Source: Thiothrix subterranea (GTDB taxonomy: Bacteria; Pseudomonadota; Gammaproteobacteria; Thiotrichales; Thiotrichaceae). Taken from it: DNA of 64,000 nucleotides. The notes beneath the pieces were generated by a model that saw nothing but the letters and a program-made list of their open reading frames with translations, ran no database searches and was not told the DNA's origin. The stretch spans positions 1,788,001 to 1,852,000 of the forward strand of contig NZ_CP133217.1 in the NCBI RefSeq assembly GCF_030930995.1, read 5' to 3'. Below are positions 1-64,000 of this stretch, in pieces. Each line of letters opens with the position of its first letter. Position 1 is the stretch's first letter. A program made the translations under genes and the position numbers.

Positions 1-243
1 TTCTTGCATCGCGGCACGGGTTTGTTTCGCCATGTGTTCGTCGATGCCGACTTCTTCACCGCTCAAACCGCCGGTGTCGATCAGCATGTAGCTGCGTCCG
101 TTGAGTTCGCCAGTGCCGTATTTGCGGTCACGGGTCAAGCCGGGGAAATCGGCAACGAGCGCGTCACGCGAACGAGTCAGGCGGTTGAATAGGGTGGATT
201 TGCCTACATTAGGGCGGCCAATCAGTGCGAGGACGGGTTTCAT
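1..243 (-). CDS. der: Ribosome-assembly GTPase Der (EngA), N-terminal part
   Basis: Der is an essential double-GTPase that helps mature the 50S ribosomal subunit. Only the first 81 residues are in the window; the gene continues past the left edge. The first G domain is clear: a P-loop GRPNVGKST starts at residue 9, followed by a switch I region with PGLTRDR and a G3 motif DTGG. The start ATG is at 243. The gene is divergent from the Nudix gene at 304, so the roughly 60 bp between them must hold both promoters. The family assignment rests on the near-invariant P-loop and G3 region; EngA is preferred over Era because of the TRDRKYG sequence. Confidence 0.9.
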
Positions 244-303
244 GGTATAAACAGTACAGCAGAAAATGAAGCAGGCTAGGATAGCATTATTTTGGGAGAA
301 AAC

Positions 304-849
304 ATGAATTATTGCAGCGATTGCGGCGCAACCGTGAGTTTAAAAATCCCTGAACACGATGATCGCCTGCGTTTTGTGTGCGATGCCTGCGGGGTGATTC
401 ATTACCAAAACCCCAAGATTGTGGCAGGGGCGTTGCCAGTGTGGGGCGAACAGGTGTTGTTGTGTCGGCGAGCGATTGCGCCGCGTTACGGTTTGTGGAC
501 CTTGCCTGCGGGCTTCATGGAAAACGGCGAAACCACCGATCAGGCAGCGGCGCGAGAGGCGCGTGAAGAGGCGAATGCCAGCTTGCGGGATTTGCGGTTG
601 TATACGGTGATTAGCATCCCGCACATTAATCAGGTGTACATGTTGTACCGCTGCGAATTGGTGTCAGACGACTTTTCGCCGGGGGTGGAAAGTTTGGAAA
701 CGCGCTTGTTCCACGAGCATGAAATTCCGTGGGGCGAGTTGGCGTTTCCGTCGGTGCGGAAGACCTTGGAGTGTTTTTTCAGTGATCGCAAGTTGGGCGC
801 GTTTTCGGTACACAATTTGGGATTTGTGATACCCAAGCCTGCGGCGTGA
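304..849 (+). CDS. Nudix hydrolase with N-terminal zinc ribbon
   Basis: This is a 181-residue Nudix pyrophosphohydrolase. An N-terminal zinc ribbon (two CxxC pairs, YCSDC and VCDAC) precedes the Nudix fold. The Nudix box is intact: G at the start of GFMENGE, then REAREEANA giving the RExxEE metal-binding core. Zinc-ribbon Nudix proteins of this size commonly hydrolyse ADP-ribose or NADH-like dinucleotides, but the substrate cannot be fixed from sequence. ATG 304 is preferred over the in-frame TTG at 292 because GGGAGA at 294-299 is correctly spaced for the ATG. It stands alone, divergent from der and convergent with the RDD gene, whose stop codon abuts its own. Confidence 0.85.
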
Positions 850-1272
850 TTATTTTTTGTGGATGCGTACCAAGCGCGTGTGTGAAAAACGGTCATGCCA
901 CGTCAATTTTTCGGGGTCGAATAGCGAAATCAAAAAACCAGCCCCTAGCGTTGCCCAACTGAGCAATGCCCACAGGCAACGGGAACGCGCTTGCTGCCAA
1001 TTGATCGCTTGCCCGCCAGCGGTGACGACGCGCAGCTTCCATGCTCGCATTCCCAGTGTTTGCCCGCCGTGTGTCCAGAACCAGCCGAAGAAGCCGTAGG
1101 TCATGGCAGCGTACACCAGAATCATGAGGATGTCGGGTACTTTTGCACCTGTCAGCGCGGTGAAGGCGTAGGCAGGAATGGCGGCGACAATCACCACGCT
1201 GAAACCCGCGAGTACGGTGTCGTAAATGATTGCGCCGAGGCGACGCAGGAGGGTGGCGGGTTCAGCCGTCAT
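850..1272 (-). CDS. RDD family membrane protein
   Basis: A small integral membrane protein of about 140 residues with three hydrophobic segments: one following the N-terminal RRLGAIIYD motif, one around VPDILMILVYAAMTYGFFGW and one near the C-terminus (ALLSWATLGAGFLISLF). It carries the features that name the RDD family: an Arg near the first helix, Asp in IYD, and a late Asp in WHDRFSHT. Function in this family is uncertain; some members are proposed ion or drug exchangers. It is the last gene of a trpE-trpG-RDD run. ATG 1272 is chosen; ATG 1290 in the same frame would overlap the trpG stop and has no better ribosome binding site. Confidence 0.75.
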   Translation of the reverse strand: MTAEPATLLRRLGAIIYDTVLAGFSVVIVAAIPAYAFTALTGAKVPDILMILVYAAMTYGFFGWFWTHGGQTLGMRAWKLRVVTAGGQAINWQQARSRCLWALLSWATLGAGFLISLFDPEKLTWHDRFSHTRLVRIHKK

Positions 1273-1279
1273 AATATTG

Positions 1280-1864
1280 TTACTTTCCATCCAAGAAATT
1301 CCGCAACATGTCATGCCCGTATTGGGTGAGGATGGATTCGGGGTGGAATTGCACGCCCTCCACGGGCAGCGTTTTGTGGCGCACGCCCATGATTTCATCG
1401 AGCTTGCCATCCGCCGTTTCTGTCCACGCGGTAATTTCTAAGCAGTCGGGGATGCTCTCTTGCTCGATCACCAGCGAATGGTAGCGCGTGGCTTCAAACG
1501 GGCTTGGCAAGCCGGTGAATACGCCGACACCGTTGTGGTGCACCTGCGAAGTCTTGCCGTGCATGATTTCTTTGGCGCGTATGATCTTGCCGCCGAAGGC
1601 TTGCCCGATGGATTGATGCCCAAGGCATACGCCGAGGATGGGAATTTTGCCCGCAAAGCGCAGCAGTGTGGGAATGGAAATACCCGCTTCGGTTGGGGTG
1701 CAAGGCCCCGGCGACAGTACGATTTTATCCGGGGCAATGTCATCAATCGCTTCGACGGGGATTTCGTCGTTGCGTACCACTTGCACATCCGCACCCAGTT
1801 CGCCGAAGTATTGCACGAGGTTGTAGGTAAAGCTGTCGTAATTGTCGACCATGAGCAGTTTCAT
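1280..1864 (-). CDS. trpG: Anthranilate synthase glutamine amidotransferase subunit (TrpG)
   Basis: Component II of anthranilate synthase releases ammonia from glutamine for TrpE in the first committed step of tryptophan synthesis. The protein (194 residues) has the class I amidotransferase features: [10 protein letters not shown] at the N-terminus, an LSPGP oxyanion segment, the nucleophile elbow GVCLGHQ, and the C-terminal His/Glu pair in [11 protein letters not shown] 1864 is chosen because AAGGGG lies six bases upstream of it; the ATG at 1870 directly abuts that site. It lies 10 bp downstream of trpE, indicating co-translation. The family also includes PabA, which serves folate synthesis, and a single protein may serve both pathways. 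Confidence 0.92.
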
Positions 1865-1874
1865 CTTCATCCCC

Positions 1875-3356
1875 TTACTTATGTTTGCCGTTCAAGCCGG
1901 ACAATGCTGCACTAGCCGCACGAAACACCGCTCGACCTTTGTTCATGGTTTCATCCCATTCCGACTGCGGCACAGAGTCGTAAACTACACCCGCACCCGC
2001 TTGAATGTGCAGCACATCATCTTTGATCACCGCAGTGCGGATGGCAATCGCGGTATCCATATTGCCGTTCCACGCCAAATAGCCGACCGCACCGGAATAC
2101 ACGCCGCGCTTCACAGGTTCGAGTTCGTCGATGATTTCCATCGCGCGGATTTTCGGCGCACCGCTGACTGTGCCTGCGGGGAAAGTGGCGCGTAACACGT
2201 CCATCGCATCCAGCCCCGGCAACAGTTTGCCGGTGACGTTGGAGACGATGTGCATGACGTGCGAATAGCGTTCCACGATCATTTTGTCGGTGAGTTTGAC
2301 CGAGCCAATTTCGCTGACGCGCCCCGCATCGTTGCGCCCAAGGTCGATCAACATCAGGTGTTCGGCAAGTTCTTTGGGGTCGTTGAGCAGTTCGGTTTCG
2401 AGTTCCTGATCGCGCTGTTCGGTGTCACCTCGGCGGCGCGTTCCGGCAATCGGGCGCACGGTAATCACGTCATCTTCCAGGCGTACCAGAATTTCCGGCG
2501 AGGAACCAACGATGTGGAAATCGTCCAGATTGAGGAAATACATATAAGGCGACGGGTTGAGGCGGCGCAAGGCACGGTACAAATCCAGCGGTGGCGCGGC
2601 AAACGGAATGCTCATGCGCTGCGACAGCACCACTTGCATAATGTCGCCCGCCTTGATGTATTCCTTGGCATCCAACACCGCTTGCTTGAAACCGTCTTCG
2701 GTGAAGCCGGAAATGAAGTCGCTTTCCTCTACCTGTGTCGCTTTGGGGGCGGGTTGGTAGAGGCGGCGGGCTTCCTGCAATTGCTGTTCGAGCGCATTGA
2801 GGCGTCGCTGGGCTTGCGTGTAGCCGTTGGCTTCCGCCAAAACGATTAAGTGCAATTCGCCGCGCAGGTTGTCGAAGACCACGACTTCATCCGACACCAT
2901 TAGCACAATGTCGGGTGTACCAATCGGGTCGGGTTTGTCGCGCCCCGTTGCCAGCTTTTTCTCGATGTAGCGGATGGTTTCGTAGCCGAAATAGCCGACT
3001 AGCCCGCCGTTGAAGCGCGGCAAGTCTTCGATGTCGGGTACGTGGTATTGCTGCTGGAATGCGGTAATCCACGCCAGCGGATCAGCTACGTCTACACGTT
3101 CCACGGGTTGGTGGGCGCGATGCACTTCCACCTGCAAGCCGAACACCTTGATGATAGTTTGCGCAGGCAGGCCAAGCATAGAATAACGCCCCCATTTTTC
3201 CCCACCCTGCACGGACTCGAACAGGTAGGAATAGGGCGCGTCAGCGAGTTTGAGGTAGGCACTTAACGGGGTATCGAGGTCTGCCAGAATGGTACGGCGG
3301 ACAGGAACGCGGTTGTAGCCTTGGGCGATATAGGTATCAAAGATGTCCTGATTCAT
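1875..3356 (-). CDS. trpE: Anthranilate synthase component I (TrpE)
   Basis: TrpE converts chorismate and ammonia to anthranilate. The protein is 493 residues, the usual length. The N-terminal regulatory domain contains the tryptophan-feedback segment ([18 protein letters not shown]). The C-terminal chorismate-binding domain shows [20 protein letters not shown], the signature PIAGTRRRG, and [13 protein letters not shown]. It is followed 10 bp later by trpG. ATG 3356 is used; ATG 3365 in frame is possible and neither has a strong ribosome binding site. It is divergent from a LysR gene (3453), with about 95 bp between them, a geometry typical of a LysR regulator controlling its neighbour, though trp control by that protein is only an inference. 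Confidence 0.94.
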
Positions 3357-3452
3357 GGTGTGCATTTCAGGTTGAATAAGGGGAAAAAGTCTAGCACAGT
3401 TATTCTTAAAGTATCACTGCGAGATGCAGCCCACTTCAGGCATAATTGCCCT

Positions 3453-4427
3453 ATGTCACAACAACTGCCCCCCCTGAATGCTTTGCGAGCTTTTGAAGCC
3501 GTTGCCCGCCACTTGAGTTTTACCAAAGCGGCCGCAGAACTTCACGTGACTCGCGCCGCGATTAGTCACCAGATTAAATTTCTGGAGGATTACCTCGGCT
3601 TTGCATTGGTGGAACGTAAAAGTCGCACCATTGTGCTCAGTAAAGGGGCAGAGGCAGCATTGCCAAAACTGCGCCAAGCCTTTGATTATTTAGCCGATGC
3701 GGTGCATTTGATGCGCAATGAAACTCACCGCGAACACATTACTGTATGCGCAGCCCCGTCGTTTGCGTCCAAATGGTTGATTCCGCGCCTACCGCGTTTT
3801 TCCCGGCAACACCCTGAGATTGATATGCAAATCAATAGCAATGTCGGGCTGGTGGATGCGGATCTTCAGCAGGATAATCGTGCGATGGATACTTTTTTTC
3901 GCCAAAATCAGGTGGATGTGGTCATCGGCTTCGGTGCAGGGCAATACCCCGGTGACAGTGTAATCAAGTTGTTTACGGTGTCTGCCGTGCCGGTTTGCAG
4001 CCCGGCGTTGTTGAATGCGCAACATCCGCACCCCTTGTACACACCTGCGGATTTGGTGTTTCATACCTTGTTGCATGATGATACAAATTATGTGGGACAC
4101 CCCAGTTGGTCAAAATGGCTAAAATTACAGGGTGTGGAAGGCATTAATGCGAACCGAGGATTGCATTTTAACCATGTGTCATTGGCATTGGATGCTGCTG
4201 TCGATGCGCAAGGCGTACTGTTGAGCATCAAACCGTTGGCGCAAGCTGATATTGATGCGGGCAGGTTGTGTATCCCCTTTGATTTACCGATGCCATTGGA
4301 GCACGCTTACTACGTGTTTCGCCCGCAATCCGCGCCCTTAAATCAACGGGCTTGTGATGTGTTTGTGGAATGGTTACTGGAAGAAGCCCATCAAAATCCA
4401 ATAAAGGGAGGTTTGAATGCCCATTAA
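3453..4427 (+). CDS. LysR-family transcriptional regulator (GcvA/TrpI-like)
   Basis: A 324-residue LysR regulator. The N-terminal winged helix-turn-helix reads LNALRAFEAVARHLSFTKAA, then LHVTRAAISHQIKFLE, as in the GcvA/AmpR/TrpI branch. The C-terminal part is a periplasmic-binding-like effector domain. ATG 3453 gives the canonical N-terminus; the in-frame extension back to 3321 runs into trpE and is not credible. It faces trpE divergently across a short gap. Its stop overlaps the moaD start by 11 bp, so it is probably co-transcribed with moaD-moaE. The effector is unknown; the position suggests autoregulation and possibly control of trpE. Confidence 0.85.
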   Translation: MSQQLPPLNALRAFEAVARHLSFTKAAAELHVTRAAISHQIKFLEDYLGFALVERKSRTIVLSKGAEAALPKLRQAFDYLADAVHLMRNETHREHITVCAAPSFASKWLIPRLPRFSRQHPEIDMQINSNVGLVDADLQQDNRAMDTFFRQNQVDVVIGFGAGQYPGDSVIKLFTVSAVPVCSPALLNAQHPHPLYTPADLVFHTLLHDDTNYVGHPSWSKWLKLQGVEGINANRGLHFNHVSLALDAAVDAQGVLLSIKPLAQADIDAGRLCIPFDLPMPLEHAYYVFRPQSAPLNQRACDVFVEWLLEEAHQNPIKGGLNAH

Positions 4428-4650
4428 GGTACTGTTTTTTGCCAGCCTGCGCGAACGCATCGGGCAAAGCCAACGGCTGCTGGAAACCGATACGCCGTTG
4501 ACCTTGCAAGAAGTCTGGCAACGCAGTAGCGGTGAAACCCATTTGCCGGATAATGTATTAATGTCGGTCAATCAAACGTATGTGGATGCTAACAGCCTGG
4601 TGCAACCGGGCGATGAAGTGGCGTTTTTTCCACCCGTCACCGGAGGTTGA
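4417..4650 (+). CDS. moaD: Molybdopterin synthase small subunit MoaD
   Basis: A ubiquitin-like sulfur carrier of 77 residues. It ends in the diagnostic C-terminal Gly-Gly (FFPPVTGG), which is adenylated and thiocarboxylated before sulfur is passed to precursor Z in molybdopterin synthesis. The start overlaps the end of the LysR gene, preceded by a strong GGAGG. The stop is two bases from the moaE start, consistent with the heterotetrameric MoaD2-MoaE2 synthase being made from one message. No other moa genes are in the window. Confidence 0.93.
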   Translation: MPIKVLFFASLRERIGQSQRLLETDTPLTLQEVWQRSSGETHLPDNVLMSVNQTYVDANSLVQPGDEVAFFPPVTGG

Positions 4651-4652
4651 TT

Positions 4653-5096
4653 ATGCAACACGTTGACGTGCGCGAAATGCCGTTTGAGCCTTGGCAATAC
4701 CTCGCCGATTGGCAAGCGCAACAGTTGCCGGAAAATGCGCGTTCCGGGGCAACCGCTGTATTCGTTGGCACAATGCGCGATTTCAACGAAGGCGATGACG
4801 TGACGGGCATGTATTTGGAGCATTACCCCGGCATGACCGAGCGCCAATTGGCAACGCTGGTGGCAGAAGCTTCGCAACGCTGGTCGCTGGATGCGGCGTT
4901 GGTGGTGCACCGTGTCGGTGAGATTTTGCCCACGCAACCGATTGTGTTGGTGGCAGTGTGGTCAGCTCATCGCGCCGCCGCGTTTGAGGCTTGCCGTCAT
5001 TTGATGGAAACACTCAAACACACTGCGCCTTTCTGGAAGCGTGAAACTTTGAGTAATGGCACGGTACGTTGGGTTGATCGCAATACGCTCGGTTAA
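4653..5096 (+). CDS. moaE: Molybdopterin synthase catalytic subunit MoaE
   Basis: The large subunit of molybdopterin synthase, 147 residues, a normal length. Conserved segments include GATAVFVGTMRDFNEGD near the middle, LEHYPGM, and the C-terminal HTAPFWKRE with the active-site lysine region. ATG 4653 has CGGAGG six bases upstream; the TTG at 4647 in the same frame is not needed. It is coupled to moaD and followed after about 20 bp by cls on the same strand. Confidence 0.93.
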   Translation: MQHVDVREMPFEPWQYLADWQAQQLPENARSGATAVFVGTMRDFNEGDDVTGMYLEHYPGMTERQLATLVAEASQRWSLDAALVVHRVGEILPTQPIVLVAVWSAHRAAAFEACRHLMETLKHTAPFWKRETLSNGTVRWVDRNTLG

Positions 5097-5117
5097 CCGC
5101 CTGTGGAAGGGATGTTC

Positions 5118-6551
5118 GTGACGGCTTACCTGACAAGTTGGTTCAATACCGGCTTATTATTGTTGGACGTTATTATTGTCGCTACTTTGTTACCGACAGT
5201 GGTGCAGCAACGCCGTGAGTCGGGGGCGACACTGGCGTGGGTGTTGGCGATTGTCTTTGTGCCTTTTATTGGGCTGCTAAGTTTTTGGGTGTTTGGCACG
5301 ACGCGCCTGCATTTGCGCCGTCGCAAACGCCGTCGGGTCGAGGAAAAGTTGGCGAATACGTTACAAAACGTGCAGGTTTGCTTGAATGGTCAGCAACATA
5401 TTCGCGGGATTCCGCCGTCATTACTCAAATTGGTCAATAAGCTGGATGAAATCGGCCCCGTCGGTGGCAATGCCGTCGACATTATGCGCGAGGGGGAACA
5501 GCTATTTGCTGTTTTGGAACAGGCTTTCGCCGCTGCCACCCAACATATTCATCTGGTCTACTATATCTGGGAGGCGGATTACACCGGCGAACGTTTGCGC
5601 AATGCCTTGGTGCAAGCGGCACAGCGTGGGGTCACGGTGCGTTTGCTGGTGGATGATGTGGGTTCGCGTCAGGCCAATGCACGCTTTTTTGCGCCACTGT
5701 TAGCCGCAGGCGGGCAAGTCGAACGTTTTCTGAAAGTGAATGTGTTAAGCCGCCAGCTTAATCTGAACAATCGCAATCACCGCAAAGTGGTCATTATTGA
5801 TGGCACGCTGGCTTTTACGGGCGGGATGAATGTCGGCGATGTGTACGCGGGCAGGGGCGAGCCTTGGCAAGATTTGCACGCGCGGATTCAGGGGCCGGTG
5901 GTGTATACCTTGCAGGAAGTGTTTTGTCAGGATTGGTATCACGCAACCGGCGAAGATTTAGTGAGCGAGGTGTACTTTCCGGTGATTGCGGATGCCGGAA
6001 CGATTCACGCGCAATTCCTTGCCAGCGGGCCTGCGGATGAGCGCTGGCAGGCGATTCATACGGTGTTGTTTGCAGCGATGAATCTGGCGAATACGCGGAT
6101 TTGGATTGAAACGCCGTATTTCGTACCCGATCGCCCGATTCTGATGGCCTTGCAAACGGCGGCGTTGCGCGGTGTGGATGTGCGCTTGCTATTGCCGGGG
6201 AAATCGGATCATCCGCTGGTACTGTACGCAGGGCGTTCATTTATAGACGATTTGCTGGCAGCAGGCGTGCGCGTGTTTGAAATGTACCGTGCCATGCCTC
6301 ATGCCAAAGCGGTGATGATCGACAGCAACTTTGCCACGCTGGGGTCGGCGAATATGGATCAGCGCAGTTTTCGCCTCAATTTCGAGGGCAATATCTTTTT
6401 TTACAGCGCAGAAATCGCCAGTAAGCTGGAGCAGGATTTTCTGAATGCTTGTGCGAATACGCAGGAAGTGACGGAAGCCCAGCGCCGTCAATTGGGCAAA
6501 TGGCAGCGTTTAGCCGAGAGTATTGCGCGTTTGCTGGCACCGCTATTGTAA
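5118..6551 (+). CDS. cls: Cardiolipin synthase (phospholipase D family)
   Basis: A membrane enzyme of about 477 residues that condenses two phosphatidylglycerols (or PG with PE) to cardiolipin. There are two N-terminal transmembrane segments (residues about 10-30 and 42-60), a basic RRRKRRR stretch, then two HKD catalytic motifs: HRKVVIIDG with TGGMN, and HAKAVMIDS with GSANMD. Length and topology match bacterial ClsA-type synthases. GTG 5118 is chosen because GGAAGGG ends six bases before it; ATG 5112 in frame is a reasonable alternative that adds two residues. It follows moaE closely and may be read through from it. Confidence 0.9.
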   Translation: MTAYLTSWFNTGLLLLDVIIVATLLPTVVQQRRESGATLAWVLAIVFVPFIGLLSFWVFGTTRLHLRRRKRRRVEEKLANTLQNVQVCLNGQQHIRGIPPSLLKLVNKLDEIGPVGGNAVDIMREGEQLFAVLEQAFAAATQHIHLVYYIWEADYTGERLRNALVQAAQRGVTVRLLVDDVGSRQANARFFAPLLAAGGQVERFLKVNVLSRQLNLNNRNHRKVVIIDGTLAFTGGMNVGDVYAGRGEPWQDLHARIQGPVVYTLQEVFCQDWYHATGEDLVSEVYFPVIADAGTIHAQFLASGPADERWQAIHTVLFAAMNLANTRIWIETPYFVPDRPILMALQTAALRGVDVRLLLPGKSDHPLVLYAGRSFIDDLLAAGVRVFEMYRAMPHAKAVMIDSNFATLGSANMDQRSFRLNFEGNIFFYSAEIASKLEQDFLNACANTQEVTEAQRRQLGKWQRLAESIARLLAPLL

Positions 6552-6653
6552 GCACATGCGTAAAAAAACAGGTGCTTGGGTTGCTTGCAGGGGGGGCTTC
6601 TGGTATCCTCACGCGCCTTTAGAGTTCAAGAATCGCAGATCTGGAGTATCCCG

Positions 6654-6890
6654 ATGTCTCGTGTATGTCAAGTAACAGGTAAGCGTCCCGTCACAGGTAA
6701 TAATGTGTCGCACGCTAACAATAGAACCAAGCGCCGTTTCCTGCCTAACCTGCACGCGAAGCGCTTCTGGGTCGAAAGCGAAGGACGCTGGGTTCGCCTG
6801 CGTGTTTCTGCAAAAGGTATGCGTATTATCGACAAGTTAGGTATTGATACCATTCTTGCTGATATTCGTGGCCGTGGCGAAAAAGTTTAA
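6654..6890 (+). CDS. rpmB: 50S ribosomal protein L28
   Basis: The 78-residue protein is a clear L28: [12 protein letters not shown] at the start, [12 protein letters not shown] in the middle and a basic, short C-terminus. GGAG lies seven bases upstream of the ATG. It is followed 20 bp later by rpmG, the conserved bacterial rpmB-rpmG operon, which ends at the intrinsic terminator at 7112. The roughly 100 bp upstream of it must hold the promoter. Confidence 0.97.
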
Positions 6891-6910
6891 TTTACCGGAG
6901 GTAACAGCGA

Positions 6911-7081
6911 ATGGCTAAGAAAGGCGGTCGTGATAAAATCAAGCTGGTTTCTTCCGCAGGAACTGGATTTTTCTATACTACAACCAAGAACAAGCGCACT
7001 ACGCCGGACAAATTAGAGTTCAGCAAGTACGACCCGGTTGTGCGTAAACATGTTATGTTTAAGGAAGCCAAGATCAAGTAA
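6911..7081 (+). CDS. rpmG: 50S ribosomal protein L33
   Basis: A 56-residue ribosomal protein L33, too short for many gene tracks. It begins [19 protein letters not shown] and contains FYTTTKNKR and the C-terminal VMFKEAKIK. It lacks the cysteine pairs of zinc-binding L33 forms, so it is the zinc-independent type. A strong GGAGG precedes the ATG. It is the second gene of the rpmB-rpmG operon. Confidence 0.96.
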
Positions 7082-7111
7082 TTGCTTGCTGTCTTGCGAT
7101 TCTTTCCAAAG

Positions 7112-7130
7112 CCCGGCTTCGCCGGGTTTT
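7112..7130 (+). terminator. Intrinsic terminator of rpmB-rpmG
   Basis: A six-base-pair GC stem (CCCGGC/GCCGGG) with a three-base loop (TTC) is followed directly by TTTTT. It lies about 30 bp after the rpmG stop and before the next gene at 7162, a classic Rho-independent terminator. Confidence 0.9.
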
Positions 7131-7161
7131 TGCGTTTACGGAAAAACTGAGGGAACACCGT

Positions 7162-7650
7162 ATGATGTGGGTTGTAATAACGCTGGTTATCCTGCTGCTG
7201 TTGCTGCCGGTATTGGTGGGGTTTTTGATTTCACCCTATCAACAAGTGACGCGGGTCGAATTAATCAAAGCGCCTGCCGATGCCGTGTGGAATGCGCTCA
7301 GCGATTTTTCGCAGCAAGCACAATGGCGTGCTGACCTGACCAGTATGCAAATGCTGGATGATGACGAGGGCTTGCGTTGGGTTGAGCAAGTGGCTAATCA
7401 GCGCCCATTAGTACTGCGTAAGCTTAAAGAGTTGCCGCTGAAAGAATTACTCGTTGAAATGACGCAGGGTAGCAATAAGGGGACTCGCCATGCACGCATG
7501 AATGCCGTTCCCGGTGGCACGCGCGTCACCTTCACTGAAATGCTGGAAACTCGCAGTCCACTAGGGCGTATCAGGGGGCGTATGGGTAGCAGCCTTGATC
7601 AGCGTTTGGATCATTTTATTCAGCAACTGAAAGCGCACTTTACGGCTTAA
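7162..7650 (+). CDS. Membrane-anchored SRPBCC (START-like) family protein
   Basis: A 162-residue protein with one N-terminal transmembrane helix (residues about 3-24), followed by a START/polyketide-cyclase-like domain. That domain opens with the typical ELIKAPADAVWNALSDF strand-helix and has a long C-terminal helix (GSSLDQRLDHFIQQLK). Such domains bind hydrophobic ligands; the ligand here is unknown. GAGGGA sits eight bases upstream. It converges with folK: the two stop codons share the palindrome TTAA and the genes overlap by four bases. Confidence 0.75.
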   Translation: MMWVVITLVILLLLLPVLVGFLISPYQQVTRVELIKAPADAVWNALSDFSQQAQWRADLTSMQMLDDDEGLRWVEQVANQRPLVLRKLKELPLKELLVEMTQGSNKGTRHARMNAVPGGTRVTFTEMLETRSPLGRIRGRMGSSLDQRLDHFIQQLKAHFTA

Positions 7651-8138
7651 GCGCCGCAATCTAACGTGACACGGCGCATCATTGCCGCCGACAGCGTTGA
7701 TTCGCGGGCAATCTCGCCGATAGCGCGTTGCAACACGGGGTGCATGACTGTTGAAGCAATTTCCGCCAGCGGGAACAGCACAAATGCATAAGTGAGAATG
7801 TCCTGGTGCGGTAAATTGGTGGTCGGTTGCAAATTCCAATCATCGTAAAGCAATAGATCAATGTCTAAGGTGCGTGCGCTGAATTTCTCTTCCCCACGCA
7901 AACGTCCGTGGGCTTGTTCCAATTCCCGTAAATAGTGTTTCAGGGCGGTTGGCGTTAGCGCGGTGGTAAGGCCAGCGGCTAAATTGAAAAAGGGTTCACC
8001 CGCAAACCCTGCGGCGGGCGTTTCATAGACGTGCGAAAACACCACGTGACCGAAATCTTGCAGTAAACGTTGCATCGCGCTGCACAGGTTGGCTTCGCGC
8101 TCAATATTGCTGCCGAGGCTTAAATAGACGTTTGCCAT
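7647..8138 (-). CDS. folK: 2-amino-4-hydroxy-6-hydroxymethyldihydropteridine pyrophosphokinase (HPPK), copy 1
   Basis: HPPK transfers pyrophosphate from ATP to 6-hydroxymethyl-7,8-dihydropterin in folate synthesis. The 163-residue protein has the family marks: YLSLGSNIERE at the N-terminus, the FFN pterin-binding residues, and the signature ARTLDIDLLLYDD followed by LPHQDI. It overlaps folB by 19 bp, so the two consecutive folate steps are translationally coupled. A second HPPK gene lies at 38572-39069; the two proteins are clearly divergent, so this is an old paralogue or an independently acquired copy rather than a recent duplication. Confidence 0.9.
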   Translation of the reverse strand: MANVYLSLGSNIEREANLCSAMQRLLQDFGHVVFSHVYETPAAGFAGEPFFNLAAGLTTALTPTALKHYLRELEQAHGRLRGEEKFSARTLDIDLLLYDDWNLQPTTNLPHQDILTYAFVLFPLAEIASTVMHPVLQRAIGEIARESTLSAAMMRRVTLDCGA

Positions 8139-8491
8139 TGCCGATTGCCACGCTCAATTTTAACACCCACTTCACTTGCCCCGCGTACTGCGCCGGGTTT
8201 GCCGACGGTGACTTTTATCCAAGGAATGTGGAATTCTTGCATCAGTGTGTCTGCGATGGTTTCGGCGAGGCGTTCGACTAATTCGTAATGAGCGCTGTCG
8301 ACCAGTTGCATGACACGCTTGGCAGCGGTTTTGTAGTTGAGGGTGTCTTTAATGGCGTCGCTGGCGGCGGGGATGCGGTTATCCCACGCCATTTCCAAAT
8401 CAATGCGAATTTTTTGCAGGATGCGTTTTTCCCACTCGTAAATGCCGATGCGGGCATCGAGGCGCAGGTCGCGTACATAAACTATATCCAT
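8120..8491 (-). CDS. folB: Dihydroneopterin aldolase
   Basis: FolB cleaves 7,8-dihydroneopterin to 6-hydroxymethyl-7,8-dihydropterin and glycolaldehyde. The 123-residue protein begins MDIVYVRDLRLDARIGIYEWE, the usual FolB N-terminus, and contains LNYKTAAKRV and the conserved VTVGKPGAVRGASEVGVKIER near the end, which includes the catalytic lysine. It is the first gene of a folB-folK pair that makes and then activates the same pterin. Confidence 0.93.
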   Translation of the reverse strand: MDIVYVRDLRLDARIGIYEWEKRILQKIRIDLEMAWDNRIPAASDAIKDTLNYKTAAKRVMQLVDSAHYELVERLAETIADTLMQEFHIPWIKVTVGKPGAVRGASEVGVKIERGNRQWQTSI

Positions 8492-8594
8492 ACGTTGCTC
8501 TTGTTGTGGCTATCAAGCATGGATTGTAATACAGAAACCCGCCCCCCGTGAAAGAGGGTAACGGGTTAAAGGAATTAGTGTACCGATAAAGGCA

Positions 8595-9071
8595 TTAGCG
8601 TGACAGTTGCCACTGCCCCCGGCTGTCTTGGCAAGCTTGGGTTTGGATATTTTGGTTTCTGCCATCAATCGTACCCACAATGGTCACAGGGCGACAGACG
8701 GTGCTTTGGTTGTTGACGTTAGCGCGGTAAACCTGACCGGGGTTGACGTTGTATTGGTAGCCAGTGTTCGGATTTTGCCAGGTGGCTGGGCGACCGCTGT
8801 AAATGGACTGACCCAAGTTTTGCTGGTCACGCGCGTCCAGTTGCGTTCCCCATTGGCTGCCGAGGTAGCTGCCCATCACTGTACCCAAAATAGTCATGGC
8901 GGTTTTGCCATCGCCATTGCCAAATTGGTTGCCTGCGACACCGCCTAAGACTGCACCAACCATTGAGCCGGTTTGGGCATTATTAATTGGGGCAGTTCCT
9001 ACACATCCACTTAATAAAATGGAGGCAGCTAATGCCGTGGCGAGGCGGGGATAATTCATTAATGCTTTCAT
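8595..9071 (-). CDS. Glycine-zipper 2TM outer-membrane lipoprotein
   Basis: A 158-residue predicted lipoprotein. The signal peptide ends in the lipobox LLSGC with acylated Cys near residue 23. A glycine zipper follows (AVLGGVAGNQFGNGDGK, then GTVMGSYLGSQ), as in the 17 kDa surface antigen/SlyB-like family. The C-terminal part (QVYRANVNNQSTVCRPVTIVG) resembles the small beta-rich domain of these antigens. AGGAG is eight bases upstream of the ATG. A shorter paralogue lies immediately upstream at 9147-9422. The role is probably outer-membrane structural; the exact function is unknown. Confidence 0.8.
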   Translation of the reverse strand: MKALMNYPRLATALAASILLSGCVGTAPINNAQTGSMVGAVLGGVAGNQFGNGDGKTAMTILGTVMGSYLGSQWGTQLDARDQQNLGQSIYSGRPATWQNPNTGYQYNVNPGQVYRANVNNQSTVCRPVTIVGTIDGRNQNIQTQACQDSRGQWQLSR

Positions 9072-9146
9072 CGGGACACTCCTGTTCTGATGTTTTGAGA
9101 GAAAGATTCGCCGCCAATGGTGTGCGGCGGCGAGTCTGTGCGAGGC

Positions 9147-9422
9147 TTAGTAGCCCCGATTGTAATACGGTGCTGGTTGCTGCGGTTGTTGGTAGTAACG
9201 GTCTTGCTGTGCGCCGACCTGACCACCGACAACGCTGCCGACCATGGTTCCTACGATAGTGGCAGCCGTTTTACCTTGGCCTTGACCCATTTGGTTGCCT
9301 GCTACACCGCCTAAAACAGCGCCGGTTGCAGAACCGATTTGCGCATTGTTCATCGGTGTGCCGCAAGCCGTCAGTGCGGCTGCTAGTGCTAAAGTCCCCA
9401 GTGAATAAATAACAGTTTTCAT
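9147..9422 (-). CDS. Small glycine-zipper lipoprotein
   Basis: A 91-residue lipoprotein with lipobox LTAC, then the sequence MNNAQIGSATGAVLGGVAGNQ that closely matches the same region of the neighbour at 8595-9071, and a second zipper TMVGSVVGGQVG. The C-terminus is short and rich in Gln, Tyr and Pro. ATG 9422 is chosen because AAGGAG precedes it at proper spacing; the longer frame back to 9464 lacks a signal-peptide-like start. The similarity and tandem placement indicate duplication followed by loss or gain of the C-terminal domain. Confidence 0.8.
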   Translation of the reverse strand: MKTVIYSLGTLALAAALTACGTPMNNAQIGSATGAVLGGVAGNQMGQGQGKTAATIVGTMVGSVVGGQVGAQQDRYYQQPQQPAPYYNRGY

Positions 9423-9632
9423 GTATAGCTCCTTGGTAAAAATTGTATTTTTGGCTGTTGCCATGTGTCCCCAAACTCTGGTGTAGAATTAGAGTGAACC
9501 CATGTTAAGTAGTTCAGTGGAAATTTCATTATTTTTCATGTTAAACGGATAACATTTATTCATTGGTTTTATGATTAAGGATAGTAAGCTAATATAAAGG
9601 CTTTAGGGCTGAAACATTCGGGAGAATACGCC

Positions 9633-11021
9633 ATGAAAATGACAATGGCTAATGCTAACGGGGTAGTCGCTACATGGCTATTAACCGTGATGACGTTGGT
9701 GGCATCGCACGCTGTTCAGGCGGGTGAAAAAATTACCAAGCCGTGGGTGACGGGTTACGTTACGGGCGAATGGCACCGCAGCGATGGCACTATTGGCATT
9801 CTTAACGATGAAGACTGGGATACCTTGACTCATGTGATTCACCACGCGGCAGGTCTGAACAGTAATGGTTCATTGGATATGAATTACGGTGGTTGGGGTC
9901 TTAGTAGCCAAAGTCGGCGCACTGCATTGATTGAGCAGGCTCATGCTAAAAACGTCAAGGTTTTGTTTAGCGTTGTGAATTTTGGCGGGTATGCGCCGGT
10001 ATTAGCCGATGCCGCAAAGCGGCAAACGTTGGTGACTCAACTCATTGATGTACTTAAAAACGGCACCGGCCCCGGTTACGATGGGCTTGATATTGACCTT
10101 GAGCCTGTCACAGCAGACAGCTCCGGCAATAACCCGAATTACGAAGCGTTCATCACCGAATTGCAAGCCCAAATGAAGACGCTTAATAAAACCAATAATC
10201 CCGGTATGTTGGTGGAACGCCCGTTATTAGCGATTGCGACCGGTATTGAAGTGGTGGTCGATAACAGCACTGGTAATTTACGTAAGCTCTTGGCTAAGCT
10301 GCAAGATAAATTGGATCAAATTAATGTCATGGCTTATGACTTAGCGATTGCCAATGACGGGGTTACTTGGCATGACGGCGCGTTGTATGACGGCGGCAAT
10401 AAATATCCAACCAACCCTGCGAGATCGGTAATGTCAGCGGACAGAGCGCTTCAGCAATTCATCAGTGCTGGGGTATTGCCCAGTAAACTGGGGTTGGGTA
10501 TTAGCGGTGAAATACGCGGTTGGATTGGGGGAAAAGTAACCTCTACCACCGATGGCGTGACAGCTCCCATGCAAACCTGGACTGCTTTGCCGGGTACGTG
10601 GGAATCTTCGGGTGGCGACAAGATTGATCGCGGCCGTTATTCGCAATTGATGAAGCCCGGTTATCAATGTGTCAAGGGGGCAAGTAACGATTGCAGCTAC
10701 AAGCCGGAGTATTACCGTTGGGACGATAAAGCCAAAATGCCCTACTTGAGTATCAATAAAGCCGGTTCAGATGCTGACATGTTCATTTCCTACAACGATG
10801 CACGTTCGGTGTCGGAAAAGGTTAAGTACGTCAAAGAAAAAGGTTTGGGTGGGGTGATGCTGTGGGAGTTAGGGCGTGAATGCCTACCACCGGGGGCAGG
10901 TGGCGGTTCCATTGATCAGTGTGTTTCTGGCGACGGCAAATATCGCCCACTCTTGAAAGCGATTCGCCAGACCCTGCGCACCGGGACTGGCAAATACAAG
11001 CCGTTGCTGGTACAGCCTTAA
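9633..11021 (+). CDS. Secreted glycoside hydrolase family 18 protein (chitinase-like)
   Basis: A 462-residue secreted protein with a signal peptide ending near VQAG (residue about 31). It is a single GH18 TIM barrel: strand 1 WVTGYVTGEW, the SVVNFGGY strand, and the catalytic motif DGLDIDLEP at residues 150-158, in which Glu157 is the expected acid/base. Later barrel strands include INVMAYDLA and GGVMLWELGRE. Family members hydrolyse chitin or related N-acetylglucosamine polymers; no carbohydrate-binding module is visible. It ends four bases into the convergent M20 gene. A role in chitin or peptidoglycan turnover is inferred from the family only. Confidence 0.88.
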   Translation: MKMTMANANGVVATWLLTVMTLVASHAVQAGEKITKPWVTGYVTGEWHRSDGTIGILNDEDWDTLTHVIHHAAGLNSNGSLDMNYGGWGLSSQSRRTALIEQAHAKNVKVLFSVVNFGGYAPVLADAAKRQTLVTQLIDVLKNGTGPGYDGLDIDLEPVTADSSGNNPNYEAFITELQAQMKTLNKTNNPGMLVERPLLAIATGIEVVVDNSTGNLRKLLAKLQDKLDQINVMAYDLAIANDGVTWHDGALYDGGNKYPTNPARSVMSADRALQQFISAGVLPSKLGLGISGEIRGWIGGKVTSTTDGVTAPMQTWTALPGTWESSGGDKIDRGRYSQLMKPGYQCVKGASNDCSYKPEYYRWDDKAKMPYLSINKAGSDADMFISYNDARSVSEKVKYVKEKGLGGVMLWELGRECLPPGAGGGSIDQCVSGDGKYRPLLKAIRQTLRTGTGKYKPLLVQP

Positions 11022-12196
11022 TGGCACAGGTGTTGCACCAAACGCACCCAGTAACTTGCCCCTAGCGGCAAGATATTGTCATTGAAATCGTAATACGGAT
11101 TGTGCAAAGCGCGGCTTTCGGTCGCGTCGCCATTGCCGATCCAGATGTATGCGCCGGGGCGGTGTTGCAGCATGTAGGCGAAATCTTCCGCGCCCATGCT
11201 CGGTGGCGGGTTCCATTGCACACATGCCTCGCCCACCAACGCGGTTGTGACCTGATAACACGCTTCGGCATTGCTGCTATGGTTGATGGTGGCGGGGTAG
11301 CCTTCCATAAAACGCACACTGGCACTGGCAGCAAACGCTTGCGCGGTGTGTTCCACCAAGTGTTGCAAGCGTTGTTTCAGTAAGGCGCGATCTTGCGGAT
11401 CAAGGCTGCGGATAGTGCCGTGCAAACTCACGGTTTCAGGAATCACATTGTAAGCACTGCCGCCTAGCATTTTGGTAATGCTAATCACGCCACCGCTGGT
11501 GGGTTTCAGGTTACGTGCCACGATACTTTGCGTTGCCGTGATAATATGCCCAGCCACCAATACTGGGTCGATGACCGTATCCGGCATCGCGGCATGACCG
11601 CCTTGCGCCTGAATGTCAATGTCGAAACTGTCGGTCGATGCCATGACCGCACCGGAATGCACCGCAAAATGCCCGGTAGGAATCCCCGGCCAATTATGCA
11701 TTCCGTACACTTCGGTGATGGGGAAGCGCTCGAATAAGCCCGCCTCGATCATGCGTTTTGCCCCGGCATTGCTTTCTTCGGCGGGTTGAAAGATGAAATA
11801 CACCGTTCCCACAAAATCCGGGTGTTGCGCCAAAATCGTGGCAGCCCCCAGCAACATGGTGGTGTGACCGTCATGCCCGCAACCGTGCATTTTTCCGTGG
11901 TGGCAGGAGGCATGGGCGAAGCTATTCAATTCAGTCAACGGTAGTGCATCCATATCAGCGCGTAAGCCAATGTGTTTAGCGCCGGGTTGCTTGCCGTGTA
12001 GCACGCCGACGACGCCGGTTTCGCCAATGCCGGTGTGAACGTCCAAGCCCAATGCCTGCAAACGTGCGGCGACTTGGGCGCTGGTGCGGAATTCTTCGTA
12101 AGCGGTTTCGGGGTGTTGGTGAATATCACGCCGCCATTGTTGCATATCAGCGTGCAGCGCGTGGCTGGCGGCAATCGGGTCGAGTTTAGCGGTCAT
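11018..12196 (-). CDS. M20-family metal-dependent amidohydrolase
   Basis: A 392-residue M20D peptidase/amidohydrolase of the hippurate hydrolase or N-acyl-amino-acid hydrolase type. The metal-binding residues are visible: GLRADMDALP, HGCGHDGHT, FQPAEES with the catalytic Glu, and GMHNWPG. A dimerisation domain (GGHAAMPDT) sits in the middle. Start ATG 12196 has AAAGGA upstream; the longer frame to 12259 lacks support. It stands alone between convergent and divergent neighbours. The natural substrate (acyl-amino acid, IAA conjugate or hippurate) cannot be told from sequence. Confidence 0.85.
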   Translation of the reverse strand: MTAKLDPIAASHALHADMQQWRRDIHQHPETAYEEFRTSAQVAARLQALGLDVHTGIGETGVVGVLHGKQPGAKHIGLRADMDALPLTELNSFAHASCHHGKMHGCGHDGHTTMLLGAATILAQHPDFVGTVYFIFQPAEESNAGAKRMIEAGLFERFPITEVYGMHNWPGIPTGHFAVHSGAVMASTDSFDIDIQAQGGHAAMPDTVIDPVLVAGHIITATQSIVARNLKPTSGGVISITKMLGGSAYNVIPETVSLHGTIRSLDPQDRALLKQRLQHLVEHTAQAFAASASVRFMEGYPATINHSSNAEACYQVTTALVGEACVQWNPPPSMGAEDFAYMLQHRPGAYIWIGNGDATESRALHNPYYDFNDNILPLGASYWVRLVQHLCH

Positions 12197-12285
12197 ATTA
12201 CATCCTTTCTTTTCGTGTGTGGTCGCGATTTTATGGGGGAGGTCTGGTATTCTTCTCATGATTCATCCTCTCAGGTATCACACTC

Positions 12286-12999
12286 ATGAAAAGACTACAA
12301 GGCATCATGCTATCAGCCGCTTGTTTAGCAGCAAGTCAGGTGCAGGCGCAAGAGCCACCAGCCGCCGCACCCCAAGCAGCCCCCGCTAGTACCCTAACGT
12401 TTCCAACGCCCGCAACAGCAACAGCGAGTACGCCGCCGATACAGCCGCCGCCCACCGCCGCTAATGTTGGTCAGCCGGGGCCACCTCCTAGAACCGCAGT
12501 ACCGCAAGCCATGCCGCAGGCGCAACAGCAGCCAGCCGTAGCCGCTTACCCTTACAATGGCTACCCAACTAACTACAATTATAACAATTACGGCTATTCT
12601 GCCTATCCTTACGGTTATTACCCGTATGCACAGCAACAACAGGCTTACCGCGCTTACAACCCGTATGTGCAGCAATACAACCCTTATGCGGCACAACGCA
12701 TGATGTCTTACCCGCAACGCCCGCCTGTCCAGCAGAAAAAGGAAGTCAAACCGTGGGGCGATACCCGGTATATTTGGCCTGATTTTTACACCGATTTTAC
12801 CGGTGATGCCTTCGATAAAATGATTAATGCGCCTTACGACATGGGCAGGATGCCCGGTGGCTGGAAATTCCCGTCGATTAGTATGCCAGACCCGGTAACG
12901 GTGAGCGATGCGATTGCTAACCAAGTACCGCCGTTTGCAGAAGAGGCCGGTAATATGGTTCCAGCGGATGATGTGGGTAATATCATGCCATTTAAATAA
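12286..12999 (+). CDS. Secreted Pro/Gln/Tyr-rich protein, possible sulfur-globule protein
   Basis: A 237-residue protein with a signal peptide (cleavage near VQAQ, residue 22). Residues about 23-85 are Pro/Ala-rich. Residues about 86-145 are dominated by regularly spaced Tyr, Asn, Pro and Gln (AYPYNGYP, YGYYPYAQQQQ, YNPYVQQYNPY). The C-terminal part is ordered-looking and conserved in character: WGDTRYIWPDFYTDF, NAPYDMGRMPGGW, SMPDPVTV. Low-complexity Tyr/Pro/Asn-rich secreted proteins form the envelope of periplasmic sulfur globules in sulfur oxidisers, and this fits that pattern. No catalytic motif is seen. The functional call is an inference. Confidence 0.5.
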   Translation: MKRLQGIMLSAACLAASQVQAQEPPAAAPQAAPASTLTFPTPATATASTPPIQPPPTAANVGQPGPPPRTAVPQAMPQAQQQPAVAAYPYNGYPTNYNYNNYGYSAYPYGYYPYAQQQQAYRAYNPYVQQYNPYAAQRMMSYPQRPPVQQKKEVKPWGDTRYIWPDFYTDFTGDAFDKMINAPYDMGRMPGGWKFPSISMPDPVTVSDAIANQVPPFAEEAGNMVPADDVGNIMPFK

Positions 13000-13070
13000 T
13001 GCCCCAACTGTGTTAAGCTATCAGCCAATTTTTTAAGTTAAATAACATTAAATGATAATTGGAGGCTTGA

Positions 13071-14225
13071 ATGTATTTGCCGAAAAACCTGTTGGCTTAT
13101 GGGGCAGCAACAGCGCTGGTATTGAGTTTAGGGGCGTGTAGCTCAACACCGGAAAAATCCGAGACTGCGGATAACAACAGTGCTCAGCAGGTGAGTAAAC
13201 AAGGGCAAGCGTCGGTAAAAGCGCCAGCAGATCAAGCACAAGTCCTCAGCTATGGCGGTAAAGGTGTCGGCAATTATGCCGCCGCCAGTTTGGGCGGTGA
13301 TTTTGCCGGGGATGCGCAATTACTGAATTTCATCGAAAAAATGGTGAACAATCACGGGTTTGAGCGCCAGTATTTGTACGGGGTATTTTCACAAGTCCGT
13401 AACCGCGATGATGTTGCCCGCCTCTGGGCCGGGTCGAGTTCAGACCCCGGCAGCCCGAAAGGTTGGCACGCTTACCGTGACCGTTTTGTGACCGCTGCGA
13501 ATGTGCAACGCGGGGCGGAATTCTGGCAGCAGCATTCGGCGCATTTGCAACGGGCGCAACAGCAATACGGCGTTCCCGCTGAATACATTATCGGCATCAT
13601 GGGCGTGGAAACCCGCTGGGGGCGCATTCTGGGGAAACATCGGGTGATTGATGCACTGGCGACTTCCGCTATTGTCAATCAACGCCGTAGCCAATTTTTC
13701 TTTGATGAATTGAAAAACTACCTGTTGATGACCCGCAGTGAACGCATGGATCCGCTCGCGCCGAAAGGCTCGTTCGCGGGGGCTATGGGTTATGGGCAAT
13801 TCATGCCGAGCAGCTTCCATGCTTATGCGGTCGACTTTGATGGCGACGGCGTGCGTGACTTGTGGAATCCGGTGGATGCGATTGGCAGTGTGGCGAATTA
13901 CTTTGCGAAAAACGGTTGGCAGCCCGGTGGCGAAGTCGCCGTGCCCGCACAAGTAACCTCTAACCAGTACGCCAATGTGCCGGATGGTTTTAAGGTGAAG
14001 TATTCCATGTCAGATTTGCAGCGCATCGGTGTTACCCCGCAATACGGCAGGGGTTCAGCGGGTACGGTGCATTTATTAGCATTGAGTACCGTGCCGAATG
14101 GTTATAAGGAACCGTGGATCGGTTACAAAAACTTCCATGTGATTACTCGCTACAACCGCAGCAATTATTACGCAATGACGGTGCATTTATTGGCGCAGTC
14201 CGTGCGTGAGCGTGTCGGCAAGTAA
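13071..14225 (+). CDS. mltB: Membrane-bound lytic murein transglycosylase B
   Basis: A 384-residue lipoprotein with lipobox LSLGAC, a disordered Ser/Gln/Ala linker to about residue 55, then an MltB catalytic domain. The catalytic Glu is E180 in GVETRWGRILG, and the family motif GAMGYGQFMPSSF follows, then DGDGVRDLWNPVDAIGSVANYF. It cleaves the beta-1,4 bond between MurNAc and GlcNAc, forming 1,6-anhydro-MurNAc. It is a single gene convergent with corA, with a hairpin between them. Confidence 0.92.
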   Translation: MYLPKNLLAYGAATALVLSLGACSSTPEKSETADNNSAQQVSKQGQASVKAPADQAQVLSYGGKGVGNYAAASLGGDFAGDAQLLNFIEKMVNNHGFERQYLYGVFSQVRNRDDVARLWAGSSSDPGSPKGWHAYRDRFVTAANVQRGAEFWQQHSAHLQRAQQQYGVPAEYIIGIMGVETRWGRILGKHRVIDALATSAIVNQRRSQFFFDELKNYLLMTRSERMDPLAPKGSFAGAMGYGQFMPSSFHAYAVDFDGDGVRDLWNPVDAIGSVANYFAKNGWQPGGEVAVPAQVTSNQYANVPDGFKVKYSMSDLQRIGVTPQYGRGSAGTVHLLALSTVPNGYKEPWIGYKNFHVITRYNRSNYYAMTVHLLAQSVRERVGK

Positions 14226-14241
14226 AACATTGTCTTCTACC

Positions 14242-14270
14242 GTAGGGGCGAAAAATCTTTCGCTCCTACA
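14242..14270. repeat. Intergenic hairpin between mltB and corA
   Basis: An imperfect inverted repeat with arms GTAGGGGCGAAA and TTTCGCTCCTAC around a short loop. It starts 17 bp after the mltB stop and covers the corA stop codon. The sequence GTAGGGGCG recurs in the intergenic hairpin at 24146-24170, also between two convergent genes, so this is probably a dispersed palindromic element that acts as a bidirectional 3' end. No long T tract is present. Confidence 0.5.
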
Positions 14271-15219
14271 TCCAGCCTTTACGTTTAAAGAACCAGTAAG
14301 GCGTTACCCCCGCCAGAATCATTAAACCAATCGCCATCGGGTAGCCAAACACCCAATCCAATTCTGGCATCACCCGGAAATTCATCCCGTACAAGCTGGC
14401 GACCAGTGTTGGCGGTAAAAATACCACGGCGGCAATCGAAAACATTTTAATGATTTTATTCTGTTCAATATTGATGAAACCTTGCGTGGTTCCCATTAAA
14501 AAGTTGATTTTGTCGAACAAAAATGTGGTATGCGACATCAAGGTGTCAATGTCGCGAATGATTTCTGGGATGATTTCTTGCCCTGCTTGGGTATCGCGTA
14601 ATTGACGTTGCAGGAAGGCAATTGAGCGTTGGGTATCCATCAAACACAGGCGCACTTTGCCGTTGCTGTCTTCTAACGCCGCCAAGTCGTCGATGGCACT
14701 TTCCAAATCGGTGGTGGTTTCTTCCAGCACTTTGTGGCTAATGACTTCGAGTTCCAAGTGCAAATCTTCGATGGTATCCGCAAGATTTTCCACTTTTTGT
14801 TCAAACATGGTTAGCAGCAAATGGCGTGGGGTGCGCACTTCCACTTGTCCACGCCGCGCGCGCATTCTGAGCAGGCGAAAATCAGCGAGTTCCTGTTCGC
14901 GTACCGTGATCAAGCGATCGGCTTGCAAAATGAACGCGACCGTGGTGGTTTCCATGCGGCCTTCACTTTGGGTGACGAACAGTGAATGCACGTGAATGCC
15001 GCTGTTGTCGGTGAAGTAACGGGCAGACGATTCGATTTCCTCAACATCATCCGATTCCGGTAATTCGGTGTGCAGCAGGATTTCTAAACGGTCGCGCTCT
15101 TCATCTGAGGTGTCTTGCGCATCAATCCAGCCAGTGTTGGAAATGGCGTAATCCAAGAGTTTGTCGCCGAGTTTATGCTCGACTAATTTGCCATCCGCAA
15201 AGCCGAAAAATCGTAACAT
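14266..15219 (-). CDS. corA: Magnesium/cobalt transport protein CorA
   Basis: A 317-residue CorA-family Mg2+ channel. The long N-terminal cytoplasmic part is acidic and helical. The C-terminus carries two transmembrane helices separated by the signature YGMNF, near residue 276, which forms the selectivity loop. The last residues are basic (FFKRKGWM). GGAG precedes ATG 15219. It lies 23 bp downstream of rapZ on the same strand, at the end of the rpoN cluster, where many relatives have npr instead. Confidence 0.9.
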   Translation of the reverse strand: MLRFFGFADGKLVEHKLGDKLLDYAISNTGWIDAQDTSDEERDRLEILLHTELPESDDVEEIESSARYFTDNSGIHVHSLFVTQSEGRMETTTVAFILQADRLITVREQELADFRLLRMRARRGQVEVRTPRHLLLTMFEQKVENLADTIEDLHLELEVISHKVLEETTTDLESAIDDLAALEDSNGKVRLCLMDTQRSIAFLQRQLRDTQAGQEIIPEIIRDIDTLMSHTTFLFDKINFLMGTTQGFINIEQNKIIKMFSIAAVVFLPPTLVASLYGMNFRVMPELDWVFGYPMAIGLMILAGVTPYWFFKRKGWM

Positions 15220-15242
15220 TGTGGGTCTCCAGTGAGGGGTTC

Positions 15243-16106
15243 TTAACGCACGTAGTTGAGTTCACGGTGGCGTAAGATAACATTTTCCCCCATGATTTGA
15301 CGAAAATGCTGATAAAGGCGCTCAGCCAGATAGACCGAGCGATGCCGTCCACCAGTGCAGCCGATGGAAACGGTTAAATAAGCGCGTTGGCAATTGCTGT
15401 CGAGGCTGGGCAGCCAGTTGCCGAGGAAATCACGAATGTCGGTGTACATGCGCTGCACGTCGTTGTGTTGTTCCAACCATTCAATAATGCCGGTATCGCG
15501 CCCGGTGAGTAAGCGCAAATCGGGTTCCCAATACGGGTTGGGCAGGCAACGCACATCAAATAAGAAGTCCGAATCCGTCGGCGGATTGTGTTTGAAACCG
15601 AAGGATTGAATCATTAGGGACAAATGTTGCTGTTCGGTTTGCGAAATACGGGCTTTCAGCATTCGCCCTAATTCATACACACCGATGTGCGAGGTATCCA
15701 GCCGTAAATCCGCATCCATGGCGAGCGGTTCTAGCAGTGCGGCTTCCAGCGCAATTGCCTTGTCGAGTTCTTGGGTTTCGCTGGTTAACGGGTGGCGGCG
15801 GCGTGTTTCATTATAACGTTTGCGCAATACTTCTTGTTCGGCATACAAATACACCACTTGGGTGCTGGGAACCCGTTGGCGTACCCGTTTGATAATGGCG
15901 GGGGTATCCAGCAAACTGTCACGACCGCCGCGAATATCAATGCCTACCGCCAGATACGGCTGTTTGGCGATTTGCGGTGTTCCCAGCAAGGCTTCTAGCA
16001 ATTGCGAGGGCAGGTTGTCGATACAGTAGTAACCGTTGTCTTCAAGCGTGTGCAGCGCGTAGCTTTTGCCCGCGCCGGACATGCCGCTGATAATGACTAA
16101 GTGCAT
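15243..16106 (-). CDS. rapZ: RNase adapter RapZ
   Basis: RapZ is a P-loop protein that in enterobacteria delivers the sRNA GlmZ to RNase E and so controls glucosamine-6-phosphate synthesis. The 287-residue protein has GMSGAGKS at residues 8-15 and the C-terminal RNA-binding domain motif SIGCTGGRHRSVY. Start ATG 16106 lies five bases past the ptsN stop; the longer frame to 16163 overlaps ptsN and is not supported. Its place after rpoN-hpf-ptsN is the conserved order. Confidence 0.94.
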   Translation of the reverse strand: MHLVIISGMSGAGKSYALHTLEDNGYYCIDNLPSQLLEALLGTPQIAKQPYLAVGIDIRGGRDSLLDTPAIIKRVRQRVPSTQVVYLYAEQEVLRKRYNETRRRHPLTSETQELDKAIALEAALLEPLAMDADLRLDTSHIGVYELGRMLKARISQTEQQHLSLMIQSFGFKHNPPTDSDFLFDVRCLPNPYWEPDLRLLTGRDTGIIEWLEQHNDVQRMYTDIRDFLGNWLPSLDSNCQRAYLTVSIGCTGGRHRSVYLAERLYQHFRQIMGENVILRHRELNYVR

Positions 16107-16110
16107 GGAA

Positions 16111-16599
16111 TTAGGCTGCCATTGCACCCACAAACGGGTGTTTAGGTGGATCGAAGAGTTCAAGAAAGTGATCCAGCACGGTTTGCGTGTCGTGATGACA
16201 ACAAATTTGCTCGATCAGGGATTTTTGCATCAGGGTACTGGTCAATTGCGTGATCAGTTCCGAATAATCAGGGGCTTGGTTGGCTGGCACGAGGATCGCC
16301 ATGAATAACTGCACGGGTTTTTTGTCCGGTGTATCCATTTTAACGCCATCTTCCAGTAACAACAAAGCCCCACAAGGTTGCTGGATGGACATACACGCAT
16401 GGGGAATGGCGACGCCATTGCCGATAGCGGTACTACCCAGTTTCTCCCGATTGGTCAGGGCGTCGAAAATCGCCTCAGCTTCCAAACTTGTTTGATCGGC
16501 GGCAAGCATCGTCGCCAATTGTTCAAAGGCGCGTTTCTTGCTAGAAACGTCAGGCTTGCAGGCAATCCGGGTGGGAGAAAGCAGGGTAGTTATGTCCAT
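16111..16599 (-). CDS. ptsN: Nitrogen-PTS EIIA component PtsN
   Basis: EIIA-Ntr is the terminal phosphoacceptor of the regulatory nitrogen PTS, linking phosphoenolpyruvate and nitrogen state to potassium transport and other targets. The 162-residue protein contains the phosphorylation site in GNGVAIPHA and the typical C-terminal helix region (LITQLTSTLMQ). It is in the cluster rpoN-hpf-ptsN-rapZ, five bases before rapZ. No npr gene follows, so the phosphate donor NPr is encoded elsewhere or absent. Confidence 0.94.
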   Translation of the reverse strand: MDITTLLSPTRIACKPDVSSKKRAFEQLATMLAADQTSLEAEAIFDALTNREKLGSTAIGNGVAIPHACMSIQQPCGALLLLEDGVKMDTPDKKPVQLFMAILVPANQAPDYSELITQLTSTLMQKSLIEQICCHHDTQTVLDHFLELFDPPKHPFVGAMAA

Positions 16600-16605
16600 G
16601 TATGA

Positions 16606-16941
16606 TCAGTCCGTTGTTTCAGTCGCGGCTACCAATTGCGCGGCTTCTTGACGATGATGGTCTTTCACTTTTTCCTTGTGCTTGACAATTTGTCTGTCGA
16701 GTTTGTCCGTCAGAGCATCAATCGCTGCGTACATATCATCCGCATAGGCATCGGCAAACAAGTGATTACCGTTCACGTGGAAGGTCGCTTCTGCCTTGTG
16801 ACGTTGTTTTTCGACTTCTAGGATGAAATGTATTTTCATTACCTGGTCGAAGTGGCGCTTCAGGCGTTCAGCCTTTTCGCGTATATAGTTACTCATTGAC
16901 TCTGTCACTTCAAGATGATGACCAGTGATTTCTAATTGCAT
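16606..16941 (-). CDS. hpf: Ribosome hibernation promoting factor
   Basis: A short-form HPF of 111 residues. It binds the 30S decoding centre and promotes 100S ribosome dimers in stationary phase. The start MQLEITGHHLEVTE and the central HVNGNHLFADAYADDMYAAID segment are typical. The C-terminus after KLDRQIVKHKEK is a short, variable tail. AAGGAG precedes the ATG. It lies between rpoN and ptsN. Confidence 0.94.
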   Translation of the reverse strand: MQLEITGHHLEVTESMSNYIREKAERLKRHFDQVMKIHFILEVEKQRHKAEATFHVNGNHLFADAYADDMYAAIDALTDKLDRQIVKHKEKVKDHHRQEAAQLVAATETTD

Positions 16942-16999
16942 AATGCAAGCTCCTTGTTCAGGTCATGGAAAAAACCACACCCCATTATGGGTGCATGGC

Positions 17000-18493
17000 T
17001 TAGGTCGGAAGCAATGCTTTCCGGTCATGGGATGACGGAATCGACATGGCTTCACGGTACTTGGCGACGGTGCGCCGCGCTACATTAATGCCTTGCTGAT
17101 TCAGCAAAGCAGTCAATTGATTGTCACTCAACGGCGAACCTTGATTTTCCTCGTTGATTAATTTTTTAAGCATGGCGCGAATCGCCGTAGAGGAACAGCT
17201 AGACCCGGTATCGGTGTCGACTTGGCTGGAAAAGAAGTATTTGAATTCAAAGATACCGCGTGGGGTATACAGGTATTTGTTGGTGGTGACGCGGGAGATG
17301 GTGGATTCGTGCATTTCTAGCTCTTCTGCAATGTCCCGGAGAATGAGTGGCTTCATCGCCTGTTCTCCATATTGCATGAAAGCGCTTTGCCGTTCAACTA
17401 TTGCTTTCGCCACTCCCAGCAAAGTGGAGTTGCGGCTTTCCACGCTGCGGATGAGCCAGCGGGCTTGTTGCAAGTTAGACTTAAAGTAGGTGGAGTCACG
17501 TTCATTTTTCACTTGACCCAGCATGTCTGCATAATACTGATTAACTTGCAGATTCGGTGTGACTTGCGCATTGAGTGAAACCACCCAGTCTCCTTTGATC
17601 TTACGGACATACGCATCCGGCACGATGTAATCAGCCGCCGTTGCGGAATAAGCACTACCCGGTCGCGGTTGTAAGCTGCGTAGTAATAAGAGGATTTCCT
17701 CTAATTCACCCTGTTCTATTTTCAAGCGCTTACTGATTTCTTTATAGTCGCGCCGCTCCATCAAGTCCAGGTGTTTTTCAACCAAATGACGTGCTTTGAA
17801 CAGCAGGCGGCTTTCGGGTAAGTGCGCGAGTTGAATCAGCAGGCATTCGCGTAAGTTGCGTGCGCCTACGCCTAAGGGGTCGAGCTGTTGGATGAATTTG
17901 AGTACGACTTCAATATCATCGAGGTCGATGAGCAGATCTTGATCGAATGATTCCAGAATATCTTCCAGCGGATCGCACAAATAGCCCGCATCGTCCAGCG
18001 AGCTAATAATCACCGTGGCAATTTGTTTGTCGATGCTGGTGAGGTTGCTCATGCGGATTTGCCACAAGAGATGTTCCTGCAAACCACTGTCGGCGGTATC
18101 ACCCTGATTTTCTAGGAAACCGCTGTTGTCGCCAGCGCCATCACTGTTGCTGCTGCGGGTGTCGTAGACATCTTCCCACTCGGCATCCATGTGCAATTCA
18201 TCGGGAATGTCTTGGTCGAATGGAGAGGCGTCATCGGGTGCATCGACGGTAGTCGTGTTATCCGGTTTACTGTCACTGCTGCTGTCGGCAGGGGGGGCAA
18301 GTTCGATTTCAGGTTCAGGGCGCGAGTCGTCGGTATCCTCAGCCAATTGCAGCAAGGGGTTTTCTTCCAGCGCTTGCTGGATTTCGTTCTGTAACTCCAA
18401 TGATGACAACTGCAATAAGCGGATGGCCTGCTGCAATTGCGGCGTCATTGAAAGTGTCTGACCAAGTTTGAGATCGAATCCCTGTCTGAGCAT
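17000..18493 (-). CDS. rpoN: RNA polymerase sigma-54 factor
   Basis: Sigma-54, 497 residues, the usual length. Region I starts MLRQGFDLKLGQTLSMTPQLQQAIRLLQ and is Gln/Leu-rich. Region II is acidic (residues about 55-120). Region III holds the core-binding and helix-turn-helix parts (LEMHESTISRVTTNKYL). The RpoN box ARRTVAKYREAM lies near residue 470. It allows activator-dependent transcription from -24/-12 promoters. Its cluster neighbours hpf, ptsN and rapZ follow downstream and the LPS-export genes lie upstream. Confidence 0.97.
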   Translation of the reverse strand: MLRQGFDLKLGQTLSMTPQLQQAIRLLQLSSLELQNEIQQALEENPLLQLAEDTDDSRPEPEIELAPPADSSSDSKPDNTTTVDAPDDASPFDQDIPDELHMDAEWEDVYDTRSSNSDGAGDNSGFLENQGDTADSGLQEHLLWQIRMSNLTSIDKQIATVIISSLDDAGYLCDPLEDILESFDQDLLIDLDDIEVVLKFIQQLDPLGVGARNLRECLLIQLAHLPESRLLFKARHLVEKHLDLMERRDYKEISKRLKIEQGELEEILLLLRSLQPRPGSAYSATAADYIVPDAYVRKIKGDWVVSLNAQVTPNLQVNQYYADMLGQVKNERDSTYFKSNLQQARWLIRSVESRNSTLLGVAKAIVERQSAFMQYGEQAMKPLILRDIAEELEMHESTISRVTTNKYLYTPRGIFEFKYFFSSQVDTDTGSSCSSTAIRAMLKKLINEENQGSPLSDNQLTALLNQQGINVARRTVAKYREAMSIPSSHDRKALLPT

Positions 18494-18618
18494 TGTTCTT
18501 GTTGTTCCTTGTGCCGATAAGCCATGAATCCTAAGGTTCTACGCTTTCATACTACCCTAATCGTTTGTCGGTGCAAAGATGCGATAGTCAGGGTGAATGC
18601 CGCCTGACTAGCCCGAAC

Positions 18619-19344
18619 TCACAGCTTGAAGTTTTCACCGAGGTAAACGCGCCGCGCTTGTTCGTCTTGCAAGATGGCAGCGGGCGAACCTTCCACCAGA
18701 ATTTTACCTTCACTGAGAATGTAAGCACGGTGGCAAATGCCCAGCGTTTCGCGCACATTGTGGTCAGTGATCAGCACCCCAATGTCACGGGTAACGAGGT
18801 GGCGGATAATGGTTTGAATGTCTAACACCGAAATCGGGTCAACCCCAGCAAACGGTTCATCCAATAAAATGAAAGACGGGTCACTCGCCAGTGCTCGTGC
18901 GATTTCTGCGCGGCGACGTTCCCCACCCGACAGGCTAATCCCTTGGCTGTCACGTAAATGGGTAAGCTGAAATTCTTCCAGCAGGCTATCCACTTTGTCT
19001 TGGCGTTGGCGGCGATTGAGGTCTTTGCGCAATTCCAAGACCGCCATAATGTTTTGTGCCACGGTCAGTTTGCGGAAGATGCTGGCTTCTTGTGCCAAAT
19101 AGCCAATGCCTTCGCGGGCGCGTTCGTGCATGGCTTGGGCGGTAATGTCTTTGTCGTTGAGCAAGACTTGCCCCGCATCCACGTCGACCAAACCGACGAT
19201 CATGTAGAAGCACGTGGTTTTGCCCGCGCCATTCGGCCCCAATAAACCGACGACTTCGGCATTATTGACGTGCAAATCCACGCCTTTGAGGATTTGACGT
19301 TTTTTGTAACTTTTTTGCAGGTTACGCGCTGCTAGGGTATTCAT
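18619..19344 (-). CDS. lptB: LPS export ABC transporter ATPase LptB
   Basis: The cytoplasmic ATPase that powers LptB2FG extraction of lipopolysaccharide from the inner membrane. The 241-residue protein has Walker [10 protein letters not shown] near residue 36, signature LSGGERRR, Walker [10 protein letters not shown], and a switch His in ITDHNVRET. The start overlaps the lptA stop by four bases. It precedes rpoN by 125 bp, the standard gammaproteobacterial order. Confidence 0.96.
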
Positions 19345-19853
19345 TCGGCAGTTTTATTGGTGGGGTAAAACACAGCGGAGACGCGCCCGGCTTTGCCTTT
19401 GCCACCGGCTTTGAGTTGGCCTGTATCGGTCAAATACTCAATATGGTTGCTGCTGAAACGGTCTTGGTCTTGGAGCAACTCCGCGTCACCGTTGAGGATC
19501 AGGCGTTTTTCTTTCACCAAATACTGCATTTCACGCGCCTTGCCGCTGGCGAGTTTGCCATTGTCCATTTTTTGCTTGAGGCTAACCGGTGTGCCGGTGG
19601 CAATGATGCTGATAATTTCATTATTGGGCGCGTTGATTTCAATGTGGGCAGCGCGAATTTCTAAACTGCCTTGAATGATGGAAACATTACCATCGTAGCT
19701 GGCAGTACCGGCGAGTTTGTCGAAGACCGCTGAATCGGCTTCAATTTGAACCGGCGCTGCTACGTCCGTTTTGAGGGCGTAAGCGCTGGACGTCATGCCT
19801 GCCAGCAGCAAGCACAGCAGCCATTTATTTAACTTGGTAGGTTGAGCGCACAT
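19341..19853 (-). CDS. lptA: LPS transport periplasmic protein LptA
   Basis: LptA bridges LptC and LptD across the periplasm with stacked beta-jellyroll units. The 170-residue protein has a signal peptide ending near AYA (residue about 27), then [23 protein letters not shown], the OstA-family start. ATG 19853 is used; the frame extends to a TTG at 19862. It overlaps lptC by 29 bp and lptB by 4 bp, so translation of all three is coupled. Confidence 0.93.
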
Positions 19854-20265
19854 TGGAATCAAATCTCAGTAAATTATCATCGAGTTTAGCGGTAAGCCCG
19901 GTGGATTGCATCGTGCCGTTGGGCGCATTAATGAACACGTCGGCATCGGTGGTGATTTCCCGTGTGACTTGATCGTACAACAAGTGGTCTGTATGCAACT
20001 TGAACCCTTGGCTGGTATTCACTTCCGGCGCAATAATGCGGCTTTGGCGTTTGCCTTGCCAATGCGACAAATGCCGCCCCGCCATTTCGTAGCTGACTGT
20101 ACCATCGGCTGCCACCGCCATAATCGAAAAATCCGACAGGTAATAGTCAATCTGATCTTTTTGCGGGGTCAGGCGGCTGAAGTCGGTTTTGCCCAAATAA
20201 TCCTCCAACTGGGTAATCAGCAGGATCAACAGCAATACCGCGCTCAGCGTCAGCAGGTGTTTCAT
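19825..20265 (-). CDS. lptC: LPS export protein LptC
   Basis: A bitopic inner-membrane protein of 146 residues with one N-terminal transmembrane helix (LLTLSAVLLLILLITQL) and a periplasmic beta domain that receives LPS and hands it to LptA. Conserved features include the YYLSDFSIM segment and the QVTREITTDADVFI strand. ATG 20265 overlaps the kdsC stop by four bases; the longer frame to 20370 has no membrane-compatible start. Confidence 0.9.
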   Translation of the reverse strand: MKHLLTLSAVLLLILLITQLEDYLGKTDFSRLTPQKDQIDYYLSDFSIMAVAADGTVSYEMAGRHLSHWQGKRQSRIIAPEVNTSQGFKLHTDHLLYDQVTREITTDADVFINAPNGTMQSTGLTAKLDDNLLRFDSNVRSTYQVK

Positions 20266-20816
20266 GTCAAATAGCTGGCGAGTTTGCTGTGCAATTTGCC
20301 GTGGGCATGTAATAGCATTTCGCACACTTCGCGCCCAGCGCCACGCCCGCCGTTGGTTTGTGTGACCCAATGCGCGTGTTGCTTGACGTAGTAATGCGCA
20401 TCGCCGACCGCTATGGCTAAGCCGACTTGCGCCATGACCGGCAAATCGACCACATCATCGCCGACATACGCAATGTTTTCCGGTTTCAGCCCGGTTTTTT
20501 CCAGCAAATCCGTGAAAGCGGGGCGCTTGTCGCGGTAGCCTTGCCAGATACGGTTGCGCGGAATTTTCAGATTATCGGCACGGTGTAACACCAGTTCGGA
20601 CTGCCGACCGGTAATCAGTGCCATTTCCAGCCCGCTTTCCAGCAACATGCGGATACCGTGCCCGTCTTTGGAATGGAAGGCTTTGTATTCTTGCCCGTCA
20701 TCGCCGTAGAACAAACTGCCATCGGTCAATACCCCGTCAATATCGAAAATCACCAGTTGGGTGTTGCGAGCGCGTGCCAGCACGTCGGCGGATAAATTGT
20801 CAAAAGTGGCTATCAT
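20262..20816 (-). CDS. kdsC: 3-deoxy-D-manno-octulosonate 8-phosphate phosphatase KdsC
   Basis: A HAD-superfamily C0-type phosphatase of 184 residues that removes phosphate from KDO-8-P in lipid A-KDO synthesis. The nucleophile motif is FDIDGVLTDG (residues about 24-33), motif II is ALITGRQ, and motif III/IV is YVGDDVVDLPVM. ATG 20816 shares one base with the kdsD stop (TGATG), which is better than the upstream TTG. Confidence 0.95.
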   Translation of the reverse strand: MIATFDNLSADVLARARNTQLVIFDIDGVLTDGSLFYGDDGQEYKAFHSKDGHGIRMLLESGLEMALITGRQSELVLHRADNLKIPRNRIWQGYRDKRPAFTDLLEKTGLKPENIAYVGDDVVDLPVMAQVGLAIAVGDAHYYVKQHAHWVTQTNGGRGAGREVCEMLLHAHGKLHSKLASYLT

Positions 20817-21790
20817 CAAGCAATTCCTGCGCGTAAAAGATCATGCATGTGGATGATACCGATAACCGCGTCATCCTGCACGACTGGCAACACGGTGATC
20901 GCGTGTTCCTGCATCAAATTAAGCGCTTCGACCGCGAGGCTGTGCGCATCAATGCTGCGAAACGGTGTGGTCATCAGCGCGGAAATGGGTTGTTCGTGCA
21001 AACGTTGCCCTTTTTCAAACGAGCGCCGCAAATCGCCGTCGGTGAAAATGCCCAGCAATTTGCCTGTATCCGTGGTGATGGCGGTCATGCCGAGTTTTTT
21101 GCGGGTCATTTCCAGAATCGCTTGTTGCAAGCTGGCATCGGGGCGGACTTGGGGAATGTCTGCGTCGGTATGCATAATGTCACGCACATGCACCAGCAGG
21201 CGTTTGCCTAAACGCCCGCCGGGGTGGGAGCGGGCGAAATCATTCGCCGTAAAGCCGCGTGCTTCCAGCAAGGCTACCGCGAGCGCATCGCCCATGACCA
21301 AGGTGGCGGTGGTGCTGGAGGTGGGCGCAAGCCCCAAGGGGCAGGCTTCTTTGTCGACTGCGATATTGATGTGGAAATCGGCGGCTTCTGCCATCGGCGA
21401 CTGTGGGTTGCCGGTCATGGCGATAATGCACACGTCAAGGCGGCGAATCACCGGCAGAATTGCGAGAATTTCGGCGCTCGTACCGGAATTGGAGAGCGCA
21501 ATGATCACATCGCCGTTGACGATCATGCCAAGGTCGCCGTGGCTGGCTTCGCCGGGGTGCAGGAAAAACGCGGGCGTGCCGGTGCTGGCAAGCGTGGCGG
21601 CGATTTTGTTGCCGATGTGACCGGATTTGCCCATACCTGTGACGATGACGCGCCCTTGGCAGGCGAGGATGGCTTCGCAGGCGTGCAAAAAGTCATCGTC
21701 TAAGCGCGAGGGCAGGGCGGTGAGGGCGGCAATTTCGGTGTCGATAACGGCTTTCGCAAGGGCGAGTAGGTCTTTAGCGTGGTGTGACAT
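20816..21790 (-). CDS. kdsD: D-arabinose 5-phosphate isomerase KdsD
   Basis: KdsD makes arabinose-5-phosphate from ribulose-5-phosphate, the precursor of KDO. The 324-residue protein has an N-terminal SIS domain (GMGKSGHIGNKIAATLAS, then SNSGTSAEIL and LAPTSSTTATLVMGDAL) and two C-terminal CBS domains (about residues 205-260 and 270-322). It is the first gene of the kdsD-kdsC-lptC-lptA-lptB-rpoN run, in which successive LPS genes overlap. Confidence 0.95.
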   Translation of the reverse strand: MSHHAKDLLALAKAVIDTEIAALTALPSRLDDDFLHACEAILACQGRVIVTGMGKSGHIGNKIAATLASTGTPAFFLHPGEASHGDLGMIVNGDVIIALSNSGTSAEILAILPVIRRLDVCIIAMTGNPQSPMAEAADFHINIAVDKEACPLGLAPTSSTTATLVMGDALAVALLEARGFTANDFARSHPGGRLGKRLLVHVRDIMHTDADIPQVRPDASLQQAILEMTRKKLGMTAITTDTGKLLGIFTDGDLRRSFEKGQRLHEQPISALMTTPFRSIDAHSLAVEALNLMQEHAITVLPVVQDDAVIGIIHMHDLLRAGIA

Positions 21791-21834
21791 GGTGATTCAA
21801 GCCTCATTGTTGAAGATTCAGGAGGCGGCAGGCA

Positions 21835-21858
21835 CAAAAAAACCCGCTACTGGCGGGT
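21835..21858 (-). terminator. Intrinsic terminator after tRNA-Leu
   Basis: Read on the minus strand this is a stem of CCCGCC/GGCGGG type (AACCCGCCAGTAGCGGGTT) followed by seven T residues. It lies about 35 bp downstream of the tRNA-Leu gene and before kdsD, and ends the tRNA transcript. Confidence 0.85.
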
Positions 21859-21892
21859 TAGATGTTCTCACTTATGTTTGGTTCACAATAAG

Positions 21893-21979
21893 TGGTGCCG
21901 AGAGCGAGACTCGAACTCGCACAATGTTACCATCGGCGGATTTTGAATCCGCTGCGTCTACCAATTCCGCCATCCCGGC
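21893..21979 (-). tRNA. tRNA-Leu (CAA)
   Basis: An 87-nt class II tRNA on the minus strand. The acceptor stem GCCGGGA pairs with TCTCGGC-type bases next to an encoded CCA end. The D arm has GGCGGAATTGGTAGACGC. The anticodon stem GCGGA/TCCGC encloses the loop TTCAAAA, giving anticodon CAA. A long variable arm follows, then the T arm with GTTCGAGTC. It decodes UUG. It is followed by an intrinsic terminator at 21835. Confidence 0.96.
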
Positions 21980-22058
21980 TAAGATGTGAAGGCGGTGATT
22001 ATACATAAGCTTTTCGATTTGTCGAAACATTTTTTACAAAATGTTACACTCTGTCCCC

Positions 22059-23093
22059 ATGAAATTAAGTGACTTCCATTATGACCTCCCTCCAGCGCTG
22101 ATTGCTTCCGAACCTTTAACGGAACGGACAGCCAGTCGGCTACTGATTTTGAACAGCGCCAGCGGTGAATGCCGTGATGGTCAGTTTACCGATGTGCTCG
22201 ATTTGCTCCAGCCCGAAGACTTGCTGGTGTTCAACAATACCCGCGTGATTCCTGCCCGTTTGCATGGCGAAAAGGCCACGGGCGGCAAAGTTGAGGTGTT
22301 GGTGGAACGCATTACCGGCGAGCACACCGCGCTGGCTCACATTCGTGCCAGTAAAGCGCCCAAACCCGGTACACGCTTGCGTTTGGAGCAGGCGATTGAT
22401 GCGCAAGTCACCGGGCGGCAAGACGATTTGTTTGAGGTGCAGTTTTTGCACATGGATTCGGCACTGAACTTGCTGGAGCAATACGGGCATATTCCCCTGC
22501 CTCCTTACATCGAGCGTGCGGATACACCAGCCGATCGGGAACGTTACCAAACGGTGTTTGCACAGCAACCAGGGGCGGTGGCGGCACCGACCGCTGGTTT
22601 GCATTTTGATCAGCCGCTACTGGCAGCGTTGCGGCAAAAAGGGGTGCAAACCGCTGCGGTTACGTTGCACGTGGGGGCGGGTACATTCCAGCCAGTGCGG
22701 GTGCAGGATTTGTCACAGCATGTGATGCACGCTGAATATGCTGACGTTTCCCAAGCGGTGTGTGACGCGGTGGCGGCTTGCCGTGAACGCGGCGGGCGGG
22801 TGGTGGCAGTCGGCACAACGTCGGTGCGCAGCCTCGAAAGTGCTGCCCGCGATGGCACGTTAAAACCGTTTCAGGGGGATACGCGCTTGTTCATTACGCC
22901 CGGTTATCAATTCCGGGTGGTGGATGTCATGATTACCAATTTCCACCTGCCCGAATCTACCTTGTTGATGCTGGTGTCAGCGTTTGCTGGGTATGAAAAC
23001 ATCAAGCAAGCCTACCAACATGCCGTTCGTCAGGAATATCGCTTCTTTAGTTACGGTGATGCAATGCTTATAACCTATAAGCAGAATAAATAG
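22059..23093 (+). CDS. queA: S-adenosylmethionine:tRNA ribosyltransferase-isomerase
   Basis: QueA transfers and isomerises the ribosyl group of SAM onto 7-aminomethyl-7-deazaguanine in tRNA, forming epoxyqueuosine. The 344-residue protein begins [11 protein letters not shown] and shows [37 protein letters not shown] and [16 protein letters not shown], all family signatures. ATG 22059 is used; the frame runs back to 22041 without better support. tgt, often next in other genomes, is not here. Confidence 0.96.
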
Positions 23094-23302
23094 ATATTTC
23101 GTCCGTCAAGGTTGTGACTTGTTTGCAACTGTAAGATCATAATCATGTAACGTAAATCTATGTTTATCAAAGATTAATCAAGCCTATGGCTGGGTTGTTT
23201 TTGATCGAGCTGGCAGTTTGTTTTATCCCCAACATCTGTTGTGCTATTTAACTTGCGAGATGATGCGCCCGTTGTCAGTCGGGAATGCGTCGGAGATTGA
23301 TT

Positions 23303-24133
23303 ATGAACAAAAAGAGTGTTTTCAAAAAAATGTCCTTGCCGTTGCTGGGTGGCTTAATGCTGTTAGCCGTGCCGCTGTTGAGTGTGGCGGCATTGCCGAT
23401 GCCTGCCGATAATTCCCTGATTTACCGTGTCCATAGCTTGGATGCGGGTAATGTATTGAAAATGTACAAAGAGCCGGGTAAAGAGGTCATCGTCAACCTG
23501 CCCCATAATGCTACGTGGATTGCGCGGCGTAATGCGCAAATGACCATCGGCGACAAGGTGTGGGAAAAGGTGAGCTGGGATGACCAAACCGGCTGGGTAT
23601 TATCCGATGCGCTAGAGGAAGATCCCAAAGCGACCGAAGCGGCGAATGCCCGCCGCCAATGCTTGGTTGACCCTGCCATACAAGATAAAGATTGCTGCGG
23701 CTATCCTGAGTCGGCAAAAGGTGGATTATTCAAATCCATTCCGGTTTACGCGGTGCAGGATCTGTCGGCGGGTGAAAGCCTGATGATGTATGTGGATCAC
23801 GGCGATGATGCGATTGCGGTGGAGATTCCCCACAACGGTACCAATATCGTCAAGCTAGGTCAGCGTGCAGAAGCCGGTGCATTCGCCATGGAGCGGGTAC
23901 GTTGGGCAGGGCAAAATGGCTGGATAGATGCCGCTAAAATGTCTTTCGACGAAGCCAAAACCCAATCCGGTGATGCTAAACGCCAGAAATGCGGTGGTGT
24001 CTCTGGTGGTGTAGACTTCAAAGAATCTGAAGTGGTTTGCTTGCCAGCCCCGGTGATCCGTCGCTTGCAAGAATCCGGCGCATTGGATGCCGAAACCGTC
24101 AAAAAGCTCCTAGAACAAGCCGACAAAAAATAA
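23303..24133 (+). CDS. Secreted protein with two SH3-like repeats
   Basis: A 276-residue exported protein. A hydrophobic signal segment (LPLLGGLMLLAVPLLSVAA) is followed by two similar units: residues about 38-90 (YRVHSLDAGNVLKMYKEPG, ending WEKVSWDDQTGWV) and about 146-210 (VYAVQDLSAGESLMMYVDHG, ending ERVRWAGQNGWI). Each resembles a bacterial SH3 domain with the terminal GWV/GWI strand. Cysteine pairs (CLVDPAIQDKDCC and KCGG/VVCLP) may form disulfides. CGGAG precedes ATG 23303. Bacterial SH3 domains usually bind peptidoglycan or peptides; the specific role is unknown. Confidence 0.65.
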   Translation: MNKKSVFKKMSLPLLGGLMLLAVPLLSVAALPMPADNSLIYRVHSLDAGNVLKMYKEPGKEVIVNLPHNATWIARRNAQMTIGDKVWEKVSWDDQTGWVLSDALEEDPKATEAANARRQCLVDPAIQDKDCCGYPESAKGGLFKSIPVYAVQDLSAGESLMMYVDHGDDAIAVEIPHNGTNIVKLGQRAEAGAFAMERVRWAGQNGWIDAAKMSFDEAKTQSGDAKRQKCGGVSGGVDFKESEVVCLPAPVIRRLQESGALDAETVKKLLEQADKK

Positions 24134-24149
24134 CCCATTGCGAGATGTA

Positions 24150-24170
24150 GGGGCGTATTGCATACGCCCC
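24150..24170. repeat. Intergenic palindrome between SH3-like gene and folD
   Basis: A perfect nine-base-pair inverted repeat GGGGCGTAT-TGC-ATACGCCCC lies in the 43 bp between two convergent genes. It shares the flank GTAGGGGCG with the hairpin at 14242-14270. It may be a bidirectional terminator or a short dispersed repeat; there is no T tract on either side. Confidence 0.55.
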
Positions 24171-24176
24171 TCTTCA

Positions 24177-25034
24177 TCAAAACGAATGCTTTTCGCACGC
24201 TTCCAGCGTGTTTTTCATCAGCATGGCAACCGTCATTGGCCCCACACCACCCGGCACAGGCGTAATCCACGCAGCACGTTCAGCCGCTGCTGCAAATTCC
24301 ACATCGCCTGCTAGTTTGCCGCTTTCCAGCCGGTTGATACCCACATCAATCACGGTTGCGCCCGGTTTGATCCAATCGCCTTTGACTAGCCCCGGTTTGC
24401 CTGCTGCTGCCACCACGATGTCGGCTTGGCGCACCAGTTCAGGCGTCATGCTGCCGCTGAAACGGTGAGTAACAGTGACGGTTGCACCCGCCAGCAACAA
24501 TTCCAACGCCATCGGGCGACCGACGATATTGGATGCACCGACGATGACGGCATGACGACCTTTGTAAATTTCACCCGTGCTATCCAGTAAGCGCATGACA
24601 CCATAAGGGGTGCAAGGGCGCAGGCTGGGAATGCGTAACGTCAATCTGCCGACATTGGTAGGGTGAAAACCATCCACGTCTTTGCTGGGGTTGATTTGCT
24701 CAATGATCAGTGAGGCATCCAGATGCGCGGGCAGTGGCAGTTGTACCAGAATGCCGTCAATCAAGGGGTCGTGGTTAAGCTCGTTAATTAACTCGACCAA
24801 TTCGTGCTGAGTGGTTTGCGGGGGCAGGTCATACGAGCGCGACAGTATGCCGACTTCATCGCAGGCTTTGCGTTTGTGGCTGACGTAGACTTGCGAGGCA
24901 GGGTCGGAACCGATCAGGATGACGGCAAGACCGGGGCGGCGTTTGCCGTGTTGCAGGCGGGCATCCACACCTTGTTTGACTTCGGTGCGGACTTCGGCGG
25001 CAATCTTTTTGCCATCAATGATTTGAGCTGTCAT
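24177..25034 (-). CDS. folD: Methylenetetrahydrofolate dehydrogenase/cyclohydrolase FolD
   Basis: A bifunctional one-carbon enzyme (285 residues) that interconverts 5,10-methylene-, methenyl- and 10-formyl-tetrahydrofolate. The catalytic segment [14 protein letters not shown] holds the lysine and tyrosine; GILVQLPLP and KDVDGFHP follow. The NADP-binding part has [12 protein letters not shown], and the C-terminus has [16 protein letters not shown]. It is separated from ppsR by 45 bp on the same strand. Confidence 0.96.
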
Positions 25035-25079
25035 GGTATGTCCGGGGCAGGGGAAAAAGTGCGTATTGTCGCACTGGAC

Positions 25080-25910
25080 TTATTCCCCGTACAACTGCCG
25101 TTTCAAGCCACTGCGATTCAAAATAGTCGTGGCAATTTCCTCAATCGAAGTTGCCGTTGTCTCAATGAAGGGGATTTTTTCGCGACGATACAAACTTTCC
25201 TGCCATTGCAGTTCTTGCTGGCATTGGCTCAGCGACGCATAACGGCTATTCGGTTTGCGCTCTTGGCGAATACGCTGCAATTGCTGTGCGGTAATCGTCA
25301 AACCGAACAATTTATTGCGGAAGGGGTGCAGGATTTTGGGCAAGCCCGGCGCATCCATGTCTTCTTCCGTCAGCGGATAGTTCGCCGCGTAAATGCCGTA
25401 TTGCATCGCCAGATACAAACACGTCGGGGTTTTGCCCGAACGCGATACCCCAATCAGAATAATCTCGGCTTCAGCAAAGTTTTTGGCACTGATGCCATCG
25501 TCATTGGCTTGCGCAAAATTAATCGCGGAAATCCGTTTGGAATACGACGCATCGTTGTGCAAGCCGTGCGAACGCCCGATCGCATGGGAAGAGGGTTGCC
25601 CCAGTTCTTTTTCCATCGAGCCGATAAAGTTGTCAAAAAAGTCGTAAATGGCACAATCGGCGGTTTCGATATGCTGACGCACATCAGGGTTGATCAGAGT
25701 GCTAAACACCAGCGGGCGGCAACCATCCAGTTGCGCCATCAGGTTGATTTGTTCAGCAGCTTCCCGTGCTTTTGCCTCGGAGTCGAGAAACGGGATGCTA
25801 ACTTTGCGCCATTGAATGCCGTCGAACTGGGTCAACAAACTGTGACCCAGTGTTTCGACGGTAATCCCGGTGCGGTCAGATAGGTAAAATACTGTCCGCC
25901 GACTGCTCAT
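25080..25910 (-). CDS. ppsR: PEP synthetase regulatory protein (bifunctional kinase/pyrophosphorylase)
   Basis: This DUF299-family protein inactivates PEP synthetase by ADP-dependent threonine phosphorylation and reactivates it by phosphate-dependent dephosphorylation. The 276-residue sequence starts RRTVFYLSDRTGITVETLGHSLL and has a P-loop GVSRSGKTPT near residue 153. Its start codon shares one base with the ppsA stop (TAATG), so the enzyme and its regulator are translated together, as expected for a target-modifier pair. Confidence 0.94.
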   Translation of the reverse strand: MSSRRTVFYLSDRTGITVETLGHSLLTQFDGIQWRKVSIPFLDSEAKAREAAEQINLMAQLDGCRPLVFSTLINPDVRQHIETADCAIYDFFDNFIGSMEKELGQPSSHAIGRSHGLHNDASYSKRISAINFAQANDDGISAKNFAEAEIILIGVSRSGKTPTCLYLAMQYGIYAANYPLTEEDMDAPGLPKILHPFRNKLFGLTITAQQLQRIRQERKPNSRYASLSQCQQELQWQESLYRREKIPFIETTATSIEEIATTILNRSGLKRQLYGE

Positions 25911-28291
25911 TATTTACCATCCAGACTGGCAAGGTGCAGCCAGGTATCCACCACGGTATCCGGGTTCAACGACAGGCTGCTAATGCCTTGCTCATGCAAC
26001 CACACCGCGAAATCGGGGTAATCCGAAGGCCCTTGCCCACAAATGCCGATGTATTTACCTTGCTTGTGGCAGGCATCAATCGCCATTTTCAGCAGCTTTT
26101 TCACCGCCGGATTGCGCTCATCAAACAGGTGCGCAATCAAGCCGGAATCGCGATCCAGACCCAGCGTCAACTGCGTCATATCGTTGGAACCGATGGAGAA
26201 GCCGTCGAAGTATTCGAGGAATTCTTCTGCCAGTACGGCGTTGGAAGGGATTTCGCACATCATGATCAGGCGCAAACCGTTTTCACCACGTTTGATGCCT
26301 TGGGTTGCCAGCAATTCGGTGACTTGCTGCGCTTCTTCCAAAGTGCGGCAGAACGGGATCATGATTTCGACGTTGGTCAAGCCCATTTCATTGCGGACTT
26401 TGCGCAGCGCACGGCATTCCAGCTCGAAGCAGTCGCGGAAATTCGCGGATAAATAGCGCGAAACACCACGGTAGCCGATCATCGGGTTTTCTTCGTGCGG
26501 TTCGTAACGGTCGCCTGCCATCAGGTTGGCGTATTCGTTCGACTTGAAGTCGGACATGCGCACGATGACCTTGTTAGGTGCGTAAGCCGCTGCAAGGGTG
26601 GCGATGCCTTCGACCAGTTTTTCCACGTAGAAATCGACCGGGCTGGCGTAACCGGCAATCTTCGCGCCGATTTTAGCTTTCAGATCCGCAGGTAGGTTAT
26701 CGAATTCCAGCAAGGCTTTCGGGTGGATGCCGATGGTATTGTTAATGATGAATTCCAAGCGTGCCAAGCCCACACCCGCATTCGGCAGGCGCGAGAAGGC
26801 GAAAGCGCGGGACGGGTTGCCCACGTTCATCATGATTTTGACGGAAAGGTCGGGCAGGTTGCCGGTGTCAGCAGTGCGCACCTCAAACGGCAGCAAGCCG
26901 CTATAGATGAAACCAGTGTCACCTTCCGCGCAGGAAACGGTGATTTCGTCGCCAGCATTGATGCGTTGGGTCGCGTCGCCACAGCCTACGACGGCGGGGA
27001 TGCCCATTTCACGCGCAATGATTGCCGCGTGGCAGGTACGTCCGCCGCGATTGGTGACGATGGCGGAAGCGCGTTTCATGATCGGTTCCCAGTCGGGGTC
27101 GGTCATGTCTGTTACCAATACGTCGCCTTCTTTCACCTCGTTCATCTGGCTGATGCTCATAATGATGCGAGCAGGGCCTTGACCGATTTTTTGACCGATG
27201 GCGCGACCTTCGGCAACGACCGTGCCTTTTTCTTTGAGCTGGTAGCGTTCGATGATGGTGGCGGAAGCGCGGCTTTCGACGGTTTCAGGGCGGGCTTGCA
27301 CAATGTATAGCTTGCCGTCGCCGCCATCGAGTGCCCATTCAATGTCCATCGGACGCTGGTAGTGCTTCTCGATAATCATGGCTTGGCGGGCGAGGGATTC
27401 GACTTGCTCTTCGCTCAGGCAGAAACGTTCGCGGCGGGCAGCATCGACTTCGCGGGTCAACGTGGCTTTATTATGTGCGTCACCAGCCGAGGCTGCATAC
27501 ACCATTTCAATCGCCTTGCTACCCAAACGGCGTGAGAGGATCGCCGAGCGACCGGCTTCAATATTGGGCTTGTAAACGTAGAATTCGTCGGGGTTGACCG
27601 CGCCTTGTACCACGGTTTCGCCTAAACCATACGCGCCAGTCACGAAGACTGCATCACGGAAACCGGATTCGGTGTCGAGGGTGAACAATACGCCGCTTGC
27701 GCCGATGTCGCTGCGTACCATTTTTTGCACACCAGCCGACAGGAATACTTTGTCGTGTTCGAAATGCTGGTGGACGCGGTAGGCAATCGCGCGGTCGTTG
27801 TACAGTGACGCGAACACTTCCTTGATGGCGGCGATAACGTTATCCAGCCCGCGCACATTGAGGAAGGTTTCCTGTTGACCAGCGAATGACGCATCCGGTA
27901 AGTCTTCAGCCGTGGCGGAAGAACGCACTGCGAAAGAAGCAGTATCACCTGAACCCGCTGCGAGGGTGTCGTAGGCTTCGCGCACGGTTTCTAACAATTT
28001 TTCGGGTAATGGCGTATCCATCACCCAGCCACGGATGGTTTTACCGGCATTGGTGAGGGCGTGGATGTCGTCTACGTCGAGGGAATTGAGCAGCGCGTTG
28101 ATGCGATCAGCGAGACCGTCAGCGCGGATAAAATCTTGATAGGCTTCTGTGGTGGTGGCAAAACCATTCGGGACGCTAACGCCCACATTTGCCAAGTTGC
28201 TGATCATTTCCCCAAGGGAGGCGTTTTTGCCGCCGACGATGTTAACATCGTGCATCCCCAATTGGTCGAACCAAAGAATGTAATCTGCCAT
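25910..28291 (-). CDS. ppsA: Phosphoenolpyruvate synthase (pyruvate, water dikinase)
   Basis: PpsA converts pyruvate and ATP to PEP, AMP and phosphate, feeding gluconeogenesis. The 793-residue protein has an N-terminal ATP-grasp domain ([10 protein letters not shown]), a central phosphohistidine domain with [13 protein letters not shown] (catalytic His at about residue 421, the same place as in the E. coli enzyme), and a C-terminal PEP-binding TIM barrel ([15 protein letters not shown] and [15 protein letters not shown]). ATG 28291 has GGAG eight bases upstream; the frame extends to 28513 through leader DNA and that extension is rejected. The leader carries an attenuator-like structure at 28385-28460. 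Confidence 0.96.
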
Positions 28292-28384
28292 TGCGCGATC
28301 TCCGTCAATCGAAGTTGGAAGTTTGGATCTTGATATTTTGGTTGGTGTAGGTTGAAAGGCTATTGTTTCATAGGGGGCGGGGGA

Positions 28385-28460
28385 TAAAAAGAGCGGCGTT
28401 CTATAGCGAACGCCGCAAGCACCACAGTTAGCATAGATAAGCACTCGTAATGGGTGCTTA
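28385..28460 (-). promoter_or_regulatory. Structured ppsA leader with internal intrinsic terminator
   Basis: On the minus strand, reading toward ppsA, a hairpin TAAGCAC/GTGCTTA (28460-28438) is followed by a nine-base-pair hairpin GCGGCGTTC/GAACGCCGC (28416-28393) and then a TTTTT run (28390-28386), about 95 bases before the ppsA ATG. A terminator inside the leader of a gene, with a second hairpin before it, is the layout of an attenuator. The left arm AAGCACC can also pair with GGTGCTT (28427-28421), giving an alternative fold. The same parts could form the 3' end of a short independent RNA. No known riboswitch class was recognised. Confidence 0.55.
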
Positions 28461-28565
28461 GCTGTCGCGTAAGATACCGAAAATAATGCATTGTAAAAAA
28501 TCAATTGTTTCAATTATTACTATTGTATTGCACAATAATGACATAATGGAGGAGGGTAAATAATC

Positions 28566-29483
28566 GTGGCAATGCACTACTACAAGCAAACGCGCTATAA
28601 ATTATTGCGGACTTTTTGCGTGGTGGCGCAAAAGGAAAATATCACCCATGCAGCGGATCAGTTGCATATCAGTCAGCCGACGGTTTCGCTACAAATTCAA
28701 GCGCTTGAACGTGAAATGGGCGAAAAACTGCTGGAGCGGCGTGGGCCTAGTGTGCGTTTAACCCCAGAAGGCCGCATTCTCTATCAATTGGTACAGCCGA
28801 TTGCCGCTGGGATTGATTCTCTCAAAGAAACTTTTGCCGCCAGTCTCGGTAAAATGGAGCAGGGCGAGTTGAATATTGCGGTGGGACAGTCTACCGCGTT
28901 GTATGTTTTGCCGAAATATTTGGAGCGCTTTTGCGCCGCTTACCCCGGTATTCGCATCAACTTGCACAATGTCGAAGGGCAAAGCGGCATGAAAAAGCTG
29001 CTCGAAGATCAGGTGGATTTAGCCGTTGGCCCGTTATTGCAAATTCCTGAAACGATTGTTTACAAACCGTTTGCCGCGTTCGGCTCGATTTTGATTACGC
29101 CAGAACATCACCCGTTGGCGGCGTTAAAGCGTAAAGTGACGCTGGAAGATATTGGCCCTTACGGTTTGATTTTACCCCCGCGCAATATGAGCACTTGGCG
29201 GATGGTTGATACGGTCTTTCGCCAACATGAAGTGCCGTATTCCGTGGCAATGGAAGCGGGCGGCTGGGAAATCGTCAAACGCTATGTCGAAATGGGCTTG
29301 GGCATTTCAATCGTGACCGAAGTTTGCCTGACGGGTCATGAGAAAATCGTGGCAGTTCCGCTCAAGGATTATTTCCCCTCGCGTAGTTATGGCTTGATTG
29401 TGCGGCGGGGTAAGTTTTTCACCCCGCAGGCAAAGCGTTTCATCGAGATGTTCGACGAAAAATTCTTTATGGAAGGTGTGTGA
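28566..29483 (+). CDS. LysR-family regulator, CysB-like
   Basis: A 305-residue LysR regulator. The N-terminus YYKQTRYKLLRTFCVVAQKENIT and the recognition helix HISQPTVSLQIQALE resemble CysB/Cbl-type regulators, and the effector domain contains VGQSTALYVLPKYLERF. GTG 28566 is chosen because GGAGGAGGG ends nine bases before it; ATG 28572 is the alternative. It is divergent from ppsA across 274 bp and converges with the glycosyltransferase, overlapping it by 17 bp. A sulfur-assimilation or ppsA-related target is possible but not shown. Confidence 0.82.
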   Translation: MAMHYYKQTRYKLLRTFCVVAQKENITHAADQLHISQPTVSLQIQALEREMGEKLLERRGPSVRLTPEGRILYQLVQPIAAGIDSLKETFAASLGKMEQGELNIAVGQSTALYVLPKYLERFCAAYPGIRINLHNVEGQSGMKKLLEDQVDLAVGPLLQIPETIVYKPFAAFGSILITPEHHPLAALKRKVTLEDIGPYGLILPPRNMSTWRMVDTVFRQHEVPYSVAMEAGGWEIVKRYVEMGLGISIVTEVCLTGHEKIVAVPLKDYFPSRSYGLIVRRGKFFTPQAKRFIEMFDEKFFMEGV

Positions 29484-30675
29484 CCAGCGTCATTCTGCTC
29501 ATCTGTTGATCTTCAACTAAACGTTGATAGGTTTTTTGGTACTGGTCGGTAATCGTTTGAATATTGTAACCCTGTTGAATGCGTTGCATGGCGCGTGAAC
29601 CCACTTCCTGCCGCCATGCATCCCCCGCATTCATCCATTCCAGCCACGCAAACGCCAGTGCTGAGGGGGTGGTGTCCTGTACTGGCAAGCATTGTCCGGT
29701 GTTGCCGATGATTCTGGCGAGATCACTGACGTCGGTGGTGACGCAAGGGATGCCACAGGCCATTGCTTCCGCAACACTTTCGGGGAAACCTTCGCCATAG
29801 CTGGAGGTTAGGGTGTACAAATCCAATGCATTCATGAGGTGTGGAATATCTTTGCGTCCACCCAGTAAGTGCAGATTCTGTTTGGTGGGCATTTTATTCA
29901 GTAAATACTGCAATTTAGGGTTGTTTTCCGTTACCCCGCGCCCTGCCAAGATAAAGTGGACATTGGGTTGGTGTGGCAACAATAAGCGAGCTGCTTCCAG
30001 AAACAAGGCATGATTTTTTACCGGATGGTAATGCGCAAACAAACCAATCACGAAAGCATCCGCCGGAATACCCAAGCTGTGGCGCATGGCGTTGCGTTGG
30101 TAGTGATTGGGGGCAAACAGTTGTGTATCAAAGCCATTAGGAATCACCAGACTGCGCTGATCATCGTAGCCAAGCGCGGTGTGTTGATCAGCGCTCAGGT
30201 AAGTGTTGTAAATAATATGTTCAGGAGTGCTGGAACGTTTGGCGGCAAGTTCGATGACCCAGCGGGTGGTGCGTGCTTCTTTATTGAGTGCGGGCAGGGC
30301 GTGGTGAATGTTCCACAGCACGGCATGGTGGTTGCCTAGGGATAAGTTTGCCAGTGATGCCGCGAGATTACCGTGGTACATCCAGCCTTGAATAATGTCC
30401 GGTTGCAAATTGCGTAACAGTTGTGTCAGTTTGAAAATTTGCCAACCAGCGGTGATATTGTGGTGCATATCCAGTGAATAAACATCAATGCCGTGTGCGC
30501 GGATGCGGTTACTGAGTTCGGCTTCGCCATCGAGTGAAATCACTATCGGCTCAAAGCGATGGCGGTCAGTATGCGCCATGAGTTTGTATAACATCATCGC
30601 CGCACCGTCGGTATTTTCAGTGTTTAAGCGGGTGATAATGTGGATGACCCGAATTTTTTGCGTGTTGTGTGTCAT
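29467..30675 (-). CDS. GT-B glycosyltransferase (family 4-like)
   Basis: A 402-residue glycosyltransferase with two Rossmann-like halves. The N-terminal half has VIHIITRLNTENTDGAA; the C-terminal GT4 domain shows VIPNGFDTQLF, GLFAHYHPVKN, ILAGRG, LLGGRKDIPHLMNALD and the donor-binding loop SYGEGFPESVAEAMACGIP. The likely use is exopolysaccharide, LPS or glycan synthesis; neither donor nor acceptor can be told. It is isolated, with no other sugar genes nearby. Confidence 0.85.
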   Translation of the reverse strand: MTHNTQKIRVIHIITRLNTENTDGAAMMLYKLMAHTDRHRFEPIVISLDGEAELSNRIRAHGIDVYSLDMHHNITAGWQIFKLTQLLRNLQPDIIQGWMYHGNLAASLANLSLGNHHAVLWNIHHALPALNKEARTTRWVIELAAKRSSTPEHIIYNTYLSADQHTALGYDDQRSLVIPNGFDTQLFAPNHYQRNAMRHSLGIPADAFVIGLFAHYHPVKNHALFLEAARLLLPHQPNVHFILAGRGVTENNPKLQYLLNKMPTKQNLHLLGGRKDIPHLMNALDLYTLTSSYGEGFPESVAEAMACGIPCVTTDVSDLARIIGNTGQCLPVQDTTPSALAFAWLEWMNAGDAWRQEVGSRAMQRIQQGYNIQTITDQYQKTYQRLVEDQQMSRMTLVTHLP

Positions 30676-30779
30676 TAGGCAACTTCTCTCTCATGTGTAT
30701 GAGTCGGATGGTGTGATAGATAGCGCTTGATGGAAAGTACCGGAAGGATAGAGGCGGGTGTTTGCCAGATAATTGCAGC

Positions 30780-30905
30780 AAAAAAAGGCTCTCCTGAAGG
30801 AGAGCCTAAGTGCTTTAGGGTATGTAGAGCGTTGAAGATCGCCGATTCAGAGGAGGTAACGAAACATCGACATCAGCAACCTTCGAGAATCATTACACCC
30901 GTTTT
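30780..30905 (-). ncRNA. Candidate FNR-controlled small RNA with anti-Shine-Dalgarno stretch
   Basis: In the 373-bp gap between the glycosyltransferase and hemN, the minus strand carries a strong terminator: a nine-base-pair stem AGGCTCTCC/GGAGAGCCT with loop TGAA-type (30786-30807) followed by about seven T residues. Upstream on that strand is the FNR box at 30940-30953, and 22 bases past it is TAAACC (30917-30912), the -10 distance of a class II FNR promoter. This predicts a 126-nt RNA from about 30905 to 30780. It contains ACCTCCTC (30857-30850), able to pair with ribosome binding sites, and has no credible reading frame. The FnrS sRNA of enterobacteria is a functional precedent; homology is not claimed. 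Confidence 0.45.
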
Positions 30906-30939
30906 CTATGTGGTTTACAATCTGTCCAATTTCAATTTC

Positions 30940-30953
30940 TTGATACATGTCAA
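30940..30953. promoter_or_regulatory. FNR/Anr box upstream of hemN
   Basis: The sequence TTGATACATGTCAA matches the FNR consensus TTGAT-N4-ATCAA with one mismatch. It lies 95 bp before the hemN start, a gene classically induced by FNR under oxygen limitation, and an FNR-type regulator is encoded right after hemN. Being nearly palindromic it could serve both hemN and the minus-strand RNA candidate. Confidence 0.75.
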
Positions 30954-31048
30954 TTAAGTTTAATGTTTCGTTTCAAGTGCTTGTCAGGGCAGGGCTGATA
31001 CAGCGATTATGTGCACTGCTTAGCTTTGGGTTAAAAGAAGAGGTTGGT

Positions 31049-32434
31049 ATGAGTGCGATTCAATTTGATGCAGATTTGATACGTCGCTATGACACGGCGG
31101 GGCCGCGCTATACGTCTTATCCGACGGCGGTTGCATTCGGGCCTTTTACTGAAGATGAGTACAAAGCGCACGCTTACATGAGCAACGAAGACCCGATTCC
31201 GTTGCCTTTGTCTTTGTATTTCCATGTGCCGTTTTGTGACACGGTATGCTTCTATTGTGCCTGCAATAAGATTGTGACCAAAGATCACTCGAAGGCGGAA
31301 ACTTACTTGCAATACTTGTTCCGTGAAATCGAGATGCAAGCCAAGTTGTATGACCGTGATCGTACTGTCGAGCAATTGCATTGGGGCGGTGGCACGCCGA
31401 CATTCCTCAGCCATGCAGAAATGCGGGCGTTGATGGAAAAAACCCGCGAACATTTTTCCCTGCACATTACGGATGAAGGCGATTATTCCATCGAGATTGA
31501 TCCGCGTTCGGTGACGCCGGAAACCATTGGCGTATTGCGCGAAATCGGTTTCAACCGTTTCAGTTTGGGCGTGCAGGATGTGGATGAGCGGGTGCAAATT
31601 GCAGTCAACCGGATTCAGCCGATTGCGCAAACCTTGTCGATTATCGAAGCTTGTCGGGCGCAGGGGGCAAAGTCGATTAGCGTGGATTTGATTTACGGCT
31701 TGCCATTCCAAACGATGGAAAGTTTCCGCCAGACCTTGGATACCATCATTGAAATGTCGCCGGATCGTATTTCGGTGTTTAATTATGCGCACATGCCGAC
31801 GTTGTTCAAACCGCAACGGCGCATTAATGAGGCGGATTTACCTTCACCCGAAACCAAGTTACAAATCATGCAACTCGCGGTTGAACATTTGACTGCGGCG
31901 GGTTATGAATACATTGGGATGGATCATTTCGCCAAGCCGGATGATGAGCTGGCAATCGCGCAACGCCAAGGCACTTTGCACCGCAATTTCCAAGGCTATA
32001 CCACGCACGCCGATTGCGATTTGGTGGCAATGGGGGTGAGTTCGATCAGCAGTGTCGCGGAATCCTACAGCCAGAATGCCAAAACCTTGGAAGAGTATTA
32101 CGCGGCATTGGATGCGGGGCGTTTACCGGTGATCAAAGGGCTAACCTTGGATGATGATGATGTATTGCGGCGTTATATTATCCAACAACTGGCGTGCCAC
32201 TTCACCTTGAATTTTAACCAAGTGGAACGGCTGTTTAGCCTGACGTTTGCAGACTATTTCAGCCGTGAACTGGAATTATTGCAACCAATGGTTGGCGATA
32301 ATTTGTTGCAATGGACAACAACTGGCATCGACGTTACCCCACGCGGGCGGTTTTTGATCCGCAATATTTGCATGGTGTTTGATGCCAGTATGCGTAAACA
32401 CAGCGTGCAGCAACGTTTCTCGCGGGTGATTTAA
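31049..32434 (+). CDS. hemN: Oxygen-independent coproporphyrinogen III oxidase
   Basis: HemN is a radical-SAM enzyme that decarboxylates coproporphyrinogen III to protoporphyrinogen IX without oxygen. The 461-residue protein has the cluster motif CDTVCFYC (Cys 63, 67, 70), the true HemN extra Cys (CAC), the GGGTPTFL segment, and the C-terminal HemN domain (RYIIQQLACHF). ATG 31049 follows AGAAGAGG; the frame extends upstream to 30947 over the promoter and is rejected. The start MSAIQFDADLIRRYDTAGPRYTSYP is that of genuine HemN rather than HemW. Confidence 0.96.
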   Translation: MSAIQFDADLIRRYDTAGPRYTSYPTAVAFGPFTEDEYKAHAYMSNEDPIPLPLSLYFHVPFCDTVCFYCACNKIVTKDHSKAETYLQYLFREIEMQAKLYDRDRTVEQLHWGGGTPTFLSHAEMRALMEKTREHFSLHITDEGDYSIEIDPRSVTPETIGVLREIGFNRFSLGVQDVDERVQIAVNRIQPIAQTLSIIEACRAQGAKSISVDLIYGLPFQTMESFRQTLDTIIEMSPDRISVFNYAHMPTLFKPQRRINEADLPSPETKLQIMQLAVEHLTAAGYEYIGMDHFAKPDDELAIAQRQGTLHRNFQGYTTHADCDLVAMGVSSISSVAESYSQNAKTLEEYYAALDAGRLPVIKGLTLDDDDVLRRYIIQQLACHFTLNFNQVERLFSLTFADYFSRELELLQPMVGDNLLQWTTTGIDVTPRGRFLIRNICMVFDASMRKHSVQQRFSRVI

Positions 32435-32462
32435 GCCCGCTGCCCGCGTTAGTCAACCGGCG

Positions 32463-33215
32463 TTACAGCACATCGCCTGCGGGTCGGCAGGTATGGTGCG
32501 CAAGTTGTTTGAGCCGGTTCATGTCGGCAATTTTGACCAAGCGGTGTTGCACGGCGATGATATTTTCTTCCTGCAAGCGCGAGAACATGCGGCTCAGGGT
32601 TTCCACCGCCATGCCAAGGTAGTTGGCAAGGTCGTGACGTGCCATCGGTAAGTTAAATTCGTTGCTGGAAAAACCACGTTCTTTATTGCGTTCCGATAAA
32701 CTGGAAAGGAAGGTCGCAAGGCGTTCTTCGGTACGCATTTGCCCCAGCGTCAGCAGAAGCATTTGTTCGCGTTCTAGCTCTGAACCGATTTGGCGCATCA
32801 TTTGCCCGCGCATAATGGGCAATTTGCCGCATAATTCCTGAAAATTATCCATACTGAGTTCACACACCAGCGTGTCATCCAAGGCTTGCGCGTCACAGGT
32901 GTGGCGGTCGCGAGCAAAGGCATCAAAGCCTAGCAAGTCACCGGGTAAGTAAAAACCGAGAATCTGTTCTTCGCCATCGGGGGTCGACAACGAGGTTTTG
33001 ATCGCCCCGGCCTTCACTGCATAAATGGATTGCTGCTGGTCATCGCGGTGAAATAAATAATCTTTTTTCTTGATTTTGACGGTTTTGTTGATAGCGTTTT
33101 CGAGTAGCTCCAACTCGTCACGGTTCAGGCCACGGGGTAAGCAGAGTTCACTTAAACTGCAATTATGGCAAGCAATGGCGGATTTTTTAGCACTGTGTAA
33201 AGCAACTGTCTTCAT
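32463..33215 (-). CDS. fnr: FNR/Anr-type oxygen-sensing transcriptional regulator
   Basis: A 250-residue CRP/FNR-family regulator with the iron-sulfur ligands of FNR: Cys16, Cys19 and Cys25 in the N-terminal motif (CHNCSLSELC) and a fourth at Cys118 (TLVCEL). A cyclic-nucleotide-like beta-roll, a long dimer helix and a C-terminal HTH follow. The recognition helix VETLSRMFSRLQ has the E--SR pattern that reads TTGAT half-sites. It is convergent with hemN; a perfect FNR box lies 84 bp upstream of its start, suggesting autoregulation. Confidence 0.94.
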   Translation of the reverse strand: MKTVALHSAKKSAIACHNCSLSELCLPRGLNRDELELLENAINKTVKIKKKDYLFHRDDQQQSIYAVKAGAIKTSLSTPDGEEQILGFYLPGDLLGFDAFARDRHTCDAQALDDTLVCELSMDNFQELCGKLPIMRGQMMRQIGSELEREQMLLLTLGQMRTEERLATFLSSLSERNKERGFSSNEFNLPMARHDLANYLGMAVETLSRMFSRLQEENIIAVQHRLVKIADMNRLKQLAHHTCRPAGDVL

Positions 33216-33298
33216 GCGTCATCCAAAGCGGTGATGATGTTCCAAGGATTGGTTGGTTTTGGTGAGATGGCCTCTCCTGCCATCTAAATTCATATTTT

Positions 33299-33312
33299 TT
33301 GATGCAAATCAA
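33299..33312. promoter_or_regulatory. Perfect FNR box between fnr and pssA
   Basis: The sequence TTGATGCAAATCAA is an exact TTGAT-N4-ATCAA site. It lies 84 bp upstream of the fnr start and 147 bp upstream of pssA in the divergent gap. On the plus strand TAGACT begins 21 bases downstream, close to class II spacing; no good -10 was seen at that distance on the fnr side, where it may act as an autorepression site. Confidence 0.8.
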
Positions 33313-33458
33313 AACAATGCAAGCGTGTTCGCCTAGACTTGGGATTGTACACGTTTATTCGCATTAGTGTACTGGAAGGTTGTGGTAACAGAAACGCATT
33401 CCACTGTGGCACAATGCTGGCTACTATGCATCTATAAGTAGCTAAACGGAAATATTCA

Positions 33459-34241
33459 GTGGAAGAGCAACAACCAAACGCTAAAGCACCACCCAGCAGG
33501 GGTATTTATTTACTGCCCAATTTGTTAACCACCGGCGCAATGTTCGGTGGTTTTTACGCGGTTGTCGCCGCCATGCAGGGTAAATTTGAAGCTGCCGCCA
33601 TCGCGGTATTCATCGCCATGATTTTGGATGGGTTGGATGGGCGCGTGGCGCGTATGACCAATACCCAGACGGAATTCGGGGCGCAATATGACAGTCTGGC
33701 GGATCTGATTTCCTTCGGGGTAGCGCCGGGGCTGGTGATGTATCAATGGGCGTTGGTGCATTTGCAAACCTCAGGTGCTGCATGGGGCAAAGCCGGTTGG
33801 TTAGCCGCATTTGTTTACGTGGCGTGTGCGGCGTTGCGGTTGGCGCGGTTTAATACGCAAATCGGTAAAGTCGACAAGCGTTTCTTTGTGGGTTTGCCAA
33901 GCCCTGCGGCGGCTGCGGTGATGGTGGGGATGGTGTGGGTGTTCCATGACCTCGATGTGATGGGGCGTAATGTGCAAATTCCGGCGTTGTTGCTGACCTT
34001 GGCGGTGGGGCTGCTGATGGTGAGCAATATCAGTTTTTACAGCTTCAAAGATTTCGATCTGCGTAATCGGGTGCCATTCGTGGTGGTGTTGGCGGTGGTG
34101 CTGGTGTTTGCATTGACGACGATTGATCCGCCTAAAGTGTTGTTTGGGGTGTTTTTATTGTATGCGTTGTCAGGGCCGCTGTTTTGGGTGTGGCGGCGCT
34201 GGCGGAAGTTTCAGCGGCGTAAAAAAGGCGTTGATGCTTAA
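33459..34241 (+). CDS. pssA: CDP-diacylglycerol--serine O-phosphatidyltransferase
   Basis: The enzyme makes phosphatidylserine, the precursor of phosphatidylethanolamine. The 260-residue membrane protein has the CDP-alcohol phosphotransferase motif DG--AR--------G---D---D: DGLDGRVARMTNTQTEFG then YDSLADLISFG at residues about 50-82. About eight hydrophobic segments are visible. The start is GTG 33459. It is followed by leuA after 116 bp; pssA-leuA adjacency is a remnant of the ilv-pssA-leuA order known in many proteobacteria. Confidence 0.93.
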   Translation: MEEQQPNAKAPPSRGIYLLPNLLTTGAMFGGFYAVVAAMQGKFEAAAIAVFIAMILDGLDGRVARMTNTQTEFGAQYDSLADLISFGVAPGLVMYQWALVHLQTSGAAWGKAGWLAAFVYVACAALRLARFNTQIGKVDKRFFVGLPSPAAAAVMVGMVWVFHDLDVMGRNVQIPALLLTLAVGLLMVSNISFYSFKDFDLRNRVPFVVVLAVVLVFALTTIDPPKVLFGVFLLYALSGPLFWVWRRWRKFQRRKKGVDA

Positions 34242-34357
34242 AGCGGCGTAAATTCTTACGCCCAGCGCGGCAACACGCGCTATTATTACCTCCACTTTCA
34301 GATTGATACTTCGGTTGCTAAATAAACCAGTGCGCAGCCGTGTTTAGGAGCAGGAAC

Positions 34358-35908
34358 ATGTCCAAAGACCGTTTGATTATTTTTGATACCACCTTACGTG
34401 ACGGCGAACAAAGCCCCGGCGCATCCATGACGCAAGAAGAGAAAATCCGCATTGCGTTGATGTTGGAAAAAATGCGCGTGGATGTGATCGAAGGCGGTTT
34501 CCCGATTGCCAGCCCCGGCGACTTCGAGGCGGTGAAAGCGATTGCCAGCCTTGTCAAAGACAGCACTATTTGCGGTTTGGCGCGTGCCTTGGAAAAGGAT
34601 ATTGACCGTGCGGCGGAAGCGATTAAGCCCGCGAATTCCGGGCGTATCCACACCTTTATTGCCACTTCACCGATCCACATGCAGAACAAATTGCGCATGA
34701 CTCCCGATCAGGTGGTTGAGCAGGCAATTTTTGCAGTGAAACGCGCGCGGAATTACACCGATGATGTGGAATTTTCGTGTGAAGATGCAGGGCGTTCCGA
34801 ATTCGATTTTCTGTGTCGCGTGATTGAAGCCGCGATTAATGCGGGGGCGCGTACCATCAATATTCCCGACACGGTGGGTTATCAGATTCCCTCGGTGTTT
34901 GGCGATATGGTCGGGCGTTTGATTGCGCATATTCCGAATGCTGACAAGGCGATTTTCTCGGTGCATTGCCACAATGACCTCGGTTTGGCGGTGGGCAATT
35001 CCTTGGCGGCGGTGATGCAAGGCGCACGTCAGGTGGAATGTACTATCAACGGTTTAGGCGAACGCGCCGGAAACGCTTCCTTGGAAGAAGTGGTCATGGC
35101 GATTCGGGTGCGCCCCGACGTATTCCCGGTCGAAACCCGCATTGAAACCACGCATATTGTGCCAACCTCGCGCTTGGTTTCCAGCGTCACCGGCTTTCCG
35201 GTACAGCCGAACAAAGCCATTGTGGGCGCGAATGCGTTTGCGCATGAATCCGGCATTCACCAAGACGGCGTATTAAAACACCGCGAAACCTACGAAATCA
35301 TGCGGGCGCAAGACGTGGGCTGGTCAGACAATAAAATCGTGCTGGGCAAACATTCCGGGCGCAATGCTTTCAAAACCCGCTTGCAAGAACTCAATATCGT
35401 GTTGAAATCTGAAGAAGAACTCAATACCGCGTTCTCGCGCTTCAAAGATTTGGCTGATCGCAAACACGACATCTTCGACGAAGACTTGATGGTGTTAATG
35501 ATGGATGCGCGTTCTGCTCAAGAATTGATGGCGTATGAATTGATTGCGTTGAATGTTTGTTCCACAACCGGCGAAGCACCAAACGCCAGCGTTACCCTAA
35601 AAGCCCACGGCAAAGAACAGACTGCCACGGCTATCGGTGGTGGCCCCGTTGATGCGGTCTACAAAGCCATCGAAAGCATTGTCGGGGAAACCGCGACGCT
35701 GGCGCTGTATTCCGTCAATAACATTACCAGCGGCACGGATGCGCAAGGTGAAGTGACCGTGCGACTGGATAAAGGTGGACGTATTATCCACGGTCACGGT
35801 GCGGATACTGACATCGTAATCGCTTCCGCCAAAGCCTATGTGGATGCTTGGAACAAACTCGCCAGCCAAGCGCTGCGCGAACACCCCCAGCACCATCAGG
35901 GAGTATAA
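34358..35908 (+). CDS. leuA: 2-isopropylmalate synthase
   Basis: LeuA condenses acetyl-CoA with 2-ketoisovalerate, the first step of leucine synthesis. The 516-residue protein starts with [16 protein letters not shown], carries the metal site [16 protein letters not shown], the [15 protein letters not shown] segment and a C-terminal LeuA regulatory domain ([15 protein letters not shown] and [13 protein letters not shown]). AGGAGCAGG precedes ATG 34358. Its stop is directly followed by the GTG of the next gene. Confidence 0.97.
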
Positions 35909-36682
35909 GTGCGGGTGGATTTGCAGGTACGCCATCGCTACATGCAGGCCATGGGGATTCCGGTGTGGATGCCGAAAGTTCAATCTATTCCATTGCTCCC
36001 AGAAGAAAACCCCTCCCCAACCCTCCCCTTATCAGGGAAGGGAGCAAGAGAGATAGATTCTTTCTCCTCCCCTGATAAGGGGAGGTTGGGAGGGGTTTCT
36101 TCCGACTTCGCCACCCTCTCTTGGCAAGACCTCCGCACCGCAGTCCAGTCCTGCACCCGTTGCGCCCTCAGCAAAACCCGCACCCAAACCGTGTTCGGCG
36201 CTGGCAATCAACAAGCTGCTTGGATGATCATCGGCGAAGCCCCCGGTGCGGAAGAAGATCGCCAAGGCGAGCCGTTCGTGGGCAAAGCCGGTCAATTGCT
36301 CAACAATATGTTGCTGGCGATCGGGATGCCGCGTGAAACCGTCTATATCGCCAATGTGCTTAAATGCCGCCCACCGAATAACCGCGACCCGCAAGCCGAC
36401 GAAGCTGCCAATTGCCGGGGTTACTTGGAGCGCCAAATTGCGTTGGTGAACCCTTCATTGATTCTGGTGGTCGGGCGTATTGCCGCGCAAAACCTGTTGC
36501 AAACCACCGCACCCTTGGCGCGTTTGCGTGGGCAAGAACACCGTGCGCCGCTTAGCGGTACGCCGGTAGTGGTCACGTATCACCCCGCTTACTTATTGCG
36601 CCAACCGTCTGATAAGCGTAAAGCTTGGCAGGATTTATTGTTTGCCCGCGAGGTCTTCGCCCGTCATGCTCCAACCCATTGA
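35909..36682 (+). CDS. Family 4 uracil-DNA glycosylase with in-frame repeat insertion
   Basis: A 257-residue iron-sulfur uracil-DNA glycosylase (UDGa type). The catalytic domain begins at Cys82-x2-Cys85 and includes GEAPGAEEDRQGEPFVGKAGQLLN, NVLKCRPPNNRDP, a fourth Cys in AANCRGYL, and the TYHPAYLLR motif near the end. Residues about 32-66 (PSPTLPLSGKG to DKGRLGG) are encoded by a 101-bp palindromic repeat at 36002-36102 and lie between the N-terminal peptide (QAMGIPVWMP) and the catalytic domain, so activity is probably kept. GTG 35909 has GGGAG upstream. It abuts leuA and overlaps rimI by 17 bp. Confidence 0.87.
   Translation: MRVDLQVRHRYMQAMGIPVWMPKVQSIPLLPEENPSPTLPLSGKGAREIDSFSSPDKGRLGGVSSDFATLSWQDLRTAVQSCTRCALSKTRTQTVFGAGNQQAAWMIIGEAPGAEEDRQGEPFVGKAGQLLNNMLLAIGMPRETVYIANVLKCRPPNNRDPQADEAANCRGYLERQIALVNPSLILVVGRIAAQNLLQTTAPLARLRGQEHRAPLSGTPVVVTYHPAYLLRQPSDKRKAWQDLLFAREVFARHAPTH
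36002..36102. repeat. Palindromic element inserted in frame in the uracil-DNA glycosylase gene
   Basis: Near-perfect inverted repeats of about 33 bp: the left arm (from 36002) contains CCCTCCCCAACCCTCCCC and CTTATCAGGG, the right arm ends at 36102 with the complement. A 30-bp spacer separates them. The element is read without stops as part of the protein. A second copy with the same arms lies at 40613-40714 inside the RND pump gene. It resembles coding palindromic repeats such as those of Rickettsia in behaviour, not sequence. Confidence 0.9.
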
Positions 36683-37133
36683 ATCGGATTTTTTACCGCT
36701 ACGCCCCATGACCTTGAACGATCTGGATGCAGTCATGGTACTGGAGTTGCGGGCGTATCCTTTCCCTTGGACACGCGCTATTTTCAGCGATTGCTTAAAA
36801 CACGGCTACTCCGGCTGGTTGTATGAGCAAGATGGGCAATTGCAAGGCTATGCCATGTTAATGTTTGTGCTGGATGAAATGCATTTGCTGAATATTTGCA
36901 TTGCGCCTGAGTGCCAAGGTCAGGGTTTGGGCAGTCGGCTGCTGAAAACGCTGGAACATATTGGGCTAACACGCCACGCAGAAACCTGTTTTTTGGAAGT
37001 GCGCCAGTCAAACTTTGTGGCGATTCGCTTGTATTTAAATGCAGGTTTTAATGAGGTCGGGTTGCGCAAAGGCTATTACCAAGCCGAATTTGGGCGTGAA
37101 GATGGCATTGTCATGGCAAAAACCCTGTTCTAA
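36666..37133 (+). CDS. rimI: Ribosomal protein S18-alanine N-acetyltransferase
   Basis: A 155-residue GNAT-family enzyme matching RimI, which acetylates the N-terminal Ala of S18. Family features are the start PMTLNDLDAVMVLELRAYPFPW, the acetyl-CoA loop ECQGQGLGSRLL and the C-terminal VRQSNFVAIRLYLNAGFNEVGLRKGYY. The start ATG 36666 lies inside the end of the preceding gene. TsaB, frequently next to rimI elsewhere, is not present. Confidence 0.92.
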   Translation: MLQPIESDFLPLRPMTLNDLDAVMVLELRAYPFPWTRAIFSDCLKHGYSGWLYEQDGQLQGYAMLMFVLDEMHLLNICIAPECQGQGLGSRLLKTLEHIGLTRHAETCFLEVRQSNFVAIRLYLNAGFNEVGLRKGYYQAEFGREDGIVMAKTLF

Positions 37134-37255
37134 GGTCTTGTAAAAAAATTGCGGATAGGGTGTGTATTGGCGCTTCGTAGTAGTATTATTGCCACTTTTA
37201 TGGCAGGAGCTTGAGTAAACGTGTGGGTAAAACGGAATTTTAAAGGTCAGTCGCA

Positions 37256-38575
37256 ATGCTGACTCCAGACAACGCGGTGCATGTGCCGCCCGCCGTGCAT
37301 CATATCCCCGCTGATAAAGTGTGCGGGCGTGCCAAAGATGTAATCCGGCGTTTGCAAAAAGCGGGTTACGAAGCCTATTTAGTGGGCGGTTGTGTCCGCG
37401 ATTTATTGCTGGGTTTAGTCCCCAAAGATTTTGATATTGCGACGAGTGCGCACCCTGAAGAGATTCGGCGTTTGTTCAATTCCTGCCGTTTGATCGGGCG
37501 ACGCTTCCGCTTAGCGCATATTTATTATGGGCGCGATTATCTGGAAGTGGCGACCTTCCGCGCACCCCACGATGACAGTGAAGATGGCGGTAAGGTTAAC
37601 GATGCCGGGCGCATTATTCACGATAATGTCTATGGCACGTTGGAAGAGGACGTTTGGCGGCGTGATTTCACCATCAATGCCTTGTTTTACGACCCGATTA
37701 GCGATGAATTGCTGGATTTTGTCGGCGGCTTGGATGATTTGCGTAACGGCAAAATCCGTTTGCTGGGCAACCCCGAACAGCGCTTTCGTGAAGACCCGGT
37801 GCGGTTGTTGCGAGCGGTACGATTTGCGGCAAAATTGAATTTTGAGATTGAACCCGCGACCTTGGCGTGTGTGCGCCCGATGGGAATTTTGCTGGAAGGC
37901 GTGTCTTCGGCGCGTTTATTCGATGAAATCATTAAGCTGCTGCACAGCGGTTGTGGTTGGAACACTTTCCGGTTATTGCGCGAATACAATTTGCTCGAAT
38001 ATTTATTGCCGCTAACTTACGAAAGCCTTGAGGACGACGACACCGGCAATTTCGAGCGCATGATTACGTTGTCGCTACAGAATACCGATCAGCGTTTGGC
38101 AGAAGGCAAATCGGTAATGCCTGCATTTTTGTACGCGGTATTGTTGTGGCACGAAGTTTCGGTGGTGGCTGAAGAATTGCAGGCGCGTGGAATGCCGGAA
38201 CTTCAGGCAATGACGCAGGCGTCCGGCGATGCATTGCACGATCAGGTGGATTTTACCGCTGTGCCGCGCCGTTATAGCAATATTACCCGCGAAATTTGGT
38301 TATTGCAGTCGCGTTTCCGTTACCGTGATATTCGCCGTGCTACGACCTTGTTGACCAATCCGCGTTTTCGGGCGGCGTATGATTTCATGTGCTTACGCGC
38401 CGAAGCCGGTGAGCCAGTCGACGATGACGCGGAATGGTGGACGGCGTTCCAGAGTGCTACGCACGAAGAGCGCGAAGCCATGTGCAAAGGTGCGGCAATC
38501 AAAGGCAGTTTGCGCCGCCGTAAAAAACGCCGCAAACCGACCACAGCCAGTAAATCCGCTTCACCCGCTTCATGA
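37256..38575 (+). CDS. pcnB: Poly(A) polymerase I
   Basis: PcnB adds 3' poly(A) tails that promote RNA decay. The 439-residue protein has the class II nucleotidyltransferase head GGCVRDLLLG with catalytic Asp pair in KDFDIAT, then RRDFTINALFYDP, RFREDPVRLLRAVRFAAKL and a PAP-type C-terminus with a basic tail (RRRKKRRKP). The basic tail and the following folK favour PcnB over a CCA-adding enzyme. It overlaps folK by four bases. Confidence 0.94.
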   Translation: MLTPDNAVHVPPAVHHIPADKVCGRAKDVIRRLQKAGYEAYLVGGCVRDLLLGLVPKDFDIATSAHPEEIRRLFNSCRLIGRRFRLAHIYYGRDYLEVATFRAPHDDSEDGGKVNDAGRIIHDNVYGTLEEDVWRRDFTINALFYDPISDELLDFVGGLDDLRNGKIRLLGNPEQRFREDPVRLLRAVRFAAKLNFEIEPATLACVRPMGILLEGVSSARLFDEIIKLLHSGCGWNTFRLLREYNLLEYLLPLTYESLEDDDTGNFERMITLSLQNTDQRLAEGKSVMPAFLYAVLLWHEVSVVAEELQARGMPELQAMTQASGDALHDQVDFTAVPRRYSNITREIWLLQSRFRYRDIRRATTLLTNPRFRAAYDFMCLRAEAGEPVDDDAEWWTAFQSATHEEREAMCKGAAIKGSLRRRKKRRKPTTASKSASPAS

Positions 38576-39069
38576 CACCGGTGCTTTGCTACATTGGTTT
38601 AGGCAGCAATCTGGGTAATCCGGTGGCGAATGTGCACTCGGCACTGAAGCAATTAGCGGGTGCAGAAGGCGTGGAGTTGCGCAGTGTGTCACGCTTTTAC
38701 ACCAGCAAACCGATGGGACCGCAAGACCAGCCGGATTATGTGAATGCGGTGGCTGGGGTACTAACGCAACTTTCCGCCCACGCTTTATTGCAAACCTTAT
38801 TCGCAGTGGAACGGGCGCACGGGCGGGTACGGGACGCAGCGTTGCGTTGGGGGCCGCGTACCCTTGATCTCGATTTATTGCTGTACGGCGATGCGATGAT
38901 TGACACGCCTGATTTGAAAATTCCTCACCCCGGTATCGGTGAACGCTCGTTTGTGGTGCTACCCTTGCTGGATCTTGCGCCGCATCGAGTGTTACCGGAT
39001 GGGCGCAGTTTGTCCGCTTGCCGAGCGGCATTGGCGTGTGATGATCTTTATCCGCTCTCGCTGGGCTGA
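38572..39069 (+). CDS. folK: HPPK, copy 2 (pcnB-linked folK)
   Basis: A 165-residue 6-hydroxymethyl-dihydropterin pyrophosphokinase in the standard pcnB-folK position. It has YIGLGSNLGNP, FYTSKPMGPQDQPDYVNAVA, the signature WGPRTLDLDLLLYGD and IPHPGIGERSFVVLPL, so all catalytic segments are intact. Another HPPK gene lies at 7647-8138 next to folB. This copy is the one expected from gene order. It overlaps the convergent RND gene by 22 bp. Confidence 0.94.
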   Translation: MTPVLCYIGLGSNLGNPVANVHSALKQLAGAEGVELRSVSRFYTSKPMGPQDQPDYVNAVAGVLTQLSAHALLQTLFAVERAHGRVRDAALRWGPRTLDLDLLLYGDAMIDTPDLKIPHPGIGERSFVVLPLLDLAPHRVLPDGRSLSACRAALACDDLYPLSLG

Positions 39070-42000
39070 ACGGCTGCATCAAACGCCGTTTTGCCTTTGC
39101 TCAGTTTAAACCACACCGTATACAGCGCTGGTAAAAACAGCAGCGTTAGCACTGTTGCCACCAATAATCCGCCCATAATCGCAATCGCCATCGGCCCAAA
39201 GAACACGCTCTCTGACAAGGGAATCATTGCTAGAATCGCTGCCAATGCGGTCAACATAATGGGGCGGAAACGGCGCACGGCGGCTTCAATCACGGCTTCA
39301 CGCGGCACAAAACCCGCGTCGATATTGCGCTCAATCTGATCCACCAAAATCACCGAGTTGCGCATAATCATCCCAGAAAGCGCAATCGTCCCCAGCATGG
39401 CAACAAACCCGAAGGGGCGATCAAACAGCAGCAAAAACAACGCAACCCCAATCAAGCCAAACGGCGCTGTCAACACCACCATAATGACGCGCTGGAAACT
39501 TTGTAATTGAATCATCAGCAGCGTTAACACCACCACGATGAAGAGTGGGAAACCCGCCCCGATGGATTCATTGCCTTTGGCACTTTCTTCTACCGCGCCG
39601 CCTATTTCCAGCTTGTAGCCCAGTGGCAAGCTGGCACGAATCTCACCCAAACGCGCTTCAACTTCCGTTGTCACTGTCGGTGCTTGAATCTTGCTGTAAA
39701 TATCGCCGCGTACCGTGATGGTTCGGGTACGGTTACGATGCCAGAGAATGCCTTCTTCCTGCACGTAGTCGATGGTTGCCAGTTGTGATAGCGGAACGGT
39801 GTTGCCGGTGTTGGTGGGTACATTCAGCCCCGCAAGGCGCGAGAGCAAATCACGTTCGCCTTCCGTTCCGCGTAACAGAATCGGGATGGTTTGATCTTGC
39901 TCGCGGAATTCGCCAATCGGTGTGCCGCTCAAGGTGCTTTGCAGCAGTTGCGAGAGGGCGGATTGCGTGACCCCAAGGCTGATGGCTTTGGCGGTATCGA
40001 GTTTTAAGCGAATCGCTTTGCTGCGTTCGTTCCAGTCGAGATGCACATTCACCAAATGCGGGTTGGTACGCATGACGGTGGCGACTTGCTCGCCGAGTTC
40101 GCGCAATTGCCACAAATCTTCACCCGACACGCGGAATTGCACGGGGTAGCCGACCGGCGGACCATTTTCCAGACGAATCACCCGCCCGCGAGCCAAGCCA
40201 AAGGTGGGGCTATTATCCAACAGGTCAATGAGTTTGCTGCGCAAGGCTTCACGGTCTTCGATACTTTTAGTGGTAATCACAAATTGCGCAAAACTGGGGG
40301 AGGGCAGTTGTTGATCCAACGGCAGATAGAAACGCGGTGCGCCATTGCCGACATACGCTGCAAAGTTTTCGATGTGTTCTTGTTGGGTGTCGAGGTATTG
40401 CTCCAGTTTGCGGGTTTCCGCTTCGGTGGCTTGCAGCGAAGAACCTTCGGGCAATTTCAAATCCACGACCAATTCCATGCGGGTGGAATCGGGGAAAAAC
40501 TGTTGCTGCACAAACTGAAACATGAAAATTGACCCGGCAAAGGTCGCAACCGTCAGCACAATAACGATTAATGGATAGGCAACACAGGCTTTGATTAAGC
40601 CCCGAAACCAGCGAAGAAACCCCTCCCCAACCCTCCCCTTATCATGGGAGGGCGTAAGAGTCGCTGCACTATTTTGTTCCTCCCCTGATAAGGGGAGGCT
40701 AGGAGGGGTTTCTTTAGCCGGGTGTACTTTCAACAACTTATACCCCAAATACGGAATCACGATTACCGCCACCAACCACGAAATCACCAAAGCAATCGTG
40801 ATAACTTGGAAAATCGAGCGGGTAAATTCTCCCACCGAAGATTGTGCCGTCGCAATCGGTAGAAAACCCGCCGCCGTGATCAACGTTCCCGTCAACATCG
40901 GAAACGCGGTGGTGGTATAGGCAAAGCTGGCAGCTCTGACCCGATCCCAGCCTTCTTCCATTTTCACCAGCATGACTTCAATGGCAATAATCGCATCATC
41001 CACTAGCAAACCCAGTGCGAGTACCAGCGACCCCAGTGAAATTTTGTGCAAGCCAATCCCGAATAAGTACATGACGAAAAAAGTCGCCGCCAATACCAAC
41101 GGAATCGAGAGTGCTACCACTGCCCCTGCTCGCATTCCCAAGCTTAAAAAACTGACTGCTAATACGATAATCACCGCTTCCGCCACGACTTTGAGGAATT
41201 CATTGATGGAACGTTTCACCGCCGTGGGCTGATCATTGACGCGATGCAATTCCATGCCGACCGGCAATTGACTTTCGATGCGTACCAGTGCCGCATCCAG
41301 CGATTTACCCAGCGCAATAATGTCGCCGCCTTTGCGCATGGAAATACCAATTCCCAAGGCTTCTTGCCCTTGATAGCGAAAGGTGGAATGGGGCGGGTCG
41401 GCATAACCGCGTGTGACTTCGGCGACTTCATGCAAGCGCAGAGTGCGATTGCCAATCGTGATCGGTAAATTGCGAATGTCTTCAAGGTCGCTGAACGTAC
41501 CGGCTGGGCGCACGTAAATGCGGTCGGTTGCGGTGTTATATGCACCTACAGCAGCGATAGCGTTTTGCGCTTGCAGCACATCGACCAGTTGTTGCACGCT
41601 GAAGCCGAGGTTTGCAAGCTTACTGTTGGCAAGGGTGATGGTGACGCGCTCTTCTTGCTCGCCAATGCTGAGGATTTTTGCCACGTCTTTGACCAATAGC
41701 AGCTCTTTGCGAATGTCATCCGCTGCATCACGTAATTGCGCAAAGTTGAAACCGTCGCCAGTCAGGGCAAAGATATTGCCGTAAGTTTCCCCGAATTCGT
41801 CGTTGAACAGCGGCCCCACCACGCCTTGCGGCAAGGTATGGCGCATATCACCCACCCGTTTGCGAATGTCGTAAAACATATCGGGCATGGCAGCCGAGGG
41901 CGCATCGTCTTTGGCAATCACGAAGATATTGGTTTCGCCGGGGCGGGAAAAGCTGCGCACAATATCGACGTGCGCGGTTTCGAGGATGACTTTTTCGATA

Positions 42001-42206
42001 CGTTCGGTAACTTGTGACTCGATTTCCTGTGCCGTTGCCCCCGACCAGTAGGCTTGCACCAGCATGACTTTAAAGGTGAAAGGTGGATCTTCCGATTGCC
42101 CTAATTTGGTGTAGCCGAAAATGCCCAGCCCTAAGGTGAGTACCATTAGGTATAAAACAAAGTTGCGGTGGCGTAACGCCCAAGCCGAGAGGTTGAAACT
42201 GCTCAT
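39048..42206 (-). CDS. RND-family multidrug efflux permease with in-frame repeat insertion
   Basis: An inner-membrane proton-driven pump of 1,052 residues in the AcrB/MexB superfamily. Twelve transmembrane segments fall in two halves. TM4 carries the proton-relay Asp pair in LGLLVDDAIIAIE. Two large periplasmic loops follow TM1 and TM7, and the MIMRNSVILVDQIE segment marks TM10. Residues about 496-531 (PSLPLSGEE to DKGRVGEG) come from a palindromic element at 40613-40714 and fall in the cytoplasmic linker between the halves, where an insertion is tolerable. It overlaps the adaptor gene by four bases. The outer-membrane partner is not in the window. Confidence 0.92.
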   Translation of the reverse strand: MSSFNLSAWALRHRNFVLYLMVLTLGLGIFGYTKLGQSEDPPFTFKVMLVQAYWSGATAQEIESQVTERIEKVILETAHVDIVRSFSRPGETNIFVIAKDDAPSAAMPDMFYDIRKRVGDMRHTLPQGVVGPLFNDEFGETYGNIFALTGDGFNFAQLRDAADDIRKELLLVKDVAKILSIGEQEERVTITLANSKLANLGFSVQQLVDVLQAQNAIAAVGAYNTATDRIYVRPAGTFSDLEDIRNLPITIGNRTLRLHEVAEVTRGYADPPHSTFRYQGQEALGIGISMRKGGDIIALGKSLDAALVRIESQLPVGMELHRVNDQPTAVKRSINEFLKVVAEAVIIVLAVSFLSLGMRAGAVVALSIPLVLAATFFVMYLFGIGLHKISLGSLVLALGLLVDDAIIAIEVMLVKMEEGWDRVRAASFAYTTTAFPMLTGTLITAAGFLPIATAQSSVGEFTRSIFQVITIALVISWLVAVIVIPYLGYKLLKVHPAKETPPSLPLSGEEQNSAATLTPSHDKGRVGEGFLRWFRGLIKACVAYPLIVIVLTVATFAGSIFMFQFVQQQFFPDSTRMELVVDLKLPEGSSLQATEAETRKLEQYLDTQQEHIENFAAYVGNGAPRFYLPLDQQLPSPSFAQFVITTKSIEDREALRSKLIDLLDNSPTFGLARGRVIRLENGPPVGYPVQFRVSGEDLWQLRELGEQVATVMRTNPHLVNVHLDWNERSKAIRLKLDTAKAISLGVTQSALSQLLQSTLSGTPIGEFREQDQTIPILLRGTEGERDLLSRLAGLNVPTNTGNTVPLSQLATIDYVQEEGILWHRNRTRTITVRGDIYSKIQAPTVTTEVEARLGEIRASLPLGYKLEIGGAVEESAKGNESIGAGFPLFIVVVLTLLMIQLQSFQRVIMVVLTAPFGLIGVALFLLLFDRPFGFVAMLGTIALSGMIMRNSVILVDQIERNIDAGFVPREAVIEAAVRRFRPIMLTALAAILAMIPLSESVFFGPMAIAIMGGLLVATVLTLLFLPALYTVWFKLSKGKTAFDAAVQPSESG
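40613..40714. repeat. Palindromic element inserted in frame in the RND pump gene
   Basis: Inverted repeats of about 30 bp with the arms AACCCCTCCCCAACCCTCCCC and its imperfect complement, around a spacer of about 42 bp. The arms match those of the element at 36002-36102. In both hosts the left and right parts encode the same peptides, PLSG and DKGR, meaning the same reading frame was used both times. Confidence 0.9.
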
Positions 42207-43279
42207 GAGCCTGCCCCATCGTAAGGAATCGGGTTGATCACTTGCCCAGCATTGAGTTTGTGAACCCCAGCCGCAATCACTTTTGTGCCGACGGGTAGGT
42301 CGCTAATGCTAATACCGTCATGCTGATACGCCAGCACGGTGATGGGGCGCAATGTGACCTTGTTATCCGTGCCGACGACCCACACCGCTGTCTGTTGCGC
42401 TTGTTGAAACAGTGCGGAGGCGGGCAACCAGCGGGCGGCTTGCGTGGCGTTGATGGGCAGTTTGACATCGGCAGTTACCCCTAAACGCAAGCCAGCGGGG
42501 GGATTCAGCAAACTGATTTTGACCAGAAAACTGCGGGTGGTATCGGCGGCGGGGGAAATTTCACGTACTTTGCCTTGCAATACCTTATCAGGCTGTGACC
42601 ATAGGGTAATGTCGGTCAGCGTGCCGGTTTGCAAGGTTTGTGCGGTGGTTTCGCCGACACGGATGTGGACTTCGCGCTCGCCTGCGTAAGCAATGTGTAC
42701 AACGGGTGTGCCAGCGGCAACGACTTGCCCCGCTTCGGTGTGGACTTGGGTGATAATGCCGTCCTGATCAGCTAAGAGTTCGGTGTAGCCTGCTTGATTG
42801 CCGCTGAGTTTGAGTTGGGCTTGTGCTGCGGTGACTCGCGCTTTGGCGGCATCATGGGCGGCTTGGGCGTTATCTAATGCAGATTGTCCGATGAATTGTT
42901 TGCGGTGCAATTCGCGGATGCGGGTTAATTCTGCTTGGGCATTGGTGAGGTCGGCGTCTGCGGCGGCGAGATTGGCGCGGGTGCTGCTGAGATTCAGCGC
43001 GACGTCAGCGGTGTCGAGGCTGGCGAGAACTTGCCCGGCTTTGACGGTATCACCGGGGTCGACGTGGCGTTTGATGACTTTGCCACCGACACGAAAGGCG
43101 AGATCGGCTTCCAGACGTGCTTGGGTTTCGCCGGAAAAGGTTAGCGTGTTGGCGGTGTGCGTGTCAGTGACAGTCCAGATTTGGGCGGGGCGTATGACGG
43201 TGGCAGTGGTTTCTGGCTCTTGGCAGGCACTCAGGGTGAGTAGGAGTGCAATGCTTGACCATAATAGTGTGGGTTTCAT
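42203..43279 (-). CDS. RND efflux periplasmic adaptor (membrane fusion lipoprotein)
   Basis: A 358-residue HlyD/AcrA-type adaptor. The signal peptide ends in the lipobox LTLSAC. A split lipoyl domain (GGKVIKRHVDPGDTVKAGQVLASLD and LLADQDGIITQVHTEAGQVVAAGTPV) encloses a helical hairpin, followed by beta-barrel and membrane-proximal domains. ATG 43279 shares a base with the tetR stop (TGATG); the longer frame to 43423 is a shadow. It is the middle gene of a tetR-adaptor-pump operon. Confidence 0.92.
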   Translation of the reverse strand: MKPTLLWSSIALLLTLSACQEPETTATVIRPAQIWTVTDTHTANTLTFSGETQARLEADLAFRVGGKVIKRHVDPGDTVKAGQVLASLDTADVALNLSSTRANLAAADADLTNAQAELTRIRELHRKQFIGQSALDNAQAAHDAAKARVTAAQAQLKLSGNQAGYTELLADQDGIITQVHTEAGQVVAAGTPVVHIAYAGEREVHIRVGETTAQTLQTGTLTDITLWSQPDKVLQGKVREISPAADTTRSFLVKISLLNPPAGLRLGVTADVKLPINATQAARWLPASALFQQAQQTAVWVVGTDNKVTLRPITVLAYQHDGISISDLPVGTKVIAAGVHKLNAGQVINPIPYDGAGS

Positions 43280-43917
43280 CAATGTATCTCCGGGGTGAGT
43301 GCGCCGCGCCAGAGAGACTTGAGCGCGGCTTCGAGCATTTGTAAATAATCGTCGGCGCAAGCGCATAGCAGTGAGCGCTCTTTCATCAGTTCTTTCAGGG
43401 GAGTCGGGCGCAGCAACTGCCATAAACCGATCAATAACGCATAGCTTTGCAGCATGAGGGCTTGCGTGGCTTGTGGGAAATGGTCGCGCAGTGCGGTGAC
43501 GACTTCGGTTAATTGGGTGAAGGTGCGCTGTTCAAAGGCAAACGCAATGTCGAGTGGAATTTGGCGTTCCAATAAGCCATGGCACAACGTGGCAACCGGC
43601 AGAAAGGCGGGGAAATCCAGCAGAAATTGCCGTTGAATGCTGAACAAATCGTCTATGGTCATCGGGGGCGCATGTTGGGCGCGTGCTTTCAAACGGCTAA
43701 AAAATGTAGCATTATGGCGCTCGTGAATGCCGAGAAATAGCTCTTCCTTGCTGCGAAAATACAGATAGACCGTGCCTTTAGCAAGCCCTGCGGCGGTGGC
43801 GATGTCAGCGACATTGCACATGCGTTCAGGGTGGGTGAGCCAAAGCTGTTCGGCAGTATCAAGGATGGCTTCGCGGCGCAGTTCCTTGTCTTCGGGGTTG
43901 GTGGCACGGATTTGCAT
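43279..43917 (-). CDS. TetR-family repressor of the RND operon
   Basis: A 212-residue TetR regulator. The helix-turn-helix is VADIATAAGLAKGTVYLYFRSKEEL near residues 40-65; the remainder is an all-helical ligand domain with C-terminal TetR features. It is the first gene of the efflux operon, translationally coupled to the adaptor. Two palindromic sites lie directly upstream (43923-43972), so it likely represses its own operon until an efflux substrate binds. The inducer is unknown. Confidence 0.9.
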   Translation of the reverse strand: MQIRATNPEDKELRREAILDTAEQLWLTHPERMCNVADIATAAGLAKGTVYLYFRSKEELFLGIHERHNATFFSRLKARAQHAPPMTIDDLFSIQRQFLLDFPAFLPVATLCHGLLERQIPLDIAFAFEQRTFTQLTEVVTALRDHFPQATQALMLQSYALLIGLWQLLRPTPLKELMKERSLLCACADDYLQMLEAALKSLWRGALTPEIH

Positions 43918-43921
43918 GTAA

Positions 43922-43974
43922 ATGACTGCTGGTCAGTTGTTTGTGAAGATTGTAAATGACCCGTAGTCAGTTGT
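43922..43974 (-). promoter_or_regulatory. Tandem TetR operators TGAC-N5-GTCA
   Basis: Two 19-bp repeats, at 43922-43940 and 43956-43974, share the form ATGAC-N3-G-N-GTCAGTTGT. Each contains a perfect inverted repeat TGAC-N5-GTCA, and their starts are 34 bp apart, about three helical turns. They lie 5-57 bp upstream of the TetR start codon, the expected place for an autoregulatory operator. Confidence 0.7.
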
Positions 43975-44036
43975 CGAGCTTACCCGCTTAAATTTGTATA
44001 CAATAGCCCAATCATCCACTAACAAGAGGAACGACC

Positions 44037-44387
44037 ATGAAGGCCGACCACGCCAAAATTGTACTGAATGCCCGTAAAAATGCCGACGAACGCGCCAAAG
44101 GCTACCGCGAACAAGCCTTAAAAATGTACCCGTGGATTTGCGGGCGTTGTGCGCGGGAATTCACGCACGCCAATTTGCGCGAATTGACCGTGCATCATCG
44201 CGATCACAACCACGACAACAACCCGCAGGATGGCAGCAACTGGGAATTGTTGTGCTTGTATTGCCACGATAATGAACATCAAAAGTTAATCGAAGCCGAG
44301 CGTGGCGGTTCTGCCGGAACCAGTGGCCCCGCCGCCGCAACGCACAACCCGTTTGCCGATTTGAAAGCGAAGATGCAGAAAAAATAG
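44037..44387 (+). CDS. YajD-like HNH nuclease-fold protein
   Basis: A 116-residue protein with an HNH motif: paired CxxC zinc ligands (CGRC and CLYC) and the catalytic-type VHHRDHNHDNNP followed by NWELLCLYCHDNEHQ. This matches the YajD family, whose role is not established; the fold is that of a small metal-dependent nuclease. It is a single gene, divergent from the efflux operon and about 80 bp before dapC. Confidence 0.8.
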   Translation: MKADHAKIVLNARKNADERAKGYREQALKMYPWICGRCAREFTHANLRELTVHHRDHNHDNNPQDGSNWELLCLYCHDNEHQKLIEAERGGSAGTSGPAAATHNPFADLKAKMQKK

Positions 44388-44467
44388 CGGGGTTGCTGGA
44401 GTTTGTGACGCTTTTGGGTTTTCCGGTATACTCTGGCGTTTCAGCCAATTTGGGATAGCCGCGCTCC

Positions 44468-45661
44468 ATGAATCCTGATCTTGCCCGCTTGCAAGCTTAC
44501 CCGTTTGAACGCATTCGTACCTTGCTGCAAGGCATCAGCCCCGCTGATTTGCCTGCGGTTTCGTTGGCGATGGGGGAACCCAAGCACCCAACCCCTGCTT
44601 TCATTCATGAAGCGATTGCGGCAAATTTGGGTGGTTTAGCCAATTACCCGCTCACCAAAGGCTCGGCAGCGTTGCGCGACAGCATTGCTGCTTGGCTGAC
44701 ACAACGTTTTCAACTTCCGGCGGGCGCGGTGGATGCGGAACAGCATGTCATTCCCGTGAATGGTACACGCGAAGCACTGTTCGCATTCGCGCAAGCCGTG
44801 GTAACGCGCACTGGCGATGCAGCGGTGGTGATGCCCAATCCCTTCTACCAAATTTACGAAGGTGCGGCGCTGTTAGCCGGGGCAGAACCCGTGTTTCTGA
44901 ATTGCACCGCTGCGAATGGTTTTATCCCCGATTTTGCCGCCGTACCCGCAGCGGTGTGGCAGCGTTGCCAATTGCTCTACATTTGCAGCCCCGGTAATCC
45001 CACGGGCGCGGTTATGCCGTTGGAAACGCTGCAATTGGTGCTGCAACTCGCGGAAACCTATGACTTTATTGTCGCGGCGGACGAATGTTATTCCGAACTG
45101 TATGCCGATGAAACCCAGCCACCAGCGGGCTTACTACAAGCCGCAGCGCAAATGGGGAATACCGCATGGAAGCGGTGTGTGGTCTTTCATAGCTTGTCGA
45201 AACGTTCCAATGCGCCGGGGATGCGCTCTGGCTTTGTGGCGGGCGATGCGGAAATCCTCAAACAATTTTTGCTGTACCGCACCTATCATGGCTGTGCAAT
45301 GCCACCACCGTTTCAGGCTGCGAGTGCTGCGGCATGGGCGGATGAAACCCATGTGCAAACCAACCGAGCGTTGTATCGGGAAAAATTCACGGCGGTGATG
45401 GCGATACTCGCGCCGGTGATGGACGTTTCCCAACCAGCGGCAGGTTTCTACTTGTGGCCGCAAACGCCGGTGGATGACAAAATATTTACCCGTGAATTGT
45501 TTGCACGGGCGCATGTGAACGTTGTCCCCGGCAGTTATTTGTCGCGGGAAGCGGACGGGATGAACCCCGGTGCAAACCGGATTCGTTTGGCACTGGTTGC
45601 CCCGTTGGATGAATGTATTGAAGCGGCGCAACGTATCCGGCGCGTCGTTGAAACCCTTTGA
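44468..45661 (+). CDS. dapC: Succinyldiaminopimelate transaminase
   Basis: A PLP-dependent class I aminotransferase of 397 residues acting in the succinylase branch of lysine/diaminopimelate synthesis. The PLP lysine is in SLSKRSNAPGMRSGF, with the cofactor residues in CSPGNPTGAV and ADECYSELY. Adjacent dapD, separated by 27 bp, makes the substrate pathway clear and favours DapC over other class I aminotransferases. Confidence 0.92.
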   Translation: MNPDLARLQAYPFERIRTLLQGISPADLPAVSLAMGEPKHPTPAFIHEAIAANLGGLANYPLTKGSAALRDSIAAWLTQRFQLPAGAVDAEQHVIPVNGTREALFAFAQAVVTRTGDAAVVMPNPFYQIYEGAALLAGAEPVFLNCTAANGFIPDFAAVPAAVWQRCQLLYICSPGNPTGAVMPLETLQLVLQLAETYDFIVAADECYSELYADETQPPAGLLQAAAQMGNTAWKRCVVFHSLSKRSNAPGMRSGFVAGDAEILKQFLLYRTYHGCAMPPPFQAASAAAWADETHVQTNRALYREKFTAVMAILAPVMDVSQPAAGFYLWPQTPVDDKIFTRELFARAHVNVVPGSYLSREADGMNPGANRIRLALVAPLDECIEAAQRIRRVVETL

Positions 45662-45688
45662 ATATTTCCTAAAAATATGGAGAAAAGA

Positions 45689-46522
45689 ATGTCAGATGTA
45701 AGCCAACTGCAACGCATTATCGAAGAAGCCTTCGAGCGCCGCGCCGACATCAACCCGCGCAATGCAGAAGCGCAAACCCGTGATGCCGTCAATGAGGCGT
45801 TGGAACTGCTGAATGCCGGTAAATTGCGCATTGCCACCCAACACGGCGTGGGTAATTGGGAAGTGAATCAGTGGCTGAAAAAAGCCGTGCTGCTGTCATT
45901 CCGCTTGAATGATAACGAAGTGATGGATGGCGGTTGCACCAACTATTACGACAAAGTGCCGTCCAAATTTGCGGGCATGAGCGCGGATGAATTTGCCGCT
46001 GGTGGCGTGCGCGTCGTGCCGAATGCGATTGCACGGCGTGGCGCTTACATCGCTCCGGGCTGTGTGCTGATGCCATCTTACGTGAATATCGGTGCGTATG
46101 TGGATAGCGGCACGATGGTGGATACGTGGGCAACGGTTGGTTCTTGCGCACAAATCGGTAAGAACGTGCATTTGTCTGGCGGCGTAGGCATCGGCGGCGT
46201 ATTAGAGCCAGTGCAAGCGGGCCCGACGATTATCGAAGACAACTGCTTCATCGGCGCACGTTCTGAAGTTGTCGAAGGCGTGATTGTGGAAGAGGGCGCG
46301 GTGATTTCAATGGGTGTTTATATCGGTCAAAGTACACGCATTTATGACCGCGAAACTGGCGAAGTCATGTACGGGCGCGTGCCAGCGGGTTCGGTCGTTG
46401 TATCCGGCAACCTGCCATCCAGCGATGGCAAATACAGCCTGTATTGCGCGGTTATCGTGAAGAAAGTTGACGCGAAAACCCGCAGCAAAGTGGGCATCAA
46501 CGAACTGTTGCGCGACATCTAA
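45689..46522 (+). CDS. dapD: Tetrahydrodipicolinate N-succinyltransferase
   Basis: DapD succinylates tetrahydrodipicolinate; the product is transaminated by DapC. The 277-residue protein has an N-terminal helical domain and a left-handed beta-helix of hexapeptide repeats ([51 protein letters not shown]). ATG 45689 has GGAG seven bases upstream; ATG 45677 in frame overlaps that site. It is the second gene of a dapC-dapD operon. Confidence 0.96.
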
Positions 46523-46533
46523 GTATTTATGTG

Positions 46534-46558
46534 GCGGGGGAAGAGAGGCTTTCCCCGC
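46534..46558 (+). terminator. Hairpin after dapD
   Basis: A ten-base-pair stem GCGGGGGAAG/CTTTCCCCGC (one G-T pair) with a five-base loop begins 12 bp after the dapD stop. No T tract follows, so termination is likely factor-assisted or the hairpin protects the 3' end. Confidence 0.45.
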
Positions 46559-46699
46559 TATCAATGAAAAAGACAACAAGGCTCTAAGCCTCAGTAATTT
46601 TTTAATAAATTAAAATAATGATAGATCATAAAATGATGGATTTTTCAGCCTCTCGCACGTAAGCTGCGGTGTAGTCTACACCATAGGAATACATTGGCG

Positions 46700-47935
46700 A
46701 TGCGTCTATTGCACACTTCTGATTGGCACTTAGGTCAAGTCTTACACCATTTTGAACGTACCGTAGAACACGCTGATTTTCTGGCTTGGTTACTGAATAT
46801 TCTTGAGCAAGAACAGGTGGATGCCTTGTTGATAGCAGGGGATATTTTCGACAATGCCAATCCTTCAGCAGCTTCACAACGCCAGCTTTACCGCTTTCTG
46901 AGTGATGCACGTTTACGTATTCCGCATCTTAATATTGTTCTGATAGCAGGAAATCATGACTCTGCGGGGCGATTGGAGGCATCAGACCCATTGCTTGCGT
47001 GGTTTGATGCGGTGGTGGTCGGACAAGTTAGTCGTTTGCCAGATGGTAGTGTGGATGTGGCGCGTTTGGTTGTTCCGCTGAAAGACCGTACAGGGAAGGT
47101 GCAGGCATGGTGCTTGGTGGTTCCGTTTTTGCGCCCCTCTGATGTGCCAAAAGTGGAAACAAGTGGTGATACCTATGCCGCAGGTGTCGCAAGCCTTTAC
47201 CGACAAGCCTTTGAATATGCTTGTTCGCTGCGTCAACAGGGAGATGCCCTGGTGGCGATGGGGCATTGTCACATGACTGGTGGGGAGGTGTCAGTGGAGT
47301 CAGAACGTCGCATTGTCATTGGTAATATAGAAGCCTTGTCTGCGAATCTGTTTAACCCTGAGCTTGCTTACGTTGCGTTGGGGCATTTACACCTTGCTCA
47401 AAAAGTAGGTGGTCATGAACACATTCGCTACAGTGGCAGCCCTCTGCCTTTATCTTTTTCCGAAATCAACTATCCTCATCAGGTTTTGCGGGTAGATATT
47501 GTTGGCGAGAAATTGGTATCGATACAGCCTATTCCTGTGCCAAGAGCTATTGAGTTATTACGTATTCCTGCTAAACCAATGCCGTTGATACTGGTTGAAG
47601 GCATCCTTGCTCAACTGAGTTTGCCTCAGGTAGCGGAGAGTCGTTGGCCTTATTTGACAGTGCGGGTTCTGTTGGAAGCACCCGAACCTAATTTACGCGC
47701 TCGTATCGAGGTGGCGTTGCAAGGTAAACCAGTACGTTTAGCAAAAATCGAAATTACTACACCTTCTTCTAATGTTCCAGATGTTAGCCCCGACTTGTCA
47801 TTGGACGCTTTGAATGCCTTAACTCCAGAGGACATTTTTCAGCAGATTTACCGACAAAAATACGCTAGTGAGTTACCGGAAACCTTACAGCTTGCTTTTG
47901 CTGAATTACTTGCTCATACGGAGATGCAAGCATGA
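46700..47935 (+). CDS. sbcD: Exonuclease subunit SbcD
   Basis: SbcD is the Mre11-type nuclease subunit of the SbcCD complex, which cuts hairpins and blocked DNA ends. The 411-residue protein has the metallophosphatase motifs DWHLGQ, GDIFDNA, GNHDS, GHCH and GHLH, and a C-terminal SbcD capping region. ATG 46700 gives the canonical start MRLLHTSDWHLG; TTG 46694 in frame is closer to GGAA. It overlaps sbcC by four bases (ATGA). Confidence 0.95.
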   Translation: MRLLHTSDWHLGQVLHHFERTVEHADFLAWLLNILEQEQVDALLIAGDIFDNANPSAASQRQLYRFLSDARLRIPHLNIVLIAGNHDSAGRLEASDPLLAWFDAVVVGQVSRLPDGSVDVARLVVPLKDRTGKVQAWCLVVPFLRPSDVPKVETSGDTYAAGVASLYRQAFEYACSLRQQGDALVAMGHCHMTGGEVSVESERRIVIGNIEALSANLFNPELAYVALGHLHLAQKVGGHEHIRYSGSPLPLSFSEINYPHQVLRVDIVGEKLVSIQPIPVPRAIELLRIPAKPMPLILVEGILAQLSLPQVAESRWPYLTVRVLLEAPEPNLRARIEVALQGKPVRLAKIEITTPSSNVPDVSPDLSLDALNALTPEDIFQQIYRQKYASELPETLQLAFAELLAHTEMQA

Positions 47936-50900
47936 AAATTCTGGCTATTCGTGGAAAGAATTTGGCGTCGCTAGCTCGTGAATTTGCAGTGGATTTTTGT
48001 TCTGAACCACTGGCATCTAGCGGTATTTTTGCAATTACAGGCCCAACGGGAGCGGGTAAAAGCACCTTATTGGATGCTTTGTGTTTAGCCTTATACGACA
48101 ACACGCCACGTCTACTACACGCCAATGCTAGAAATAGCAATTTGCCAGATGTGGTGGGCGAATCCATTGCATCACGTGATCCTCGCACTATTTTGCGGCG
48201 CGGTGCCGGTGATGGTTTTGCGGAAGTTGATTTTCTTGGTAATGATCGAGTCGCTTACCGTTCCAGATGGAGTGTGCGCCGCGCTCGCGGAAGAGCCGAT
48301 GGTAAGTTGCAAGCGGTAGAAATGACGTTATTGCGTTTGCCCGATTTGACACCTGTTAGTGGTAAGCTAAAAACTGAGGTGTTGCCCGCTGTTGAAGTAC
48401 GCATTGGGTTGACTTTTCCTCAGTTTACCCGTGCGGTATTACTGGCGCAAAACGAATTTGCGGCGTTTCTCAAAGCCCCAGATGATGAACGTGCTGAATT
48501 ACTGGAAACGTTGACAGGTACGGATCAATTTAGCCAGCTTTCAGTAAATGCTTATCAACGGGCAAAGCAAGAAAGTGAATTTAAACAACGTTTACACGCT
48601 AAGCTGGGTGATCTTAAACCGCTGGATGTTGATGAACGGTTGACGCTTGAATCTGAGCGTGATGTTATTCGTTTGGAAAATCAGCAACACATTCAGCAGC
48701 ATGACCATATTAATGCGCAGTTACGTTGGCATGAAACATGGAAGCAGCTCAAACAGGCTGAAGATAGTGCTAGAGCCGCATTGGAATATGCGCTATCTGA
48801 TAAAGAATCCGCAGCAGAGCGTGAATTGCACTTTCAAGGTGTCGAAGCAGTTCAGTTATTGCGCCCTCAATTGGATGAACTTGATCGTGCGAGTCGTGCA
48901 TGGGAAATCAGCCAAGTTGATGTTATCCGGTTTAAAGGCGAGTGGGAGCAAGCGGTTGTTGCACTGACACAGGCTGAGGCTGATTTAACACGTGCTGAAC
49001 TGCATTATCAACAAGCAGAACAAGCACAAGCGCTTGCCCAGCCTCATTTGCAACAGGCGAAGACGCTCGATACGTTGATTGCTGCCAGCCTGCCTGACCT
49101 TGAGCAGGCGAAACAAGTGCTTGAGCATTGTAGTGCTGATTGGGAAAGCAGATGTTTAGCTGTTATTAAATGCCAAGGGGAGTTGGAAAATGCCACAGCA
49201 GCCCTGAAACAAGCCACCATTGAGTTGCAACAAGCCGAGCAACGGCAACAACAAGCAGAACAAGCACAAGCGCTTGCCCAGCCTCATTTGCAACAGGCGA
49301 AGACGCTCGATACGTTGATTGCTGCCAGCCTGCCTGACCTTGAGCAAGCAACACAAGTACTTAAGCATTGCAGTGCTGATTGGGAAAGCAGATGTTTAGC
49401 TGTTACCAAATACGAAGGGGAGTTAGAAAATGCCACAGCAATCCTGAAACAAGCCAGTATTGAATTGCAACAAGCCGAGCAACGGCAACAACAAGCAGAC
49501 CAAGCACAAGCGTTTGCCCAGCCCTTTCTACAACAAGCAAAGACGCTTGATGCATTGATTGCTGCCAGCCTGCCTGACCTTGAGCAAGCGAAACAAGTAC
49601 TTGAGCATTGCCGTGCTGATTGGGAAAGCAGGTGTTTAGCTGTTACCAAATGTCAAGGGGAGTTGGAAAATGCCACAGCAGCCCTGAAACAAGCCACCAT
49701 TGAGTTGCAACAAGCCGAGCAACGGCAACAACAAGCAGAACAAACGCAGGCACTTGCGCAGCCCCTTCTACAACAAGCAAAGACGCTTGATGCATTGATT
49801 GCTGCCAGCTTGCCTGATCTTGAACAAGCGCAACAGGCATTTGATGATGCACACATCGTAAGTACGCAAGTTCAGCAAGCCTTACAATTGCAACAAATTG
49901 CTCTCCAGCAAACGGTAGTGGAACTTGCCAAAACAAATGCATGGTTGGTAGATAATTCGCATTTAGTATTATTGGGCAAGGATTGGGGGCGCTGGGATAC
50001 TTTATTCACCCAAGCAGCTAACATTCAGCATTCATTGCTTAGTAATAAAAGACAGTTGAGATTGTCGCAGGGTGTGCTGCAACGAACTCGTGAAGCTGCT
50101 AATGCGGCACAATTGCGTCAGACCAATAGCAATGTGAGTTTGGAGCAAGCTCAAGAGGCTCTTGATACTGCGAGTGCAGGGTATAATCAATTTAATGCAC
50201 CCGATTTAGTTACGCGCAAGCAGTTGCATCAACGACAGTACAACCAAATCATCGACACCATTCAGTGTTGGAAAAAACTTGATGAAATCACGCGCAATCG
50301 CGCATTAATGACTGAACAACTACAAAAATTAACAGAAACGCGTGTTGCTACTGAAGCGTTGCATAGTGTTGCGGTCGCGCAGCAACCTGCTGTAGAGCAG
50401 GTGTTGCTACAAGCTGAGCGTTCACTGCGCTTGGCTGAATTGGCTTGTCATGGAAATGTTGAAAGTTTGCGCGCCGTTTTGACGCCGGATGCACCTTGTC
50501 CGGTTTGTGGTGCAACCGAACACCCTTATGTGCAAATGAATCCGCATTTTGATGCGCTACTAGAAAATTTGCGCAGCGATGCAACCCGTTGTCGCCATGA
50601 GCGTGATATTGTACAGGCACAGTTGTCGAAATATCAGGTGCAATTAGCGTCTATTCAAGCAGATCACATGCTCCGTACTGAGGCGTTAATAGCGTTGGAT
50701 CGTGAAATTGAAATTCAGGATTCTGATTGGAATAATCGCGAGCTTGTTCGAGTCGCCACTCAAAATCAAGATACGGATCGAGATTGGTTCAAATGGCTGA
50801 ACACCAATAAAAGTCTTACAGAACAAACTTTGGCAACGTTATTTGAGCAAGAAGAAGCTTTGCATATTGCCGCCCAACAGCGTGATGCTGCTCAACAGGT

Positions 50901-53097
50901 CGTCAACAAAGCCAATGATGAGCATGGTAAAGCTAAAAATTTACTCAATGAAGCGTTACAGGCGCGGCAACAGGCGGAACATGCCTACGATGCGTTATCA
51001 AGCACTGTCGCGGAGCAAGAAAAACAGTGTGAAGAACGTCTAGCTGCATTGGATGCTGCATTTTCCAATACTGATTGGAGAATGGATTGGATGCTTGATG
51101 CTCAGGCATTTTATTGCGCCCGCCAAGTGGAGGCGTCAGATTGGCAAGAGCAGCAACAAGCGGCGAGTAGGCTAAATGTGGAGATCGGAACACTAGAAAT
51201 AAAAAGCAATGCGTTGGCAGCAGAATCTGCGCAATCTACGACGTTGCTTGCACAAGCACGTAGCCGTTTCGATGCGCTTACGCTGGAATTACAAACCAAA
51301 CAAACTGAGCGTCAGCAATTATTTGATGGAAGGGCGGCGGCCGAAGTAGAAGTAGAATTGAGTCGTGAACTGGAGGATGCACAACGAATCCATCAGCTAA
51401 AACGCGCTTCTCACGGGCATACCAGTCATACCCATTTGCAAGCTCAGGCGAATTTTCAGCAAGCGCATGTGCTAACTGAAAATACGCAGGCATTGCTTGC
51501 ACAAGCACGTAGCCGTTTCGATGCGCTCACACTGGAATTACAAACCAAGCAAACTGAGCGTCAGCAATTATTTGATGGAAGGGCAGCGGCAGAAGTAGAA
51601 GCAGAATTTAATCATGAACTGAGGGATGCACAACAAGTCCATCAGCTAAAACGTGTTTCTCACGGGCAAGCTAGTCACACACATTTGCAAGCTGAGGCGA
51701 ATTTGCAGCAAGCCCATGTGTTAACTGAAAGTACACAGGCATTGCTTGCACAAGCACGTAGCCGTTTCGATGCGCTTACGTTGGAATTACAAACCAAGCA
51801 AACCGAGAGTCAGCAATTATTTGATGGAAGGGCAGCGGTCGAAGTAGAAGTAGAATTGAGTCGTGAACTGGAGGATGCACAACGAATCCATCAGCTAAAA
51901 CGCGCTTCTCACGGGCATACCAGTCATACCCATTTGCAAGCTCAGGCGAATTTTCAGCAAGCGCATGTGCTAACTGAAAATACGCAGGCATTGCTTGCAC
52001 AAGCACGTAGCCGTTTCGATGCGCTTACACTGGAATTACAAACCAAGCAAACTGAGCGTCAGCAACTGTTTGAGGGGAGGGCTGTGGAGGCAGTTGAGTT
52101 AGCGTTAAGCAGCAACATTTCTTCTACTCGTCAAGCGTTCAGTAAGCAGCAGGCGTTCCATCAGCAACTTAGTCACACACAGACGCAAGCTATTACCCAT
52201 TTGCAACAAGCTCAGATTTTGTCTGACAAGCGGCAATCTGCCCACACTTTAGCAACGAAAGCACTTAGCGAAAGGGATATTCCCAGATTACGTGTTTTGT
52301 TGGCACATGATATGGATTGGATACGCAATGAACGCGAATTTTTTCAACAGTTGAAAACCAACATCACTAATTGCCAGAGTGTGTTAGTTGACCGTTCTGC
52401 TGCGTTGGCTACGCATCAGGTTAAACGGGTAGGTTTGGAGAGTGCTGACGAACTCACAGCGCTTTCGGCACAAGCTCAAACAAATATTGAACGTACTAAA
52501 ATGCTGTTGGCGACCAAGGAACTTGATTTGCGCCGAGATGATGAGTGCCGTCAGCAAGCAGTTAACGTGTTGACGGCAATTGCTCAGCACGAAGTTCATG
52601 CTAAAGTTTGGGAACAACTCAATGAGCTGATTGGCTCAGCCGATGGCAAGAAATTTCGCAATTTTGCTCAGCAATTCAGTCTCGATGTGTTATTAGGATA
52701 TGCTAACCGGCATCTGGTTGAGTTGTCACGTCGTTACGTTCTCAAACGCGTCAAGAATAGCTTAGCTTTGCTAGTGGTGGATCAGGATCTTGGGGATGAG
52801 TATCGCTCAGTGCATTCGTTATCTGGCGGTGAGTCCTTTTTGGTGTCGTTGGCCTTGGCTTTGGGATTGGCATCGCTCTCTTCTCAACGTGTCAGGGTGG
52901 AATCATTATTTATTGACGAAGGGTTTGGCAGTCTGGATGCTGATTCCCTGAGAGTGGCAATGGATGCACTCGACAACTTGCAAGCTCAGGGGCGTAAAGT
53001 TGGCGTCATTTCCCACGTACAGGAAATGACTGAACGAATCGGGGTACAGGTGCAAGTCAAGCGTTTATCAGGAGGACAGAGTTGCTTAGTGATTTAG
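47932..53097 (+). CDS. sbcC: Giant SbcC (Rad50-like) ATPase with expanded coiled coil
   Basis: SbcC is the SMC/Rad50-type ATPase that tethers and positions DNA for SbcD. At 1,721 residues it is far longer than the usual 1,000-1,250. The head halves are intact: Walker A GPTGAGKST near residue 40, and at the C-terminus SLSGGESFLVSLALALG with Walker B FIDEGFGSLD. The zinc hook CPVC is at residues 856-859, nearly the exact middle. The extra length comes from tandem repeats, 80 residues each at about 364-637 and 83 residues each at about 1105-1436. These lie at similar distances either side of the hook and so face each other in the folded antiparallel coil. The frame is open throughout. Confidence 0.95.
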   Translation: MKILAIRGKNLASLAREFAVDFCSEPLASSGIFAITGPTGAGKSTLLDALCLALYDNTPRLLHANARNSNLPDVVGESIASRDPRTILRRGAGDGFAEVDFLGNDRVAYRSRWSVRRARGRADGKLQAVEMTLLRLPDLTPVSGKLKTEVLPAVEVRIGLTFPQFTRAVLLAQNEFAAFLKAPDDERAELLETLTGTDQFSQLSVNAYQRAKQESEFKQRLHAKLGDLKPLDVDERLTLESERDVIRLENQQHIQQHDHINAQLRWHETWKQLKQAEDSARAALEYALSDKESAAERELHFQGVEAVQLLRPQLDELDRASRAWEISQVDVIRFKGEWEQAVVALTQAEADLTRAELHYQQAEQAQALAQPHLQQAKTLDTLIAASLPDLEQAKQVLEHCSADWESRCLAVIKCQGELENATAALKQATIELQQAEQRQQQAEQAQALAQPHLQQAKTLDTLIAASLPDLEQATQVLKHCSADWESRCLAVTKYEGELENATAILKQASIELQQAEQRQQQADQAQAFAQPFLQQAKTLDALIAASLPDLEQAKQVLEHCRADWESRCLAVTKCQGELENATAALKQATIELQQAEQRQQQAEQTQALAQPLLQQAKTLDALIAASLPDLEQAQQAFDDAHIVSTQVQQALQLQQIALQQTVVELAKTNAWLVDNSHLVLLGKDWGRWDTLFTQAANIQHSLLSNKRQLRLSQGVLQRTREAANAAQLRQTNSNVSLEQAQEALDTASAGYNQFNAPDLVTRKQLHQRQYNQIIDTIQCWKKLDEITRNRALMTEQLQKLTETRVATEALHSVAVAQQPAVEQVLLQAERSLRLAELACHGNVESLRAVLTPDAPCPVCGATEHPYVQMNPHFDALLENLRSDATRCRHERDIVQAQLSKYQVQLASIQADHMLRTEALIALDREIEIQDSDWNNRELVRVATQNQDTDRDWFKWLNTNKSLTEQTLATLFEQEEALHIAAQQRDAAQQVVNKANDEHGKAKNLLNEALQARQQAEHAYDALSSTVAEQEKQCEERLAALDAAFSNTDWRMDWMLDAQAFYCARQVEASDWQEQQQAASRLNVEIGTLEIKSNALAAESAQSTTLLAQARSRFDALTLELQTKQTERQQLFDGRAAAEVEVELSRELEDAQRIHQLKRASHGHTSHTHLQAQANFQQAHVLTENTQALLAQARSRFDALTLELQTKQTERQQLFDGRAAAEVEAEFNHELRDAQQVHQLKRVSHGQASHTHLQAEANLQQAHVLTESTQALLAQARSRFDALTLELQTKQTESQQLFDGRAAVEVEVELSRELEDAQRIHQLKRASHGHTSHTHLQAQANFQQAHVLTENTQALLAQARSRFDALTLELQTKQTERQQLFEGRAVEAVELALSSNISSTRQAFSKQQAFHQQLSHTQTQAITHLQQAQILSDKRQSAHTLATKALSERDIPRLRVLLAHDMDWIRNEREFFQQLKTNITNCQSVLVDRSAALATHQVKRVGLESADELTALSAQAQTNIERTKMLLATKELDLRRDDECRQQAVNVLTAIAQHEVHAKVWEQLNELIGSADGKKFRNFAQQFSLDVLLGYANRHLVELSRRYVLKRVKNSLALLVVDQDLGDEYRSVHSLSGGESFLVSLALALGLASLSSQRVRVESLFIDEGFGSLDADSLRVAMDALDNLQAQGRKVGVISHVQEMTERIGVQVQVKRLSGGQSCLVI
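49021..49840 (+). repeat. 240-bp tandem repeat in the N-terminal arm of sbcC
   Basis: About 3.4 copies with an exact period of 240 bp (80 codons); units start at 49021, 49261, 49501 and 49741, the last partial. Each encodes a Gln/Ala/Leu-rich helical segment with AQPxLQQAKTLD, LIAASLPDLEQA, HCxADWESRCLAV and ATIELQQAEQRQQQ. DNA identity between units is high by eye, indicating recent amplification or gene conversion. Confidence 0.93.
51244..52239 (+). repeat. 249-bp tandem repeat in the C-terminal arm of sbcC
   Basis: Units with a period of exactly 249 bp (83 codons) start at 51244, 51493, 51742 and 51991; the fourth diverges after about 90 bp. Each encodes LLAQARSRFDALTLELQTKQ, then QQLFDGRAA and HQLKRxSHG. 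The first and third units are almost identical, while the second differs, giving an A-B-A'-C pattern that suggests a two-unit duplication. Confidence 0.93.
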
Positions 53098-53153
53098 CTT
53101 GGCTGTTCAAGTAGCATAAAATGCAATAAGCTTGGATTCCATTTCACAGGCGC

Positions 53154-54773
53154 TTAACGCAACATTTGGAGCAGCGCCCGATACTTGGGCGTTTCTCCAG
53201 CCGCTTGATTAATATGCTCTTTCACCCCCCAACTGCCGTAAGCCTGATAGGTGCGCGGTGCTGAAAACGCCACAAACAAGCTATTTCCGGTAATTTTCTG
53301 CCAGCCCTCCAGAAACTCGACGTACAACGCTTCCATTGGTTGCGCCCGGTTTGCACCGATGTATTGCGGGTTGGGGAAGTCGCGGATGGAATGGGATTTA
53401 CGATCTACTAAATGCTGCCCGCCCTCGTAAGCAATCAGTTTCACGCCGTATTGTTTGGCAAGATCGGCCTGCTTTTGCACCATCGTCAGCACGTTTTGAA
53501 TGGAATAAGCATTGCGGTCGTCTTTTAACAGTTTAAAGACATCTTCGGTGCTGCGCACTTCGGCTTGCTGGCGTTCGTGAACGTAGAAATACGGGGCAAT
53601 CGCAAATGCATCAATGTGGCGGTGCGCTTGGTTATAACTGAGCAATATTTCACTTAAACGGGGATTTGCCGACCAACCGCTCAGCACGCGCACCAAGCGC
53701 TTGGTGTTACCGAAGGCTTGTTCCCACAGCCGGAACACTTCTAGCGAACGTTTGACGTAATACTTGTGACCGGCTTGCGGCGGGTCGGTGTCGAGTTTTT
53801 GTTGCAGCCCCATTTGCTTGGTGTAATGCGCTTGGGTAAAAGCTGGGTTCCACGCTTCATTGGTGTATTCCACGTAGGCTTTTAAGTGGGGGCGCAGGTG
53901 TTGTTGCACATACTCAGCGTATTGGCGCACGAGGTCATCATTCGCCGCGTGGGGAATGTTGAACCACGCATCGGCATTCAGGCGATTCGCTAACGCAACC
54001 ATGATTTCCAGTGGTGCGCCGCGTTTGCCTTCTGCCCCTGCCCAAGTGGCTTGGCTGAGGCGTGGCATTTGTTCCCACTGGCTGAGCGGATTGCGGGTAA
54101 TGCCCGACATATTCATGAAGCGGATTGTTTTGAAATCACGCATAAAATTCAGATAGTCGGGATTAAACACAATGCTGTCGTAATGGCTTGTAAAATCGCG
54201 GTAGTCACCGTCACAGTGTTGCGCACTGTTAACGCGCTGGAATGGGTTGCTGGCACAAATGCCCCCCGGCAGCAGCACGCGAATATTACGCAAATAGTTA
54301 TCGGGGTTAGATTGTTGAATCGTCAGCGTGACTTTGAAAAACTGGTCAGCCCCAGCAGCAATCTGAATGAGGTCTTTGCCGGGCAAGCGTTTGATGAGTT
54401 TGGCATCATCACCATAGACCAATTCGCCTTCACCGTCGTACAACACCGTGTACTGCCCCTCTGGTAATGTACCCGCAGGCAACCAGTGCAACAGATTAGT
54501 ACCTGCTTGCCCACCATTGAGCTGTTGCGGCCAGCCGTCAGCATCGTAAACAATGTTACCATGCGTAAGCTTGGCATCTGCTTCAGCAAATGGCAGCGCC
54601 ATTTTGAATAAGTTGACGAAGGGAACGCTGGAATCGACCTGCATCACTTCGTTAGTATTCATGCCGATAGGCAAGTGAGCGGCGTGTGTTGGCAGTGTGG
54701 TAGATATGAGACAAAAAAAGCCCAAAATAATATGCCAAACAGATTTTTTTATCACGGTCACAAGCAATTCCAT
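53154..54773 (-). CDS. Secreted protein, glycoside hydrolase clan-like
   Basis: A 539-residue exported protein with a signal peptide (VWHIILGFFCLISTTLP to THAA). The N-terminal half is beta-rich and the C-terminal half looks like a TIM barrel: IRFMNMSG, AWFNIPHAANDD, the acid/base-like segment YVEYTNEAWNP, FAIAPYF and a second glutamate in IAYEGGQHLV. Paired Glu residues in this arrangement are typical of clan A glycosidases; the substrate is unknown. ATG 54773 is used, but GTG codons at 54761 and 54755 are possible and no start has a strong ribosome binding site. It is isolated between sbcC and a lytic transglycosylase. Confidence 0.6.
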   Translation of the reverse strand: MELLVTVIKKSVWHIILGFFCLISTTLPTHAAHLPIGMNTNEVMQVDSSVPFVNLFKMALPFAEADAKLTHGNIVYDADGWPQQLNGGQAGTNLLHWLPAGTLPEGQYTVLYDGEGELVYGDDAKLIKRLPGKDLIQIAAGADQFFKVTLTIQQSNPDNYLRNIRVLLPGGICASNPFQRVNSAQHCDGDYRDFTSHYDSIVFNPDYLNFMRDFKTIRFMNMSGITRNPLSQWEQMPRLSQATWAGAEGKRGAPLEIMVALANRLNADAWFNIPHAANDDLVRQYAEYVQQHLRPHLKAYVEYTNEAWNPAFTQAHYTKQMGLQQKLDTDPPQAGHKYYVKRSLEVFRLWEQAFGNTKRLVRVLSGWSANPRLSEILLSYNQAHRHIDAFAIAPYFYVHERQQAEVRSTEDVFKLLKDDRNAYSIQNVLTMVQKQADLAKQYGVKLIAYEGGQHLVDRKSHSIRDFPNPQYIGANRAQPMEALYVEFLEGWQKITGNSLFVAFSAPRTYQAYGSWGVKEHINQAAGETPKYRALLQMLR

Positions 54774-54964
54774 GCAGTGTATTAGCGTGGTGAAACTATA
54801 GCAGGATGCGTGATGTTCATCACTTCTTTGGGGTGGACTTCGCACTAGAATGCGTGGCATCAGCCATTAACGGAACTTTTGATTATCACCTTGCACTAAA
54901 AAGGAAACTTGAAGTATAAGTTTTTACTAATATACTCGGTGATGGTTTGATTTGGGGAAAACAC

Positions 54965-55612
54965 ATGAAACGTTTGAATAGTACTATTTTTGTCACCTTG
55001 TTGGGAGTTGTTGCGTTGCAGCCGACTCAGGCGTGGGCTTGTGGCACCAGTGCTAGTGCGGTTAATAAAAGAGCAGAAGCACATCAGGAATCCATCCAAA
55101 AGTATTCGGAAAAGTACGGGGTCAGCGCGGATATGGTGAAAGCCGTCATCGCCGTCGAATCGTGCTACAACAGTACGGCGTTGTCACCTAAAGGGGCGCA
55201 GGGTTTAATGCAATTGATTCCCGCGACTGCCGAACGTTTTGGGGTAGAGGATGCGTTTAACACCAGCCAAAATATTCACGGTGGCACGCGCTACTTGAGT
55301 TGGCTAATGAAACGTTATGACGGTGATTTATACAAAGCGGTTGCGGCGTACAATGCGGGCGAAGGCGCGGTCGACAAATACAAAGGCATTCCACCGTATA
55401 ACGAAACCCAGCATTATGTGCGCAAAGTATTGGCGGTGTATAACGGTTTGAGCGGGCAAGCGATTGCGTTACCCGTCGTTAATACCACCCCTCGGAAGGG
55501 TAGCAATGGTGCGACTAGCGCTACGGCTAAGCAGGTATTCCCAGCCGGAAAACCGGGGCGCTCTGGTTGGCAAGCTGCCAAAGCCAAAGCGCCGCATCTG
55601 TTCAAGCACTAA
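54965..55612 (+). CDS. Secreted lytic transglycosylase (SLT family 1)
   Basis: A 215-residue exported protein with a signal peptide (to about AWA) and one SLT domain. The catalytic Glu is in KAVIAVESCYN, followed by LSPKGAQGLMQLIPATAERFG, NIHGGTRYLSWL and AVAAYNAGEGAVDKYKGIPPY, the full set of family 1 motifs. The C-terminal 45 residues are basic and Ala/Gly-rich. It cleaves peptidoglycan glycan strands. Its stop overlaps that of convergent ppk1. Confidence 0.9.
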   Translation: MKRLNSTIFVTLLGVVALQPTQAWACGTSASAVNKRAEAHQESIQKYSEKYGVSADMVKAVIAVESCYNSTALSPKGAQGLMQLIPATAERFGVEDAFNTSQNIHGGTRYLSWLMKRYDGDLYKAVAAYNAGEGAVDKYKGIPPYNETQHYVRKVLAVYNGLSGQAIALPVVNTTPRKGSNGATSATAKQVFPAGKPGRSGWQAAKAKAPHLFKH

Positions 55613-57693
55613 ACATTCGCCAGCAGCTTTAACAGTTGTTGTTGTGCGTTGATGCTTTCCACCTCGTCATTTTCAGGTTGTTGGCGCAAGTATGTGCCAT
55701 CAGCCTGCAATTCCCACGCCTGCGTATTGTCTTGCAAATGTAATTCAAACGCTTCGTGAATAATCCGTTGGCGCAGGGCTTGATCTAAAATCGGGAAGGC
55801 GACTTCGACGCGGCGGAAGAAATTGCGCGGCATCCAATCCGCACTGGAGCAATACAATTCTTCATCGCCAGCATTCTGGAAATAAAACACCCGTGGGTGT
55901 TCCAAGAACCGCCCCATCACTGAGCGTACATGGATGTTTTCGGAAATACCCGCAATGCCGGGACGCAAGCAACACACCCCGCGTACCACTAGTTCCACCT
56001 TCACGCCAGCTTGCGACGCTTGATACAAGGCACTGATGGTTTGCGGTTCAATTAAGGCATTCATACGAGCGCGGATTAACGCCGGTTTTCCTGCCAGTGC
56101 GTGTTGCGTTTCGCGCTGGATTTTGTCCATTACCGCTTGGTGCAAGGTGAATGGCGCTTCCAATAAATATTTCAGGTTGCGCATTCGCCCCAACCCGGTG
56201 AGCATGTGGAAGACTTTATGCACATCCTCGGTCATGTCCGGTTGGCAGGTGAGTAGACCGAAGTCGGTGTAAATCCGTGCCGTGCCGGGGTGATAGTTGC
56301 CTGTACCAAGATGTGCGTAACGGCGTAAGTGTTGACCTTCGCGCCGGACTACCAAGCACAATTTTGCGTGGGTTTTGTAACCCACCACGCCATACACCAC
56401 GTGCGCTCCGGCATTTTGAAGCTGATTGGCAAGGCCGATGTTGGCTTCTTCATCAAAACGCGCCCGCAGTTCGACTACAACAGTGACTTCTTTGCCTAAA
56501 CGCGCCGCACGAATTAAGTGTTTGACCAGTTCGGATTGTTTGCCGGTGCGGTACAGCGTCATTTTAATCGCCAGCACATCCGGGTCTTTTGCGGCTTGCC
56601 CAATGAAGTCCAGCACTGTTTGGAAACTTTGGTAAGGGTGGTGTACCAAGACATCGCTGTGTTTGATGCGTTCAAACAAATCCGGGTGGCGTTCGGCAAG
56701 CGATGGGGCAGGGCGGAACGGTGGAAACCGCAGTTTCGGGCGATCCACCAGATCCGCAATCGCCATTAAACGATTGAGATTGACCGGGCCATTGACGTTG
56801 TAAACATCCTGTTCGCACAAATGAAAGTGTTCCATCAGGTATTCGATATTGTCGGGTGGGCAATGGTCAGCGACTTCCAAACGCACTACCGCGCCGTAAT
56901 TGCGTTGTGGCAATTCGCCTTGCATGGCTTGCAACAGATCGTCGACTTCTTCCTCATCCACGTACATATTGCTATTACGGGTGAGGCGGAATTGGTAGCA
57001 GCCCAACACTTCCATGCCGGGGAACAGCCGATCAATAAAAGCGTGCAAGATCGAGGAGAGGAACACGAAACTGTCGTTGCTGGCAGCCATGCCTTCGGGT
57101 AGGCGAATAATGCGCGGTAAGCTGCGCGGTGCTTGCACAATGGCGGTATCAATTTCACGCCCGAAGGCATCGGTGCCTTGCAAGCTGATAATAAAATTCA
57201 GGCTTTTATTGATGACATTCGGGAAGGGGTGCGCGGGGTCTAGCCCTAGCGGACTCAATAAGGGCATGAGTTCGCGATCGAAATAATCCGATAGCCACGC
57301 CAGTTGCCGTTCATCCCAATGGGTACGGCGTACAAAGTAAATGCCCTCTTGGCGCAACGCGGGGATGATGGCTTCGTTCAACAGTTTGTATTGGGAGTCA
57401 ACCAGCGCGTGTGCTGTGGTGGTAATTTGCCGCAATGCTGCCGTTGGGGTTAAGCCGTCTGCACCAATCGAGGCGACATCCAATTGCAATTGTTGTTTGA
57501 GGCTGGCGACTCGGACTTCAAAAAATTCATCCATATTCGCGCTGGAAATACACAGAAAGCGCAGGCGTTCCAACAGCGGTACGCGCGGGTCTTGCGCCAG
57601 TTCCATGACGCGGCGGTTAAAGGCAAGCAGGCTAAGTTCACGATTGAGGTAGTAATCGGGGTTATTCAGGTCGGGTGCAGCATTTTCCTGCAT
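55609..57693 (-). CDS. ppk1: Polyphosphate kinase 1
   Basis: PPK1 reversibly makes inorganic polyphosphate from ATP. The 694-residue protein starts YYLNRELSLLAFNRRVMELA, has the N, head and two phospholipase D-like C domains, the ATP-linked VVELRARFDEEANI segment and the autophosphorylated His region YKTHAKLCLV with YAHLGTGNYHP. ATG 57693 has AGGA eight bases upstream. The frame runs open to 57864, but a Pho box and -10 lie in that stretch, so the short start is right. Phosphate-starvation control by PhoB is predicted. Confidence 0.95.
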   Translation of the reverse strand: MQENAAPDLNNPDYYLNRELSLLAFNRRVMELAQDPRVPLLERLRFLCISSANMDEFFEVRVASLKQQLQLDVASIGADGLTPTAALRQITTTAHALVDSQYKLLNEAIIPALRQEGIYFVRRTHWDERQLAWLSDYFDRELMPLLSPLGLDPAHPFPNVINKSLNFIISLQGTDAFGREIDTAIVQAPRSLPRIIRLPEGMAASNDSFVFLSSILHAFIDRLFPGMEVLGCYQFRLTRNSNMYVDEEEVDDLLQAMQGELPQRNYGAVVRLEVADHCPPDNIEYLMEHFHLCEQDVYNVNGPVNLNRLMAIADLVDRPKLRFPPFRPAPSLAERHPDLFERIKHSDVLVHHPYQSFQTVLDFIGQAAKDPDVLAIKMTLYRTGKQSELVKHLIRAARLGKEVTVVVELRARFDEEANIGLANQLQNAGAHVVYGVVGYKTHAKLCLVVRREGQHLRRYAHLGTGNYHPGTARIYTDFGLLTCQPDMTEDVHKVFHMLTGLGRMRNLKYLLEAPFTLHQAVMDKIQRETQHALAGKPALIRARMNALIEPQTISALYQASQAGVKVELVVRGVCCLRPGIAGISENIHVRSVMGRFLEHPRVFYFQNAGDEELYCSSADWMPRNFFRRVEVAFPILDQALRQRIIHEAFELHLQDNTQAWELQADGTYLRQQPENDEVESINAQQQLLKLLANV

Positions 57694-57738
57694 GATAACA
57701 TCCTGTTCCGTGTTCGGTAGTGTTGGTGATGGCGTGCA

Positions 57739-57772
57739 ACCATAGCTGCAAGGTGTGACAGTTTGATGACAG
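57739..57772 (-). promoter_or_regulatory. Pho box and -10 of the ppk1 promoter
   Basis: On the minus strand CTGTCATCAAACTGTCAC (57772-57755) is a near-exact PhoB box (two CTGTCA repeats 11 bp apart). Ten bases further is TATGGT (57744-57739), a fair -10 at the spacing used by PhoB-activated promoters. The ppk1 ATG is about 45 bp beyond. Confidence 0.8.
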
Positions 57773-57949
57773 CCTATGCGTATATGGTCATCTTCGCCCA
57801 AACGCCAAAAATAGCGTAACGGTAACGGCGGCAGATTTACAGGGGCAGTTGTTGTTATTCTCATGATCGACAGTACACTGTGTAATGGTTTTATTGGTAT
57901 AGTTGTATAAGACAGTCACCGATCATACACCATGTGGGCTGAATCATAA

Positions 57950-58033
57950 AAAAATGAGGCATACAAATACGGTGATCAAGTTAATCTGACCGATGCAGAA
58001 TCCCACATCATGCCCGTAGCAGTTAGTCAATAG
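57950..58033 (+). pseudogene. Transposase remnant
   Basis: A short open stretch encodes KNEAYKYGDQVNLTD, then AESHIMPVAVSQ and a stop. The DQVNLTDxESxIMP sequence is characteristic of the mid-part of IS1182-like transposases. No start, catalytic core or terminal repeats remain, so this is a decayed fragment. It lies 150 bp upstream of the helicase gene at the point where base composition turns AT-rich. The rest of the gap 57773-58182 holds no recognisable gene. Confidence 0.5.
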
Positions 58034-58182
58034 GATAGAAGAAGATTAAGTCCGCGTATGGCTTGATGCTGTGTCTTGTGGGTCACAACGGAACTACCGA
58101 AGAGCTGGTAAAGTTCATGATGTTTCTTTGGATGTGTTAAAGTATCCAACCTCATAAAGATTTAGTATTGGGTTATATTTTT

Positions 58183-61100
58183 ATGTCTATTTTATCGGGT
58201 CTCTATAATGATTTTGTCCAAGTGCTAACGGGTCAACAGCCAACGAGTCAACAGCCAACGAGTCAACAGCCAACGAGTCAACAGCCAACGAGTCAACAGC
58301 CAACGAGTCAACAGCCAACGAGTCAACAGCCAACGAGTCAACAGCCAACGAGTCAACAGCCAACGAGTCAACAGCCAACGAGTCAACAGCCAACGAGTCA
58401 ACAGCCAACGAGTCAACAGCCAACGAGTCAACAGCCAACGAGTCAACAGCCAACGAGTCAACAGCCAACGAGTCAACAGCCAACGAGTCAACAGCCAACG
58501 AGTCAACAGCCAACGAGTCAACAGCCAACGAGTCAACAGCCAACGAGTCAACAGCCAACGAGTCAACAGCCAATGAGTCAACAGCCAATGAGTCAACAGC
58601 CAATGAGCGTAACAGGCTGCAATCAGCTAGGTAATCTTTACTGGCGTTTACCTGATACTGAAGCAAAGAATCCAAAGCAGATTACGTTAGAACGATTTGG
58701 AAAAAGCCTTAAAGGGGCATTTCGTCAATATCAAAAGCATCTTTTCTTCACTGATCTACTCAATCTTGACTTTGAAAATCGTGCAGAAAAATTCCTCACG
58801 GATTTCTTCCTAAATTCATTTGATATTGCTATTCCAGTCAATCTTGCCAACCTTTCTTTACAAGATAATTCCGATAAGCGTATTGCGTTATCTATTCGTA
58901 TTCCTTTTCATCCAATTTTTAATAACGGTAAGTTACCAAGCAATATTGCTATATCCGTTGTGGGTTATTGTCCAACAGCAAGTCAAAACCCCATTTTTAT
59001 TCCTGAAAGAGTATTTTTAACACACGGTCAATTTGAAGCCACTTCGTATGAATCACAGGTTGAAGTGAATTTTCGTCAGTTGGGTGAAGGACGATATCCT
59101 GAACGTGGACAAAGAAATGTACTAATGCCTGAATTTACTAAAGCCTTGCCTAAATATGCCGTTAAAACCATGCGGCGATTAGAAAATTGGATTGATTTTT
59201 TAACTTTTAAAGAGAACTTGATCCGACAGAAAACCCAAGGGTTACGTTATTTTCAGTGGTCGTTCAAGGAAGAGAAAGGACAGGTGGAACTCTTGGTGAT
59301 GGCAGAGAACAATCTAGCTCTAAAACAAGCGGGCAAAGCCTTTAATCGCCAAAATTTACATGCATTCGATTTAAAAACATCAACGTGTCCGTATCGCTTT
59401 TCTTTGCCACAAAATAGTGCAGGTGAGCGAGTAGATAGTGCTTTCAGTAATTTTGGACAATTGGCGAATAATGGTTTAAAAGCAATACAGGATAATCACC
59501 CTGATAAAAAACTGATTCAGACGTGTAATTCCTATCGTCAGATGCTGAAAAAAGAAGATCCACAAGGTTTGTTTGACTTTGATAAGGTGGTATTTGCCAA
59601 TTTAGTTGTGGAAGTATCGGAGGAGTTGAATAACCGTATTAGTCAGTTAGAAGATGATGTGTTAGTTGATACGGATGCTGCAAAAGGGGAAAAAGTCGGT
59701 CGAAGTCGTACCGAGAAGATTAATGCGCTTTTCAATAAAATACCTGAAAAAGGATTTATTTCTATTTCATTGGTTGGTGATTTATCGTTGGTAGGACGTC
59801 ACCGTCGAGCTGTGAATAATTTGCGTCAAAACGAAGGTTGTTATGCACCTTATCTTTCAAGTTATTTATTTGATATTACGAACGCCAACCAGCCTGCAGA
59901 AATTCCCGAAATCACGGAATGGGAAAATCAAAGTCTGAACGAAAAGCAAAAATCAGCGGTGCAAAAAATGCTGGCTGCACCTGATATTTGCTTGATTCAA
60001 GGTCCACCTGGTACAGGAAAAACCACCGTGATTGCGGAAGCTTGTTTGCAATTTGCCAAGCGTGGTGAATCTGTATTGCTAGCAAGTCAAGCACACGATG
60101 CTTTGGATAATGCGTTATCTCGCTTGCAAGACAATCCGAATCTGCGTGCGATTCGCTTGGCAAGATATGCTAGCCGTATTACGGATGATGGCAAAGAATT
60201 TACAGGGGAAAATGTTTTAAGCAAGCAATATGTGGCGTTGCGAAACTATTTGACACGCGAATACCTGAAACCGCAAGATGATTTAAACGCCAAAATTGAG
60301 GAATCAATGGATTGGTTGAATCAAGCTAATTATGTGGTATACGACTTAACGAAGCTCCGAGATAGTTATCAGCAAAATCACGAAGCATTAATCCAAGCCC
60401 AAGCAGTTTTAACGGAATCGCAAGCTCAGTTTGATGCACAAATGGTGGCTTACAAACGTCAACAACAAGATTCGTTAGCAATGCAACAATTGATTGCTTT
60501 TTTAGAAAGTGGAGTGGGTGCGAATACCTTGTCGAGCTTAACTCTTCGCCTACCTGAATTTGTTTATCTATTGGCGGAAAAGTTGTGTGGCTTACAAGCA
60601 GTGAAAATTGATCAGCGTTTTTCTTACAGTGGCTTTTTGGCTAAATCGGAAAATCAGTTGGCAATTTTAGGTATCTTGTTTAGTCGTTGGCAATGGGTGC
60701 TACAGGCGATGCCGAAAATGCAATTAGATTTGGAACGCTTAAATGATTGTCGAGATGGTCAGTTGCTGGATATACAAACAAAGTTGAAAATTGACGCATT
60801 AGAACAAGAAATTTCGGTACTGGCGAAGCGACTTGAAGATGAAGACGATGATGATTTGACCTTGAAATGGAAACAAAAACGAAGAGAAGTGCGAAGCCTA
60901 AAAGAGAACCAAGCCAGTGGCTTAAATGGCGACTATTACCAGCTATTTAGCGATGCGGATCGTTTCACCCAAATGGACGATATCCCAGCAGTAAAAAGCT
61001 TGTTGAGCCAACGTTTGGAAGAGCTAAAAAAGCAAAAAGCGATTATTTCCCCACTTACATCGCAAGTAATTACACAATTGCAGCAAGCGCAAAGTCAGAC

Positions 61101-62592
61101 TACAGCACAGCAACCTAATGAAAGTACGGTCAAGATGGCACAGGCTAATATTAATCAGCTATCTGAGCGAGAAATGCAGTTGGTGCAAAAAAGTCAGCAG
61201 AAAAGGGATTTATCGAAAACCTTGTTGATGCAATCAGGATTTGATACAACTAATCACATTGAAGACGTGGTAGCGGAGCAAAAAAAACAGGTTGAGCAAT
61301 GGAAAGTCGAGTTAGATGAAATACGTCGTCAAAATCAAGATTTCCAACCACTATTTCACCGTTGGCGAACAATGTTGGCGGAGCCTGAAAAACGTGCTAG
61401 CGCAGACTGGAATGAGCTGAAAGAACCTTATATTGATAGTTGTAACTTGGTGGCGATTTCGTGCAATGAAGATGAAAAGACTTTAACTAATGCAGGTTTT
61501 GATGGTTTTGATGTGGTCATTATTGATGAAGTTTCTAAAGCTACTCCGTTGGAGTTATTGCTGCCGTTAATGCGTGGCAAAAAAGCTATTCTTGTTGGTG
61601 ACCACCGTCAGTTACCGCCAGTATTCAATGAGGCAGATGGTTTAACATTTGAAGATGAAGTAGAGCAAAACGAAGCACAAGCGGAAGAAGAAAATCAGCC
61701 TGCGAAAACGGATTTAACCAAAGATAATCTGCATAAATTTGAAAAAATGGTTACAGCGAGCTTATTTAAGGAATTGTTTGAGCAAGCCCCTGACAGTCTG
61801 CGTGAACGGCTGAATATTCAGTTCCGTATGCACCATGACATTATGCGAATGATCAACTTCTTTTACGAAGGCCAGTTAGAATGCGGTAATCCTGATGCGG
61901 CACGCCTACACGGTATTGAATTCAAAACGATAAACAACCGCTTATTAGGAAAAAACGATCATTTACTATGGATTGATACCACTAATGATGAAACCGGCAA
62001 GCATTTTTCGATTAATCAAAATCAAGGCAATACCAACCTGCTGGAGGCTCGCTTAATTGCGTTGACCTTGGTGGAAATAAACCGCCAACTAGAGGTAAGT
62101 GGGGAATATGGCAAAAATAATAAATTGAAAGTCGGCATAGTCTCTTTCTATCAACCCCAGTGTCGGAGCATTCGTGATGAGATTCGCAGTGTCAATAATC
62201 GACAACTGAGCTTCAGTGCTATTGATGTGGAAATCAACACCGTCATTCGTTATCAAGGTAAAGAAAAGCCGATTATCTTGCTCAGTTTGGTGAAAAATAA
62301 CGGCGGCGATCTTAACCAAAAATTCCACGCTGGAAGAGCTAACATCGCACGATTTGAATTTATCAATGTGGCAATGTCTCGGGCACAGAATTTGTTGTTG
62401 GTGTTTGGGGCAAGAAATATGTTGGAAAATCGGGAAGTGAAATTGCCGAGAATGGATAGACAAGGCTATGACAAGAAAATGGTTTACAAACAAATGTTTG
62501 GGTATTTGGAGCATCAAACCGAAACAGGTGGTTTATGCGAAGCCGCAGAATTTGCCCAAACCTTACCAATTTTCAATAACCCGAAAAAATAG
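58183..62592 (+). CDS. Superfamily 1 (UPF1-like) helicase with N-terminal QPTSQ tandem repeat
   Basis: A 1,469-residue protein. Residues 17-141 are 25 copies of a five-residue unit (QPTSQ, the last three with Met for Thr). Residues about 145-600 form an unrecognised domain. The helicase core has Walker A GPPGTGKTT at about 607, QAHDALDNAL (motif Ia), Walker B VVIIDEVSKA at about 1112, VGDHRQLPP at about 1137, QFRMHHDIM at about 1213 and VAMSRAQNLLLVFG at about 1395. A coiled-coil insertion of about 450 residues separates Walker A from B. ATG 58183 is used; a TTG lies at 58168. Base composition is AT-richer than the rest of the window. It is followed 9 bp later by the next gene. A role in defence or RNA/DNA remodelling is possible but unproven. 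Confidence 0.88.
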   Translation: MSILSGLYNDFVQVLTGQQPTSQQPTSQQPTSQQPTSQQPTSQQPTSQQPTSQQPTSQQPTSQQPTSQQPTSQQPTSQQPTSQQPTSQQPTSQQPTSQQPTSQQPTSQQPTSQQPTSQQPTSQQPTSQQPMSQQPMSQQPMSVTGCNQLGNLYWRLPDTEAKNPKQITLERFGKSLKGAFRQYQKHLFFTDLLNLDFENRAEKFLTDFFLNSFDIAIPVNLANLSLQDNSDKRIALSIRIPFHPIFNNGKLPSNIAISVVGYCPTASQNPIFIPERVFLTHGQFEATSYESQVEVNFRQLGEGRYPERGQRNVLMPEFTKALPKYAVKTMRRLENWIDFLTFKENLIRQKTQGLRYFQWSFKEEKGQVELLVMAENNLALKQAGKAFNRQNLHAFDLKTSTCPYRFSLPQNSAGERVDSAFSNFGQLANNGLKAIQDNHPDKKLIQTCNSYRQMLKKEDPQGLFDFDKVVFANLVVEVSEELNNRISQLEDDVLVDTDAAKGEKVGRSRTEKINALFNKIPEKGFISISLVGDLSLVGRHRRAVNNLRQNEGCYAPYLSSYLFDITNANQPAEIPEITEWENQSLNEKQKSAVQKMLAAPDICLIQGPPGTGKTTVIAEACLQFAKRGESVLLASQAHDALDNALSRLQDNPNLRAIRLARYASRITDDGKEFTGENVLSKQYVALRNYLTREYLKPQDDLNAKIEESMDWLNQANYVVYDLTKLRDSYQQNHEALIQAQAVLTESQAQFDAQMVAYKRQQQDSLAMQQLIAFLESGVGANTLSSLTLRLPEFVYLLAEKLCGLQAVKIDQRFSYSGFLAKSENQLAILGILFSRWQWVLQAMPKMQLDLERLNDCRDGQLLDIQTKLKIDALEQEISVLAKRLEDEDDDDLTLKWKQKRREVRSLKENQASGLNGDYYQLFSDADRFTQMDDIPAVKSLLSQRLEELKKQKAIISPLTSQVITQLQQAQSQTTAQQPNESTVKMAQANINQLSEREMQLVQKSQQKRDLSKTLLMQSGFDTTNHIEDVVAEQKKQVEQWKVELDEIRRQNQDFQPLFHRWRTMLAEPEKRASADWNELKEPYIDSCNLVAISCNEDEKTLTNAGFDGFDVVIIDEVSKATPLELLLPLMRGKKAILVGDHRQLPPVFNEADGLTFEDEVEQNEAQAEEENQPAKTDLTKDNLHKFEKMVTASLFKELFEQAPDSLRERLNIQFRMHHDIMRMINFFYEGQLECGNPDAARLHGIEFKTINNRLLGKNDHLLWIDTTNDETGKHFSINQNQGNTNLLEARLIALTLVEINRQLEVSGEYGKNNKLKVGIVSFYQPQCRSIRDEIRSVNNRQLSFSAIDVEINTVIRYQGKEKPIILLSLVKNNGGDLNQKFHAGRANIARFEFINVAMSRAQNLLLVFGARNMLENREVKLPRMDRQGYDKKMVYKQMFGYLEHQTETGGLCEAAEFAQTLPIFNNPKK
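58232..58606 (+). repeat. 25-copy 15-bp tandem repeat (VNTR) in the helicase gene
   Basis: The unit GTCAACAGCCAACGA is repeated without interruption from 58232; the last three copies have T for C (CAATGA). That is 22 identical plus 3 variant units, 375 bp. Because 15 is divisible by three, copy-number change alters protein length without frameshift. Near-perfect identity implies active slippage or recombination. Confidence 0.97.
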
Positions 62593-62601
62593 AGATAAGA
62601 T

Positions 62602-64000
62602 ATGACTGATAAAATTTTAAGCCAGTCGACCTTCTTCTATCCGATTCCTCAGGTGACTGCCACTTTCCGTTACCGCAAAGTTGGCACGCCAACGGTATTT
62701 GATGAATTGGTAATGAGCCTTGCCAATGATTTTCCGACGCTTACCAACAACAGCCTTGGGCAAATTGCCAAAATGATGCAAATTGATCCGATTTTCTTGC
62801 AACACACGTTAAGTACGTTGGTTGACCTTGAAGTATTGGAAAAAAGTTATTTTGATAATAAGCTAGAAAACGTGAAAATATTGGAATTGAAATTAACCAA
62901 AGTTGGGCAAGATTTTTATCGCAGAAAACAGATGCCAGGACGTCGTCATAGCAAAAGCGAAATTTTCTTTTTCAATCCCCTAAGTCAAACCTACGAAAAA
63001 CCACCGAAAATCAGTCATTCTGCGGGTAACTTAACCCTGAACGAATCGTTGTTTGCAATAAATGAAGATATGTTGCAGGTATTAAGTTCTCAAGCGGGGG
63101 GGAAATTAACTTGGTTTACTGTAGACGTAGAACTGGAACCAAATGGTATTTCACACAAATTTGACCAAACCCAATGGCAAAGCGTAAAGGTCAAGCTTTC
63201 GCTTGATCAGAATCGTTATTTACATATTTCAAGCGACGACAAGCTATTTGGACAATGGCTAGCCGAACGTTCTGCTAGTGTGCTTCGGGAACACTTGCTT
63301 CGTCCGCTCATGGTGAACGCAGAGCAAGAAATTATAACCAATAAACAGCTTCAGTATGACGATAACGAGCTGCGTTCTTTGGTGCTGGCTGATCAGCTAT
63401 CGGATTTGAGTCCGGTCAAAAATGCGATTGCGGTGAAATTTTCTGATAAGCAAGAAATCAACGAAAATTCTCCTTTTGTGGTGTTTGATGCCTCTCTTGA
63501 TGAAGCTGGATTAAACGGAAAGCATCTTTCTATTCCGTATAAAGAAGATGTTTCGGACTATATAAATCAACTATTTTTCCAATTTCAAAGCCGAAAAGTG
63601 TTTGTAGAATCGAAAGGCTATTTGCTCACTTATTTTGATCATCAACCACAAAATTTACCAGTCAAAATTTTAACAGAATCAGAGTCTGGTTGGATTCAAG
63701 ACTTACTAGCGTTTCAACAGCCAAATTTAGATACTTTGGTCTTTATGGCAAATTTTATCAGTGAAGACGAACTAGTCGCAAAACTGCCAACAATGAGCGT
63801 TACTAAAGCTGATATTTTTCACCAACGTATTCAGGAAACGTGGAATAAGAATTTTGTACCAGAAAGCTGGGCTGAAAAAATCAGTGTGCTGATCAACGAA
63901 GATGAATTAGCAACTTTTACCAAGCTTTTCCCGAAAGTACCACTTCGTTTGTCACGATTTGCCCGAATCTTCCAAGGAAAGCTGTTGGATAATGCCTTAG
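62602..64000 (+). CDS. Uncharacterised helicase-partner protein, 5' part
   Basis: An open frame starts at ATG 62602, preceded by GAGATAAGA, and runs 466 codons to the window edge without a stop. It lies 9 bp after the helicase and shares its AT-rich composition, so the two are an operon. Residues about 30-110 look like a winged helix (FDELVMSLANDFPTL, SLGQIAKMMQIDP, LVDLEVLEKSYF, KLTKVGQDFYRR). A strand-rich segment near 350 reads VFVESKGYLLTYF. No enzymatic motif was recognised and no family name can be given. The tight linkage suggests it works with the helicase. Confidence 0.8.
   Translation, partial: MTDKILSQSTFFYPIPQVTATFRYRKVGTPTVFDELVMSLANDFPTLTNNSLGQIAKMMQIDPIFLQHTLSTLVDLEVLEKSYFDNKLENVKILELKLTKVGQDFYRRKQMPGRRHSKSEIFFFNPLSQTYEKPPKISHSAGNLTLNESLFAINEDMLQVLSSQAGGKLTWFTVDVELEPNGISHKFDQTQWQSVKVKLSLDQNRYLHISSDDKLFGQWLAERSASVLREHLLRPLMVNAEQEIITNKQLQYDDNELRSLVLADQLSDLSPVKNAIAVKFSDKQEINENSPFVVFDASLDEAGLNGKHLSIPYKEDVSDYINQLFFQFQSRKVFVESKGYLLTYFDHQPQNLPVKILTESESGWIQDLLAFQQPNLDTLVFMANFISEDELVAKLPTMSVTKADIFHQRIQETWNKNFVPESWAEKISVLINEDELATFTKLFPKVPLRLSRFARIFQGKLLDNAL

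Follow-up and report, generated by a model that had tools for sequence, protein, structure and literature searches.

The arms of prokaryotic Smc proteins have multimodal lengths in steps of about 100 aa and their length is constrained, as described in the passages of Buermann et al. (2017; PMC5344682) considered here, where the viability of Smc proteins with resized arms recurred every 91 aa, close to the superhelical period of about 99. The same passages indicate that Rad50 probably follows stepwise arm lengths, and call the relevance of periodic elements in Rad50 unclear (PMC5344682). High-speed atomic force microscopy of Escherichia coli SbcCD, in the part of that report considered here, showed the two arms in contact up to about their middle, followed by a sharp curve (PMC6969161). 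A change of length without loss of register is a general problem of SMC and Rad50 proteins, since a change in one strand disrupts the pairing if its partner does not follow.

The SbcC protein described here is encoded in a window of 64,000 nucleotides (the whole stretch of DNA analyzed) from Thiothrix subterranea and offers a natural case in which the steps of such a change can be read from the sequence, as two unrelated repeat arrays with an equal gain of copies. A first-pass annotation of the window, made from the sequence alone, had pointed out the arrays; the present analysis adds that a conserved motif pair spanning both strands, with a half on either arm, lies within the repeated piece. 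Repeat-expanded SbcC arms were not found among the matches listed by a literature search by title, and we regard the protein as a new variant form of SbcC/Rad50.

Relatives and Measurements

The length of the N-arm (N) was taken from P-loop to hook and that of the C-arm (C) from hook to the LSGGE signature, both being independent of start codons; hook distances were used instead of total lengths because the start residues of the relatives had been assigned by motif. At E <= 1e-3, a match to SbcC was found in 3 of 16 genomes of the genus, the window's own counted, and the family gave matches in 30 of 63 genomes. Three wider surveys with the first 300 residues, run on overlapping samples, matched 38 of 370 genomes at an E limit of 1e-25, 96 of 397 at 1e-20, and 67 of 399 at 1e-25. 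An alignment-based scan of named genomes yielded 80 loci, 63 of which gave a parsed gene and 17 none. The proteins measured from the family search and the three wider surveys were those of the fetched loci only, a subset of all matches. Extraction yielded 140 relatives (L164 was excluded from this set) and 137 were measured, two being dropped for an unmatched P-loop (L038 and L047) and one for an unmatched hook/signature (L067); these 137 relatives are mutually related and their data points are not independent.

A single-protein pattern search of the genome contigs found no close relatives, the same patterns had no match in viral contigs, and a DNA search of plasmids with the first 969 bases returned three weak records. 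The protein search of plasmids returned 80 records at E <= 1e-20, none of which aligned with 80% of the query at a single place; the best 15 of the 80 span about 2.9-3.7 kb each. Very long survey frames (up to 2,537 codons) were considered as further giants and rejected as upstream read-through, the proteins themselves having 1,139-1,342 aa; every surveyed frame above 1,345 codons besides the window's own was fetched for this check, and the exception among the long frames was that of G768 (L164), which stops 196 residues past the hook. Several short survey frames (e.g., 328-760 codons) were broken or at contig ends. Matches from PADLOC were just short shared segments, and Foldseek with the structure model returned SMC-family and other coiled coils at an uninformative query TM of 0.06-0.15.

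The sbcDC Gene Pair

The features of the locus are collected in Table 1. The product of sbcD scored 197.1 bits against TIGR00619 (cut-off 77.65) and has Metallophos and SbcD_C domains, both above cut-off, which places a partner nuclease gene (SbcD/Mre11) next to sbcC, as is characteristic of SbcC/Rad50. The CxxC apex of this family is also present, since the CPVC located by the first-pass annotation at residues 856-859 of 1,721 was confirmed in the open reading frame and is invariant with the hook of nine aligned relatives. Moreover, the protein has all five motifs of the ABC-type ATPase half-heads at both ends that define SbcC/Rad50 (Walker A at residue 37, Q-loop at 170, signature at 1630, Walker B at 1659, and H-loop at 1692), with AAA_23 at 71 bits and SbcC_Walker_B at 42.2 bits (cut-off 27 for both). 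The scores against the full-length NCBIfam models were under their cut-offs (238.3/478.5 bits for TIGR00618 and 357.1/750 bits for NF007600), and these low scores do not come from the expansion alone because the two unexpanded relatives tried were also under them (L034 249.7/369.8 and L083 261/412.5). An SMC protein proper was considered and rejected, since the apex has a CPVC hook and none of the five Pfam matches is to a hinge family; the score of SMC_N, 38.4 bits, is under its cut-off of 40. Judged from these features, the protein is a functional-looking bacterial Rad50 and would presumably be active.

Table 1. Coordinates of the features of the sbcDC locus in the window, with residue numbers of SbcC.
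Feature	Position	Strand	Remarks
sbcDC insertion	46523..53153	+	6,631 bp between dapD and convergent gene (blastn)
sbcD	46700..47935	+	411 aa; overlaps sbcC by 4 nt
Giant sbcC	47932..53097	+	1,721 aa; open frame; AAA_23 and SbcC_Walker_B above Pfam cut-offs
N1	49003..49242	+	N-arm unit, aa 358-437
QAKTLD copy 1	49054..49071	+	aa 375, 481 from hook
N2	49243..49482	+	N-arm unit, aa 438-517
QAKTLD copy 2	49294..49311	+	aa 455, 401 from hook
N3	49483..49722	+	N-arm unit, aa 518-597
QAKTLD copy 3	49534..49551	+	aa 535, 321 from hook
N4	49723..49962	+	Hook-proximal N-arm unit, aa 598-677; repeat-like only over about first 38 aa
QAKTLD copy 4	49774..49791	+	aa 615, 241 from hook, the most frequent distance among relatives
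Zinc hook CPVC	50497..50508	+	aa 856-859
C1	51244..51492	+	Hook-proximal C-arm unit, aa 1105-1187
LFDGR copy 1	51319..51333	+	aa 1130, 274 from hook; most frequent distance among relatives 272
C2	51493..51741	+	C-arm unit, aa 1188-1270
LFDGR copy 2	51568..51582	+	aa 1213, 357 from hook
C3	51742..51990	+	C-arm unit, aa 1271-1353; 6/249 bases differ from C1
LFDGR copy 3	51817..51831	+	aa 1296, 440 from hook
C4	51991..52239	+	Head-proximal C-arm unit, aa 1354-1436; clean repeat only over about first 32 aa
LFEGR copy 4	52066..52080	+	aa 1379, 523 from hook

The gene pair is an insertion relative to other genomes of the genus. In three congeners (G013, G004, and G014) the site is empty and the sequence beside position 46522 of the window resumes at 53154/53155 (blastn), G006 and G009 have different DNA after dapD, and no match to the SbcC protein was found in these five congeners compared at the dapD site. 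The GC3 of sbcDC is 0.395-0.398 vs. 0.566-0.606 in four neighbors. Gain by horizontal transfer would be the simplest reading of these data and the most likely one, repeated loss being a possible alternative. Synonymous divergence of the flanks from G013 (Ks 0.16-0.42) is similar to that between the repeat copies.

Two further congeners, G010 (L203) and G001 (L204), carry an SbcC of another type, with a CPLC hook and about 1,223 aa (proteins in L038 and L039). Its loci show no similarity to positions 40001-62000 of the window, so SbcC types appear to be gained and lost within the genus. Within the compared stretches, DNA similarity to G013, G006, and G014 stops at 57962, and what lies to the right of this point may differ from species to species. 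An open reading frame of 1,474 aa at 58168-62592 (+) contains a GPPGTGKT P-loop and looks helicase/ATPase-like by eye; about 25 TSQQP copies stand at its start, from a 15-bp tandem repeat (58227-58607, 99% match).

Repeat Arrays and the Mid-Arm Motif Pair

TRF, at a score threshold of 50, reported an array with a period of 240 and 3.4 copies on the N-arm (49009-49835, 90% match, score 1316) and another with a period of 249 and 3.4 copies on the C-arm (51244-52082, 89% match, score 1433). An N-arm unit is 80 aa long and a C-arm unit 83 aa, and the hook lies between the two arrays. The N-arm result agrees with the first-pass estimate of about 3.4 units of 80 residues; on the C-arm, for which about four units of 83 had been given, the unit size stands and the count is corrected to three clean units with a partial fourth. 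The net gain relative to the relatives is three units on each arm. No likeness between N-units and C-units was detectable at the protein or DNA level, the local score of N3 vs. C2 (28) being no better than the shuffle mean (29.7), and the two repeats are unrelated, as had been proposed. Among the full-unit copies of each arm (N1-N3 and C1-C3), 6-28 of 240/249 bases differ between any two, and the genome of 4.41 Mb is in two contigs, that of the window having 4.26 Mb; an assembly artefact is unlikely to be the source of the repeats.

Alignment of the relatives to L083 defined one motif on each arm, xAKxLD on the N-arm and an LFxGR-like motif on the C-arm. The distance from xAKxLD to the hook is 241 residues in 56 of the 112 alignable relatives and 243 in 19 (full range 139-284), and that from the LFxGR-like motif is 272 in 22 relatives, 268 in 12, and 257 in another 12 (full range 160-371); relatives with the motifs at 241/272 include Proteobacteria and Bacteroidota. 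While the relatives have one pair, the window SbcC has four, at hook distances of 241/274, 321/357, 401/440, and 481/523, each repeat unit carrying one half of the pair. The hook-side copies occupy the usual place of the single copy of the relatives, and the partner offset drifts through 33, 36, 39, and 42 because a C-unit exceeds an N-unit by 3 residues. The distance between the P-loop and the head-proximal N-motif, 338 residues (819-481), is the same as in relatives with N = 579 and the motif at 241. Past the repeats, the C-arm has about 10-16 residues fewer than that of L034-L036 and L083 (251 residues from the head-side C-motif to the signature vs. 261-267), and arm balance is kept despite the 3-residue excess of each C-unit because this head-side part is slightly shorter.

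Among the N-units, N4 is the most relative-like, with the best collapsed-alignment score for all six relatives tried; on the C-arm, where only C1 and C4 were compared, C4 was closer to the relatives in four of six cases and C1 in one, with one tie. The Ks values were 0.19 for N1/N2, 0.33 for N1/N3, and 0.40 for N3/N4 (over 38 codons), and 0.26 for C1/C2, 0.08 for C1/C3, and 0.33 for C1/C4 (over 32 codons). With standard errors of 0.04-0.15, the ages of the copies on the two arms overlap within error, the order in which the arms expanded was not resolvable by repeat Ks, and gene conversion may blur the copy ages. Only one base differs between C1 and C3 over their last 153 bases, a near-identity that looks as if it came from recent duplication or conversion. 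The Ka/Ks ratios among full-unit copies (0.13-0.34) indicate that the copies diverged under constraint after duplication.

Arm-Length Balance Among SbcC Proteins

In the window SbcC, N is 819 and C is 774, which gives a C minus N of -45; in the 137 relatives N runs from 474 to 610 and C from 421 to 760. The first-pass annotation had asked whether the arms change together across relatives, and they do: the Theil-Sen line has a slope of 1.0 (nominal 95% range 0.81-1.15) and an intercept of -41, with a Pearson r of 0.68, and it predicts C = 778 for the window protein, 4 residues off the observed value. Growth of one arm, derived from 249 or 240 added residues, would give C minus N near -294 (N only) or +195 (C only). 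The difference lies between -55 and -35, that is, within 10 of -45, in 74 of the 137 relatives, and equals -50, -42, and -48 in L034, L035, and L036, the closest family members (1,239-1,252 aa, hook at 615-616). The balance is loose among relatives, with C minus N from -97 (L138) to +182 (L089). A large N-arm gain is otherwise unseen because no P-loop-to-hook distance exceeds 610 residues in the 137 measured relatives, and no relatives with intermediate repeat copy numbers were found among those measured. Matched growth that keeps the register, which was the outcome postulated in the earlier claim of compensatory selection, is well supported, and we infer selection as its cause.

Relatives with one arm expanded and the other not, named by the first-pass annotation as evidence against its reading, were found (L089 with +182, L092, L110, and others with smaller differences). 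The SbcC of Chitinasiproducens palmae (L089; 1,468 aa, N 578, C 760) is the longest one measured besides that of the window; its C-arm excess consists of several inserts of varied composition, and a lag scan gave no strong internal repeat. Members of Duganella and Pseudoduganella reach C 623 at N 577. Many C-arm inserts are P/G/S/T/N/D-rich and lie about 90, 200, and 410 residues from the hook, while coil-like inserts of 26-41 residues were aligned on the C-arm of L168 and L076. The CPLC class (N 507-517) shows a modest C-arm excess, with C minus N of about -21 to +71, whereas L138 is unbalanced the opposite way (N 526, C 429). Both arms of L167 are longer than in its class (N 610, C 566, difference -44), and its largest N-arm insert is of low complexity. 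Overall, one-sided growth in the relatives was nearly always on the C-arm, often loop-like and sometimes coil-like, and no tandem array was seen behind the one-armed excess of the unbalanced relatives.

The arms of SbcC proteins, those of L161 and L176 included, also fall into discrete classes, with P-loop to hook distances of 474-481, 494-526, and 562-583. Short SbcCs of 1,076-1,108 aa (e.g., L064, L072, and L073) have both motifs nearer the hook (171/184 in L064), so hook-side segments, too, are lost or gained on both arms alike.

Probable Pairing of the Arms

Covariation was calculated as mutual information with average-product correction in 95 relatives and summed along diagonals. For the N-arm stretches 150-240 and 200-280 residues from the hook, the best diagonals were at offsets 37 and 36 (4.58 and 4.77), with a second peak about 7 residues further on in both, compared with 2.90 and 3.81 for the largest antidiagonals and 2.44 and 3.26 for diagonals more than 20 away. 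The margin was small for the stretches 30-120 (offset 0, 3.64 vs. controls of 3.15 and 3.37) and 90-180 (offset 17, 3.90 vs. 3.72 and 3.16). The stretch 240-330 gave no covariation support (best diagonal 3.21 vs. control 3.60), and at 300-390 the best diagonal (-187) was implausible and covariation was not above controls. Pairing around the ancestral motif, with hook distance 241 opposite about 277 and the C-motif at 272, is supported by this covariation. Because it sets the motif stretches of the relatives opposite each other, the unit that was multiplied in register seems to be a joint module made of both strands. The earlier proposal that the expanded blocks face each other holds as far as the overlapping hook distances and the covariation around the ancestral motif pair go, and is unsupported further headward.

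The AlphaFold2 run with residues 310-1500 and 29 relatives gave a mean pLDDT of 68.5 and a pTM of 0.37. The pLDDT of the single-copy arms near the hook was mostly 78-89 and was lower in the hook itself and in the extra units, N1-N3 and C2-C4 being unresolved because relatives with a single module add no depth to the alignment in these units. Next to the two motifs, the helices break at 609-612, 625-626, and 1128-1135, where there are local dips (pLDDT about 56-64), and more breaks occur away from the motifs. As regards a matched antiparallel coil, arm balance agrees with it and covariation supports the ancestral pair, while the model is of low confidence in the repeats.

Discussion

The rod of this SbcC probably became longer when a two-stranded module of the mid-arm increased from a single copy to four, with the register kept by selection. 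Each module would consist of an 80-residue N-unit (xAKxLD) paired with an 83-residue C-unit (LFxGR) in an antiparallel coil, and the extra modules would presumably pair in the same way. The DNA for the two strands of the module is about 1.3 kb apart and would have been amplified separately. Variants with one arm much longer were presumably removed by selection against mismatch, because neither the head-proximal coil nor the two ATPase half-heads would stay in register with arms that differ by 240 residues. The outcome would be a rod with about 240 residues more per arm, or about 36 nm at 0.15 nm per residue, and four mid-arm joints instead of one, the hook and heads being unchanged. The support for this course of events comes from one case, without intermediates.

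Independent growth of the arrays by neutral replication slippage, with a match by chance and the extra units looping out as side hairpins from a rod core of unchanged length, is rather unlikely. Tandem arrays arise readily and only a single case is at hand; besides, C-only gains exist, that of L089 (+182) being near the +195 of a C-only expansion, and the inserts of some relatives (L076 and L168) are coil-like. However, N exceeds 610 in none of the 137 relatives, many of the C-only inserts are P/G/S/T/N/D-rich and differ in this from the repeat units, in which the P+G fraction is 0.02-0.04, and the net gains match within a few residues in units that carry partner halves of a conserved motif pair. 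SbcCD itself has a role in repeat metabolism, a possible source of instability, and the two arrays could have been coupled through mutation, if repeat instability of the gene or lineage expanded both at like rates and the register were a by-product. The copy ages overlap (Ks 0.19-0.40 on the N-arm and 0.08-0.33 on the C-arm), C1 and C3 are one base apart over their last 153 bases, and another tandem array lies 5 kb away, but the unit of that array is only 15 bp long and belongs to another protein, and like rates alone are not expected to give equal copy number, near-equal units, and opposed placement, which makes such coupling quite improbable in our view.

An assembly artefact or a decaying pseudogene would be in keeping with the absence of sbcDC at the site in all five congeners compared. 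We consider this very improbable, given a two-contig genome, full-unit copies that differ at 6-28 of 240/249 bases, a frame open over 1,721 codons with intact ATPase and hook motifs, and Ka/Ks well below 1 between full copies.

Beyond the multiplication of a paired module in register, we tentatively suggest, as a serious possibility that falls short of being probable, that xAKxLD/LFxGR is a discrete mechanical joint, both strands of which were amplified in register, and that the window SbcC is a multi-jointed rod with four joints in series on each arm. The mid-arm curving of E. coli SbcCD, as described in the part of that report considered here, would fit a joint at this place (PMC6969161). 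If true, the four-joint rod would be longer and differently flexible, and SbcC arms would evolve by whole paired modules added or lost. The conserved mid-arm motif pair is open to mutation, deletion, or multiplication in laboratory SbcCD.

Among the described systems, we know of no repeat expansion in E. coli SbcC (1,048 aa; PDB 6s6v, 7yzo, and others), which is 673 residues shorter than the window SbcC and was matched by phmmer at E 2.2e-85, with the best stretch in the C-terminal head region. The arm lengths treated in the passages of PMC5344682 considered here are means of the two arms of SMC/condensin proteins and involve engineered resizing, whereas the window SbcC represents natural growth of a Rad50-type protein by repeats; its gain in units of 80/83 aa, a net 240 per arm, is no integer multiple of the periods of 91-99 given there. 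The SbcCs of Chitinasiproducens (L089), Duganella (L092 and L088), and Pseudoduganella (L110) are enlarged like that of the window, but only on the C-arm, with an N-arm of normal length and many P/G/S/T/N/D-rich inserts. The CPVC-type SbcCs of about 1,240 aa (e.g., L034, L035, L036, L083, and L062) are like the window SbcC in heads, hook type, architecture, and hook-proximal motif positions and similar to it in C minus N, and differ in having one joint module instead of four, with a P-loop to hook distance of about 579 instead of 819.
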